Positions 1 through 33,902 of a stretch of DNA of 33,902 bases are shown here, piece by piece. The notes under the pieces were generated by a model. The model worked only from the letters and a program-made list of their open reading frames with translations, was not told where the DNA came from and did no database searches. Origin of the DNA: a virus; the IMG/VR virus record IMGVR_UViG_3300031250_000005, positions 1 through 33,902 of that record; one strand, written 5' to 3'. The position numbers and the translations under genes were made by a program. Numbering within the stretch: position 1 is the stretch's first letter; every line of letters begins with the position of its first letter.

Positions 1-34
1 GAAGGACTGTCATAGCAGACCTCCCCATATGATA

Positions 35-63
35 GGGACCCACGTTACGTCGTGGGCCCTTTT
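35..63 (+). terminator. Intrinsic terminator of an upstream rightward unit
   Basis: A hairpin pairs CCCACG (39-44) with CGTGGG (51-56) around a TTACGT loop. It is extended by GGG (35-37) with CCC (57-59) across one bulged A, and a T-tract (60-63) follows. This is the usual intrinsic terminator layout. It would end transcription of a gene lying left of the window before the nuclease gene begins. Confidence 0.7.
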
Positions 64-73
64 GCTGTATAAT
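45..73 (+). promoter_or_regulatory. Candidate promoter for the nuclease gene, close to leaderless
   Basis: A perfect TATAAT lies at 68-73. A weak -35-like TTACGT sits 17 bp upstream, inside the terminator hairpin. The ATG at 81 is only 7 bases after the -10 box, so transcription would begin at or next to the start codon and give a leaderless or nearly leaderless mRNA. The -10 match is visible; promoter activity is inferred. Confidence 0.45.
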
Positions 74-80
74 CACAGTC

Positions 81-518
81 ATGACAACATCAGACGAAAG
101 ACTGAAGGAGCTGAAGGCACGGCTTGAGAAGAAGCACTCATTGCCGAAGCAGAAGGTAGGCCACTATGACATAGGCGGCGTCGATATGTTCTTCAGGTCG
201 AAGTGGGAGGCAAACTATGCGTTGTATCTCAACTGGCTTAAGAAAGTATCACATATAAAGGGCTGGGAGTTTGAGCCAGAAAAGTTTGTATTCGATAAGA
301 TCCAGTTCGGCACCCGGAGCTACCTCCCTGACTTCAAGGTTTTCAACAACGACGGTACGGTAGAGTACCACGAGGTCAAAGGTTACATGGACCCGAAGAG
401 CGCGACGAAACTGAAGCGTATGACGAAGTATTTTCCCGAGGTAAAGATCGTACTCATTGACAAAAAACCATATTATGCCATAATGCGTATGTTCGGCAAA
501 ATGCTCGGCTTTTACTAG
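81..518 (+). CDS. PD-(D/E)xK-type nuclease (DUF1064-like)
   Basis: This 145-residue protein has the layout of small phage PD-(D/E)xK nucleases of the DUF1064 / endonuclease I-like kind. An FRSKWEANYALYL segment (about residues 37-49) with a conserved Glu comes first. LPDFKV (about 82-87) then supplies the catalytic Asp, and YHEVKGY (about 96-102) supplies the E-x-K pair. Such enzymes usually act in phage recombination or resolution of branched DNA. The basic C-terminal part (KLKRMTKYF) could contact DNA. It is transcribed rightward alone, opposite to the recombination operon to its right, with its own -10 box just before the ATG and a terminator after it. The start is the first ATG and leaves no room for a ribosome binding site. 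The fold is fairly sure; the substrate is unknown. Confidence 0.8.
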   Translation: MTTSDERLKELKARLEKKHSLPKQKVGHYDIGGVDMFFRSKWEANYALYLNWLKKVSHIKGWEFEPEKFVFDKIQFGTRSYLPDFKVFNNDGTVEYHEVKGYMDPKSATKLKRMTKYFPEVKIVLIDKKPYYAIMRMFGKMLGFY

Positions 519-578
519 GCCCAAAATCGCGTTTTAAGGTAGTCCGGATTTAAAAGGTAGCAGTTTCTAAGCCTTTTG

Positions 579-601
579 TATATGCTTTTGACCAGCATAT
601 A
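579..601. other. AT-rich hairpin between convergent genes
   Basis: TATATGC (579-585) is perfectly complementary to GCATATA (595-601) around a 9-base loop. It lies 24 bases before the stronger GC-containing terminator hairpin at 625-650. There is no clear T-tract beside it, so it may only assist termination or mRNA end stability. The rest of the 519-655 gap holds no gene that I can see. Confidence 0.4.
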
Positions 602-620
602 TAAACGGTCCAAAAAACAT

Positions 621-656
621 ACAAAAAAGGAGCCGTTATGGGCTCCTTTTGTCTTT
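621..656. terminator. Bidirectional terminator between the nuclease gene and the leftward early operon
   Basis: AAAAGGAGCC (625-634) pairs with GGCTCCTTTT (641-650) around a 6-base loop, giving a 10-bp perfect stem. The rightward transcript is followed by TTTTGTCTTT and the leftward one by a T-rich run (complement of 611-628), so it can stop transcription from both sides. It sits directly at the stop codon of the last gene of the leftward operon. Confidence 0.85.
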
Positions 657-979
657 CAATCGCTTATCTCTGCTCTTTTGTCATCAAGGTCGCTCTCCGG
701 CAGCCTGAATGTCTCCTTTTTGTACTCCCTAGTCTCGTTGTACGAGACCTTGTTGTACACCTGCTCCGTCAGGTCGATGTTACGCATGCGGGCTATACCG
801 ATTGCGAAGATCACAACGTCGGCGAGCTCCCTTCCGAGCTCAACGTCGTCAGAAGCGTCGATCGCCTCCTGCGCCTCCTTCCTCAGGAGCTTGAGGTCAT
901 GCTCGAGGTCGTCAGTCGGGAACCTGTTCTTTACCTTGTTCAGGTATATGCGCTCTGCGAGCGCCTTTACGTCTATCAT
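656..979 (-). CDS. MazG-like nucleotide pyrophosphohydrolase
   Basis: This 107-residue all-helical protein matches the MazG / all-alpha NTP pyrophosphatase superfamily. LLRKEAQEAIDA (about 30-41) carries the ExxE-type metal ligands. ELGRELADVVIFAIGIAR (about 47-64) carries the second ExxD half, followed by a Lys/Glu-rich tail. Family members hydrolyse (d)NTPs to (d)NMPs. The T4 dCTPase gp56 belongs to the same broad superfamily, which matters because the gene lies directly downstream of a putative dCMP hydroxymethylase. A role as dCTP/dUTP pyrophosphatase that feeds dCMP to that enzyme and removes unmodified dCTP is an inference; it could equally be a general house-cleaning enzyme. It is the last gene of the leftward operon and ends at the bidirectional terminator. 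The start is the ATG at 979, after an 81-base gap containing hairpins. Confidence 0.8.
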   Translation of the reverse strand: MIDVKALAERIYLNKVKNRFPTDDLEHDLKLLRKEAQEAIDASDDVELGRELADVVIFAIGIARMRNIDLTEQVYNKVSYNETREYKKETFRLPESDLDDKRAEISD

Positions 980-1007
980 ACTATTCGATTTTAAAGTTAC
1001 GATTTAT

Positions 1008-1048
1008 CCGCAGAATTGCGGTAGTGCGCGCACCCATCAGCTGCGCGC
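1008..1048 (-). other. Two adjacent hairpins in the gap before the MazG-like gene
   Basis: CCGCA-GAAT-TGCGG (1008-1021) and GCGCGCA (1026-1032) pairing with TGCGCGC (1042-1048) form two neighbouring stems. They fill most of the 81-base gap between the hydroxymethylase-like and MazG-like genes. No T-tract follows in the leftward direction, so this is not a standard terminator. It may modulate expression or mRNA processing of the last operon gene. Confidence 0.4.
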
Positions 1049-1060
1049 CGAACCGTCTTC

Positions 1061-1903
1061 CTACAGCACTATCTTCAGGCCCGGTATCTTAGGCAGCGGC
1101 ATGTACCTGCTGTCTATGTCCAGCGTCGCCTCATCAAGGAGGCTGTCGTCGCCCTCGCTCGCTCTCGTGAGCGAGTTGTCCGGCAGGTCGAAGCCTATGA
1201 TCTCATTCTCCGACTTTCCCTGGTATGCCCTGTACCTTGCTACGATCTCCGCAGCCGCGGGGAAGTGTATGTCGTAGATGTGCGCGTGGCTGATCGAGTG
1301 CGTGTATATCCCCGGCCTCACGCCGAGCCTCTGCGCCAGCATGAGCTGGAGGAAGGCGAAGCCAGCGACGTCATACGGGAAGCCGAGGACCATGTCGTTC
1401 GAGCGCACCATATTGTGCATGTTCAGCCGTCCGCCTATTATGTTGCAGGTGAACGCGAACGGGCACGGTACGTTCTTTGCGCGTCCCTGTACGTCCATGA
1501 CGTCCCATGTTATGACGACGGCGTGCCTTGACGATGGGTCATATGTCAGCTTCTCTATCATGTTTTCTATCTGGTCGGTGTAGAAGTGCTCCTTCCACCT
1601 GAAGCCGTAGGCAGTCGATATCTGGCCGTCAGGCTCTACGAACGAGTCCCATATCTTCGTGTGTCTCTGGAGCCAGGTAGGGTTGCGAGTGCCCTGCTGG
1701 AACCACATCTGCTCAGCGATAAACGCTTTGACATTTATCGGACGGAGCGTAAGCAGCGGAAACCCGTCCTTCTCAAGGTCTGTCCTGAACGTCACCCCTG
1801 CGAACGCGGTAGTGAAGTGACCGGTGCGCTTGCTCATTTCCCTTGTTCCCTTATTTAGAATGCTGCTGAGCATGCGGCCGTACCACATATCGAGCTTAGT
1901 CAT
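1061..1903 (-). CDS. Thymidylate synthase-fold pyrimidine methyl/hydroxymethyltransferase, probably dCMP hydroxymethylase
   Basis: This 280-residue protein is clearly of the thymidylate synthase family. E64 is in AEQMWF, W85 is in KIWDSF, the nucleophile Cys147 is in NVPCPFAF, the phosphate/pyrimidine segment VRSNDMVLGF spans 166-175, and the SHAHIYDIH segment carries H208 and Y210. The base-discriminating Asn of thymidylate synthases (Asn177 in E. coli, within GLPFNIA) is replaced by Asp178 (GFPYDVA). T4 dCMP hydroxymethylase gp42 has Asp179 at this place, and the change is known to switch preference from dUMP to dCMP. The second Trp of the IWDEW box is Phe, and the conserved PVAV C-terminus of thymidylate synthases is missing (end is GLKIVL). 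I infer dCMP + methylene-THF to hydroxymethyl-dCMP; a divergent thymidylate synthase is the alternative. The start is the ATG at 1903, overlapping the upstream stop by 8 bases; a TTG at 1924 is less likely. Confidence 0.9.
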   Translation of the reverse strand: MTKLDMWYGRMLSSILNKGTREMSKRTGHFTTAFAGVTFRTDLEKDGFPLLTLRPINVKAFIAEQMWFQQGTRNPTWLQRHTKIWDSFVEPDGQISTAYGFRWKEHFYTDQIENMIEKLTYDPSSRHAVVITWDVMDVQGRAKNVPCPFAFTCNIIGGRLNMHNMVRSNDMVLGFPYDVAGFAFLQLMLAQRLGVRPGIYTHSISHAHIYDIHFPAAAEIVARYRAYQGKSENEIIGFDLPDNSLTRASEGDDSLLDEATLDIDSRYMPLPKIPGLKIVL

Positions 1904-2090
1904 GGTAGAAAGGGTCAAGCTCAAACAGATCCTCGTTGAAGAGGTGTAGCAGGCCTTCTATGACAGTAGTCTCAACAACTATGCGAACGTCGCCTGCTAT
2001 GTTTGTAAATACTGCGCGCACCTCTCCGGGGAAGCTGTATCCCTTTACCTTCAATACCTTATCGCCTACCTTAAACTTTGATTTTTCCAT
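1896..2090 (-). CDS. Small SH3/KOW-like hypothetical protein
   Basis: This is a 64-residue protein starting MEKSKFKVGDKV. The KFKVGDKVLKVKGY segment followed by short predicted beta strands (GEVRAVF, DVRIVVE) is typical of small SH3-like/KOW barrels found in many phages, whose targets are usually unknown. The C-terminus is acidic (LFNEDLFELDPF). The ATG at 2090 is chosen because it begins at the conserved-looking KVGDKV region and lies 7 bases after the kinase stop codon. The gene sits between the dNMP kinase and the hydroxymethylase-like gene, and its stop overlaps the start of the latter by 8 bases, so translation is probably coupled. The fold assignment is tentative. Confidence 0.7.
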   Translation of the reverse strand: MEKSKFKVGDKVLKVKGYSFPGEVRAVFTNIAGDVRIVVETTVIEGLLHLFNEDLFELDPFYHD

Positions 2091-2097
2091 GGTAAGT

Positions 2098-2604
2098 TTA
2101 TTTAGCTTCTGCCAATAATGCCCCCACATACCCAGTGATATATTGTGGGATCTTTTTCAGGTCGTCCATACTCACGCTAAGCCAGTTTATCAGGCTGGAG
2201 TCAAGCTCCCGATTGTAGTTTGCCACTATCTGGTCTACCTCTGACTTGCGCGTCTCCGTCTCCCCGTCTTCGTCGAAGCGGTGCTTGATCGCGTCGCTGC
2301 TGTCATAGCAGTAAATCCCGATTACATTGTCCTTGACAGCCGTCTCAAGCATCTGCTTCATGAGCTGGCTGATCTGGCTCGATCCGCGCTTCACTGGCCC
2401 GTATGCCAGTTCCGACATGTAGCACCGGTCTATGATGTGAGGAACCTTCTCGTTGAGCAGGAAGGCCGCATACTCCTGCAGCGCCTTGTTGTCAGTCGGC
2501 GCACTGAACTTCTTTATCGGGATACCGAACTCCTCGCTGAGGCGCTTTGCCAGCGTCGACTTACCGGTCTTGTCCATGCCTTCGATTATGATGTGCTTAG
2601 TCAT
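2098..2604 (-). CDS. P-loop deoxynucleoside monophosphate kinase (thymidylate kinase-like)
   Basis: This 168-residue P-loop kinase opens with HIIIEGMDKTGKSTLAKRL; the Walker A motif GMDKTGKS spans residues 9-16. HIIDRCYMSELAY (about 57-69) corresponds to the DR(Y/F)xxS-type segment of thymidylate kinases. Helical LID-like and C-terminal parts follow. Such enzymes convert dNMPs to dNDPs with ATP. Beside a putative dCMP hydroxymethylase it is a good candidate for phosphorylating hydroxymethyl-dCMP, as T4 gp1 does, but this is inferred from position. The start is the ATG at 2604, which overlaps the upstream stop in the sequence ATGACTAA; an ATG three codons upstream is possible. Confidence 0.8.
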   Translation of the reverse strand: MTKHIIIEGMDKTGKSTLAKRLSEEFGIPIKKFSAPTDNKALQEYAAFLLNEKVPHIIDRCYMSELAYGPVKRGSSQISQLMKQMLETAVKDNVIGIYCYDSSDAIKHRFDEDGETETRKSEVDQIVANYNRELDSSLINWLSVSMDDLKKIPQYITGYVGALLAEAK

Positions 2605-3187
2605 TGTCTTCATTATTTATGAATAAATCGCTTTTTATCTCATTTCCCCATGAGTCCCAACCTTCGAACTTCTCACGGGCAAATAATTCCACTTTTTCCT
2701 GCTTTGAAAACATCGCTTCTATTCTTGAGCGTGCCTCAGTAGGCTTCTGGCTATGGACACCTCTTGATGACTCTATTACTTGCCTTACGTTGCGTGCCTC
2801 TATAAGACTGTGTCCCTTTCCCTTTGTAGCAAGGAGGCATATCTCACTGCCTTTCATACCATAAGGTCCGAGAACCCATGCCTGCTTTCCTGTCGATGTC
2901 TTCTTGACCCACGTGAACCCTATAGTCTTGTATGTGAAACCCCATGCCTTTATTACCTGAAGAGCGTACTCCAGATGAGCGTCGGTAGTCCACAAAAACA
3001 GTACCGAGTTCTCCGCAGCTATCGAACTTATGTCAAGCCTCTTTATTTCGTCTATCGTCATGGTCGCGTAGTGGTCCTTATCAAGTTCAGCATAGACACT
3101 TTTTGATCCGTCTGGACCTGTGCGTTTTAAGGCTCGGTTGCTAAACTTCCATGGTGGATCCGCATATATTACTCCGTATTTTTTCAT
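2597..3187 (-). CDS. MT-A70-family adenine-N6 DNA methyltransferase
   Basis: This 196-residue protein starts MKKYGVIYADPPWKF, with the catalytic DPPW motif at residues 10-13 as in the MT-A70 family. Further family-like features are LFLWTTDAHLEYA (about 63-75), GFTWVKK, the GSEICLLATKG strand and HSQKPTE (about 145-151). These enzymes transfer a methyl group from S-adenosylmethionine to adenine N6. In phages they are usually orphan methylases that protect DNA from host restriction. No restriction endonuclease or specificity subunit is adjacent. The gene starts with a 4-base ATGA overlap with the dCMP deaminase gene. Its G+C content (about 47% in lines I counted) is well below that of the flanking nucleotide genes (about 67% in one line of the hydroxymethylase gene), suggesting separate acquisition. 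Confidence 0.9.
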   Translation of the reverse strand: MKKYGVIYADPPWKFSNRALKRTGPDGSKSVYAELDKDHYATMTIDEIKRLDISSIAAENSVLFLWTTDAHLEYALQVIKAWGFTYKTIGFTWVKKTSTGKQAWVLGPYGMKGSEICLLATKGKGHSLIEARNVRQVIESSRGVHSQKPTEARSRIEAMFSKQEKVELFAREKFEGWDSWGNEIKSDLFINNEDND

Positions 3188-3753
3188 ACTTTTATGAGGT
3201 TAATTCCTGCGGCCTTTAATATGTCCTTAGAGCCCTGCTTCTCGTGCTCATTGAGGTAATATACGCCCATGAAGCCGGAGTTGACTATCGCCTTCGCGCA
3301 CTGTGCGCAAGGAAGGGTCGTGACGTACATTACCTTCAGCCTGTCGTGCGACCCTGAGGCTATAAGCGCGTTAACCTCGGCGTGAAGGTGTCCGCATGAG
3401 TCGCTCGGGTCGCACTTGTTCGACTGCCCCTTCGCGCCGCCGTTGTAGCCGTTGCCTAGCACCGTGCGCTTGTCCATATCGGTTATTACGCACCCGACCT
3501 GGAGGCGTTCGCACGTGCTGCGCTTCGAGAGCATGACAGCCGTTTGCATCCAGACCTGGTCGATGGTAGGTCTTATGCCTTCGAAGCCGCCGTGGAGCAC
3601 TGCTTCTTTTTGTATCTGCTCGAGCTTGTCCTCTATGAAGTCTGCTAGCCCTTTTTCCATGCTTATGGGGCCTTGTGAATAATGGTGCACGTTCAGAGTA
3701 AAGTCAACAATTTTTATTGCAATAGAACGAGAAACTTCTTTGATGTTCATCAT
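3184..3753 (-). CDS. dCMP deaminase (cytidine deaminase superfamily)
   Basis: This 189-residue zinc-dependent deaminase carries the HAE motif (H124-A125-E126 in HLHAEVNAL) and the PCxxC motif (P148-CAQC in LPCAQCAKA). The upstream segment LSKRSTCERLQVGCVI is typical of dCMP deaminases. The reaction is dCMP to dUMP, feeding dTMP synthesis. An N-terminal extension of about 65 residues precedes the usual start of the domain; it contains a helical stretch (LADFIEDKLEQIQKEAVL) and has no function I recognise. The gene overlaps the dUTPase stop at ATGATGA, so the ATG at 3753 (or the adjacent one at 3750) is the likely start, with coupled translation. Its presence together with a putative dCMP hydroxymethylase implies two competing uses of dCMP. 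Confidence 0.92.
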   Translation of the reverse strand: MMNIKEVSRSIAIKIVDFTLNVHHYSQGPISMEKGLADFIEDKLEQIQKEAVLHGGFEGIRPTIDQVWMQTAVMLSKRSTCERLQVGCVITDMDKRTVLGNGYNGGAKGQSNKCDPSDSCGHLHAEVNALIASGSHDRLKVMYVTTLPCAQCAKAIVNSGFMGVYYLNEHEKQGSKDILKAAGINLIKV

Positions 3754-4166
3754 ACCCCAGTCGAGCCGTGCGCTCCTGCCCCGCGCTCGCCTCCTGCTAT
3801 CGTTGGTACCTCGTTCAGTATGAACTGCCTGATCGGCACGAACACTATCTGACATATCCGGTCGCCCTTCTTCACGACATACTCAACAGCGCCGGTGTTT
3901 ACGAGTGTGACATGCACGGTGCCAGAGTACCCGCTGTCGACCAATGGGCCCGTGGAGAATATTCCCTTAGCGCCCTGGCTTGAGCGCTCTATTACCATTC
4001 CGCAGAAGCCTGGAGGTATCTCGAAGCTCACTCCGAGGTCCAGCCTCTCTGTGCGCCTCCCCGGCTTCAGGGTGAAGTCCTCGAGCGCGTACAGGTCATA
4101 TCCTGCGTCCTCCTTGTGCTTCTTGTACGGCTGCGGAACCGTGTCGTCTGTCCTTGAGTAGTTCAT
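3750..4166 (-). CDS. dut: dUTP diphosphatase
   Basis: This is a 138-residue trimeric-type dUTPase with all five motifs in order: DAGYDLYA (20-27), ERSSQ (60-64), LVDSGYSGTVHV (75-86) with the catalytic Asp77 and Tyr80, GDRICQIVF (101-109), and the C-terminal RGAGAHGSTGV (128-138). Motif 5 normally reads RGxxGFGSTG; here the Phe that stacks on uracil is His. The enzyme hydrolyses dUTP to dUMP and pyrophosphate, preventing uracil incorporation and supplying dUMP. The start is the ATG at 4166, one base after the stop of the preceding gene; a longer form from the ATG at 4208 would add 14 residues that do not resemble dUTPases. Confidence 0.95.
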   Translation of the reverse strand: MNYSRTDDTVPQPYKKHKEDAGYDLYALEDFTLKPGRRTERLDLGVSFEIPPGFCGMVIERSSQGAKGIFSTGPLVDSGYSGTVHVTLVNTGAVEYVVKKGDRICQIVFVPIRQFILNEVPTIAGGERGAGAHGSTGV

Positions 4167-4167
4167 A

Positions 4168-4395
4168 TTATTCCTTAGAGAAGCCTCCCTTCTTGGCATT
4201 CTCAACATACTTGATAATCGCCCAGCCCGGTATGTAGTACATCGTCTTTGTCTTCTTCTTGCTCGCTATGGGAGAGAAAACCGACGCCCACTTAGGCTCC
4301 CGAAGCGCGCGGTAGAAAGATGACCTCTTCCACGGCAGTATACCCATCTGATATACTGCTCCCGCTGTATAGTATTTGTCCTTGTCTATTTTCAT
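4168..4395 (-). CDS. Small putative DNA-binding (HTH/excisionase-like) protein
   Basis: This basic 75-residue protein (MKIDKDKYYTAGAVYQMG...) looks like a single small winged-helix or helix-turn-helix domain. YYTAGAVYQMGILPW and KRSSFYRALREPKW resemble the two helices of MerR/excisionase-like DNA binders. These are followed by a KKKTKTMYYIPGW beta-wing-like segment and a C-terminal helix. It could be a regulator or an architectural DNA-binding protein; with no integrase in the window a true excisionase role is unlikely. It begins in a 4-base ATGA overlap with the preceding gene. Function unproven. Confidence 0.65.
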   Translation of the reverse strand: MKIDKDKYYTAGAVYQMGILPWKRSSFYRALREPKWASVFSPIASKKKTKTMYYIPGWAIIKYVENAKKGGFSKE

Positions 4396-4607
4396 TTTAC
4401 CATCCTCTCGAGCTCCTTAATTATAATACCGGCCCTCTTGAACTCCTGGAACATGTGCTTCGCGTGGTTAGTGTCTGACGGGGATACCGACATTATGAGC
4501 ACCTTGTCCGAACCCTTTGGGTACAGGACTATGTGCTTGCTCCCTTGCCTGATCCTCGAGCAGTAGGGGGCGACCATCTCCACGAGCTTCTTTATGTCCT
4601 TGGTCAT
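4392..4607 (-). CDS. HicA-like small protein without a visible HicB partner
   Basis: This 71-residue protein has the size and the central pattern of the HicA/dsRBD-like mRNA-interferase fold: IRQGSKHIVLYPKG (about 19-32) with a Gly-Ser-x-His turn, a VLIMSVSPSD strand, and a helix ending in EFKRAGI. HicA toxins use the His after the GS turn for RNA cleavage. Solo HicA-like proteins are common in phages, where the role is unknown and may be simple RNA binding. No HicB-like antitoxin is adjacent; the next gene encodes an HTH-like protein that starts in the ATGA overlap, which could conceivably act as partner. The family call is tentative. Confidence 0.6.
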   Translation of the reverse strand: MTKDIKKLVEMVAPYCSRIRQGSKHIVLYPKGSDKVLIMSVSPSDTNHAKHMFQEFKRAGIIIKELERMVK

Positions 4608-4636
4608 TGCCGCTTCGTGTCTACGGCTTTCACAGG

Positions 4637-4717
4637 CTACTTCTTTGACGGCTTAGGCTTCGACTGCTTTGTGTCTACCGCCTCGCGCTTATTAGCTGCT
4701 GCTTTTGTATTTGCCAT
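4637..4717 (-). CDS. Lys/Ala-rich 26-residue micro-protein
   Basis: A short frame on the minus strand reads MANTKAAANKREAV, then a Lys/Ser/Pro-rich tail, and ends in TAG at 4637. Its ATG at 4717 has the CATATG context seen at most starts here. It fills an otherwise empty 137-base gap in a tightly packed operon. It is basic and probably disordered. No function can be assigned, and it might not be translated. Confidence 0.45.
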   Translation of the reverse strand: MANTKAAANKREAVDTKQSKPKPSKK

Positions 4718-4744
4718 ATGTGTGTTGTTATGTTACTTTATAAA

Positions 4745-5047
4745 TCAATTCCGCCCGGCTAGCCTCGTCTGCTCAAACTCTGTCTGAAGCCTGCGCTTGT
4801 TCTTCTTGTCCTTGCCCTCAGTCAGCCACTGCCACTCGCGGTTCGCCGCTATGATGTCGTCTGCAATCTCTGCGAACTTCTTCTGCTCGATATGCATGAG
4901 CTCGATCGGGTAGTACTTCTGAACCATGGCAGCGACGACCCTGTACTTGTTTGCGACGAGTGAGGCGTCTGACCTTCCCCTTACTATCTCAGAAAGCGTA
5001 ATCCTCTGGAACTTATGCCTTAGGCGCCGTTGCTTCTTCAGGTCCAT
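4745..5047 (-). CDS. Hypothetical basic helical protein
   Basis: This 100-residue protein (MDLKKQRRLRHKFQRITLSE...) is Lys/Arg-rich and predicted mostly helical. A KYYPIELMHIEQKKFAEIAD segment lies in the middle, followed by a charged C-terminus (GKDKKNKRRLQTEFEQTR). I do not recognise the family. It lies between the recombination genes and the HicA-like gene and overlaps the preceding small gene by 35 bases, so it is part of the same transcript. Its charge would suit nucleic-acid binding, but that is only a guess. Confidence 0.75.
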   Translation of the reverse strand: MDLKKQRRLRHKFQRITLSEIVRGRSDASLVANKYRVVAAMVQKYYPIELMHIEQKKFAEIADDIIAANREWQWLTEGKDKKNKRRLQTEFEQTRLAGRN

Positions 5048-5228
5048 AGTATATCTCCGCGGCTCCCATCATGATCCACGAAGCCATTGTCCCCTGCCAG
5101 ATTTTCATATTCTCAAACTCATAGAAGGCATTATTTGCTATCTCTACATAAGTTCCTATGTCACCGGCACGTATTCCAACGAGTGGTATGTGCCTCAGCA
5201 CACGAACCTTCTTAGTAACGTTTGTCAT
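5013..5228 (-). CDS. Small hypothetical beta-rich protein
   Basis: This 71-residue protein starts MTNVTKKVRVLRHIPLVG. The sequence VRVLRHIPLVGIRAGDIGTYVEI followed by FENMKIW suggests a small beta barrel similar to the KVGD/AGDIG type SH3-like phage proteins. It overlaps the NinB-like gene by 17 bases upstream and the next gene by 35 bases downstream, so all are translated from one compact mRNA. No function recognised. Confidence 0.65.
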   Translation of the reverse strand: MTNVTKKVRVLRHIPLVGIRAGDIGTYVEIANNAFYEFENMKIWQGTMASWIMMGAAEIYYGPEEATAPKA

Positions 5229-5589
5229 GAGGTACCTCGATTGTGTTATTTAATAAGTCGACCATGTTCGGGAAAGGTATGTGCAGGTGGCTCTCGCCCT
5301 CCGCAAGCACCTTGTTGATTACGTCGTAAACCATGTCTATCTCCTTAGTCGTCAGCTCGGTCGTGCTCTCCTTACTGAGGAGCTGCTGCTGCACCTGCTT
5401 CCATGCCGACTTGACGACCTCAGGGGTAGGCACGATCTCCATGGAGGAGAACGCGCGATCTGACGTCATACCCATAGATATGAGCGCGTCCGACACCTGC
5501 TTGAACCACTTGTGCAAAGCCCTGTTCTGAAGCTTCGTGCGCTGGCGATCTTCTTTCAGTGAAGCGTCGATAAAGTCCTCGATAGCCAT
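5212..5589 (-). CDS. Conserved phage protein, NinB-like recombination accessory candidate
   Basis: This 125-residue protein opens with MAIEDFIDASLKEDRQRTKLQNRALHKWF. The KLQNRALHKWFKQVSDAL pattern (about 19-36) and STTELTTKEIDMVYDVINKVL (about 79-99) are features of a widespread phage family found beside SSB and recombination genes; some annotate these as NinB-like recombination mediators. The HIPFPNMVDL segment near the end also fits that family. It follows the SSB gene by 3 bases in the same operon. An accessory role in recombination or replication is inferred from context only. Confidence 0.75.
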   Translation of the reverse strand: MAIEDFIDASLKEDRQRTKLQNRALHKWFKQVSDALISMGMTSDRAFSSMEIVPTPEVVKSAWKQVQQQLLSKESTTELTTKEIDMVYDVINKVLAEGESHLHIPFPNMVDLLNNTIEVPHDKRY

Positions 5590-5592
5590 ATG

Positions 5593-6075
5593 CTAAAAAG
5601 GTATGTCGTCCGCATTGATGTCGTCGGTCGGGTATTCAAAACCAGGATTGCCGTCGTCTGGGTCGCGCATAGGGGCTGCTGAGACATTCTTCTCGACCTG
5701 CTTCTGTACCGGCGTCGCGAACGCTGAAACTCCAGTGTCTGCAGTCTTTGCCTTTGCACCGAACTGGACGCTGTCGGCTATGACCTCGGTGCGGTAGTGC
5801 GTGATCCCGTCCTTCTCCCACTTGCGCGTCTGGAGGCGTCCCTCTACCAGCACCTGGCTCCCCTTCACCATATACATCGCAACGTTCTCGGCGGTCTTTC
5901 CGAAAGCAGTGATGTTGTGGAACTCGACCTGCTCCATCTTCTTTCCTGATGACTTGTCCGTCCACACCCTGTTGGTCGCCACGTTGAACGAGCACACGTT
6001 GCTTCCGCCCGGAAGAACCTTAAGCTCCGGCTGCTTCGTTATGTTGCCCAGTATCTGCGCCTTGTTTATGTACAT
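5593..6075 (-). CDS. ssb: Single-stranded DNA-binding protein
   Basis: This 160-residue bacterial-type SSB has an N-terminal OB fold beginning MYINKAQILGNITKQPEL. It includes FNVATNRVWTDKSSGKK, VEFHNITAFGKTAENV and VLVEGRLQTRKWEKDG, and runs to about residue 105. A disordered linker follows, and the acidic tip ends in DDIPF, the standard partner-docking tail. It protects single-stranded DNA in replication and recombination and binds partner proteins through the tail. It is flanked by the exonuclease/RecT genes and the NinB-like gene, forming a recombination module. The start ATG at 6075 is preceded by an AT-rich stretch without a Shine-Dalgarno site. Confidence 0.95.
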   Translation of the reverse strand: MYINKAQILGNITKQPELKVLPGGSNVCSFNVATNRVWTDKSSGKKMEQVEFHNITAFGKTAENVAMYMVKGSQVLVEGRLQTRKWEKDGITHYRTEVIADSVQFGAKAKTADTGVSAFATPVQKQVEKNVSAAPMRDPDDGNPGFEYPTDDINADDIPF

Positions 6076-6092
6076 ATTATTTTTATGTGCTA

Positions 6093-6893
6093 TTACTTAT
6101 AAAGCTTCTCAGTACCACTGAAGTCGAGTTCCCGGATCCTCTTTACCTGAAGCCCAACCTCGACGATGGCAGACTCCTCTATCGCCCTCGCACGCTCGAT
6201 CTCCGCCAGTATCTCGCTGCGCTGCACTACCGCGACCACCATAGTAGCCTCGCCTATCTCCTCGCTGTAGAATGCGAAGTACAGGGTATCCATGTCGTCG
6301 TTCGTCACGAAGTACTGCAGTGACTGGGGCTGATAGTCCGTCGGGATTATCTCCCACTGGGACGACAGCTTCCCCTCGATGTAGTCCAGCTTGTCAATGA
6401 TCGCCTGCACGTGCCGCTTGCCGCTGAGGCACTTGATCTCAAGCCCGCCCTTGAACGCTCCGACCTTGTTGTCGAGCGACATCGCATTCTTGTCGTAGAT
6501 CATGCCGTCCGGGCTGCTCGCTATGAGCGGGTTGTCAGCGCGCGCGACCATGCCCATCTTAGTCACCTCAATGCCGGTCTTCTCCGTGAAGTGAGCGAGC
6601 GCCTCAGGCTCCAGCCGGTTTCCGCGCTGCATGTCAGTCTCGTCCATCGACCATACCGACAGCTGCTCCGCTGTGAGGAGGTTTATCCACTCGCTGCGGG
6701 TCTTGCCCATGAGCCCCTTCGTCTTCGTTCCCGTGATCTTCCCGCTTCGCGCCTGTTCCCACTCCGGCGTGCGCTGCTCGATATTGTACAGTATCATAGG
6801 CGAGTACGGTCTCTTCGGAAGCTCTGCTGGCTTTTCAACTATGCCGAACTTCTCTGCTATAACGTCCTTCGTCGTCTTTTTCTTTGCTGGCAT
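6093..6893 (-). CDS. YqaJ/lambda-exonuclease-type recombination nuclease
   Basis: This 266-residue protein has the YqaJ viral recombinase core. RTPEWEQARSGKITGT (41-56) is the start motif, RGNRLEPEA carries Glu95, SSPDGMI (127-132) carries Asp129, and the GLEIKCL segment (150-156) supplies the E152-x-K154 pair of the PD-(D/E)xK active site. Lambda Exo-type enzymes degrade the 5' strand of double-stranded DNA to expose 3' single strands for the annealing protein. The RecT-like gene lies directly upstream with a one-base gap and SSB directly downstream, so the set acts together. The ATG at 6893 is chosen because an upstream start would overlap RecT and add a basic leader unlike the family. Confidence 0.93.
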   Translation of the reverse strand: MPAKKKTTKDVIAEKFGIVEKPAELPKRPYSPMILYNIEQRTPEWEQARSGKITGTKTKGLMGKTRSEWINLLTAEQLSVWSMDETDMQRGNRLEPEALAHFTEKTGIEVTKMGMVARADNPLIASSPDGMIYDKNAMSLDNKVGAFKGGLEIKCLSGKRHVQAIIDKLDYIEGKLSSQWEIIPTDYQPQSLQYFVTNDDMDTLYFAFYSEEIGEATMVVAVVQRSEILAEIERARAIEESAIVEVGLQVKRIRELDFSGTEKLYK

Positions 6894-6894
6894 A

Positions 6895-7623
6895 CTACTT
6901 GGCCTTGTTATTTTTCTCAATCTCGACCTTTCTGTTGTCAAGGAAGTCCTTTGCCCCTTCTGCGCGGCGCTCGTCAGGAGTTAGACCTGACCACACTTCC
7001 TTGAGCTCGTCCATAGTCTTTGCAAATCGGAGCTTCATCTCGGTCGCCTTGATGTCCGTCTCGGGCATGCCGCCATCAGGCTTCTTGTCGAACTCCTCAG
7101 CCGTGTATAGCTTCTCCAGCTCCTCAGGGCAGGCTTTGCGGAGGGCATGCATTTCTGCTACCTTGGCGATCATCATGCGCTTCTTGCTCAGCCACTGGTT
7201 CTTTCCGGTAGAGAACTCCGAAAGGTATACCTTGGCCATGTACTCACCGATATCCTGCCCAACGCGGCGCTTGACTGTGATGGTGCACGACATGTCCTCC
7301 TTACCGTCGACCTGTTCGACCTCGTATATCGGTGCTCCCACTCCTATTACCCCCGACCGCATGCCTATCTTGCGGGCCAGATCAATCGAGGTTATAAGGC
7401 TGTAGCCTGTCCCGTACTGGAGTGCGTACACGTTCTTGTTCAGAAAGTCCTGGAACTTGAAGCCCCTGAGCATTCCCTCGAACATCGCAGCGCGCATGTT
7501 CGCCTCATTAAATCCCTTGAATACCGTCGCAAGGAGCTTATTGACTGCGTCTCCAGTCGCAAGCTGCCTTGACATCTCGCCCTCGATCTGAACCACCAGC
7601 CCTTCCTTTTCCTCTGTTGCCAT
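6895..7623 (-). CDS. recT: RecT/Bet-family single-strand annealing protein
   Basis: This 242-residue protein has the RecT-family core. NVYALQYGTGYSLITSIDLARKIGMRSG (about residues 64-91) corresponds to the conserved region with the SxxDxxxKA-like helix. A beta region (EVEQVDGKEDMSCTITVKR) follows, then WLSKKRMMIAKVAEMHALRKACPEEL (about 143-168), the family's conserved basic helix pair. The C-terminus is charged and variable. RecT anneals complementary single strands at ends resected by its partner exonuclease, which is encoded immediately downstream. It is likely used for recombination-dependent replication or repair. The start is preceded by AAACATATAT with no Shine-Dalgarno motif. Confidence 0.93.
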   Translation of the reverse strand: MATEEKEGLVVQIEGEMSRQLATGDAVNKLLATVFKGFNEANMRAAMFEGMLRGFKFQDFLNKNVYALQYGTGYSLITSIDLARKIGMRSGVIGVGAPIYEVEQVDGKEDMSCTITVKRRVGQDIGEYMAKVYLSEFSTGKNQWLSKKRMMIAKVAEMHALRKACPEELEKLYTAEEFDKKPDGGMPETDIKATEMKLRFAKTMDELKEVWSGLTPDERRAEGAKDFLDNRKVEIEKNNKAK

Positions 7624-7633
7624 ATATATATGT

Positions 7634-7897
7634 TTATGTGTTATTACTAAATCTCGAAGCCTGCCATGCCGGCCTCTTCGTCTTGTTCGGCCCTTTCTGC
7701 TTTCCCGCGTCGCTTCGCGGCTTCTTCGGAAGCCCTAGCCCGGAGTTCTTAATAGGGCAGCCACACCAGTTTCCGTGAGCCTCATAGTGTGCCCTCGAGT
7801 TAGGGAAGCCCCTGCCGCATATGAAGCACCTGTCCTTGATCCAGTCTGTGTCATATGTGACTGTCTCCTTTCCAAACTTGATCTTAACTGTCGCCAT
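7634..7897 (-). CDS. Small zinc-finger protein
   Basis: This 87-residue protein starts MATVKIKFGKETVTYDTDW. Residues about 24-47 contain CFICGRGFPNSRAHYEAHG and CGC, a CxxC ... HxxxH ... CxC arrangement that should bind zinc. The C-terminus is basic and disordered (GLPKKPRSDAGKQKGPNKTK). It overlaps the pterin dehydratase-like gene by 14 bases and precedes RecT by 10 bases. Nucleic-acid binding is likely from the composition; a role in recombination is possible from position. I know no named family. A longer reading from an upstream start would overlap the previous gene more and is not preferred. Confidence 0.75.
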   Translation of the reverse strand: MATVKIKFGKETVTYDTDWIKDRCFICGRGFPNSRAHYEAHGNWCGCPIKNSGLGLPKKPRSDAGKQKGPNKTKRPAWQASRFSNNT

Positions 7898-8243
7898 ATA
7901 TTTCGTCTGCCTTATCTGCAAATATGACATCGTTGATCGTTACACCGCCGGCCTCAAAAGTCCATAGTGTGACTCGTACCCTAAGATAACCGACGTCTAG
8001 CTCAGGGTGATGTCCTTCTGAGACAGCTAGCTTCATTACTTTATTTACGAATGAAGACTCGCTCTCATATGTCTTGAACTCAAAATTTCTGTAGATCTTA
8101 TTAAGCTTCCTAGTACTTAGGTCGCAGGCTGCGATCCACCTAAATGGATTTTGTAGCAGTTTTCCTATCCTCTCTTCTGTCATTGCCTCAAAGACTTTGT
8201 CGCAAGAGAAGCACTTCTTCTCACCGTTGTCTGTTATGTTCAT
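7884..8243 (-). CDS. Pterin-4a-carbinolamine dehydratase-like protein
   Basis: The C-terminal 75 residues of this 119-residue protein match the pterin-4a-carbinolamine dehydratase (PCD/DCoH) fold. NFEFKTYESESSFVNKVMKL is followed by EGHHPELDVGY (H78-H79), the strand LRVRVTLWTFEAGGVT (87-102) and a C-terminal helix. PCDs dehydrate 4a-hydroxy-tetrahydropterins and also have folate/molybdopterin-related roles. Two of the three catalytic His are present; the third (in the TH pair of the T-H-x-x-G-G motif) is Phe96, so classical activity is doubtful. A CFSC pair (11-14) and about 40 extra N-terminal residues precede the domain. The gene is markedly AT-richer than its neighbours (32-47% G+C in lines counted), suggesting acquisition. 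It sits beside a possible QueD-like T-fold gene. Confidence 0.8.
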   Translation of the reverse strand: MNITDNGEKKCFSCDKVFEAMTEERIGKLLQNPFRWIAACDLSTRKLNKIYRNFEFKTYESESSFVNKVMKLAVSEGHHPELDVGYLRVRVTLWTFEAGGVTINDVIFADKADEIYGDS

Positions 8244-8246
8244 AAT

Positions 8247-8627
8247 CTACTTCTCAAGCGGCCATGTGGCCTCAATGAATGACTCCATGGCCCCGTGGAT
8301 ACGGACAAGTATCCTCTTTGGGTCATTGCCGTACGTGCTAACGAACATGTCTCTGAAATGCTCTACTGCGTCGAGCGCTACGGTCTCGCAGCTCTTCACG
8401 GTGTTGCGCTCCTCAATGAAGCGCGTCTGAAAGTAGTCGCGGATCACCATATTGTCGAGCAGGAACATCTCAGGCTGCTTCACGTTCTCCCCGGTGCCCT
8501 GTATCGAGACAAAATACTTATAGCTTGTCTGGTTGTTGAAACCGCACTGTGTGTCGCAGCACTGCTCAGCAAGTATACTGAACGTGCCCTCGCGATTGAT
8601 TGATAGCCCGATGTTCGTCTTCGTCAT
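8247..8627 (-). CDS. Hypothetical protein, possible 6-pyruvoyl-tetrahydropterin synthase/QueD-like T-fold
   Basis: I see in this 126-residue protein a weak but ordered resemblance to the QueD/6-PTPS family. A CG...SYKYFVSIQGTGE segment (28-47) resembles the CG-x-x-H-G-H-S-F...V-T-G-E region. PEMFLLDNMVIRDYF (52-66) matches the 'W-x-x-D-F-x-x-L-K' strand-helix, SCETVALDAVEHF (79-91) the 'P-T-A-E-N' helix, and VRIHGAMESFIEAT (108-121) the 'V-x-V-x-E-T' strand. The zinc-binding His residues are absent, so even if the fold is right the canonical chemistry is not expected. The adjacent gene is pterin dehydratase-like, which makes a pterin link attractive but unproven. Otherwise it is an unrecognised phage protein. 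The ATG at 8627 lies 2 bases after the preceding stop. Confidence 0.6.
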   Translation of the reverse strand: MTKTNIGLSINREGTFSILAEQCCDTQCGFNNQTSYKYFVSIQGTGENVKQPEMFLLDNMVIRDYFQTRFIEERNTVKSCETVALDAVEHFRDMFVSTYGNDPKRILVRIHGAMESFIEATWPLEK

Positions 8628-8628
8628 G

Positions 8629-8757
8629 TTAGTGGATTGCCATGATGGCGCTATGAATAAGTACTATACACATTATTGTCACTGCGCCCCAGAAGAACCC
8701 TTTAGCGAACGAATACACTCTAAGCGTCTTTACGTCCTCATCTGTTAGTTGTGCCAT
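8629..8757 (-). CDS. 42-residue single-pass membrane micro-protein
   Basis: A minus-strand frame begins with ATG at 8757 and ends with TAA at 8629. It encodes MAQLTDEDVKTLRVYSFAKG followed by a hydrophobic helix (about residues 21-41, FFWGAVTIMCIVLIHSAIMA). The soluble N-terminus is charged and one transmembrane segment follows. The frame exactly fills the gap between its neighbours, with 1-2 base spacing on each side, which supports it being real. A role in membrane remodelling or superinfection exclusion is possible but not shown. Confidence 0.65.
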   Translation of the reverse strand: MAQLTDEDVKTLRVYSFAKGFFWGAVTIMCIVLIHSAIMAIH

Positions 8758-8759
8758 TT

Positions 8760-8984
8760 TTATGCAAATGAATGATAATTTCTCTTATCTTGGAGCAGCT
8801 GCTTTCTTCGCTGCTTGATCGCTTCCCTCATGTAGGGTATTGCCTCCTTGAATGACATATACTTGAAACCGTTTATCGATATCTTCTGTACCCTCGGATA
8901 TACCGTCGCCGCATAGTTGAGCTCGCACATCTCTGCGGCTAGCTCGCGCACTATTCCAAGGTTGAACTGTTCAGCTGTTGTCAT
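8760..8984 (-). CDS. Small hypothetical protein
   Basis: This 74-residue protein starts MTTAEQFNLGIVRELAAEMC. It is predicted helical at both ends, with a short beta segment (VQKISINGFKYMSF) in the middle and a basic C-terminal helix (YMREAIKQRRKQLLQDKRN). I do not recognise a family. It belongs to the promoter-proximal cluster of small early genes of the leftward operon, where phages often carry host-takeover proteins. The start ATG has the CATATG-type context seen across the window. Confidence 0.65.
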   Translation of the reverse strand: MTTAEQFNLGIVRELAAEMCELNYAATVYPRVQKISINGFKYMSFKEAIPYMREAIKQRRKQLLQDKRNYHSFA

Positions 8985-8987
8985 ATG

Positions 8988-9092
8988 TTATTCCTCTGAG
9001 CAAGCGTAGCTATAATCCTCGACCTCTACTATTTGAAGCGTCTCGTAGTCAAGCTCGAAGTGAGTTTGATACTGTTCTGGTGTGTTGTACAT
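8988..9092 (-). CDS. 34-residue acidic micro-protein
   Basis: A minus-strand frame from ATG at 9092 to TAA at 8988 encodes MYNTPEQYQTHFELDYETLQ, then an acidic end (IVEVEDYSYACSEE). It is rich in Tyr and Glu. It is placed directly between two other small frames with spacing of 3-7 bases and has an AT-rich leader (ATAACAATTAT). The compact fit supports it, but the length is too short for certainty. Function unknown. Confidence 0.5.
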   Translation of the reverse strand: MYNTPEQYQTHFELDYETLQIVEVEDYSYACSEE

Positions 9093-9099
9093 ATAATTG

Positions 9100-9192
9100 T
9101 TATCTTGACTTAAGCGACTTCTGATAATTTTTTGCCTTACGCTTTGACTTTGCTGCTGTTTCACTTACAGATGGCCACTTGCTTTTTTTCAT
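9100..9192 (-). CDS. 30-residue Lys-rich micro-protein, first gene of the leftward operon
   Basis: A minus-strand frame from ATG at 9192 to TAA at 9100 encodes MKKSKWPSVSETAAKSKRKA and then KNYQKSLKSR. It is strongly basic, with about one third Lys/Arg. It is the first coding frame after the candidate leftward promoter (about 36 bases of leader). Micro-proteins at this position may be the earliest and most highly expressed products. Function unknown; translation not proven. Confidence 0.5.
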   Translation of the reverse strand: MKKSKWPSVSETAAKSKRKAKNYQKSLKSR

Positions 9193-9235
9193 ATAGTATG
9201 ACTTGAAAGTTATTTGTTGATCGCTCGACTAACTA

Positions 9236-9264
9236 ATAATACGCCCGCCGCAGGCTATTGTACA
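9236..9264 (-). promoter_or_regulatory. Candidate leftward early promoter
   Basis: Read on the minus strand, TGTACA (complement of 9259-9264; 4 of 6 matches to TTGACA) and TATTAT (complement of 9236-9241) are separated by exactly 17 bases. Transcription would start near 9229, about 36 bases before the first leftward ATG at 9192. The -35 box coincides with one half of the TGTACA dyad, so the promoter could be controlled by a repressor binding there. Confidence 0.45.
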
Positions 9265-9273
9265 TAGTGTACA
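9259..9273. promoter_or_regulatory. Candidate operator: TGTACA-TAG-TGTACA dyad
   Basis: Two palindromic TGTACA half-sites (9259-9264 and 9268-9273) are separated by TAG. Read with flanks they also form a 9-base tandem direct repeat (GTACATAGT / GTACATAGC, 9260-9277). The element overlaps the -35 box of the leftward promoter candidate, the usual position for a repressor site. The binding protein is unknown. Confidence 0.45.
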
Positions 9274-9371
9274 TAGCATATAAACGAAACATCACACACC
9301 CATAGCTTTGTAAAGTTTGCTTCTGTAAAAACCTTTGTTTGCAAGCATATAATCATATATGTGTCATAATA

Positions 9372-9400
9372 TGCACAAAATTGAGTATATCCCATATAAC
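9372..9400 (+). promoter_or_regulatory. Weak candidate rightward promoter
   Basis: TGCACA (9372-9377) and TATAAC (9395-9400) are 17 bases apart and resemble -35 and -10 boxes. An isolated perfect TATAAT at 9348-9353 is an alternative -10 box without a good partner. Either would give a long leader (roughly 140-190 bases) containing the 9490-9534 hairpin before the initiator gene at 9547. Confidence 0.3.
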
Positions 9401-9489
9401 TTTACCAACAAGTTACTAACACATTTTGATTTCTGCTAAGTGCGCAAGCGGGCATATGATATGACAGTCGAAAGATTACCAGCTTGATG

Positions 9490-9534
9490 TCCTATGACCA
9501 GAGCTTTCTCATCAGGTGGGCTCTGGTCATAGGA
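9490..9534 (+). promoter_or_regulatory. Perfect 15-bp hairpin in the leader of the replication initiator gene
   Basis: Bases 9490-9504 (TCCTATGACCAGAGC) are perfectly complementary to 9520-9534 (GCTCTGGTCATAGGA) around a 15-base loop. The stem ends 12 bases before the ATG at 9547. No T-tract follows on either strand, so it is not a normal terminator. It may control translation or stability of the initiator mRNA or be a protein-binding site at the origin. Confidence 0.75.
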
Positions 9535-9546
9535 AGAAGTAAAAAT

Positions 9547-10296
9547 ATGGCGAGTAAGAGGATGTTTGCACACAGCGTCATGGACACGGACGCATTCTCA
9601 GGGATGTCGCACGAGGCCCAGCTGCTGTATGTTCGCTTGAACCTCGAGGCAGACGACGACGGTTTCGTGAGCTCTCCCCGCAGAGTCATGAAGATATATG
9701 ACCTAGCGGAGGAGGCATACGACGAGCTGTTACGGTTGCGTTACGTGCTCGTATTTGAGAGCGGGATATGCGTAATAAAGCACTGGGGCATGATGAACAG
9801 CTTTATCAGGTCGGACTCATACAAAGAGACGAGCTACATTGAGGAAAAAGCCTTGCTGGACAAGAAGAAAGACGGCGCGTATACGTTGAAGTCACGAGAC
9901 CGTGACGAAAATGTGGCACAGTATAGTATAGATAAGGTAAGTATAGATAAGAATAATACAAAGGAGGACAAGCCTCCTGATCCGCCAGAGGGAGCCAAGA
10001 CCTTCTACACGGGAGACGGTCTCAGGCTTGCCTCACTCCTGAGTGAGCTGATCCAGGCCAACAGCCCTTCGTGGAAGGGGAAACCGAAGGACGTCGAGAA
10101 GTGGGCGGCCGACATAGACAAGATCGTCAGGATCGACGGCCGCACGTGGGAGCAGGTCGAGTATATGATCCGCTGGGTCCAGGCAGACGGCTTCTGGCAG
10201 AGGAACATACTCTCAGGGAAGAAGCTCCGCGAGAAGTTCAACGACCTCATACCGAAGCTCAAGCCGCAGCAGTCCAAGGGACGGGGTTTCGCGTGA
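9547..10296 (+). CDS. Replisome organizer / DnaD-like phage replication initiator
   Basis: The N-terminal half of this 249-residue protein (MASKRMFAHSVMDTDAF, then LYVRLNLEADDDGFVSSPRR and LVFESGICVIKHWGMMN) is the winged-helix domain typical of phage replisome organizer proteins. A charged linker follows (about 105-155). The C-terminal part (about 160-235, with WEQVEYMIRWVQADGFWQRN) resembles the DnaD/DnaB2-type domain that contacts single-stranded DNA or the helicase loader. These proteins bind the phage origin and recruit the host or phage helicase. The linker-coding DNA carries iteron-like repeats and a small hairpin, as in initiator genes that contain their own origin. An in-frame ATG at 9484 exists, but it lies upstream of the leader hairpin and would translate through it; the family start MASKRMF supports 9547. 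Confidence 0.85.
   Translation: MASKRMFAHSVMDTDAFSGMSHEAQLLYVRLNLEADDDGFVSSPRRVMKIYDLAEEAYDELLRLRYVLVFESGICVIKHWGMMNSFIRSDSYKETSYIEEKALLDKKKDGAYTLKSRDRDENVAQYSIDKVSIDKNNTKEDKPPDPPEGAKTFYTGDGLRLASLLSELIQANSPSWKGKPKDVEKWAADIDKIVRIDGRTWEQVEYMIRWVQADGFWQRNILSGKKLREKFNDLIPKLKPQQSKGRGFA
9925..9978 (+). repeat. Iteron-like direct repeat and hairpin inside the initiator gene (candidate origin)
   Basis: The 12-base sequence AGTATAGATAAG occurs at 9925-9936 and again at 9940-9951, three bases apart, in a locally AT-rich stretch. Eleven bases later AGGAGG (9962-9967) and CCTCCT (9973-9978) form a 6-bp hairpin with a 5-base loop. The region encodes the linker between the two protein domains. Origins inside initiator genes with the same placement are known (for example lambda O). 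Only two copies are seen, so this is a suggestion. Confidence 0.4.
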
Positions 10297-10484
10297 GCGA
10301 CGTCGTGAGGAAGGGGCCGTACTGGAAGGAGAACAGGTGGAGCCAGGTGTACCATTACAAATGCAGCTCATGCGGAAAACATCGCGAGACCCGAGACAAG
10401 GAAAAGGCAAACAGCGGTGACGACGTATGCAGCTCGTGCAAGAAGGCTCGGTTAGTGCCGGAGGGACAGTCGTCGCTGTTCTGA
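10293..10484 (+). CDS. Small zinc-ribbon protein
   Basis: This 63-residue protein starts with GTG in a 4-base GTGA overlap with the stop of the initiator gene. The sequence YHYKCSSCGKHRETRDKEK ... DDVCSSCKK carries two CxxC pairs about 22 residues apart, a zinc ribbon. Similar ribbons occur next to phage replication genes and often bind nucleic acid. The GTG is the only start that fits the coupling and excludes an out-of-family leader read from the overlapping frame of the previous gene. Specific role unknown. Confidence 0.7.
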   Translation: MSDVVRKGPYWKENRWSQVYHYKCSSCGKHRETRDKEKANSGDDVCSSCKKARLVPEGQSSLF

Positions 10485-10510
10485 GGAATTATCAGTAGGG
10501 GAATGATGAC

Positions 10511-10714
10511 ATGGACGCAAAGGACAAGGAGAACAGGCCTATCTGCAGGATAGTCCAGTGCGGGAAGTTCACGCAGCGCTGCGGGCTTACGAGGTCGGGT
10601 AAGCCGAGGTACCGGTCGGTTTGCAGGTACCACCGCAAGCTGCTAAGGGTGAACAACGGGTCAGAGTATGACATCACAGATGATGTTCCGGGTGAAGACG
10701 GGGTTCGGGACTAA
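10511..10714 (+). CDS. Small Cys/His-rich basic protein
   Basis: This 67-residue protein has MDAKDKENRPICRIVQCGKF, then QRCGLTRSGKPRYRSVCRYH. The spacing C...C...C...C-x3-H suggests a treble-clef-like or other zinc-binding domain rich in Arg/Lys. The C-terminus is acidic. It is the second of three small Cys-rich genes in a row. AGGGG lies about 9 bases before the ATG, one of the few Shine-Dalgarno-like strings in the window. It could be a remnant or relative of an HNH-type nuclease domain, but no HNH signature is complete. Function unknown. Confidence 0.65.
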   Translation: MDAKDKENRPICRIVQCGKFTQRCGLTRSGKPRYRSVCRYHRKLLRVNNGSEYDITDDVPGEDGVRD

Positions 10715-11006
10715 CGACTTTCTGAGAATAGGCAAGGAAGATCTGGAAAAGGCAATACGAGCACAAGGGTCTGGAAAAGTGTTCATATGCAACGAAGGAA
10801 CAGTAAGCGGCAATCACATACTCTCGATAACCCCTGACTGGAACCATTTTCTCGGACTTAATACTGACGCAAGACTTGAGGCACTTGATTTTAAGAAGAT
10901 TGAGGATGTTCGCGCTCAGTACTCGCTAGCAATACAGGAGGAAGCAATAAAGGTTTTTGGCAAGTATAATGCTCCAGATGGATATTTGGGAAGTGGACAT
11001 GCCTAA
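10668..11006 (+). CDS. Hypothetical protein
   Basis: This is a 112-residue protein when read from the ATG at 10668. Later in-frame ATGs at 10680 and 10683 are equally possible and would reduce the 47-base overlap with the previous gene. It has mixed alpha/beta character (DFLRIGKEDLEKAIRAQG, KVFICNEGTVSGNHIL) and a C-terminal helix (QYSLAIQEEAIKVFGKY). The coding sequence is AT-richer than its neighbours. I do not recognise a family. It belongs to the rightward early/middle unit. Confidence 0.65.
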   Translation: MTSQMMFRVKTGFGTNDFLRIGKEDLEKAIRAQGSGKVFICNEGTVSGNHILSITPDWNHFLGLNTDARLEALDFKKIEDVRAQYSLAIQEEAIKVFGKYNAPDGYLGSGHA

Positions 11007-11202
11007 CCAACAGCAGCTCGACGAGCTAAGGATCACGAACGACGAAGAGGCTGAGGAGGCCATAAGGTCGATACGCGCTGCGCAGAAGGTACTCAGGGAG
11101 ACATGCAAGAACAGGGACTGCATGAACCAGCGCAGGACCGGAAGCTCCTGGTGTCAGGAGTGCGCGGCGAATTATAAGCTAATAAAACTTACAAATGGCT
11201 GA
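10999..11202 (+). CDS. Small protein with C-terminal Cys cluster
   Basis: This 67-residue protein starts MPNQQQLDELRITNDEEAEE at the ATG overlapping the previous stop (ATGCCTAA, 8-base overlap, the same arrangement seen at several other junctions here). The N-terminal half is acidic and helical. The C-terminal half has CKNRDCMNQRRTGSSWCQEC, four Cys plausibly binding zinc. Longer forms from ATGs upstream (10957, 10978) would overlap the preceding gene and look less likely. Function unknown. Confidence 0.65.
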   Translation: MPNQQQLDELRITNDEEAEEAIRSIRAAQKVLRETCKNRDCMNQRRTGSSWCQECAANYKLIKLTNG

Positions 11203-11506
11203 AGAACAGAAGACGCCCGTGCAGTCGCCGTACGTTCCCGAGCACCCGATCACGCAGGCGAAGATCATAGACGAGGACAAGATAAGGAAGGTGCTAGAGG
11301 TGCTCGGCTGCGGATCGGTGTTCATAGTCGCCTCGGACCTCGACCACTCGCAGTGCGGCAAGGACGCCAACCACCAGTGCAACGCCGTGGGCACGATAGA
11401 GGCCGCGAGCCACGGCTTCCCTATGTCTTTTGCGCAGGGCATAATAAACTACCTCGCGGGAGGCAAGGGTGCCGCTCCGGTTCCGTTCCCGAAGAAGAAG
11501 GAGTAG
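11195..11506 (+). CDS. Hypothetical protein
   Basis: This 103-residue protein starts MAEEQKTPVQSPYVPEHPIT. The N-terminal 25 residues look disordered. A compact region follows with KVLEVLGCGSVFIVASDLDH and HQCNAVGTIEAASHGFPMSF, then a helix (AQGIINYLAGG) and a basic tail. The mix of strands and helix suggests a small alpha/beta domain, but I recognise no family. It overlaps the preceding gene by 8 bases. Function unknown. Confidence 0.65.
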   Translation: MAEEQKTPVQSPYVPEHPITQAKIIDEDKIRKVLEVLGCGSVFIVASDLDHSQCGKDANHQCNAVGTIEAASHGFPMSFAQGIINYLAGGKGAAPVPFPKKKE

Positions 11507-11537
11507 TTCGATTATAAAAATAAGATAATAAACACAT

Positions 11538-11969
11538 ATGGACAACATCGCACACGTGCTCAAGCAGACGGACATCGAACTGTTCCCGAACATTTTCAAC
11601 GCAGGCACAGAGAAGGCGGGAGACACGGTCATGCTTACCCCTAAGCAGGCGTCCTTGGTCGGGCACACCGACGCAGACGCTCCAGATCAGAAGGATAATG
11701 GCTCCGAGAATGTAGGCGGAGAGAAGCACGGCGACACAGACGAGTCGGCAGGCCTGACAGATGGGTCGCTGCCTCCCGTGCCGGCAAACCCCAGCGACAT
11801 ATCTGCTGAGCCCCGCGACTTCGAGCACGTCATAACCATGGACGACCTCAACGACGTGACGCCTTTCACAGACGTCGTAGACCCTATGGCAGTCCTTGTA
11901 GGCCTCAAGGTCATGCTTACGCACGCAGAGGCCGTCAAGTGTGGCTTTACGGAGGAAAAGACGGTATAA
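11538..11969 (+). CDS. Hypothetical acidic protein with a disordered middle
   Basis: This 143-residue protein opens with MDNIAHVLKQTDIELFPNIF. A short N-terminal region that may fold (PKQASLVGHTD) is followed by a long Asp/Gly/Ser-rich stretch (about 46-90). A C-terminal segment (ITMDDLNDVTPFTDVVDP, LVGLKVMLTHAEAVKCGF) follows. The two terminal parts share the pattern 'VMLTxxxA' (31-40 and 125-131), perhaps two small similar motifs joined by a linker. The ATG has the ACATATG context. The stop lies within TATAAT just before the RNA island. Function unknown. Confidence 0.65.
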   Translation: MDNIAHVLKQTDIELFPNIFNAGTEKAGDTVMLTPKQASLVGHTDADAPDQKDNGSENVGGEKHGDTDESAGLTDGSLPPVPANPSDISAEPRDFEHVITMDDLNDVTPFTDVVDPMAVLVGLKVMLTHAEAVKCGFTEEKTV

Positions 11970-11982
11970 TATAGGTACCGCG

Positions 11983-12042
11983 CAGGGGGACCAAACGTTG
12001 CGTCAAACAGCTATGGTTTAAATGATTGCCGGTCGCCCCCTG
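11983..12042 (+). ncRNA. Structured RNA segment (long closed hairpin) upstream of tRNA-Leu
   Basis: CAGGGGG (11983-11989) pairs with CCCCCTG (12036-12042), and ACC (11990-11992) with GGT (12031-12033) across a two-base bulge. Inside, AAAC (11993-11996) can pair with GTTT (12016-12019). The element begins 13 bases after the preceding stop and ends 5 bases before the tRNA. It matches no RNA family I know; it may be a processing or stability structure of the tRNA transcript. Confidence 0.4.
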
Positions 12043-12046
12043 AACT

Positions 12047-12120
12047 GTGTCCTTAGCCCAATTGGCAGAGGCGACGCGCTTAGGACGCGTTCAGTGAGAG
12101 TTCGAGTCTCTCAGGACATA
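12047..12120 (+). tRNA. tRNA-Leu (anticodon UAG), short variable loop
   Basis: The cloverleaf is clear. Acceptor GTGTCCT (12047-12053) pairs with AGGACAT (12113-12119, first pair G-U). D-arm GCC/GGC carries AATTGGCAGA. The anticodon stem is ACGCG/CGCGT with loop CTTAGGA. The T-arm is GAGAG-TTCGAGT-CTCTC, and the discriminator is A at 12120. The anticodon UAG reads CUA/CUN leucine codons. G37 and A73 fit tRNA-Leu, but the variable region has only 5 bases, whereas bacterial tRNA-Leu normally has a long variable arm. CCA is not encoded. Confidence 0.85.
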
Positions 12121-12130
12121 CACTGCTCCA

Positions 12131-12252
12131 GTAAGGGGCCGCAACCGGAATGCGTAAGTATCCGGATGGCACTTGAAGGATTGCGGGCATGGGAACACCT
12201 CGCGTATATCCTTTTCTGAAATGAAGGATATTGTAATCGGTCCATTCAAGTG
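12131..12252 (+). ncRNA. Unidentified structured RNA between the two tRNAs
   Basis: Four perfect complementary pairs are packed into 122 bases: CCGCAA (12139-12144) with TTGCGG (12181-12186), CCGGA (12145-12149) with TCCGG (12161-12165), ATATCCTT (12206-12213) with AAGGATAT (12224-12231), and CACTTGAA (12170-12177) with TTCAAGTG (12245-12252). The first and last cross each other, implying a pseudoknot or two alternative folds. It has no T-loop and cannot be folded into a third tRNA. Function unknown. Confidence 0.45.
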
Positions 12253-12257
12253 TTCAT

Positions 12258-12330
12258 CGGAGGTTAGCTCAGTTGGTAGAGTATCTAGCTTATACCTAGA
12301 TGGTCGATGGTTCGAGCCCATCACCTCCGA
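12258..12330 (+). tRNA. tRNA-Ile (anticodon UAU)
   Basis: It is a canonical 73-base cloverleaf: acceptor CGGAGGT/ACCTCCG, then TA, D-arm GCTC-AGTTGGTA-GAGT, anticodon stem TCTAG/CTAGA with loop CTTATAC, variable TGGTC, T-arm GATGG-TTCGAGC-CCATC, discriminator A. The anticodon UAU reads AUA. Most bacteria read AUA with a CAU tRNA that needs lysidine modification; a UAU tRNA avoids that. ATA is the main Ile codon of many genes in this window. CCA is not encoded. Confidence 0.93.
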
Positions 12331-12374
12331 CGATCGATATGTACATATTACAAGTAACGTGACATAATAATTAT

Positions 12375-12788
12375 ATGTGGAATAATCATAAGAAAAGCAA
12401 CATAGGCCTCATAAAGTTCATAGTCATATACACCCTCGCGGTCATAGGCGTCGTAGGAATTGTGACGCTGCTCGCAAGACACGCGGAGGGCGCAGGCAAC
12501 CAGACGACGGTCATGGTACCGGCAACGATAGGCGGCTACGACACGGTGGACCTGCTCGCGTACGTGGCGCAGCTCAGGGCAAAGGACCCGAGCCAGCCTC
12601 GTCCTACGTATCAGCAGGCTGCACCTGAGGTGAAGACCGCAGAGGAGCTTCAGGCGACGTACCTCGCTAACAACCGCAAGCCGGTATGCGTCGCTGGCGT
12701 CATGACCTTCGGGCAGATGTACCAGTGCCAGATCGGCGTGGTCGAGTACAACCAGGCAGAGGCGGACTACGTCAAGGCAAATGAATAG
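12375..12788 (+). CDS. Membrane-anchored hypothetical protein
   Basis: This 137-residue protein has a short basic N-terminus (MWNNHKKSNIG) followed by a hydrophobic helix (about residues 11-34, LIKFIVIYTLAVIGVVGIVTLL). The remainder is soluble (MVPATIGGYDTVDLLAYVAQ, ANNRKPVCVAGVMTFGQMYQ) with two Cys that could form a disulphide outside the cytoplasm. The helix could be an uncleaved anchor or a signal sequence. It is the first gene after the tRNAs and before the terminase genes, a place where lysis or spanin-like genes sometimes occur, but it has no lipobox or coiled coil typical of spanins. Function unknown. Confidence 0.7.
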   Translation: MWNNHKKSNIGLIKFIVIYTLAVIGVVGIVTLLARHAEGAGNQTTVMVPATIGGYDTVDLLAYVAQLRAKDPSQPRPTYQQAAPEVKTAEELQATYLANNRKPVCVAGVMTFGQMYQCQIGVVEYNQAEADYVKANE

Positions 12789-12972
12789 GAATATGGATGA
12801 GATGAGACGAGGGCATGAGAATCTCATTGCAGATCTCAGCAAGCTACTGTCAGACGCGATGGGTGGCGATTTTGGAGACTTCACAAGTAATAATCCAAAG
12901 CCAAAGCACGAACTTGTTCTGAGGCTTAACAAAATATCAAGAAATGCTTTGACTGGCGAGTATGACGACTAG
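12781..12972 (+). CDS. Small hypothetical protein
   Basis: This 63-residue protein starts MNRNMDEMRRGHENLIADLS in an 8-base ATGAATAG overlap with the preceding stop. It is predicted helical at both ends with a Gly/Asp/Asn-rich middle (DAMGGDFGDFTSNN), and is AT-richer than the terminase genes that follow 2 bases later. No family recognised. The coupling to both neighbours suggests co-expression with packaging genes. Confidence 0.6.
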   Translation: MNRNMDEMRRGHENLIADLSKLLSDAMGGDFGDFTSNNPKPKHELVLRLNKISRNALTGEYDD

Positions 12973-12974
12973 GT

Positions 12975-13508
12975 ATGGTAAAAGGATCAAAACACACAAA
13001 GGAGGCTAAGGCCAAGGTGGCTAAGGCACAGATAGGCAACAAGAAGGCAGTCGGAAATACCGGCGGTCGTCCTTCCGGCTACGACGAGTCATACCCGGAG
13101 AGGGTGTTCGCTTACCTCGAGAAGTGCGTCGACGAGTACAAGAGCCTGCTCAGGTCTGAGAACGCCGAGAGCGGATCGATAACCTATGCCAACCAGCTCG
13201 CGGTGTCTATCCCACAGTACGCGGACGTGTGCATAATGCTCGACTGTTCTTACGAGACAATGAACGCCTGGGCGTCGCTCCATCCAGAGTTTGCCAGAGC
13301 TTTGAGGGCTGTGAAGATGGAGCAGGAGAAGCGCCTTGTCAACAAAGGTCTGTCCGGCGAGTACGTATCGCCTATCGTGAAAATGCTCCTTTCTGCCAAC
13401 CACGGATACAAGGAGAAGACGGAGCTCGACCTGACGGGCGCGGTCACAGTTACAAACATAAGCACGCTTACCGATGAACAACTCGCTAGAATTGCAAACG
13501 GCGGCTAG
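12975..13508 (+). CDS. terS: Terminase small subunit
   Basis: This 177-residue protein lies directly before the large terminase and overlaps it by 35 bases, the usual arrangement. It has a basic N-terminus (MVKGSKHTKEAKAKVAKAQI) and the GNTGGRPSGY motif common in small terminases. A helix-turn-helix region follows (SIPQYADVCIMLDCSYETMN, about 75-95), then a helical oligomerisation region with KMEQEKRLVNKGLSGEYVSP and IVKMLLSANHGYKEK. It recognises phage DNA and regulates the packaging motor. The C-terminal beta segment (AVTVTNISTLTDEQLARI) resembles the large-subunit interaction tail. Confidence 0.88.
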   Translation: MVKGSKHTKEAKAKVAKAQIGNKKAVGNTGGRPSGYDESYPERVFAYLEKCVDEYKSLLRSENAESGSITYANQLAVSIPQYADVCIMLDCSYETMNAWASLHPEFARALRAVKMEQEKRLVNKGLSGEYVSPIVKMLLSANHGYKEKTELDLTGAVTVTNISTLTDEQLARIANGG

Positions 13509-14949
13509 GGTAGAGCAGGCAAGGCGAGAGGAAGCCCGGCGCCACTTCATAAAATTCGAGCAGTATCGGTCGCCGTGGTTCAAGACGAACTGGCACCACG
13601 AGCTCGTGGCTGGAGCCCTGGAGCGGGTAGAGAACGGGTCGCTCAAGCGCCTCATAATCCTCGAGCCGCCGCGTCACGGCAAGAGCAACCAGGTCTCCGT
13701 AGACTTCCCGCCGTGGGTGCTCGGCCGCAACAGGGACAAGAACATAATCCTCGCCTCGTACTCAGACGACCTCGCTCTCGACTTCGGGCGCGAGGCGCGC
13801 AACATAGTTGACTCTGAGGAGTACAAGCGCGTGTTCACCACCAGGCTCTCAGAGGACAGCAAGGCAAAGGGGACGTGGGCGACTAACGGGCGCGGCAAGT
13901 ACAACGCGGTGGGCGTCGGCGGGTCGGTCACCGGTAAGGGTGCAGACGTTCTCATAATCGACGACCCGGTGAAGAACAGGGTGGACGCAGACTCGGAGGT
14001 GGTGCAGGAGAAGGTGTACAGCTGGTACAAGTCAACCGCCCGCACCCGACTGTCGCCGAACGGCGCGATCATAATCTGCATTACCAGGTGGAACGACAAC
14101 GACCTCGTAGGCAAGATACTCGCGGACGACGTTCTTAACCAGTGGGAGATCATATCCCTCCCGGCCATAGCGGAGGTCGAGGACGACCCCGACAGGCCGT
14201 ACGACAGGCGCAGGATAGGCGAGGCACTGTGGCCAGAGCAGTTCGACACGGACAACCTCACGCTGACAAAGGCCGACGTGGGGCTCGTGGAGTGGTCCGC
14301 GCTCTTCCAGCAGAACCCGATCAACGGCGAGACGCAGGAGTTCAGGGAGTCGATGTTCATGGACGCGACGTGGGACGAGGTCCAGGCCAAGCATACGGCC
14401 CTGTTCGTAACCGTCGACACAGCCAGCCGCAAGAAGAGGACGAGCGACTTCACGGGCGTCGTGCGCAACAACGTCGAGGAGGACGGCACGTATAACATAC
14501 GCGCTAGCCGCGAGCGCATGGACAGCACGGAGCTGGTCAAGTTCATATTCGACGTGTGGGTAAACGAGAAGCCGGAGGCGATAGGAATAGAGGAGACCGC
14601 CTTCATGGACGCCGTGTACCCGTTCTTCGTCCAGGAGAGCAAGCGGAGGAACATATACCCGAACGTCGTCGGCCTCAAGCACCACGGAACCGGCAAGGAG
14701 ACGCGCATACGGGGTCTTCTGCCTAGGTACAACGCGAAGGCCGTCAACCACGTAGTCGGACAGTGCGCAGACCTCGAGCAGGAGGAGCTCAGGTTCCCGA
14801 AGGGCAAGCACGACGACGTCGTCGACGCGCTGGCATACCAGGACCAGATAGCCTTCCCGCCGCTTCCGCTGCAGAGCTACGTCGAGGAGGCTTACAACGA
14901 CATGCAGATCGACCCGAAGACCGGGTATTACAAGACTAACACGAAATAA
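13474..14949 (+). CDS. terL: Terminase large subunit
   Basis: This 491-residue packaging ATPase/nuclease has a Walker A variant EPPRHGKSN (64-72) and Walker B VLIIDDPV (about 163-170). IIICITRW (about 198-205) is the coupling segment. The RNase H-like nuclease has its first acidic residue in LFVTVDTAS (about 310-318), the second in AIGIEETAF (about 369-377) and the third in KHDDVVDALAY (about 448-458). The enzyme translocates and cuts concatemeric DNA into procapsids through the portal. The ATG lies inside the small-subunit gene, indicating coupled translation. The classical GKS P-loop followed by a TRWxxxD motif places it with environmental podovirus-like terminases. Confidence 0.96.
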   Translation: MNNSLELQTAARVEQARREEARRHFIKFEQYRSPWFKTNWHHELVAGALERVENGSLKRLIILEPPRHGKSNQVSVDFPPWVLGRNRDKNIILASYSDDLALDFGREARNIVDSEEYKRVFTTRLSEDSKAKGTWATNGRGKYNAVGVGGSVTGKGADVLIIDDPVKNRVDADSEVVQEKVYSWYKSTARTRLSPNGAIIICITRWNDNDLVGKILADDVLNQWEIISLPAIAEVEDDPDRPYDRRRIGEALWPEQFDTDNLTLTKADVGLVEWSALFQQNPINGETQEFRESMFMDATWDEVQAKHTALFVTVDTASRKKRTSDFTGVVRNNVEEDGTYNIRASRERMDSTELVKFIFDVWVNEKPEAIGIEETAFMDAVYPFFVQESKRRNIYPNVVGLKHHGTGKETRIRGLLPRYNAKAVNHVVGQCADLEQEELRFPKGKHDDVVDALAYQDQIAFPPLPLQSYVEEAYNDMQIDPKTGYYKTNTK

Positions 14950-15185
14950 TGAATACATACCTAGACAGGACGCACAAGCCGCTCATTGTCATACGCTTTA
15001 TCTCGGGGATATACACCTATGAGGAGCACGACACCCAGCAAAAGGCGCAGCGCGCCGCAAAGAAGTGGGTCGCAGCCGCAAGGCCGGGAGTCTTCAGGGC
15101 GGCAGAGGTCGTCAAGAAGTCTTTCATGAACAGGTACTACCACTTCGACAAGTGGACAGGCTGGAACTCTATGTTCCAAGGGTAG
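14949..15185 (+). CDS. Hypothetical protein after the terminase
   Basis: This 78-residue protein starts MNTYLDRTHKPLIVIRFISG at an ATG sharing one base with the terminase stop (TAATG). It is basic, with an early hydrophobic strand (PLIVIRFISGIYTYEE), a helix (QKAQRAAKKWVAAA) and an aromatic C-terminus (YYHFDKWTGWNSMF). I do not recognise a family. It is the last gene before an intrinsic terminator and so closes the transcription unit that includes the terminase. Confidence 0.7.
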   Translation: MNTYLDRTHKPLIVIRFISGIYTYEEHDTQQKAQRAAKKWVAAARPGVFRAAEVVKKSFMNRYYHFDKWTGWNSMFQG

Positions 15186-15198
15186 GCAGATTTCAAGC

Positions 15199-15239
15199 AA
15201 AGCCGCGCAGGATATAAACGTCCGCGCGGCTTTTTACTT
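15199..15239 (+). terminator. Intrinsic terminator after the terminase unit
   Basis: AAAGCCGCGC (15199-15208) pairs perfectly with GCGCGGCTTT (15224-15233) around a 15-base loop. The T-rich run TTTTTACTTT (15231-15240) follows. It separates the packaging genes from the capsid genes, so the portal-capsid unit probably has its own promoter or depends on read-through. I see no clear promoter box between 15240 and 15513. Confidence 0.85.
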
Positions 15240-15253
15240 TCCCGCCAGGCGTC

Positions 15254-15508
15254 ATGATGTATCGCATGAAGAGACCGAGCAACGCGAAGGGACCGGTGAC
15301 GCTGATGTCGCAGATGTACCAATCCTCCGACCAGTCGTCCATACCGCGATCGCGTCCCGGCTCGAAGACCTCGTCGCAGCGCTACCCGGCAACAGAGTCG
15401 CCGAAGACCGCGGCTCCGAAGAGGCAGCCGAAGCAGAATGACGCAACTTACAAGCCAAGCGGCGCGAGGATGAAGCCGCTTCCTCCCTCCACGTCGCGAT
15501 CAATGTAG
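15254..15508 (+). CDS. Basic disordered small protein before the portal
   Basis: This 84-residue frame starts MMYRMKRPSNAKGPVTLMSQ. It is rich in Ser, Pro, Lys, Arg and Gln (SRPGSKTSSQRYPATESP, APKRQPKQNDATYKPSG) and looks entirely disordered. It occupies the space between the terminator and the portal gene and ends 4 bases before the portal start, which supports translation. Low complexity makes the call less certain. It may be a virion or assembly accessory protein; nothing specific can be said. Confidence 0.5.
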   Translation: MMYRMKRPSNAKGPVTLMSQMYQSSDQSSIPRSRPGSKTSSQRYPATESPKTAAPKRQPKQNDATYKPSGARMKPLPPSTSRSM

Positions 15509-15512
15509 AACC

Positions 15513-17372
15513 ATGGCAATACAGAAGAAGCTGAAGAAGGGAGAGGGTCCGATGACCAAGAGGCGCGGGAAGCCCGACCAGGGCAACATGTACGAGAAGG
15601 GAGACAACTCTAAGGCGACGTCGACGTACAAGAACGTCATAGGCAACAAGAAGAAGCTGCTCGAGCAGTACCTGAACGAGAAGCTCTACGCGATCAAGGT
15701 GCGCCAGGTAAAGATCAACAACTGGATCAAGAACGAGGAGCTGTACAACGGCGTCACGCAGCGCACGCTGCTCACCAGGAGCAACCTGCACGTGCCGTAC
15801 GTCTTCCAGATAGTGCACGACGCTTCGGCCAAGATAGGAAAGGCGCCTACGTTCGAGTACGACACAGTGCCCGAGGGCGACGAGAACGCGGCAGACATAA
15901 TGAAGCACGTCGTCATGGAGGACCTCAAAGACTCCGGCTGGAACCTGACGTACGAGGCCTCGAAGATCGAGTGCGGCATATACGGGCGCACGATATACGA
16001 GTTCAAGCCTGGCAACGACAAGCAGTCGGTGGACCTGGTCGACACGCTCGCCTTTCTCATATCTCCCATAGCGAAGAACACGAGGGACGCGCTCTATGCG
16101 GGACGGCAGTTCATATACAAGACGCTCGCCGAGCTCGAGGAGGAGAAGGTAGAGATGGAGTACGACGAGGAGGAGCTCCAGAAGATCAAGGACAACAAGG
16201 TGCCCAACGAGGCGCAGCAGGACACAAGCTCCGAGGCGTCGCTACGCAACATACGCCTCGCGAACATGGGACTCGCCAACGTCACCCAGTACGGAAGCAA
16301 GGTCGTCGAGCTCACTTCATGGTGGACGTACATCAACCAGGACGACGAGGACGAGACTAAGCGCACTCTCGTAAACATGGTAGTCGGCAACGACATGTAC
16401 CTTCTCAGGTGCGTGACCGCAGAGAGCCTCGGACTCGACCGCAACCCGTTCGTGTCGTGGGGTACGTTCCCTCGCGGGATCACGTTCTGGTGCCCAGCGA
16501 TGGCAGACGTCGGACGCGATCCGAACCTGGCCATGGACGTCATAGTCAACCAGGTCGTCGACAACAACACATACCGCAACTTCGGAATGCTGTTCGTTGC
16601 GAGCTCGTCCGGACTCAAGCAGTCGAGCATAGTGCCTCGCCCCCTAGGCGTCACCCCCGTTACCGTGGGACCCAATGGCGGAAGCGTTAAGGACGCCGTA
16701 TGGCAGTTCACCCCTCCTGAGATAACCACCGGGCTCCAGACAATGCAGACTGTCAAGAGCTTCGCAGACTCGGCCACCGGCCTGAGCGTCACTCCTCCGA
16801 ACTCGAAAGGAGGCAAGCAGTCGGTCACGCAGCAGGCTGCCGCGAGCGCGGTCGTCGACGCTAACGTGGCGGTAATGAAGGACCAGGCCACGCTCGCCTG
16901 CGAGGAGCTGTACCAGATGTGGGCGGACTCGGTCAAGCGCAACATGACGAAGCCCCGCAAGGTGAAGGTGTTCGGCTACAAGGCTCTCACAATATCGGAC
17001 GTGACGAAGAAGAACTTCAAGGACACCAAGCTCATAGCCAAGGCGTCTCCGTCTGAGTCGAGCGCGCAGAACAAGGCGGCAAGGCAGAAGGGCATGCTGG
17101 ACGTGTACGAGCTTCTCAAGGACGACCCGAAGGTCCCCGGGCAGGTGGCTCTCCGCCGTTCGGTCGTCAAGGAGTTCAACTTCCCTCCTAACGAGTCGGA
17201 GGCGTGGTTCGAGCAGGAGGCGCAGCAGCCTGGAGGAGACCAGGTTCCGCCGCCAGACCCGAACGCGCCGAAGCAGGACAACGCGCAGCCGAGCGACGCC
17301 GCAGCACTTATCAGCAAGACGCAGACCGAGGCACAGCAGAACGTGCCGCGTCAGGTAAAGCCCTCGAAGTAG
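15513..17372 (+). CDS. Portal protein
   Basis: This 619-residue protein has portal features of short-tailed phages. After a basic disordered N-terminus (1-45) come long helices (KKLLEQYLNEKLYAIKVRQV). The wing/stem region includes NLHVPYVFQIVHDASAKIGK and GKAPTFEYDTVPEG, a typical portal segment. A central TFWCPAMADVGRDPNLAMDV region and a helical crown with AASAVVDANVAVMKDQATLA follow. The C-terminus is Gln/Pro-rich and disordered. It forms the dodecameric ring through which DNA is packaged and to which the adaptor attaches. Position between terminase and scaffold/capsid confirms the role. The ATG at 15513 is the first after the preceding stop. Confidence 0.9.
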   Translation: MAIQKKLKKGEGPMTKRRGKPDQGNMYEKGDNSKATSTYKNVIGNKKKLLEQYLNEKLYAIKVRQVKINNWIKNEELYNGVTQRTLLTRSNLHVPYVFQIVHDASAKIGKAPTFEYDTVPEGDENAADIMKHVVMEDLKDSGWNLTYEASKIECGIYGRTIYEFKPGNDKQSVDLVDTLAFLISPIAKNTRDALYAGRQFIYKTLAELEEEKVEMEYDEEELQKIKDNKVPNEAQQDTSSEASLRNIRLANMGLANVTQYGSKVVELTSWWTYINQDDEDETKRTLVNMVVGNDMYLLRCVTAESLGLDRNPFVSWGTFPRGITFWCPAMADVGRDPNLAMDVIVNQVVDNNTYRNFGMLFVASSSGLKQSSIVPRPLGVTPVTVGPNGGSVKDAVWQFTPPEITTGLQTMQTVKSFADSATGLSVTPPNSKGGKQSVTQQAAASAVVDANVAVMKDQATLACEELYQMWADSVKRNMTKPRKVKVFGYKALTISDVTKKNFKDTKLIAKASPSESSAQNKAARQKGMLDVYELLKDDPKVPGQVALRRSVVKEFNFPPNESEAWFEQEAQQPGGDQVPPPDPNAPKQDNAQPSDAAALISKTQTEAQQNVPRQVKPSK

Positions 17373-17375
17373 CAT

Positions 17376-17678
17376 ATGGCGACAGACAAGCTGGCAAAAA
17401 TGCAGGCAGAGAGGCACAAGTACGACCGCGACTCGCAGGCGTTCATAGACTCGCTGGTGTCTCTTCAGGAGGAGACGTCTGCGCTCGAGGCCATGAAGCG
17501 CTCGGCGGGGTGGAAGGCGCTGGAGAGGAAGCTTCGCGAGGAGCTGCATACGCGGATCCTCGAGATGGTCAAGGACGACCCGGTCATCAAGACGCTGATC
17601 GCGCTGCTGTCCGTGACCAACACGAAGAAGGCGTACAGGAACCTCGAGGCGGCGATAGACGAGGCCGTCCCGGAGTAA
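17376..17678 (+). CDS. Hypothetical helical protein between portal and scaffold
   Basis: This 100-residue, almost fully helical and charged protein starts MATDKLAKMQAERHKYDRDS. A possible coiled coil lies at about 20-50 (FIDSLVSLQEETSALEAMKR) and continues as WKALERKLREELHTRILEMV. It lies 3 bases after the portal stop and 49 bases before the scaffold gene. Small helical proteins here are common in podovirus-like genomes and usually unassigned. It could be a minor head or assembly protein. Confidence 0.7.
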   Translation: MATDKLAKMQAERHKYDRDSQAFIDSLVSLQEETSALEAMKRSAGWKALERKLREELHTRILEMVKDDPVIKTLIALLSVTNTKKAYRNLEAAIDEAVPE

Positions 17679-17727
17679 CCCACGCCCGCGCAGGTTCTAT
17701 TACAAAGTAAGCAGCCACATAATAAGC

Positions 17728-18480
17728 ATGTCAAAGAACAAAGACGTAGAGGAACTTTACGCAGAGCTCGACAAGACTCTCCGCGAAGACTCAGAGGAAA
17801 GCGACACCTCCGGAGCGTCCGCCGAAGAAGCCGCAGAAGACGAAGGTGCAGACGAAGGCGAGGGATCAGAGGCAGAGGCCGCAGCGGGCAACGACGAGAA
17901 GCCGGAGGAAAAGGCTGACGAGAAGCCAGCCGATGACGCCGCCGACGAGTCGGAGCTCAGCGAGGAGGACATAGCCAAGCTGCCTAAGCGGGCGCAAGAC
18001 CGCATACGCAAGCTGGCCGCGGACCTCAAGGCCATAGGCGAGAAGGAGACCAAGCCGGACGAGAAGAAGGACCCCGAGTACAGCTCTGTCGAGGACTTCC
18101 TTGCCAACGTGCAAGACGAGCCGTCAAGGAAGCTCCTCGAGAACTTCGCGAAGGTGCTCGACAAGAACACAGCCTCGAAGGTTCAGCCCCTCATAGAGGC
18201 GAACGCTGGCAAGGTTTTCGACGAGCAGTTCAAGCAGTTCGAGAAGCTGCCCGGAGTGTCCGACTTCAGGGACGACCTGCGCAAGACGTTCATACGGAAC
18301 CCCTCACAGTCCCTTAAGGCACTCGTGGGCGAGACCATAGTGGACATCCAGGCAGGCAAGATCAAGAAGACCGTGACGAATCCGTCGACTCCCAACCATA
18401 ACGGCGGGGGCGGCGCAAGCACGGAGGGAATGACCAAGGAAGAGCTGTACGCTCAGCTCGAAACCCTGAGGGAGCAGTAG
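17728..18480 (+). CDS. Scaffolding protein
   Basis: The first 90 or so residues of this 250-residue protein are extremely acidic and low in complexity (runs of E, D and A such as ASAEEAAEDEGADEGEG). A helical middle follows (AQDRIRKLAADLKAIGEKET, PSRKLLENFAKVLDKN). The basic/Gly-rich C-terminal part (KIKKTVTNPSTPNHNGGGG) ends in a small helix (KEELYAQLETLREQ). An acidic, helical protein directly before the coat genes is the hallmark of an internal scaffold that directs procapsid assembly and is removed before or during packaging. No protease gene is visible, so it may exit intact. Confidence 0.82.
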   Translation: MSKNKDVEELYAELDKTLREDSEESDTSGASAEEAAEDEGADEGEGSEAEAAAGNDEKPEEKADEKPADDAADESELSEEDIAKLPKRAQDRIRKLAADLKAIGEKETKPDEKKDPEYSSVEDFLANVQDEPSRKLLENFAKVLDKNTASKVQPLIEANAGKVFDEQFKQFEKLPGVSDFRDDLRKTFIRNPSQSLKALVGETIVDIQAGKIKKTVTNPSTPNHNGGGGASTEGMTKEELYAQLETLREQ

Positions 18481-18509
18481 ACCACTATACACCCTAACAA
18501 CACAGCATT

Positions 18510-19031
18510 ATGGAAATACCACAGGTCATCAACCAGTGTGTCACCGCTCCAGGCCTCGCGATCCACGGATCAGCGAGCGCACTCGTGAAGTACAACACAT
18601 TCGGATTTAAGGTAAACGGCGTGTTCTCACCGGCTATAACCGGCGCGGACGCACCGAGCCTAGCACTCGCAACACGCAACCGCCCCTTCCCTAACGGAAC
18701 AGCAGTTGTCGCAGGAACGCTCGCGTTCGACAACGGCACAGTGCCAGCGTCGACCAACAGCTGCCGCATGTACACGCTCGTTGCGACTCTCCCCGACAAC
18801 GTAGAGAACCCGGTAACGGTGTTCTCGTGGCTCGCAGGCGAGGACTTCCCGAAGCACCGCCAGGCGAACAGCGGAGACATCGCGCACCCTACAGCGCACA
18901 ACTCGGTCGAAGTAGGCTACCTCTACGTAAAGAACGAGACCGCGGCAGTGTTCACGCCTGGAACGACGGCGCTTGACACGGCGAGCCTCACCGTCTCGTA
19001 CTCGGACAACTACGCGAAGCTAGGCCAGTAA
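18510..19031 (+). CDS. Putative capsid decoration protein
   Basis: This 173-residue beta-rich protein starts MEIPQVINQCVTAPGLAIHG and has several Gly/Ala/Thr-rich strands (VKYNTFGFKVNGVFSP, GTAVVAGTLAFDNGTVP, NSVEVGYLYVKNETAAVF). It sits between the scaffold and the major capsid gene. A small beta-structured protein here is usually a head-stabilising decoration protein, which is my best inference. I see no named family motif. Ile codons include both ATC and ATA. Confidence 0.6.
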   Translation: MEIPQVINQCVTAPGLAIHGSASALVKYNTFGFKVNGVFSPAITGADAPSLALATRNRPFPNGTAVVAGTLAFDNGTVPASTNSCRMYTLVATLPDNVENPVTVFSWLAGEDFPKHRQANSGDIAHPTAHNSVEVGYLYVKNETAAVFTPGTTALDTASLTVSYSDNYAKLGQ

Positions 19032-19062
19032 GCATTTAGCATAAGAAAACACAAACAGAAAT

Positions 19063-20034
19063 ATGTCAACAATCTTCGCAGCAATAGACGTGGGCCAGAA
19101 GGTGGTGGCGATGGAGCTCATCGACATCCTCAAGCAGAACCTGATAATGTACAAGACATCGAAGATCCAGCCCGTCAAGAAGGGGTCAAACTCGAAGACC
19201 GTGATCTTCCGCGGGTTCAACAAGCTCTCGCTCGCTCTCACCCCACTCATCGAGGGAGTGACGCCGTCGGGCTCGAACCTCACGATGAACAGCATTACCG
19301 TGGTGCTCTCCCAGTACGGAGACTTCACGCGTATCACTGACGTCGCGGAGTTCCTCTACGACCGCTCCCTCATCAAGGACGCCAGCGACGTGCTCGGCAT
19401 CCAGGCGACGGAGACGATCGACACGACCATCATGAACGTCGTCGCGGCAGGTACCAACGTCGTCTACGGAGACGGCACGGTATCCACTCGCGCGACTGTC
19501 ACGCAGGCCATGGTGCTCACGACGAAGCTCATCACGCGATACGTTCGCTGGCTCGAGCGCAACAACGTCAAGAAGTTCCCAGCAATGCCTATCATAGGCA
19601 AGGCATACGCTCTCGTCACTCACCCTGACGTCATCGCAGACCTCCGCCAGGACACAGGCTTCGTCGCTGCGGTCAACTACTCGAGCCCTAACCCGGCCAA
19701 CGAGTTCCGCGGCGACCTCTTCACTGGTGAGGTAGGTTACTGGATGGGCGCACGCGTCATATCCACGACAATCGCCCCTGTGTACGTAGGTGCCGGATCG
19801 GCAGGCGCGGACATCTACGCAGTCCTCGTCTACGGCGAGGGCGCATACGGCGTCTCAGAGTTCGCAGGCGGTCTCAGCACTTACATCCACACGGGCGGAG
19901 TGCAGGACACTAACAACCCTCTCGAGCAGTACTCGACGGTCGGCTGGAAGTGGGAAGGCGCAACGGCCATCCTCGACAACAACCGTCTCGTGCGCGGTGA
20001 GGTCGGTGCTACACTCGAAGGCGGAAACGCCTAG
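19063..20034 (+). CDS. Major capsid protein, N4-gp56 family (HK97 fold)
   Basis: This 323-residue protein matches the N4-gp56 family of coat proteins in order. A helical start (GQKVVAMELIDILKQNLIMY) is followed by KTVIFRGFNKLSLALTPLIE, then GVTPSGSNLTMNSITVVLSQ, then YGDFTRITDVAEF and LGIQATETIDTTIMNVVAAG with GTNVVYGDG (about 140). In the C-terminal half are YALVTHPDVIADLRQD, FTGEVGYWMGARVI and the end WEGATAILDNNRLVR. It should form the icosahedral shell. Its Ile codons are 18 ATC, 4 ATA and 1 ATT by my count, unlike most neighbouring genes that use mainly ATA, consistent with codon selection for high expression. Confidence 0.93.
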   Translation: MSTIFAAIDVGQKVVAMELIDILKQNLIMYKTSKIQPVKKGSNSKTVIFRGFNKLSLALTPLIEGVTPSGSNLTMNSITVVLSQYGDFTRITDVAEFLYDRSLIKDASDVLGIQATETIDTTIMNVVAAGTNVVYGDGTVSTRATVTQAMVLTTKLITRYVRWLERNNVKKFPAMPIIGKAYALVTHPDVIADLRQDTGFVAAVNYSSPNPANEFRGDLFTGEVGYWMGARVISTTIAPVYVGAGSAGADIYAVLVYGEGAYGVSEFAGGLSTYIHTGGVQDTNNPLEQYSTVGWKWEGATAILDNNRLVRGEVGATLEGGNA

Positions 20035-20040
20035 CCTGTA

Positions 20041-20147
20041 GCGACTTGCGGGCTCAAACCGGTAGGGACGTCAATGTCCTTGCCGGGAATGGGCCCGGAA
20101 GCGAAGGTGCGCATTATAAGGTAACGGGGATTGTACTCAAAAGTACA
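20041..20147 (+). ncRNA. Strong stem-loop structure downstream of the capsid gene
   Basis: CGGGCTC (20049-20055) pairs with GGGCCCG (20091-20097). After an AAA/GAAT internal loop, CCGGTAGGGAC (20059-20069) pairs with GTCCTTGCCGG (20076-20086; two wobbles) around a GTCAAT loop. A second small hairpin, TGTACT-CAAA-AGTACA, lies at 20132-20147. There is no T-tract, so it is not an ordinary terminator. It may protect the capsid mRNA end or regulate the next gene. Confidence 0.5.
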
Positions 20148-20169
20148 TACACCCAATCATCCTAAACAT

Positions 20170-20520
20170 ATGAAGGAAGAACAGCTCAACGAGTTCAAGA
20201 TTTCGTCGCTGCGCAGCTTCGGCCCGCAGAACATCAGCTTCACCGCGACCGTGCACAGCAAGAACATGCTGCTCACGGACGAGGAGATAGCCGCGCAGGT
20301 AGCTCAGATAGACAAGGTGGTTCTGGCCGCGTTCATAGCGTCGAACGAGCAGGTCATCTCTGAGAATGAGATACTTGCGAGCTATTCTGACCGCCGTAAG
20401 GCAGCCATAGCAAAGAAGGACAAGGCGCTCAGCGATGAGATGGCCCAGTCTGAGGAGTCGAAGAAGACCCTCGCGAAGGCTCAGAAGCTCAGCGATAAGG
20501 CCAACGGCGGAAAGAAGTAA
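20170..20520 (+). CDS. Hypothetical protein after the capsid gene
   Basis: This 116-residue protein starts MKEEQLNEFKISSLRSFGPQ at the ATG in TAAACATATG. An N-terminal beta part (NISFTATVHSKNMLLTDEEI) is followed by helices (AAQVAQIDKVVLAAFIASNE) and a long charged C-terminal helix (RRKAAIAKKDKALSDEMAQS). The context, between major capsid and other head genes, suggests a minor virion or head-completion protein, but no family is recognised. Longer readings from upstream TTG would run into the RNA structure. Confidence 0.7.
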   Translation: MKEEQLNEFKISSLRSFGPQNISFTATVHSKNMLLTDEEIAAQVAQIDKVVLAAFIASNEQVISENEILASYSDRRKAAIAKKDKALSDEMAQSEESKKTLAKAQKLSDKANGGKK

Positions 20521-20523
20521 CCT

Positions 20524-20985
20524 ATGCCTACACCACGCGTATCAGCAGCGGACAAGGCGGCCAAGGCGCTCCTTGCAAAGACGGACGGAATCGAGGACAA
20601 GACAGAAGAGAAGACCAACACCGGAAGCACAGAGGGAAAGATCATATTCGTTGTCGACAAGGACATGACCGACGGAGGCATACGCATAAACGGTAAGCTC
20701 TACGTCGGCGAGGTCACGGTCACCCGCGAGATGATGAAGGACCTCAAGCGCATTCAGGAGGAGTACTTTGAGACGAAGAAGAAGCTGTTCGACCCTAACG
20801 TGAAGGTGCGCATGAAGTCGGACTTCCAGAAGGAAATGCTCTTCCTCGCAGACCCAGAGGTCAACGAGAGCAAGAAGACGTTCACCCGCGACTACGGCCT
20901 CCTCGGTGCGACCGAGTGGCAGTACTGCTCGCAGAAGTTCAAGGAGCACCTCCTCGCAATGCGCAAGCAGCTCTACGGGTACTAA
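20524..20985 (+). CDS. Hypothetical structural-region protein
   Basis: This 153-residue protein opens with MPTPRVSAADKAAKALLAKT. A disordered N-terminus (about 1-38) is followed by beta strands with KIIFVVDKDMTDGGIRINGK and LYVGEVTVTREMM. A helix follows (KDLKRIQEEYFETKKKLFDP), and then FTRDYGLLGATEWQYCSQKF near the end. It is 3 bases after the preceding gene. Position suggests head or neck assembly. No family recognised. Confidence 0.7.
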   Translation: MPTPRVSAADKAAKALLAKTDGIEDKTEEKTNTGSTEGKIIFVVDKDMTDGGIRINGKLYVGEVTVTREMMKDLKRIQEEYFETKKKLFDPNVKVRMKSDFQKEMLFLADPEVNESKKTFTRDYGLLGATEWQYCSQKFKEHLLAMRKQLYGY

Positions 20986-20997
20986 CCAAACAAAACT

Positions 20998-21429
20998 ATG
21001 TCACAACAGCAACAGCAGTCAAGGAAGATGAAGCCGTTCCTCGAAGAGGGACCACGAGGGCTCAACAAGTCGGCAGCCCCGATTAAACGCATAACAAAGA
21101 ACACCATGAAGATGAAGTCAAAGGCCTTCGCAGCGAAGCGCCGCGTCTCGAACGCGATGACCAACACCTCGAAGAAGGCTGTCTCGAAGAAGACCTCCGG
21201 AATGCGCGGCGCCGGCAAGTCGATCGGCAAGAAGGGACCTATGAAGGTAAAGAGCGTCACGCAGGTGTCGCCCCAGCAGATGGCGCAGCCAGGCGCTCGC
21301 GCCCTCTCACGCACGGTGTCAATGCAGCCGCAGAAGGCAAGCGTTTCGGCCCGCAAGGGACCTAGCCTGCCGAAGACCTATGCGTCAAGCCAGAAGGCCG
21401 TCCGCAAGGCGATGGGCTACAGCTCATAG
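20998..21429 (+). CDS. Highly basic, histone H1-like disordered protein
   Basis: This 143-residue protein is dominated by Lys, Arg, Ser, Ala, Gln and Met, with almost no acidic residues after position 20. Examples are NKSAAPIKRITKNTMKMKSK, SKKAVSKKTSGMRGAGKSIG and PLPKTY-like turns. The composition and lack of hydrophobic core resemble histone H1 tails or protamine-like DNA-binding proteins. Encoded among virion genes, it could neutralise packaged DNA, be ejected with it, or be an internal head protein. These are inferences from composition only. It is followed by a stem-loop. Confidence 0.65.
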   Translation: MSQQQQQSRKMKPFLEEGPRGLNKSAAPIKRITKNTMKMKSKAFAAKRRVSNAMTNTSKKAVSKKTSGMRGAGKSIGKKGPMKVKSVTQVSPQQMAQPGARALSRTVSMQPQKASVSARKGPSLPKTYASSQKAVRKAMGYSS

Positions 21430-21430
21430 C

Positions 21431-21465
21431 CACGTCAGGGGACATTCAAAGTGTCCCCGAACGTG
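21431..21465 (+). other. Stem-loop between head genes
   Basis: CACGT (21431-21435) pairs with ACGTG (21461-21465), and GGGGACA (21438-21444) with TGTCCCC (21452-21458). The loop is TTCAAAG and a symmetric CA/GA internal loop separates the two stems. No T-tract follows. Like the structure after the capsid gene, it is likely an mRNA processing or stability element rather than a terminator. Confidence 0.55.
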
Positions 21466-21480
21466 CCTAGGAAATAACAT

Positions 21481-21630
21481 ATGCCACCATCAACACTATG
21501 GATAGTACAGAAGATCGGGCAGATATCGTCCGGTGTCATGTACAACCAGTCGAACATAACATATAACGGCGCGACGACGCAGTATGGCGGGACGTACCTC
21601 AACGTCTGGACCATACAGGCAAGCTACTAA
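21481..21630 (+). CDS. 49-residue small structural-region protein
   Basis: A plus-strand frame from ATG at 21481 (context AATAACATATG) to TAA at 21630 encodes MPPSTLWIVQKIGQISSGVM, then YNQSNITYNGATTQYGGTYL and a short end. It is beta-prone and rich in Tyr, Thr and Asn, like the fibre proteins downstream. It lies 3 bases before the next gene and fits the gap well. It is probably a minor virion protein; the function is unknown. Confidence 0.6.
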   Translation: MPPSTLWIVQKIGQISSGVMYNQSNITYNGATTQYGGTYLNVWTIQASY

Positions 21631-21633
21631 AAT

Positions 21634-22896
21634 ATGACCACAAACTACCCAGCAGCGATAGACACACCCCAGGACGTATCCCCTACGGAGTTCCTCAACG
21701 ACCCGGTCGACAGCACCTACGGCGACGGGCACGCCGGGGAGCACAACTTCGCGAACGACGCGATAGTCGCCATACAGACGAAGCTCGGGATAAACGCTTC
21801 TACGAACAAGAACACGGTCGACTACAAGCTTCAGGCCATCGAGGTCAACGGCCAGGCTGCCAGCATAAAGGGCGTCCAGGAGCAGCTCTACAGCTATGAG
21901 ACGGATACCGGCGCTGCGAACGCATACGTCATAGCCCCATCGCCAGCCATAACTGCTTACCTAGCAGGAATGCAGTTCTCATTCAAGGCTGCGAACGCTA
22001 ACACTGGTATATCGACGGTGGCAGTCAGCGGACTTGCGACGAAGGTTATAAAGAAGATAGACGGCGCGACAGACCTACAGGTCGGTGACATTCTCGTCGG
22101 TCAGATCGTTTTCGTAGAGTATGACGGAACGAACTTCCAGATCATAAGCCCGCCGGGCTCGCTGTCACTCTTCGCAAGCAAGGCGGGAGTTCAGGCACAG
22201 CTGTACACATATGCTGCAGACACGGGATCTGCAAACGCCTACGCAATAGCGCTCTCTCCCTCACTTTCTGCATACGCAACAGGCCAGAGCTTCACGTTTA
22301 AGGCAGCCAACTCAAACACGACAGCCTCCACGCTGAACGTCAATGGGCTCGGGACAAAAGCAATAGTAAAGGGATTGTCTACGGCACTCGCAGCAAATGA
22401 TATAGTCGCAGGCCAGATCGTGCAGGTGATGTACAACGGAACAGCTTTTGAGATAACGAGCCCAATATCAATAGCGACATTCACTAACGGCGTTACAAAC
22501 AGGGCAGGTCAGGCGGCAAGCGGAACACAGACAATAGCGCACGGGCTTGGCGTTGTACCAAGGAAGGTAAAAATAACGGCATTCTACGGGCAGGGCTTCA
22601 TAGGAGCAGGATCAGTCAACTCTGCAAAAAGCGTAGGAGTATACAACGGCTCGACCACCTCTACTGTTTTTGAGGTATGTCAGACAACTGGTTCTGCTGG
22701 AGCCGTCGGTCAGCTGGCCGGTTCAGATACTTCTAACATAATAGCGCTCAACGGGCTAAGCGGAAGCGCAATCATAGCTGGGCAGCAGGCAACGATAGCT
22801 GTCGACGCCACGAATATAACACTTACTTGGACAAGGAATAACAGCCTAATGCCAACCAATGCGGACATAGACATGATGTGGGAAGCAGAGGCATAG
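21634..22896 (+). CDS. Fibre-like virion protein with two tandem ~94-residue domains
   Basis: This is a 420-residue protein. Residues 28-66 (TYGDGHAGEHNFANDAIVAI, then KLGINAS) are a motif common at the N-terminus of phage fibre or tail proteins. Two similar beta domains follow at about 80-173 and 185-277. Both start GVQxQLY and include AANAY/SANAY, FKAANANT/FKAANSNT, VGQIVFVEYDGT/AGQIVQVMYNGT and I-x-S-P. The C-terminal domain contains TQTIAHGLGVVPRKVKITAF and YNGSTTSTVFEVCQ, typical of phage appendages. Located among head genes rather than with the tail fibre, it might be a head fibre or a spike component. Binding target unknown. Confidence 0.75.
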   Translation: MTTNYPAAIDTPQDVSPTEFLNDPVDSTYGDGHAGEHNFANDAIVAIQTKLGINASTNKNTVDYKLQAIEVNGQAASIKGVQEQLYSYETDTGAANAYVIAPSPAITAYLAGMQFSFKAANANTGISTVAVSGLATKVIKKIDGATDLQVGDILVGQIVFVEYDGTNFQIISPPGSLSLFASKAGVQAQLYTYAADTGSANAYAIALSPSLSAYATGQSFTFKAANSNTTASTLNVNGLGTKAIVKGLSTALAANDIVAGQIVQVMYNGTAFEITSPISIATFTNGVTNRAGQAASGTQTIAHGLGVVPRKVKITAFYGQGFIGAGSVNSAKSVGVYNGSTTSTVFEVCQTTGSAGAVGQLAGSDTSNIIALNGLSGSAIIAGQQATIAVDATNITLTWTRNNSLMPTNADIDMMWEAEA

Positions 22897-22902
22897 AAAC
22901 AT

Positions 22903-23301
22903 ATGAGCGAGCTATACGACCAGGTACAGGACCACGAAGACCGCATAACGAACGCGGAGGGAAACCAGTCGACGGACGAGGACACGATTACCGACCACGA
23001 GGACAGGATGTCAAGTCTCGAGGAGACAGCCGGTCAGCTCCAGTTCCCGCTGTCACAGGACACGATAGACATGATAAAGCAGCTTTTCCCGACTGGTACG
23101 GTGACGCTGCCGGGTGGGACGCCGAACCAGGCCATAATAAAGGACAACAGCATATCGCCCTCCTCGGTCATAGTGATCGCAGTGTCGGCGGCTGGCGGAA
23201 CGCAGGGAATACTGTCATACGCCGCCTCGTCGGGGCAGGCGATAGTCGAAAGCACGTCCGCCACGGACACGTCAACGGTGGCTTACGTGCTATACTCATA
23301 A
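22903..23301 (+). CDS. Short fibre-like protein with N-terminal coiled coil
   Basis: The first half of this 132-residue protein is acidic and helical with heptad-like repeats. It reads MSELYDQVQDHEDRITNAEG, then DEDTITDHEDRMSSLEE; the motif DHEDR occurs twice (10-14 and 31-35). The second half is Ser/Thr/Gly/Ala-rich and beta-prone (TGTVTLPGGTPNQAIIKDN, SSVIVIAVSAAGGTQGILSY). A trimeric coiled coil leading to a small beta tip would suit a short fibre or needle. It lies between the duplicated-domain protein and the adaptor gene. Confidence 0.7.
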   Translation: MSELYDQVQDHEDRITNAEGNQSTDEDTITDHEDRMSSLEETAGQLQFPLSQDTIDMIKQLFPTGTVTLPGGTPNQAIIKDNSISPSSVIVIAVSAAGGTQGILSYAASSGQAIVESTSATDTSTVAYVLYS

Positions 23302-23305
23302 ATAT

Positions 23306-24061
23306 ATGCAACTCAACGACACGACCAACCTCATAGGGATAAAGCAGGACCTGTACTTCACGGGCAAGTTCAACTCCTCTACGTTCGACCAGCTAGACGT
23401 CGACCGTATCATAAACAAGTACTACGGCCAGATCCAGGAGATCATACGCGGCATAAACGAGAACTTCTACATGATCGTCGCTGTGACCGACCTCGTCATA
23501 GGAGACGGCTCTTACACCTTCCCAGACGGCGTAGGCGCTGGGGCTGCGCCGGCTTACGAGAAGGTAAAGTCAATATGGGCAGCGTTTCTGCCTCAGAACT
23601 TCCTTGCGCCGCTAGCCACTGAGTACAAGCGCGTCGACTTCATAGACCCGAACCAGATCAGCCAGCCTGCGTATACATTCACGAGCCCGAAGGCGCAGCC
23701 GTTCGGGACGTACTTCACACTGCTTCCGATACCTGTGACTGCGGACGGCCCGTACCCTGTCAAGGGAGGCCTCAAGATATACTACATACAGCAGCTCGAC
23801 TTCCTCGTCAACGACACCGACATGCCGAAGATCTTCCGCAGCTTCCACGACGCGATAACGTGGGGGGCGCTCATAGACATAGCGCCTCGCCTGAGGAACG
23901 ACAAGCTCCTAAAGCAGGCGCAGGACATGTTCAAGAAGCGCTGCGATGACATAGCTAACTACGCCTCGAACCGCATACTCGACGTGTCTGACAGCATTAT
24001 AGAGGGCCAGGACGCTCAGGGCGGATGGGAGTACCCGTGGGGCCAGAACTCGATGTCATAA
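23306..24061 (+). CDS. Head-tail adaptor / tail tubular protein A-like
   Basis: This 251-residue protein starts MQLNDTTNLIGIKQDLYFTG. Its N-terminal helices (DQLDVDRIINKYYGQIQEII, about 32-51), the beta/loop region with KSIWAAFLPQNF and YKRVDFID, PFGTYFTLLPIPVTADGP-like strands, and a C-terminal helical pair (FHDAITWGALIDIAPRLRND, LKQAQDMFKKRCDDIANY) follow the plan of podovirus gp11/P22 gp4-like adaptor or tail tubular proteins that ring the portal. The next gene encodes the likely tail tube/nozzle protein, which fits this order. Family assignment is moderately certain. Confidence 0.72.
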   Translation: MQLNDTTNLIGIKQDLYFTGKFNSSTFDQLDVDRIINKYYGQIQEIIRGINENFYMIVAVTDLVIGDGSYTFPDGVGAGAAPAYEKVKSIWAAFLPQNFLAPLATEYKRVDFIDPNQISQPAYTFTSPKAQPFGTYFTLLPIPVTADGPYPVKGGLKIYYIQQLDFLVNDTDMPKIFRSFHDAITWGALIDIAPRLRNDKLLKQAQDMFKKRCDDIANYASNRILDVSDSIIEGQDAQGGWEYPWGQNSMS

Positions 24062-24066
24062 AAGCA

Positions 24067-25593
24067 ATGAGAGCATACTCGAAAACAGTGATAGAGAACT
24101 TTCTGCGGATGTCTCCGCAGGTCCCGTCATACGGGGCGAAGAACCAGCACTTCCTCATAGCGGGGGCTGACCCCTTGTACTACCTACTGGCGCAGGGAAC
24201 GCAGGAGCAGCAGGCCGGTCCGCTAGCCGCGGCGCCTGACCTCACGGAGATACCCCCAGTCGGGGTCACAAACGTCGAGGGCAACATAGTCGACATCATA
24301 GCGAGCACGGAGGGCACGTTCTCCGCCTACTGCATAACTGACACGACGCGCGTATACGGGCTCAACAAGGCAGGCTACCACGACCTCGGCTACCCGAGCG
24401 GGTCTTCGGTTAACAACGTCGGAGGAAGGCTGGCGTGCTCTGGCGGCTTCCTGCTCGCGACGTACTCAAGCTCGAACAAGGTATGGCTGCTCGCGCTTCC
24501 GGGCCCAGGATCGTGGTCCTCTGTTTCGAGCGGGACGCTTTCGACGAACGTCGGTCCCCACCTTCTCGAGCCGTTTGCGGAGTACGTCTGCGTGTCTGAC
24601 AACACAGTGTCAGGAAACACAGCGAACGAGATACGTCTCATAACGCTCGCGTCGAGCACCATACTCACGACACCTGCGCTCAACCTCGGAACCGGCTGGG
24701 GTATCATGCAGATGAAGAACTACACCAACAAGTACCTTGCAGCAGCGATAGGCCAGGTCGCCTCGGGGGGAATAGTCCAGGGACACCAGCAGAACTACCT
24801 CGTTCTGTGGGACGCGGCCTTCAACACCTTCAACCAGTCCATACCGATACCGGGCAAGTTCCTCGACATGAAGGTCATAGACTCCGTGCTATACGTCGCA
24901 GTGCAGCTCAACGACAGCAGGACTGCAGTGTACTACCTCAGCAACATAACCCTGAAGAAGCTTTTCACGACGCAGGTGTCTAACATATCGGCCGCGACGT
25001 ACGCGCCGGTCAACTGCGCGCTATTTTCATACAACAATTTCGTAGGCGTCAAGCTCGTGGACACAAACGCAGCGAACGGCTCGCTCATATGCCCTCTCCT
25101 GACGTCCGGATCCTCAGAGTCGGGGCCGCTTGAGTACATATTCGGCTACGGAAGGACAATAGACCAGCTCTGCGTAGGCTACGACGGAACGCTTTTTACC
25201 ACGATGTACGTCCCCTCGGGCAACTCAAGGCTGTTCTACAAGCCTGACGTACCGGGAACATACCTGAGCATATACTATATATCACAGTGGATCCCCGTGA
25301 GCAACCTGGCAGGCCTCGACATATATTACGATGAGCCGCCCGTGCTTACGGGTGACAAGATAAGCGTTACAATATACGGAAAGGGAGAGGACATCTCAGC
25401 AAACGGAGGAAACTCTACGACTCCGCTAAATGACATAACGTCTACGAGCGCAATGACGAAGAAGAGGACACAGCTCGACGTCAAGGGCTTCACCGGAGAC
25501 TTCCTGAGGGTCGTGCTTACGACGACGGTGACCGGCGGATCGACATGGAAGCCTATAATAAGGGGAATCACGCCGCTCTCGTCTGACGAATAA
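24067..25593 (+). CDS. Beta-propeller-like tail (nozzle) protein
   Basis: This 508-residue protein is read from the ATG at 24067; an upstream in-frame ATG at 24025 lies inside the previous gene. It starts MRAYSKTVIENFLRMSPQVP. It consists of many short beta strands with repeating blade-like units, e.g. RVYGLNKAGYHDLGYPSG, KVWLLALPGPGSWSSVSSGT, LYVAVQLNDSRTAVYYLSN and LFTTMYVPSGNSRLFYKP. The C-terminal domain includes VTIYGKGEDIS and FLRVVLTTTVTGGS. Propeller-type nozzle or stabilising proteins (T7 gp12/P22 gp10-like) follow the adaptor gene in short-tailed phages, so a nozzle or tail-hub role is inferred. Confidence 0.68.
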   Translation: MRAYSKTVIENFLRMSPQVPSYGAKNQHFLIAGADPLYYLLAQGTQEQQAGPLAAAPDLTEIPPVGVTNVEGNIVDIIASTEGTFSAYCITDTTRVYGLNKAGYHDLGYPSGSSVNNVGGRLACSGGFLLATYSSSNKVWLLALPGPGSWSSVSSGTLSTNVGPHLLEPFAEYVCVSDNTVSGNTANEIRLITLASSTILTTPALNLGTGWGIMQMKNYTNKYLAAAIGQVASGGIVQGHQQNYLVLWDAAFNTFNQSIPIPGKFLDMKVIDSVLYVAVQLNDSRTAVYYLSNITLKKLFTTQVSNISAATYAPVNCALFSYNNFVGVKLVDTNAANGSLICPLLTSGSSESGPLEYIFGYGRTIDQLCVGYDGTLFTTMYVPSGNSRLFYKPDVPGTYLSIYYISQWIPVSNLAGLDIYYDEPPVLTGDKISVTIYGKGEDISANGGNSTTPLNDITSTSAMTKKRTQLDVKGFTGDFLRVVLTTTVTGGSTWKPIIRGITPLSSDE

Positions 25594-25597
25594 AAAT

Positions 25598-27652
25598 ATG
25601 GCACTAACAACAAACCAGATAAGCGATCACGTACAAACAGCAGTAGGGCGCCCAGCGACCGACTATGAGGCCAGCGTCTTTGCCAATGCACCGATACAGG
25701 AGCTGGCGAACCTCAAGTCGTACTACGGAGGCCTCAACAAGGACGGATCGATAGTCGACTACCTCAAGTACACCGGCCAGGACTCCTCTGAGCAGGCCCG
25801 TACGGCTCTCGGGACAAAGTACGGCATAACGGGTATAGGAACGGGGCCAGGGAACAACGCTCTCCTCGCGGCTCTCAAGTCAGGAAAGGCGCCTACAGCG
25901 CCGGGCACGGGACCTGCTGTGCCAGGTTCGCTCACGGACGCTACGAAGCCTCCTGTCACCACGAGCCCCACGACTCCTACTGATCCGAACGCAGGAAAGC
26001 CTACGACAGGGGATCAGCCTGCGTCAACGACAGACACTACGAAGACAACAACAGACTCGACGACCCCACCTACCCCTGACGGAACTGTTGACACGGATCC
26101 CGACGTATGGGCTGCTAACAATAACGTCAAGCAGGCACTTTCGACGTACCAGTCGAACCAGACAGCTGTGTCGAGCATAGACCAGCAGGTCGCCTCGCTT
26201 CGCGAGACCATGGCGACCGCGCTGACAGACAAGGAGGCAGAGATAACAAAGAACGGTGGACTCGTAAACCGCGCACAGATAGCCGCCCAGGTCTCTGCGG
26301 AGAACCAGGGAGTCATGAGCCAGATAGACAACCTGCTCGCGCAGCGCGCCCCTCTCGCGGCCTCGCAGTCCCAGGCGTCCACAGCGCTTACGCAGGCTCG
26401 CTCAGACCTCAAGAACTCGCAGGACAACTTCTACAAGTCTACGTCTGCGAATCAGGCGCAGGAGAAGATCGACACCCAGCAGTCTCAGTTCTCTCAGAAG
26501 CTCGCCCAGACAGGATGGAAGAGCGTGCCGGTGACCTCGTACGACGAGTACGGAGACGTCGTAGGAAAGAGCAACGTCTGGACACAGAACCCAGGCGCAA
26601 CCACCGGCTTCAACGACGCGGGACAGCCTATGACGCTTACGACAGACAAGTCAGGAAATGTCACAGCAAAGCCAACTACCGAGTCCTCCGGCGGAACAGG
26701 ACTCGCCGCGATGTCTAAGACAGCGGCGACGTCTGCGCCTAAGACTACCGCTATGTTCTCTGACCCTACGATAAACATAACGTCGCCAGGCTACTCCACC
26801 GCGAACGTGACCTTCAACGGCAAGAACACGCAGCTGACGCAGTCGTACATCGACCAGATAGCCCGCGTCGCGATACTGAACGGCGGATCGATACCAGCAG
26901 GCTCAGTGCGCGGGACCAAGGGGCTTCCGATAGTGCAGACGGACGCGATAAAGGCTCGCATGGGCCAGCTCGACCCCGGAGGCAACCTGCAGCTCAACAA
27001 GGCGCAGGCGACTGCGTGGGCGAGCGCGATAGACAAGCAGATAGCATATGCGACCAACCTGAACAGGTCTCTCCAGTCAGCCGACGCCGACTTCGAGCAG
27101 GTCCTGGGTGCCTTATCGAAGTCAGGCCTGAACTCGTCCATACCGCTTGGCAACATAATATCCAACTTCACGAAGTACAACCTCGGAAGCGCAGACGTTG
27201 CCTCGTTCCAGGCCTCGCTCAACGAGATCAGCCGTCTCTACTCGCAGGTGTTCTCGAACGGCGGCCAGACCACGGACGCTACGAATGCAACGGCGAAGGA
27301 CATAATAAACGGAAACATGAGCATGGACCAGCTCAAGGGGGTGCTCAAGCAGCTCCAGACGCTCGGAGGAATAGACGTGCAGAAGGCGAACGACACAATA
27401 GCACAGGCCTCGGACCAGTACTCGGGAATAGGCGGCGGAATAAAGGAGGACACATCGAAGGGAAGCATGGACGACAAGACATTCGTTCAGACGTCGCTGG
27501 ACAAGGCAGGGCTCAAGTACGACGACCTCTTGAAGGAGATGAAGGGCGGCGGAACCGGCAAGGAGAACATACCGGTTCTCGACAACAAGACGGGTCAGCC
27601 GGCGTTCGCCTCGCAGGAGGAGATAGACGCAGGAGACTATACCCCACTATAA
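25598..27652 (+). CDS. Large internal virion / ejection protein candidate
   Basis: This 684-residue protein starts MALTTNQISDHVQTAVGRPA. An N-terminal helical domain (about 1-85) is followed by a Thr/Pro/Asp-rich linker (about 95-165, e.g. TSPTTPTDPNAGKPTTGDQP). A long Gln/Ala/Ser-rich coiled-coil region follows (about 170-305, SQASTALTQARSDLKNSQDN), then beta and helical parts. IARVAILNGGSIPAGSVRGT and helices such as AWASAIDKQIAYATNLNRSL lie further on. Large helical low-complexity proteins after the nozzle gene are typical ejection proteins. No lytic transglycosylase or peptidase motif is visible. Confidence 0.6.
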   Translation: MALTTNQISDHVQTAVGRPATDYEASVFANAPIQELANLKSYYGGLNKDGSIVDYLKYTGQDSSEQARTALGTKYGITGIGTGPGNNALLAALKSGKAPTAPGTGPAVPGSLTDATKPPVTTSPTTPTDPNAGKPTTGDQPASTTDTTKTTTDSTTPPTPDGTVDTDPDVWAANNNVKQALSTYQSNQTAVSSIDQQVASLRETMATALTDKEAEITKNGGLVNRAQIAAQVSAENQGVMSQIDNLLAQRAPLAASQSQASTALTQARSDLKNSQDNFYKSTSANQAQEKIDTQQSQFSQKLAQTGWKSVPVTSYDEYGDVVGKSNVWTQNPGATTGFNDAGQPMTLTTDKSGNVTAKPTTESSGGTGLAAMSKTAATSAPKTTAMFSDPTINITSPGYSTANVTFNGKNTQLTQSYIDQIARVAILNGGSIPAGSVRGTKGLPIVQTDAIKARMGQLDPGGNLQLNKAQATAWASAIDKQIAYATNLNRSLQSADADFEQVLGALSKSGLNSSIPLGNIISNFTKYNLGSADVASFQASLNEISRLYSQVFSNGGQTTDATNATAKDIINGNMSMDQLKGVLKQLQTLGGIDVQKANDTIAQASDQYSGIGGGIKEDTSKGSMDDKTFVQTSLDKAGLKYDDLLKEMKGGGTGKENIPVLDNKTGQPAFASQEEIDAGDYTPL

Positions 27653-27656
27653 ACAT

Positions 27657-29543
27657 ATGGCAATACCATTCACACCAAAATCATCTACGGGCGGCGCGAT
27701 ACCGTTCGACCCGAAGGCACCAAAAGTCAGTGCGCCATCAATTGCCCAAGCAGGGAGCAGTTTTAGCTATCAGGGTATAGCAGGCGTGACTAAGGGGAAT
27801 CCATATTTTGAAAATGTTGACAAAAATCTTTCAAGCACATTCAAATCTGGCGCTGCAGATGTCACAAAAGACGTAGCAGACATACAAAAAAATGCTATGC
27901 CGAAGGGACAGGAACCTTCAACTGGCGCAGGAAAAGCAATAAACTACACGCTTGCAGGTCTAGGCGCTGCTGGACATATTGTTGGTGATGTAGCAAAAAC
28001 AGCAGGAGGAATAATAGGAAGCTTTATAGAGCCAGTACTTCCAAATGCTGTAAAAAGTAAGATAGGAAATGTTTCTGATCACATAGACAAAAAGATAGAT
28101 CAGATACCAGGTATGACACCTGAAATACATAAGGGAATGGCCGACGTGTTTAACACTTTGACCCTTGAAGGAGGAGACAAGGCAGAGGCTCCTGTAAAAA
28201 ATGCAATCACAGACGCAGCCCCTATAGTGAAGCAAGCAGCACAACAGACTGCTGATACCATCAAAGACGTTCCTGGTGCAATATCCGAGTCTGCAGCCGA
28301 GCACTACAAGGCTCAGTCCGTAAAGGACTGGACAAAGCCTGCTGAGGCAAACAAAGCTGGATTTAAGAAGGCTGCCTCAATTTTCAACAATGCGTCGTCT
28401 AAGGGACATAACATAGCAGATACACTCGTCGGAAACGGCGTAAAGCTCTCGGATCACGTCGCTGATGGTAAGTATGCAACTGCTGACACTGCAGAGCTTC
28501 TTCGCGAGGACGCTGGAAAGCTCAGCACTGACCTCATACTTCCTTCACTGAAGGACGCAGACTACTCTACCCCGCGTACTCCCATCGACGACATAATGAA
28601 GGTTGCGAAGGACTCCATAACATCTGACAAGTCAATGACTGCTGGAGACAAAGTAAGCGCTTTTAAGGCTCTGACGAAGGAAACCTCTGCGCTTAAGAGC
28701 GCGCACCCAGACGGAATGTCGCTCGAGGACATGCACAACAACAAGATAACATACAGCAAGAATGCAGGTCACAACCCCATAGGGACGATGGACGACAACA
28801 TAAAGGCAAGCACTAACAATGCAATATCAGGAGCTATGAAGGACACACTACTAAAGAAGGCGCCGAAGGAGCTGTCACCGCTGATAGACAACGTAAACAA
28901 GGAGCTGTCGAAGAGGTATCAGGCAGCTGACTACCTCAAGGAGCTGAACTCAAAGACGGTTCCAAAAGGAATAATGTCAAAGATAGCGGCTACGGCCGCA
29001 AAAGTGACAGGCGCCGTTGCTGGAGAGGCCATGGGCGGCGGAATACTTGGAGGTGTCGGAGGATATCACCTCGGTGGCATGGTAGAGAAGTTCATAGAGG
29101 ACATGAGTAACCCTGTAAAGGAGAAGTTCCTCAATAACCTTTCAAGGTCAAACCCTGAGGCATTTCAGAAGATGCAGCAGTACCTCGGAAATCAGGAGAC
29201 CCAGAGGCTCATGACAAAGCAGCTTCCCGAAGGATCCCCGCTTGGCTCAGACAAGAATCCTATAGTCCCACCTGCGCCGACGACATATGAGAAGCCGGCA
29301 GAGAGCATAAACAGGGAGAAGCAGCCAGACCAGCTCATGCTGGAAGCACCAAAATCAAACGCACAGGGCAGACCCATAGTACTCACAGAAAAAGCAAAAA
29401 ATCTTTCACAAGAAAGTGAGGCGACTATAAAAAGATACTACAGGTACAACCCAAAGGACGGAAAATACTATCTCAAAGGAGCACTAAATGGTGGTAATAA
29501 GCCAGAGATAGGCGGAAGCATATCAAACGCAGCTAAAAAATAG
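27657..29543 (+). CDS. Second large internal virion protein candidate
   Basis: This 628-residue protein starts MAIPFTPKSSTGGAIPFDPK with a repeated (A/G)IPF-x-P-K motif. A Lys/Ala-rich helical body follows, with an Ala/Gly hydrophobic helix at about 440-470 (AATAAKVTGAVAGEAMGGGI, LGGVGGYHLGG) that could insert into a membrane. The C-terminus (YYRYNPKDGKYYLKGALNGG) is basic. A membrane-active segment in a long helical protein suits a DNA-ejection channel component. The first ~800 bases and the last ~200 bases of the gene are AT-richer (about 35-48% G+C in lines counted) than the preceding gene (~67% in one line), suggesting mosaic origin. Specific function inferred. Confidence 0.6.
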   Translation: MAIPFTPKSSTGGAIPFDPKAPKVSAPSIAQAGSSFSYQGIAGVTKGNPYFENVDKNLSSTFKSGAADVTKDVADIQKNAMPKGQEPSTGAGKAINYTLAGLGAAGHIVGDVAKTAGGIIGSFIEPVLPNAVKSKIGNVSDHIDKKIDQIPGMTPEIHKGMADVFNTLTLEGGDKAEAPVKNAITDAAPIVKQAAQQTADTIKDVPGAISESAAEHYKAQSVKDWTKPAEANKAGFKKAASIFNNASSKGHNIADTLVGNGVKLSDHVADGKYATADTAELLREDAGKLSTDLILPSLKDADYSTPRTPIDDIMKVAKDSITSDKSMTAGDKVSAFKALTKETSALKSAHPDGMSLEDMHNNKITYSKNAGHNPIGTMDDNIKASTNNAISGAMKDTLLKKAPKELSPLIDNVNKELSKRYQAADYLKELNSKTVPKGIMSKIAATAAKVTGAVAGEAMGGGILGGVGGYHLGGMVEKFIEDMSNPVKEKFLNNLSRSNPEAFQKMQQYLGNQETQRLMTKQLPEGSPLGSDKNPIVPPAPTTYEKPAESINREKQPDQLMLEAPKSNAQGRPIVLTEKAKNLSQESEATIKRYYRYNPKDGKYYLKGALNGGNKPEIGGSISNAAKK

Positions 29544-29555
29544 CATAATAAATAT

Positions 29556-31064
29556 ATGAAAAAGGGAAAAGTAACAATAATAACAGACGAATGGCTCGCT
29601 CCTAGCCTCGCGCTAGCGTTGAAAAACGACGGCGCGTCTGTTTCCCTTGCCGTAAAGCGCACTACCGCGATACTGAAGGGGACAATACAGCGCATACCGT
29701 ACGCCGACCGAGTAGAGTCTGCGAAGAATGCGAACCTGGTCATATATGAGGACAAGAGCAACAAGGGTGAGTCGTCCGACCTGCGCAAGGAGGGATATTG
29801 CGTCATAGGCGGAGACAAGCTTACTGACAAGCTCGAGCTCGACCGCACCTGGGCAAACGAGATAGCCAGGCTATCCGGCATGCTCGCTCCTGAGATGATA
29901 CAGGTTTCATCTTTTCAGGAGATACGCGACATAGTCGCGACGAGGGGAGGAAGGTGGGTGCTCAAGCAGCAGGGAAAGCTCGACGAGATAAAGGGCCTTA
30001 ACTTCGTCGCGAAGATGGACGACTCTGAGGACCTCATAGACTCGCTCGACAAGCTAGAGAAGATATGGATCGAGGGAGTAAAGCCGGACTTCGTCATGCA
30101 GGAGTACAAGGAGGGCCACGAAATGGCGTGCGGAGCCTTCTGGAACGGCCACGAGTTCATGAAGGACAGGGACGGTGACGAGGTATGTTATGAGAACTGG
30201 GAGCACAAGGCTCTCTTCCCGGGAAACCTCGGCGAGTCAACCGGCGAGCAGTACACCGTCATACGCACTGTCAAGGCGAAGGACTCGAAGCTTTTCTCCG
30301 AGACTCTCGACAGGTGCCGAGAGCTGCTCAAGCGCATAGACTACCGCGGCTACTTCGACGTAAACACGATAGTAACGAAAGAGGGGGCATACTTCCTTGA
30401 GTTCACGCCCCGCATGGGGGTTCCGTTCACGTCCGGTCTGCTCGAGATACACAAGTCGTCGTGGTACAGGTTCCTGTACGCCGTAGCAGACGGGTCGCAG
30501 GACACCACGTTCGAGTATAACACCGGCTTCTGCATAGTGTCATGGCTGTACACCAAGCCGTTTCCTTTCGTGACGTCCCACAAGCTTACCCAGGCGTTCG
30601 AGGACACTGAGACGCCTACTAACATGGGCGACATAGCCGAGCTCATGAGCTTCCGCATGGCGAACTCAGACGGCGTGCCGATTAACTTCAAGAAGGACTT
30701 CACCAAGGAGGACTGGCCGCACATACACCCAGACGGGCTCAGGTACGACGGTGACAGGCTCGTCATAGCGAACCCTGACGGATACATACTGACCGCGACG
30801 TCGATGGGCGAGACGCCTGAGGAGGCAGGTGAGAGCCTGACGAAGATACTGAAGAAGATAGTGGTCCCAAAGTCCTTCTGGCGCGCAGACTTCGACCGCA
30901 GCAACTACCACAAGTCGAAGGACGACCTCGAGGAGTGGGAGTACCTCATGTCAAGCGAGAAGCGCGAGGCGAAGAAACAGGCCGAGGATATAGCAAAGAC
31001 GAACAAGGAGAACGAGGCGGCGCGCGCAGACGTCCGTGCCAAGATCCGTGAGATGATACTATAA
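29556..31064 (+). CDS. PurD-like ATP-grasp ligase in the virion gene cluster
   Basis: This 502-residue protein matches phosphoribosylamine-glycine ligase (PurD) over most of its length. The entry segment DLRKEGYCVIGGDKLTDKLE (75-94) resembles GxxxFGPxxxAAxLE. The ATP-grasp core has RWVLKQQG (133-140), VMQEYKEGHEMACGAFWNG (180-198) and YFDVNTIVTKEGAYFLEFTPRMG (266-288). The C-terminal PurD domain ends DGYILTATSMGETPEEAGES (408-427) and VVPKSFWRADF. The metal-binding E282 and R286 are kept, but the family's N in LEFNxRxGDPE is T284 and DPE is VPF. The N-terminal domain is divergent, and about 50 extra charged C-terminal residues (455-502) exceed PurD length. ATP-grasp enzymes ligate a carboxylate to an amine; the substrate here is unknown. 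It directly precedes, and shares one base with, the fibre gene. Confidence 0.88.
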   Translation: MKKGKVTIITDEWLAPSLALALKNDGASVSLAVKRTTAILKGTIQRIPYADRVESAKNANLVIYEDKSNKGESSDLRKEGYCVIGGDKLTDKLELDRTWANEIARLSGMLAPEMIQVSSFQEIRDIVATRGGRWVLKQQGKLDEIKGLNFVAKMDDSEDLIDSLDKLEKIWIEGVKPDFVMQEYKEGHEMACGAFWNGHEFMKDRDGDEVCYENWEHKALFPGNLGESTGEQYTVIRTVKAKDSKLFSETLDRCRELLKRIDYRGYFDVNTIVTKEGAYFLEFTPRMGVPFTSGLLEIHKSSWYRFLYAVADGSQDTTFEYNTGFCIVSWLYTKPFPFVTSHKLTQAFEDTETPTNMGDIAELMSFRMANSDGVPINFKKDFTKEDWPHIHPDGLRYDGDRLVIANPDGYILTATSMGETPEEAGESLTKILKKIVVPKSFWRADFDRSNYHKSKDDLEEWEYLMSSEKREAKKQAEDIAKTNKENEAARADVRAKIREMIL

Positions 31065-33340
31065 TGAAAACACAGAACAAGAAAAAGCTTATAGAGCTCT
31101 ACGTCAAGTCTTCGAAGCCTGAGGAGCTATTCTCCGACCTATTCGAGAAGCTGGACAAGCTCGACACTGACATCGGTGAGCTAGCTTCGAACGTCGCGGA
31201 CGTACGCGACCCTGAGGTCATACTGCCGTCGGTCATGAAGGCGATCGAAGGAATACGCTCTGAGATATCTCCAAAGGCAGACTCCTCCTCGCTGAAGTCT
31301 GCGATAGAAGGCATACGCAGCGCTATACCCTCTCCATACACGGCAGAGCAGGTCAGGGACATGCTCGCTGGCCTAACAGGAAAGAACAAGCTGTCCATAT
31401 TCGACCTCAAGGACATAGAGTGGCTGAAGGACGGGCTAAAGGGCATGGGCAACGGTTCGAACGTCGTATCACTGTCTGGAGGACCTGCTACATCAATATC
31501 AGGGTTAATACAGCAGGGGACGAACATAACAATAACAGGACTCGGAACAACCGCAAGCCCGTACGTCATAAGCTCGACTGGCGGATCAGGAGGTGTGACG
31601 TCGTTCAACACACGCACCGGCGCAGTGACATCCCAGTCAGGCGACTATAACACATCTCAGGTCGCGGAGGTGACGAACCTGTACTTTACGAACGCTCGCG
31701 CCATAGCCTCGACACTCACAGGGTACGTGTCTGGAGCCGGTATAATTTCCTCTGCTGACAGCGTACTTTCTGCGATCCAGAAGCTCAACGGAAACATAGG
31801 AGCGCTCGTAACTGGTGTTTCTTCAGTAATCAACTCAGACGGAACGCTCACTATATCACCTACGACAGGCGCAGTGGTAGCCTCAATAGCTCTCGGTCAC
31901 GCTAACACATGGTCTGCTCTCCAGACCTTCGGGAACAATATATCCATAGGAGGAGCTACGGTCAACGTGACCTCGCTTACCACGAACAACGTGCTTCAGT
32001 ACAACGGCACGAACTGGGTAAACGTGACCCTCGCCTCATCTGCGGCCGGCGCGAACCCTACCGCGACCATAGGACTCACGGTAGTAAACGGATCAGCTGC
32101 TACTTTCCTGCGATCAGATGGCGCGCCTGCGCTCTCCCAGGCCATAGCGCCTACTTGGACCGGTGTGCACATATTCTCACCTGCGGCAAGGACGTCTGGA
32201 GTATCGCCGTATTTCACAATAAACGCACCGGCTGACACCGGAATAACAACTGCGACTGAGGCTATAGGAATAAAGCACACCGGTGCGACTCGTACGTGGG
32301 TCGACGGGACTGTCGCTGTGCAGCGCGAGTACTTCTTCGGAGCACCTACGTACAACAAGACGACGACGTCCGCGACATTCACGCAGGCAGGCACGCTTGT
32401 CATAGGCGGAGCACCTGTCGCGGGAACAGGTGTGACAATAACGAACGCATTCGCGCTGTGGGTGCAGGGAGGAGTGAGCCACTTCGGAGCTCAGCTCGGA
32501 GGAAGCCCTATGTCGGCGCAGGCAGGAAACGGAATAGAGGTGGCCGACATAAACACAAATGGAGAGGGTGTGACATACCAGGTCACTAACACGAGCAACG
32601 GAACATTCGCTTATGGCGGACTGACCATATTCAACGACACAGCGACGAATCCAGCTGTAGCATATGCCGGCATATACCTCAACTCAAGCGGCTACACTAA
32701 CACGACCTTCGGAACGGCAGTCGCGATAGCCAACCAGCTCGCAATACAGAATGCTACCGGCGGACCACTAACAATCGGAACAACAGGAACAGGGTCAACA
32801 AACGGAGTAGTAAACATACTGGTCGCAGGCTTTGCAATAGCTAACGAGGTGGCGCGCTTCACGGCCGCAGGAATGACAATAGGACTCACTGGAACACTGA
32901 CCGGCTCGATAGTCTTCGCGGGTGCGACTTCGACTAACATAACTCTCCAGGGACAGGCAATAGGTTCATCGACTACACTCACTCTCCCCGCAGGTATAAA
33001 CACAACACTCGGCTACCTCGGGATACCACAGAACTCACAGAGTGCTAACTATACGACTGTACTTTCTGACTCCGGTGTTGAGATATACCACCCTGTCGGA
33101 GACGCCAATGCGCGTACTTTCACGATAGCAGCGAACGCTTCTGTCGCATACCCAATAGGGACTTCAATACTATTTACCAATATGTCACCAAACAACTTGA
33201 CAATAGCGATAAACACTGACACATTGTACCTTGAGGGAGCAGGAACCACTGGATCAAGAACACTCGCACAGTACGGCTCCTGCATAGCCACAAAGAAGAC
33301 GTCGACGACGTGGCTGATAGGTGGGACCAACCTAACATAG
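31064..33340 (+). CDS. Tail fibre / receptor-binding protein
   Basis: This 758-residue protein starts at an ATG overlapping the previous stop (TAATG). The N-terminal ~130 residues are helical, with two copies of AIEGIRS (about 60-66 and 82-88), likely the virion-attachment and trimerisation part. A FNTRTGAVTSQSGDY motif (about 184-198) followed by VTNLYFTNARA (about 205-215) is found in many phage fibres. A very long Thr/Asn/Gly/Ala-rich beta region follows, and the end resembles appendage C-termini (SQSANYTTVLSDSGVEIYHP, FTIAANASVAYPIGTSILFT). It should bind the host surface. Ile is encoded mainly by ATA. No intramolecular chaperone motif is evident. Confidence 0.85.
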   Translation: MKTQNKKKLIELYVKSSKPEELFSDLFEKLDKLDTDIGELASNVADVRDPEVILPSVMKAIEGIRSEISPKADSSSLKSAIEGIRSAIPSPYTAEQVRDMLAGLTGKNKLSIFDLKDIEWLKDGLKGMGNGSNVVSLSGGPATSISGLIQQGTNITITGLGTTASPYVISSTGGSGGVTSFNTRTGAVTSQSGDYNTSQVAEVTNLYFTNARAIASTLTGYVSGAGIISSADSVLSAIQKLNGNIGALVTGVSSVINSDGTLTISPTTGAVVASIALGHANTWSALQTFGNNISIGGATVNVTSLTTNNVLQYNGTNWVNVTLASSAAGANPTATIGLTVVNGSAATFLRSDGAPALSQAIAPTWTGVHIFSPAARTSGVSPYFTINAPADTGITTATEAIGIKHTGATRTWVDGTVAVQREYFFGAPTYNKTTTSATFTQAGTLVIGGAPVAGTGVTITNAFALWVQGGVSHFGAQLGGSPMSAQAGNGIEVADINTNGEGVTYQVTNTSNGTFAYGGLTIFNDTATNPAVAYAGIYLNSSGYTNTTFGTAVAIANQLAIQNATGGPLTIGTTGTGSTNGVVNILVAGFAIANEVARFTAAGMTIGLTGTLTGSIVFAGATSTNITLQGQAIGSSTTLTLPAGINTTLGYLGIPQNSQSANYTTVLSDSGVEIYHPVGDANARTFTIAANASVAYPIGTSILFTNMSPNNLTIAINTDTLYLEGAGTTGSRTLAQYGSCIATKKTSTTWLIGGTNLT

Positions 33341-33341
33341 T

Positions 33342-33902
33342 ATGGCAGGCATATTCAACCAGAGATGGTCAGTAAAAACTGCTGCTGCGAGCGCCAACTC
33401 GTACACTTTTAAGTCGTCAACATCTGCTGTGTTCGGTCTAGGAGGTGGCACAACTTCTAGTATAGCAACAACTGGAGCAAAATTGATAGTCGTCGGCATA
33501 TGGTGGAACAGGGCTGGCGGTGCTTCGGCCGCAAACCTCACCGACTCAAAGGGCAATACATGGACAAAACTGACAGAGCAGGACAACATAAACATAGGAA
33601 CAGTGCTATATTATTGCATAAGTCCAGCAGTAGGGCCAGGGCATACTTTTTCAACGACTTCAAACTTTGTCGGAATTGGTGTGCTTGCTGTCACGGATAC
33701 TGGAACTCCTTTTTTCGACCAGGAGTCAGGAGCAAACCAAAATGCTTCGGGAAACCTTCAGCCTGGATCCATAACACCCTCAGTGAACAACTGTCTCGTC
33801 GTAACTGCTTTCGGGTCGTTCAATGGAATAACGTCAGGAGGTCCCGCAATACCGACTGGGTATACCCAGGTGGCAAGAAACACGACCAGCACAGCAGAAG
33901 CA
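33342..33902 (+). CDS. Second fibre-like protein, truncated by the window edge
   Basis: The frame starts with ATG at 33342, one base after the fibre stop, and is open to the last base (187 codons). It reads MAGIFNQRWSVKTAAASANS and continues with LIVVGIWWNRAGGASAANLT, DSKGNTWTKLTEQ and LYYCISPAVGPGHTFS. The pattern 'D-S-x-G-N-x-W-x-x' followed by a strand ending in 'G-x-x-H-T-F' is common in beta-sandwich domains of phage appendages and cell-surface proteins. It is probably a further receptor-binding or fibre-tip component. The C-terminus lies outside the window. Confidence 0.75.
   Translation, partial: MAGIFNQRWSVKTAAASANSYTFKSSTSAVFGLGGGTTSSIATTGAKLIVVGIWWNRAGGASAANLTDSKGNTWTKLTEQDNINIGTVLYYCISPAVGPGHTFSTTSNFVGIGVLAVTDTGTPFFDQESGANQNASGNLQPGSITPSVNNCLVVTAFGSFNGITSGGPAIPTGYTQVARNTTSTAEA

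What the first reader, a model, noticed from the sequence alone, without database searches (positions are those of the whole stretch)
29556..31064. PurD-like ATP-grasp ligase embedded among virion genes
A nearly complete PurD homologue, with the C-terminal domain retained but the metal-site Asn changed to Thr (E282-F-T284) and the DPE motif changed to VPF, lies between an internal-protein gene and the tail fibre gene and shares a base with the latter. Purine-synthesis genes in phages usually sit with nucleotide genes. The position and the changed site suggest a different ligation, for example on a virion protein, surface polymer or DNA base. This could be a new phage-encoded modification.
Basis: partly seen in the sequence, partly recalled or inferred. 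Interest (0 to 1): 0.75.

Follow-up and report, generated by a model that had tools for sequence, protein, structure and literature searches.

The report
Phage-only PurD-like ligase beside virion genes
This virus gene looks like a bacterial purine-making enzyme but belongs to a large, distinct family found almost only in viruses, usually beside the genes for proteins injected into the host, so it probably joins other molecules together by a reaction nobody has yet identified.

Summary
ORF 29556-31064 (502 aa) is an end-to-end PurD (GAR synthetase)-fold ATP-grasp protein with E282-F-T284 and R286-M-G-V-P-F, and its stop codon shares one base with the next start. It is not ordinary PurD. It belongs to a phage clade with more than 570 IMG/VR contigs, but only four loci turned up in 84,980 prokaryote genomes. 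All 168 phage members tested lack three PurD hallmark motifs; E282 and T284 are invariant in a 128-member alignment. The clade is separated from PurD by a fully supported branch, evolves under strong purifying selection, and carries inteins at the active-site loop. It is absent from PHROGs. Most members lie in virion modules, typically directly after the large ejection-type protein and often overlapping it by four bases. The gene can be cleanly absent in close relatives. No partner purine genes (PurM, PurN) were found in 34 records, and four host genomes keep their own purD. A few members lie outside virion modules. Virome papers report 'purD' as an auxiliary metabolic gene; some of these may be this family.

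The parts
29556..31064 (+). PurD-fold ATP-grasp ligase, 502 aa; invariant K137, E189, E231, T234, E282, T284, R286, G288, P290; near-invariant D268
31062..31066 (+). TAATG overlap: stop codon of the ligase shares one base with the start of the next gene
27657..29543 (+). upstream 628-aa protein with repeated N-terminal peptide (AIPFTPKS / AIPFDPKA); in the position of the large ejection-type protein of relatives; weak phrog_3241 match
   Evidence: SLT or lysozyme domains in counterparts of other phages
31064..33340 (+). downstream 758-aa protein, fibre-like by sequence; its N-terminal KKKL..LYVK stretch recurs in the gene directly downstream of the ligase in relatives
   Evidence: read by eye; no family hit
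23306..24061 (+). conserved late gene c17 of the same lineage
24025..25593 (+). conserved late gene c18 (522 aa), used to find relatives independently of the ligase
25598..27652 (+). conserved late gene c19 (684 aa), weak match to phrog_2307 (L-alanyl-D-glutamate peptidase)
19063..20034 (+). major capsid protein (context)
13474..14949 (+). large terminase (context)

Best explanation
The gene encodes a probably active ATP-grasp carboxylate-amine ligase that descends from, or shares ancestry with, PurD, but belongs to a phage-specific clade with a changed acceptor side. Shown: the predicted fold, the kept ATP-binding residues, the lost PurD signature motifs, purifying selection, and the usual position in the late virion module. 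Inferred: like PurD it activates a carboxylate as an acyl phosphate with ATP and joins it to an amine, but the amine is not phosphoribosylamine. The most likely target is a protein made late in infection, the first candidates being the ejection-type or tail-fibre proteins encoded on either side. The substrate is not identified.
For: Fold: AlphaFold pLDDT 90; best PDB matches are all PurD (Z 31.7, rmsd 3.4 A over 399 residues; PurK and PurT next at Z 22-24). ATP site and catalytic core invariant across 128 members: K137, E189, E282, R286. PurD motifs G.[GA][GA]REHA, TGGMG and R.GDPE occur in 10/10 PurDs and 0/168 phage members; the family's own E[FWNA]T.R.G.P occurs in 161/168 and TGE[QM].T in 158/168. 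Tree: the PurD|phage split has support 1.0 and a branch of 2.05 substitutions per site. Median dN/dS 0.075, maximum 0.164. Inteins sit between N and T/C of the GPN|TGE loop in L049, L050, L052, L209, L212. Position: 59 of 73 dereplicated loci hold recognised virion-module families; 52 of 69 have a co-directional gene of at least 250 aa directly upstream, 26 of them with an in-frame ATGA/GTGA overlap; some upstream proteins carry SLT or lysozyme domains. In the window's own lineage every record long enough to tell (7 of 7, besides the window) has the gene. No PurM, PurN or GATase in 34 records.
Against: Position is circumstantial: late operons also carry lysis and accessory genes. L015 and L065 lie outside virion modules, and L132 lies among genes with T4-CTS-like N-termini. 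13 of 59 testable relatives of one podovirus-like lineage lack the gene although the neighbours are kept, so it is dispensable. The upstream protein's N-terminal repeats and the GNAT gene occur equally with and without it. No partner specific to the ligase was found. Activity is inferred from conservation only.
Confidence: 0.42

Rival explanations
1. The ligase makes a small molecule or modifies the host cell envelope late in infection, for example to block superinfection or to help release, rather than modifying a virion protein.
For: Optional presence and occasional position outside virion modules fit an accessory function. Amidoligase/GATase gene pairs of other phages have been suggested to modify the cell wall against superinfection (PMC10580990).
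Against: No GATase_6 in 34 records and no accompanying biosynthetic gene conserved next to it. The predominant position is tight against virion genes.
Confidence: 0.27
2. The enzyme is itself carried in the virion or made for early action, and modifies a host protein or metabolite after entry.
For: It usually follows the ejection-type protein; in L132 it lies among genes with N-termini resembling T4 capsid-targeting tags. R2K-type ATP-grasps of jumbo phages are predicted to modify host proteins (PMC7824862).
Against: The ligase carries no recognised targeting tag, and no proteomic data exist.
Confidence: 0.13
3. It is a functional PurD that boosts purine synthesis (an ordinary auxiliary metabolic gene).
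For: Full-length PurD fold with C-terminal domain. Virome papers list purD as an auxiliary metabolic gene (PMC11097641; PMC12043954).
Against: Score far below the purD cut-off (57-58 against 288 bits). GDPE, TGGMG and GGREHA lost in 168/168. No PurM or PurN in 34 records. Four host genomes with a family member keep a true purD of 471-573 bits. Late virion-module location.
Confidence: 0.08
4. A dead enzyme kept as a structural or regulatory protein.
For: The metal-site Asn of PurD is Thr in all members.
Against: ATP-site residues, E282 and R286 are invariant in 128 sequences and the family has its own invariant active-site residues (E231, T234, T284, nearly D268); inteins sit at the active-site loop.
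Confidence: 0.05

Closest known systems
PurD, glycinamide ribonucleotide synthetase (TIGR00877; E. coli 1GSO, A. aeolicus 2YW2)
   Same: Whole-chain fold including N- and C-terminal domains; ATP-site Lys, Glu and Arg; the TG loop
   Different: GGREHA, TGGMG and GDPE motifs lost; Asn metal ligand is Thr; Tyr/Phe at window 268 is Asp; a viral clade apart from PurD; virion-module context
PurK / PurT (other purine ATP-grasps)
   Same: ATP-grasp fold (Z 22-24); residue other than Asn at the second metal position (recalled, not tested for PurT)
   Different: No convincing sequence-profile match; PurK's first metal Glu aligns with window N270, not D268
PylC (pyrrolysine biosynthesis ATP-grasp)
   Same: ATP-grasp fold that joins an amino acid to a lysine side chain (Z 22.6)
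   Different: No sequence evidence of closeness; lower Z than PurD
Phage ATP-grasp / amidoligase / GATase clusters of LUZ24-like phages, and R2K ligases of jumbo phages
   Same: Phage-encoded ATP-grasp enzymes of unproven substrate
   Different: In UFV-P2 they lie in the early module with amidoligase and GATase genes (PMC3890496); no GATase_6 in 34 records here; only GARS_A, GARS_C and ATP-grasp_3 hits

Membership tests
ATP-grasp superfamily, PurD-like fold | Fold and nucleotide-binding core | tested here: met
   Model pLDDT 90.3; PurD Z 31.7; K137, E189, E282, R286 invariant
PurD (GAR synthetase) | Score above the curated NCBIfam cut-off (288 bits) | tested here: not met
   58.4 bits, 56.9; eight other members 64-122 bits
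PurD (GAR synthetase) | Signature motifs G.[GA][GA]REHA, TGGMG, R.GDPE | tested here: not met
   0 of 168 phage members against 10 of 10 PurDs
PurD (GAR synthetase) | Glu and Asn metal ligands (286 and 288 in E. coli numbering, recalled from the literature) | tested here: not met
   Glu kept, Asn replaced by Thr in 128 of 128
PurD (GAR synthetase) | Groups with cellular PurD in a tree | tested here: not met
   Separate clade, support 1.0, branch 2.05; only ten PurD sequences, no outgroup
PurD (GAR synthetase) | Makes GAR / complements purD | not testable with these tools
   Needs bench work
Phage amidoligase/GATase/ATP-grasp clusters | Linked GATase gene | tested here: not met
   GATase_6 (PF13522): 0 of 34 records; many records may be fragments
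Phage amidoligase/GATase/ATP-grasp clusters | Linked amidoligase gene (PF12224) | not tested
   Not searched across the records
R2K ATP-grasp ligases | Match to R2K profiles | tested here: inconclusive
   Pfam scan of the window protein at E <= 0.1 gave GARS_A, GARS_C and ATP-grasp_3 only

The most novel reading that the evidence does not exclude
A widespread, phage-specific PurD-derived ligase clade performs a new ATP-dependent conjugation on a virion protein (ejection or tail protein), a covalent modification of phage particles not described before.
Probability: 0.3. Interest if true: 0.85.

Novelty: new variant of a known kind. Interest (0 to 1): 0.6.

Why it matters
A phage enzyme family with more than 570 examples in one virus collection is missing from PHROGs and looks to automatic annotation like a purine gene. 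If it is not PurD, some 'purD' auxiliary metabolic genes reported in viromes would need rereading. If it modifies virion or surface components, it would be a new kind of phage chemistry, testable in Paraburkholderia strains whose genomes carry it.

Tried and rejected
(1) The N-terminal short repeats of the upstream protein as the substrate: they exceed shuffles in about half of the upstream proteins but occur also in phages without the ligase. (2) The GNAT gene as a partner: near in 36 of 46 with and 10 of 13 without the ligase. (3) The apparent 440-aa N-terminal fusion in L022 is an out-of-frame open stretch, judged by composition. (4) Weak hits in 'phage' records of Listeria, Salmonella, Acinetobacter and gut contigs: the two annotated ones opened hold purD beside purH, and all five sequences opened score like PurD (116-135 bits against 360 or more). 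(5) A compensating metal ligand at D268: not established, since hhalign puts PurK's metal Glu at N270. (7) No paper describing this family was found; the 2009 amidoligase survey is not held.

Full report
OBSERVATION. The window holds an ORF at 29556-31064 (+), 502 aa. Its stop and the next start share base 31064; the gene before it ends 12 bases upstream. Profile searches find only distant PurD likeness: TIGR00877 58.4 bits against a cut-off of 288, GARS_A 21.9 bits below its cut-off of 27. PHROGs has no match for it and none for the ligase part of eight relatives; two intein-bearing ones match intein-containing families.

THE FAMILY. Four IMG/VR relatives of 61-65% identity were found first, and one GenBank metagenomic phage, MW202796.1, with an unannotated copy. 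The scan of 84,980 prokaryote genomes gave four loci: three Paraburkholderia and one Elusimicrobia MAG. The two scans used different patterns, so the numbers are not strictly comparable, but the contrast is large. With an HMM of the family, phage members score mostly 360-690 bits (fragments included) and PurD sequences 89-136.

ACTIVE SITE. In 128 aligned members E94, R97, K137, G187, E189, E216, K218, G226, E231, T234, E282, T284, R286, G288 and P290 do not vary; D268 is kept in 125, where PurD has Tyr or Phe. Against PurD, the loop TGGMGA becomes TGE(Q/M)GT and R.GDPE becomes R.G(W/V/Y)P. Three PurD motifs are found in 10 of 10 PurDs and 0 of 168 phage members. The Asn-to-Thr change is therefore a fixed family trait, not decay of one gene. 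Whether D268 takes part in metal binding is open: hhalign places PurK's metal Glu at N270. The predicted structure (pLDDT 90, pTM 0.88) matches PurD best (Z 31.7; PurK and PurT 22-24; Foldseek). BFVD has no close structural match (best TM-score by query 0.41).

SELECTION AND TREE. Median dN/dS over 422 (non-independent) close pairs is 0.075, maximum 0.164. The split between ten PurDs and the phage sequences has support 1.0 and a branch of 2.05 substitutions per site. Inteins interrupt the gene at the same point of the TGE loop in L049, L050, L052, L209 and L212, a placement typical of conserved active sites (general knowledge).

NEIGHBOURHOOD. After dereplication at 80% identity, 59 of 73 loci hold recognised virion-module families. 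A common order is head-closure/stabilization protein, GNAT, two mid-size proteins, a protein often of 500-1500 aa, then the ligase. In 52 of 69 loci a co-directional gene of at least 250 aa ends at the ligase start, 26 of these with an in-frame four-base overlap. Four of six upstream proteins chosen for lysozyme-like N-termini or as lineage examples matched SLT or lysozyme domains, which fits ejection proteins such as T7 gp16 (analogy from general knowledge). In the window's lineage, relatives found through gene c18 all have the ligase where the record is long enough, 7 of 7. In one podovirus-like lineage found through a gp14-like gene, 46 loci have it and 13 lack it although the record continues; in 11 of the 13 a ~130-aa gene that lies just after the ligase elsewhere follows the large protein directly. 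The ligase is thus an optional cassette there.

EXCEPTIONS. L015 and the L065 group lie among non-virion genes. L132 lies beside NAD-salvage-like genes and genes whose N-termini (MK[ST]F[KT]EF) resemble T4 capsid-targeting tags; these two identifications are by eye. In L009 the gene follows a portal-type protein, and in L058 a virion structural protein. Virion position is therefore the rule, not universal.

FUNCTION. Purine synthesis is unlikely: no PurM or PurN in 34 records, and all four host genomes with a family member have a true purD (471-573 bits) besides it (83-95 bits). No GATase_6 accompanies it. The Paraburkholderia L057 copy lies between phage genes (endolysin, gp14-like) on one side and a host-like ABC transporter gene on the other. 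The best reading is an ATP-dependent carboxylate-amine ligase with a changed acceptor. A late virion or tail protein is the most likely target by position; envelope or small-molecule targets are not excluded.

KNOWN WORK. Phage ATP-grasps described before lie with amidoligase and GATase genes in early modules (PMC3890496) or belong to the R2K type (PMC7824862). Virome papers mention purD as a viral metabolic gene (PMC11097641; PMC12043954); whether those genes belong to this family could not be checked. No description of this clade was found in the held papers.

LIMITS. All members but the four in prokaryote genomes come from uncultured virus records, many of them fragments. The PurD set in the tree is small. 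Counts of loci are not independent events. Activity and substrate are untested.

Noticed in passing
L049 7630-9927, L050 5540-7825, L052 4864-7134, L209 and L212 15670-17943: Inteins at the same site of the ligase, between N and T/C of GPN|TGE.
   Followed up: partly
window 27657-29543 and counterparts directly upstream of the ligase in about half of the loci: Large ejection-type proteins begin with short peptides repeated within the protein but unrelated between phages (for example NAFADLPP, GPWEKY, WPGTP); present with and without the ligase, so perhaps a packaging or docking tag.
   Followed up: partly
L132 4236-7436 and 13869-15253: Cluster of genes with MK[ST]F[KT]EF N-termini resembling T4 capsid-targeting sequences, around the ligase.
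   Followed up: partly
window 12047-12121 and 12258-12331: tRNA-Leu (UAG) and tRNA-Ile (UAU); ATA codons look frequent in the window (not counted).
   Followed up: no
L151-L229, about 130-aa gene after the ligase or after the large protein (for example L154 8975-9376): Conserved small protein of unknown function that closes the late operon; no Pfam or PHROG match of note.
   Followed up: partly
L006 1612-1947: Phage record MW202796.1 has a gene annotated as a 10-kDa chaperonin (GroES type) between portal and capsid genes.
   Followed up: no
L065, L066, L069, L072, L091, L132, just downstream of the ligase: A conserved gene starting like NIFYLHNDPVVCAEMHNDKH follows the ligase in this non-podovirus context.
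   Followed up: no
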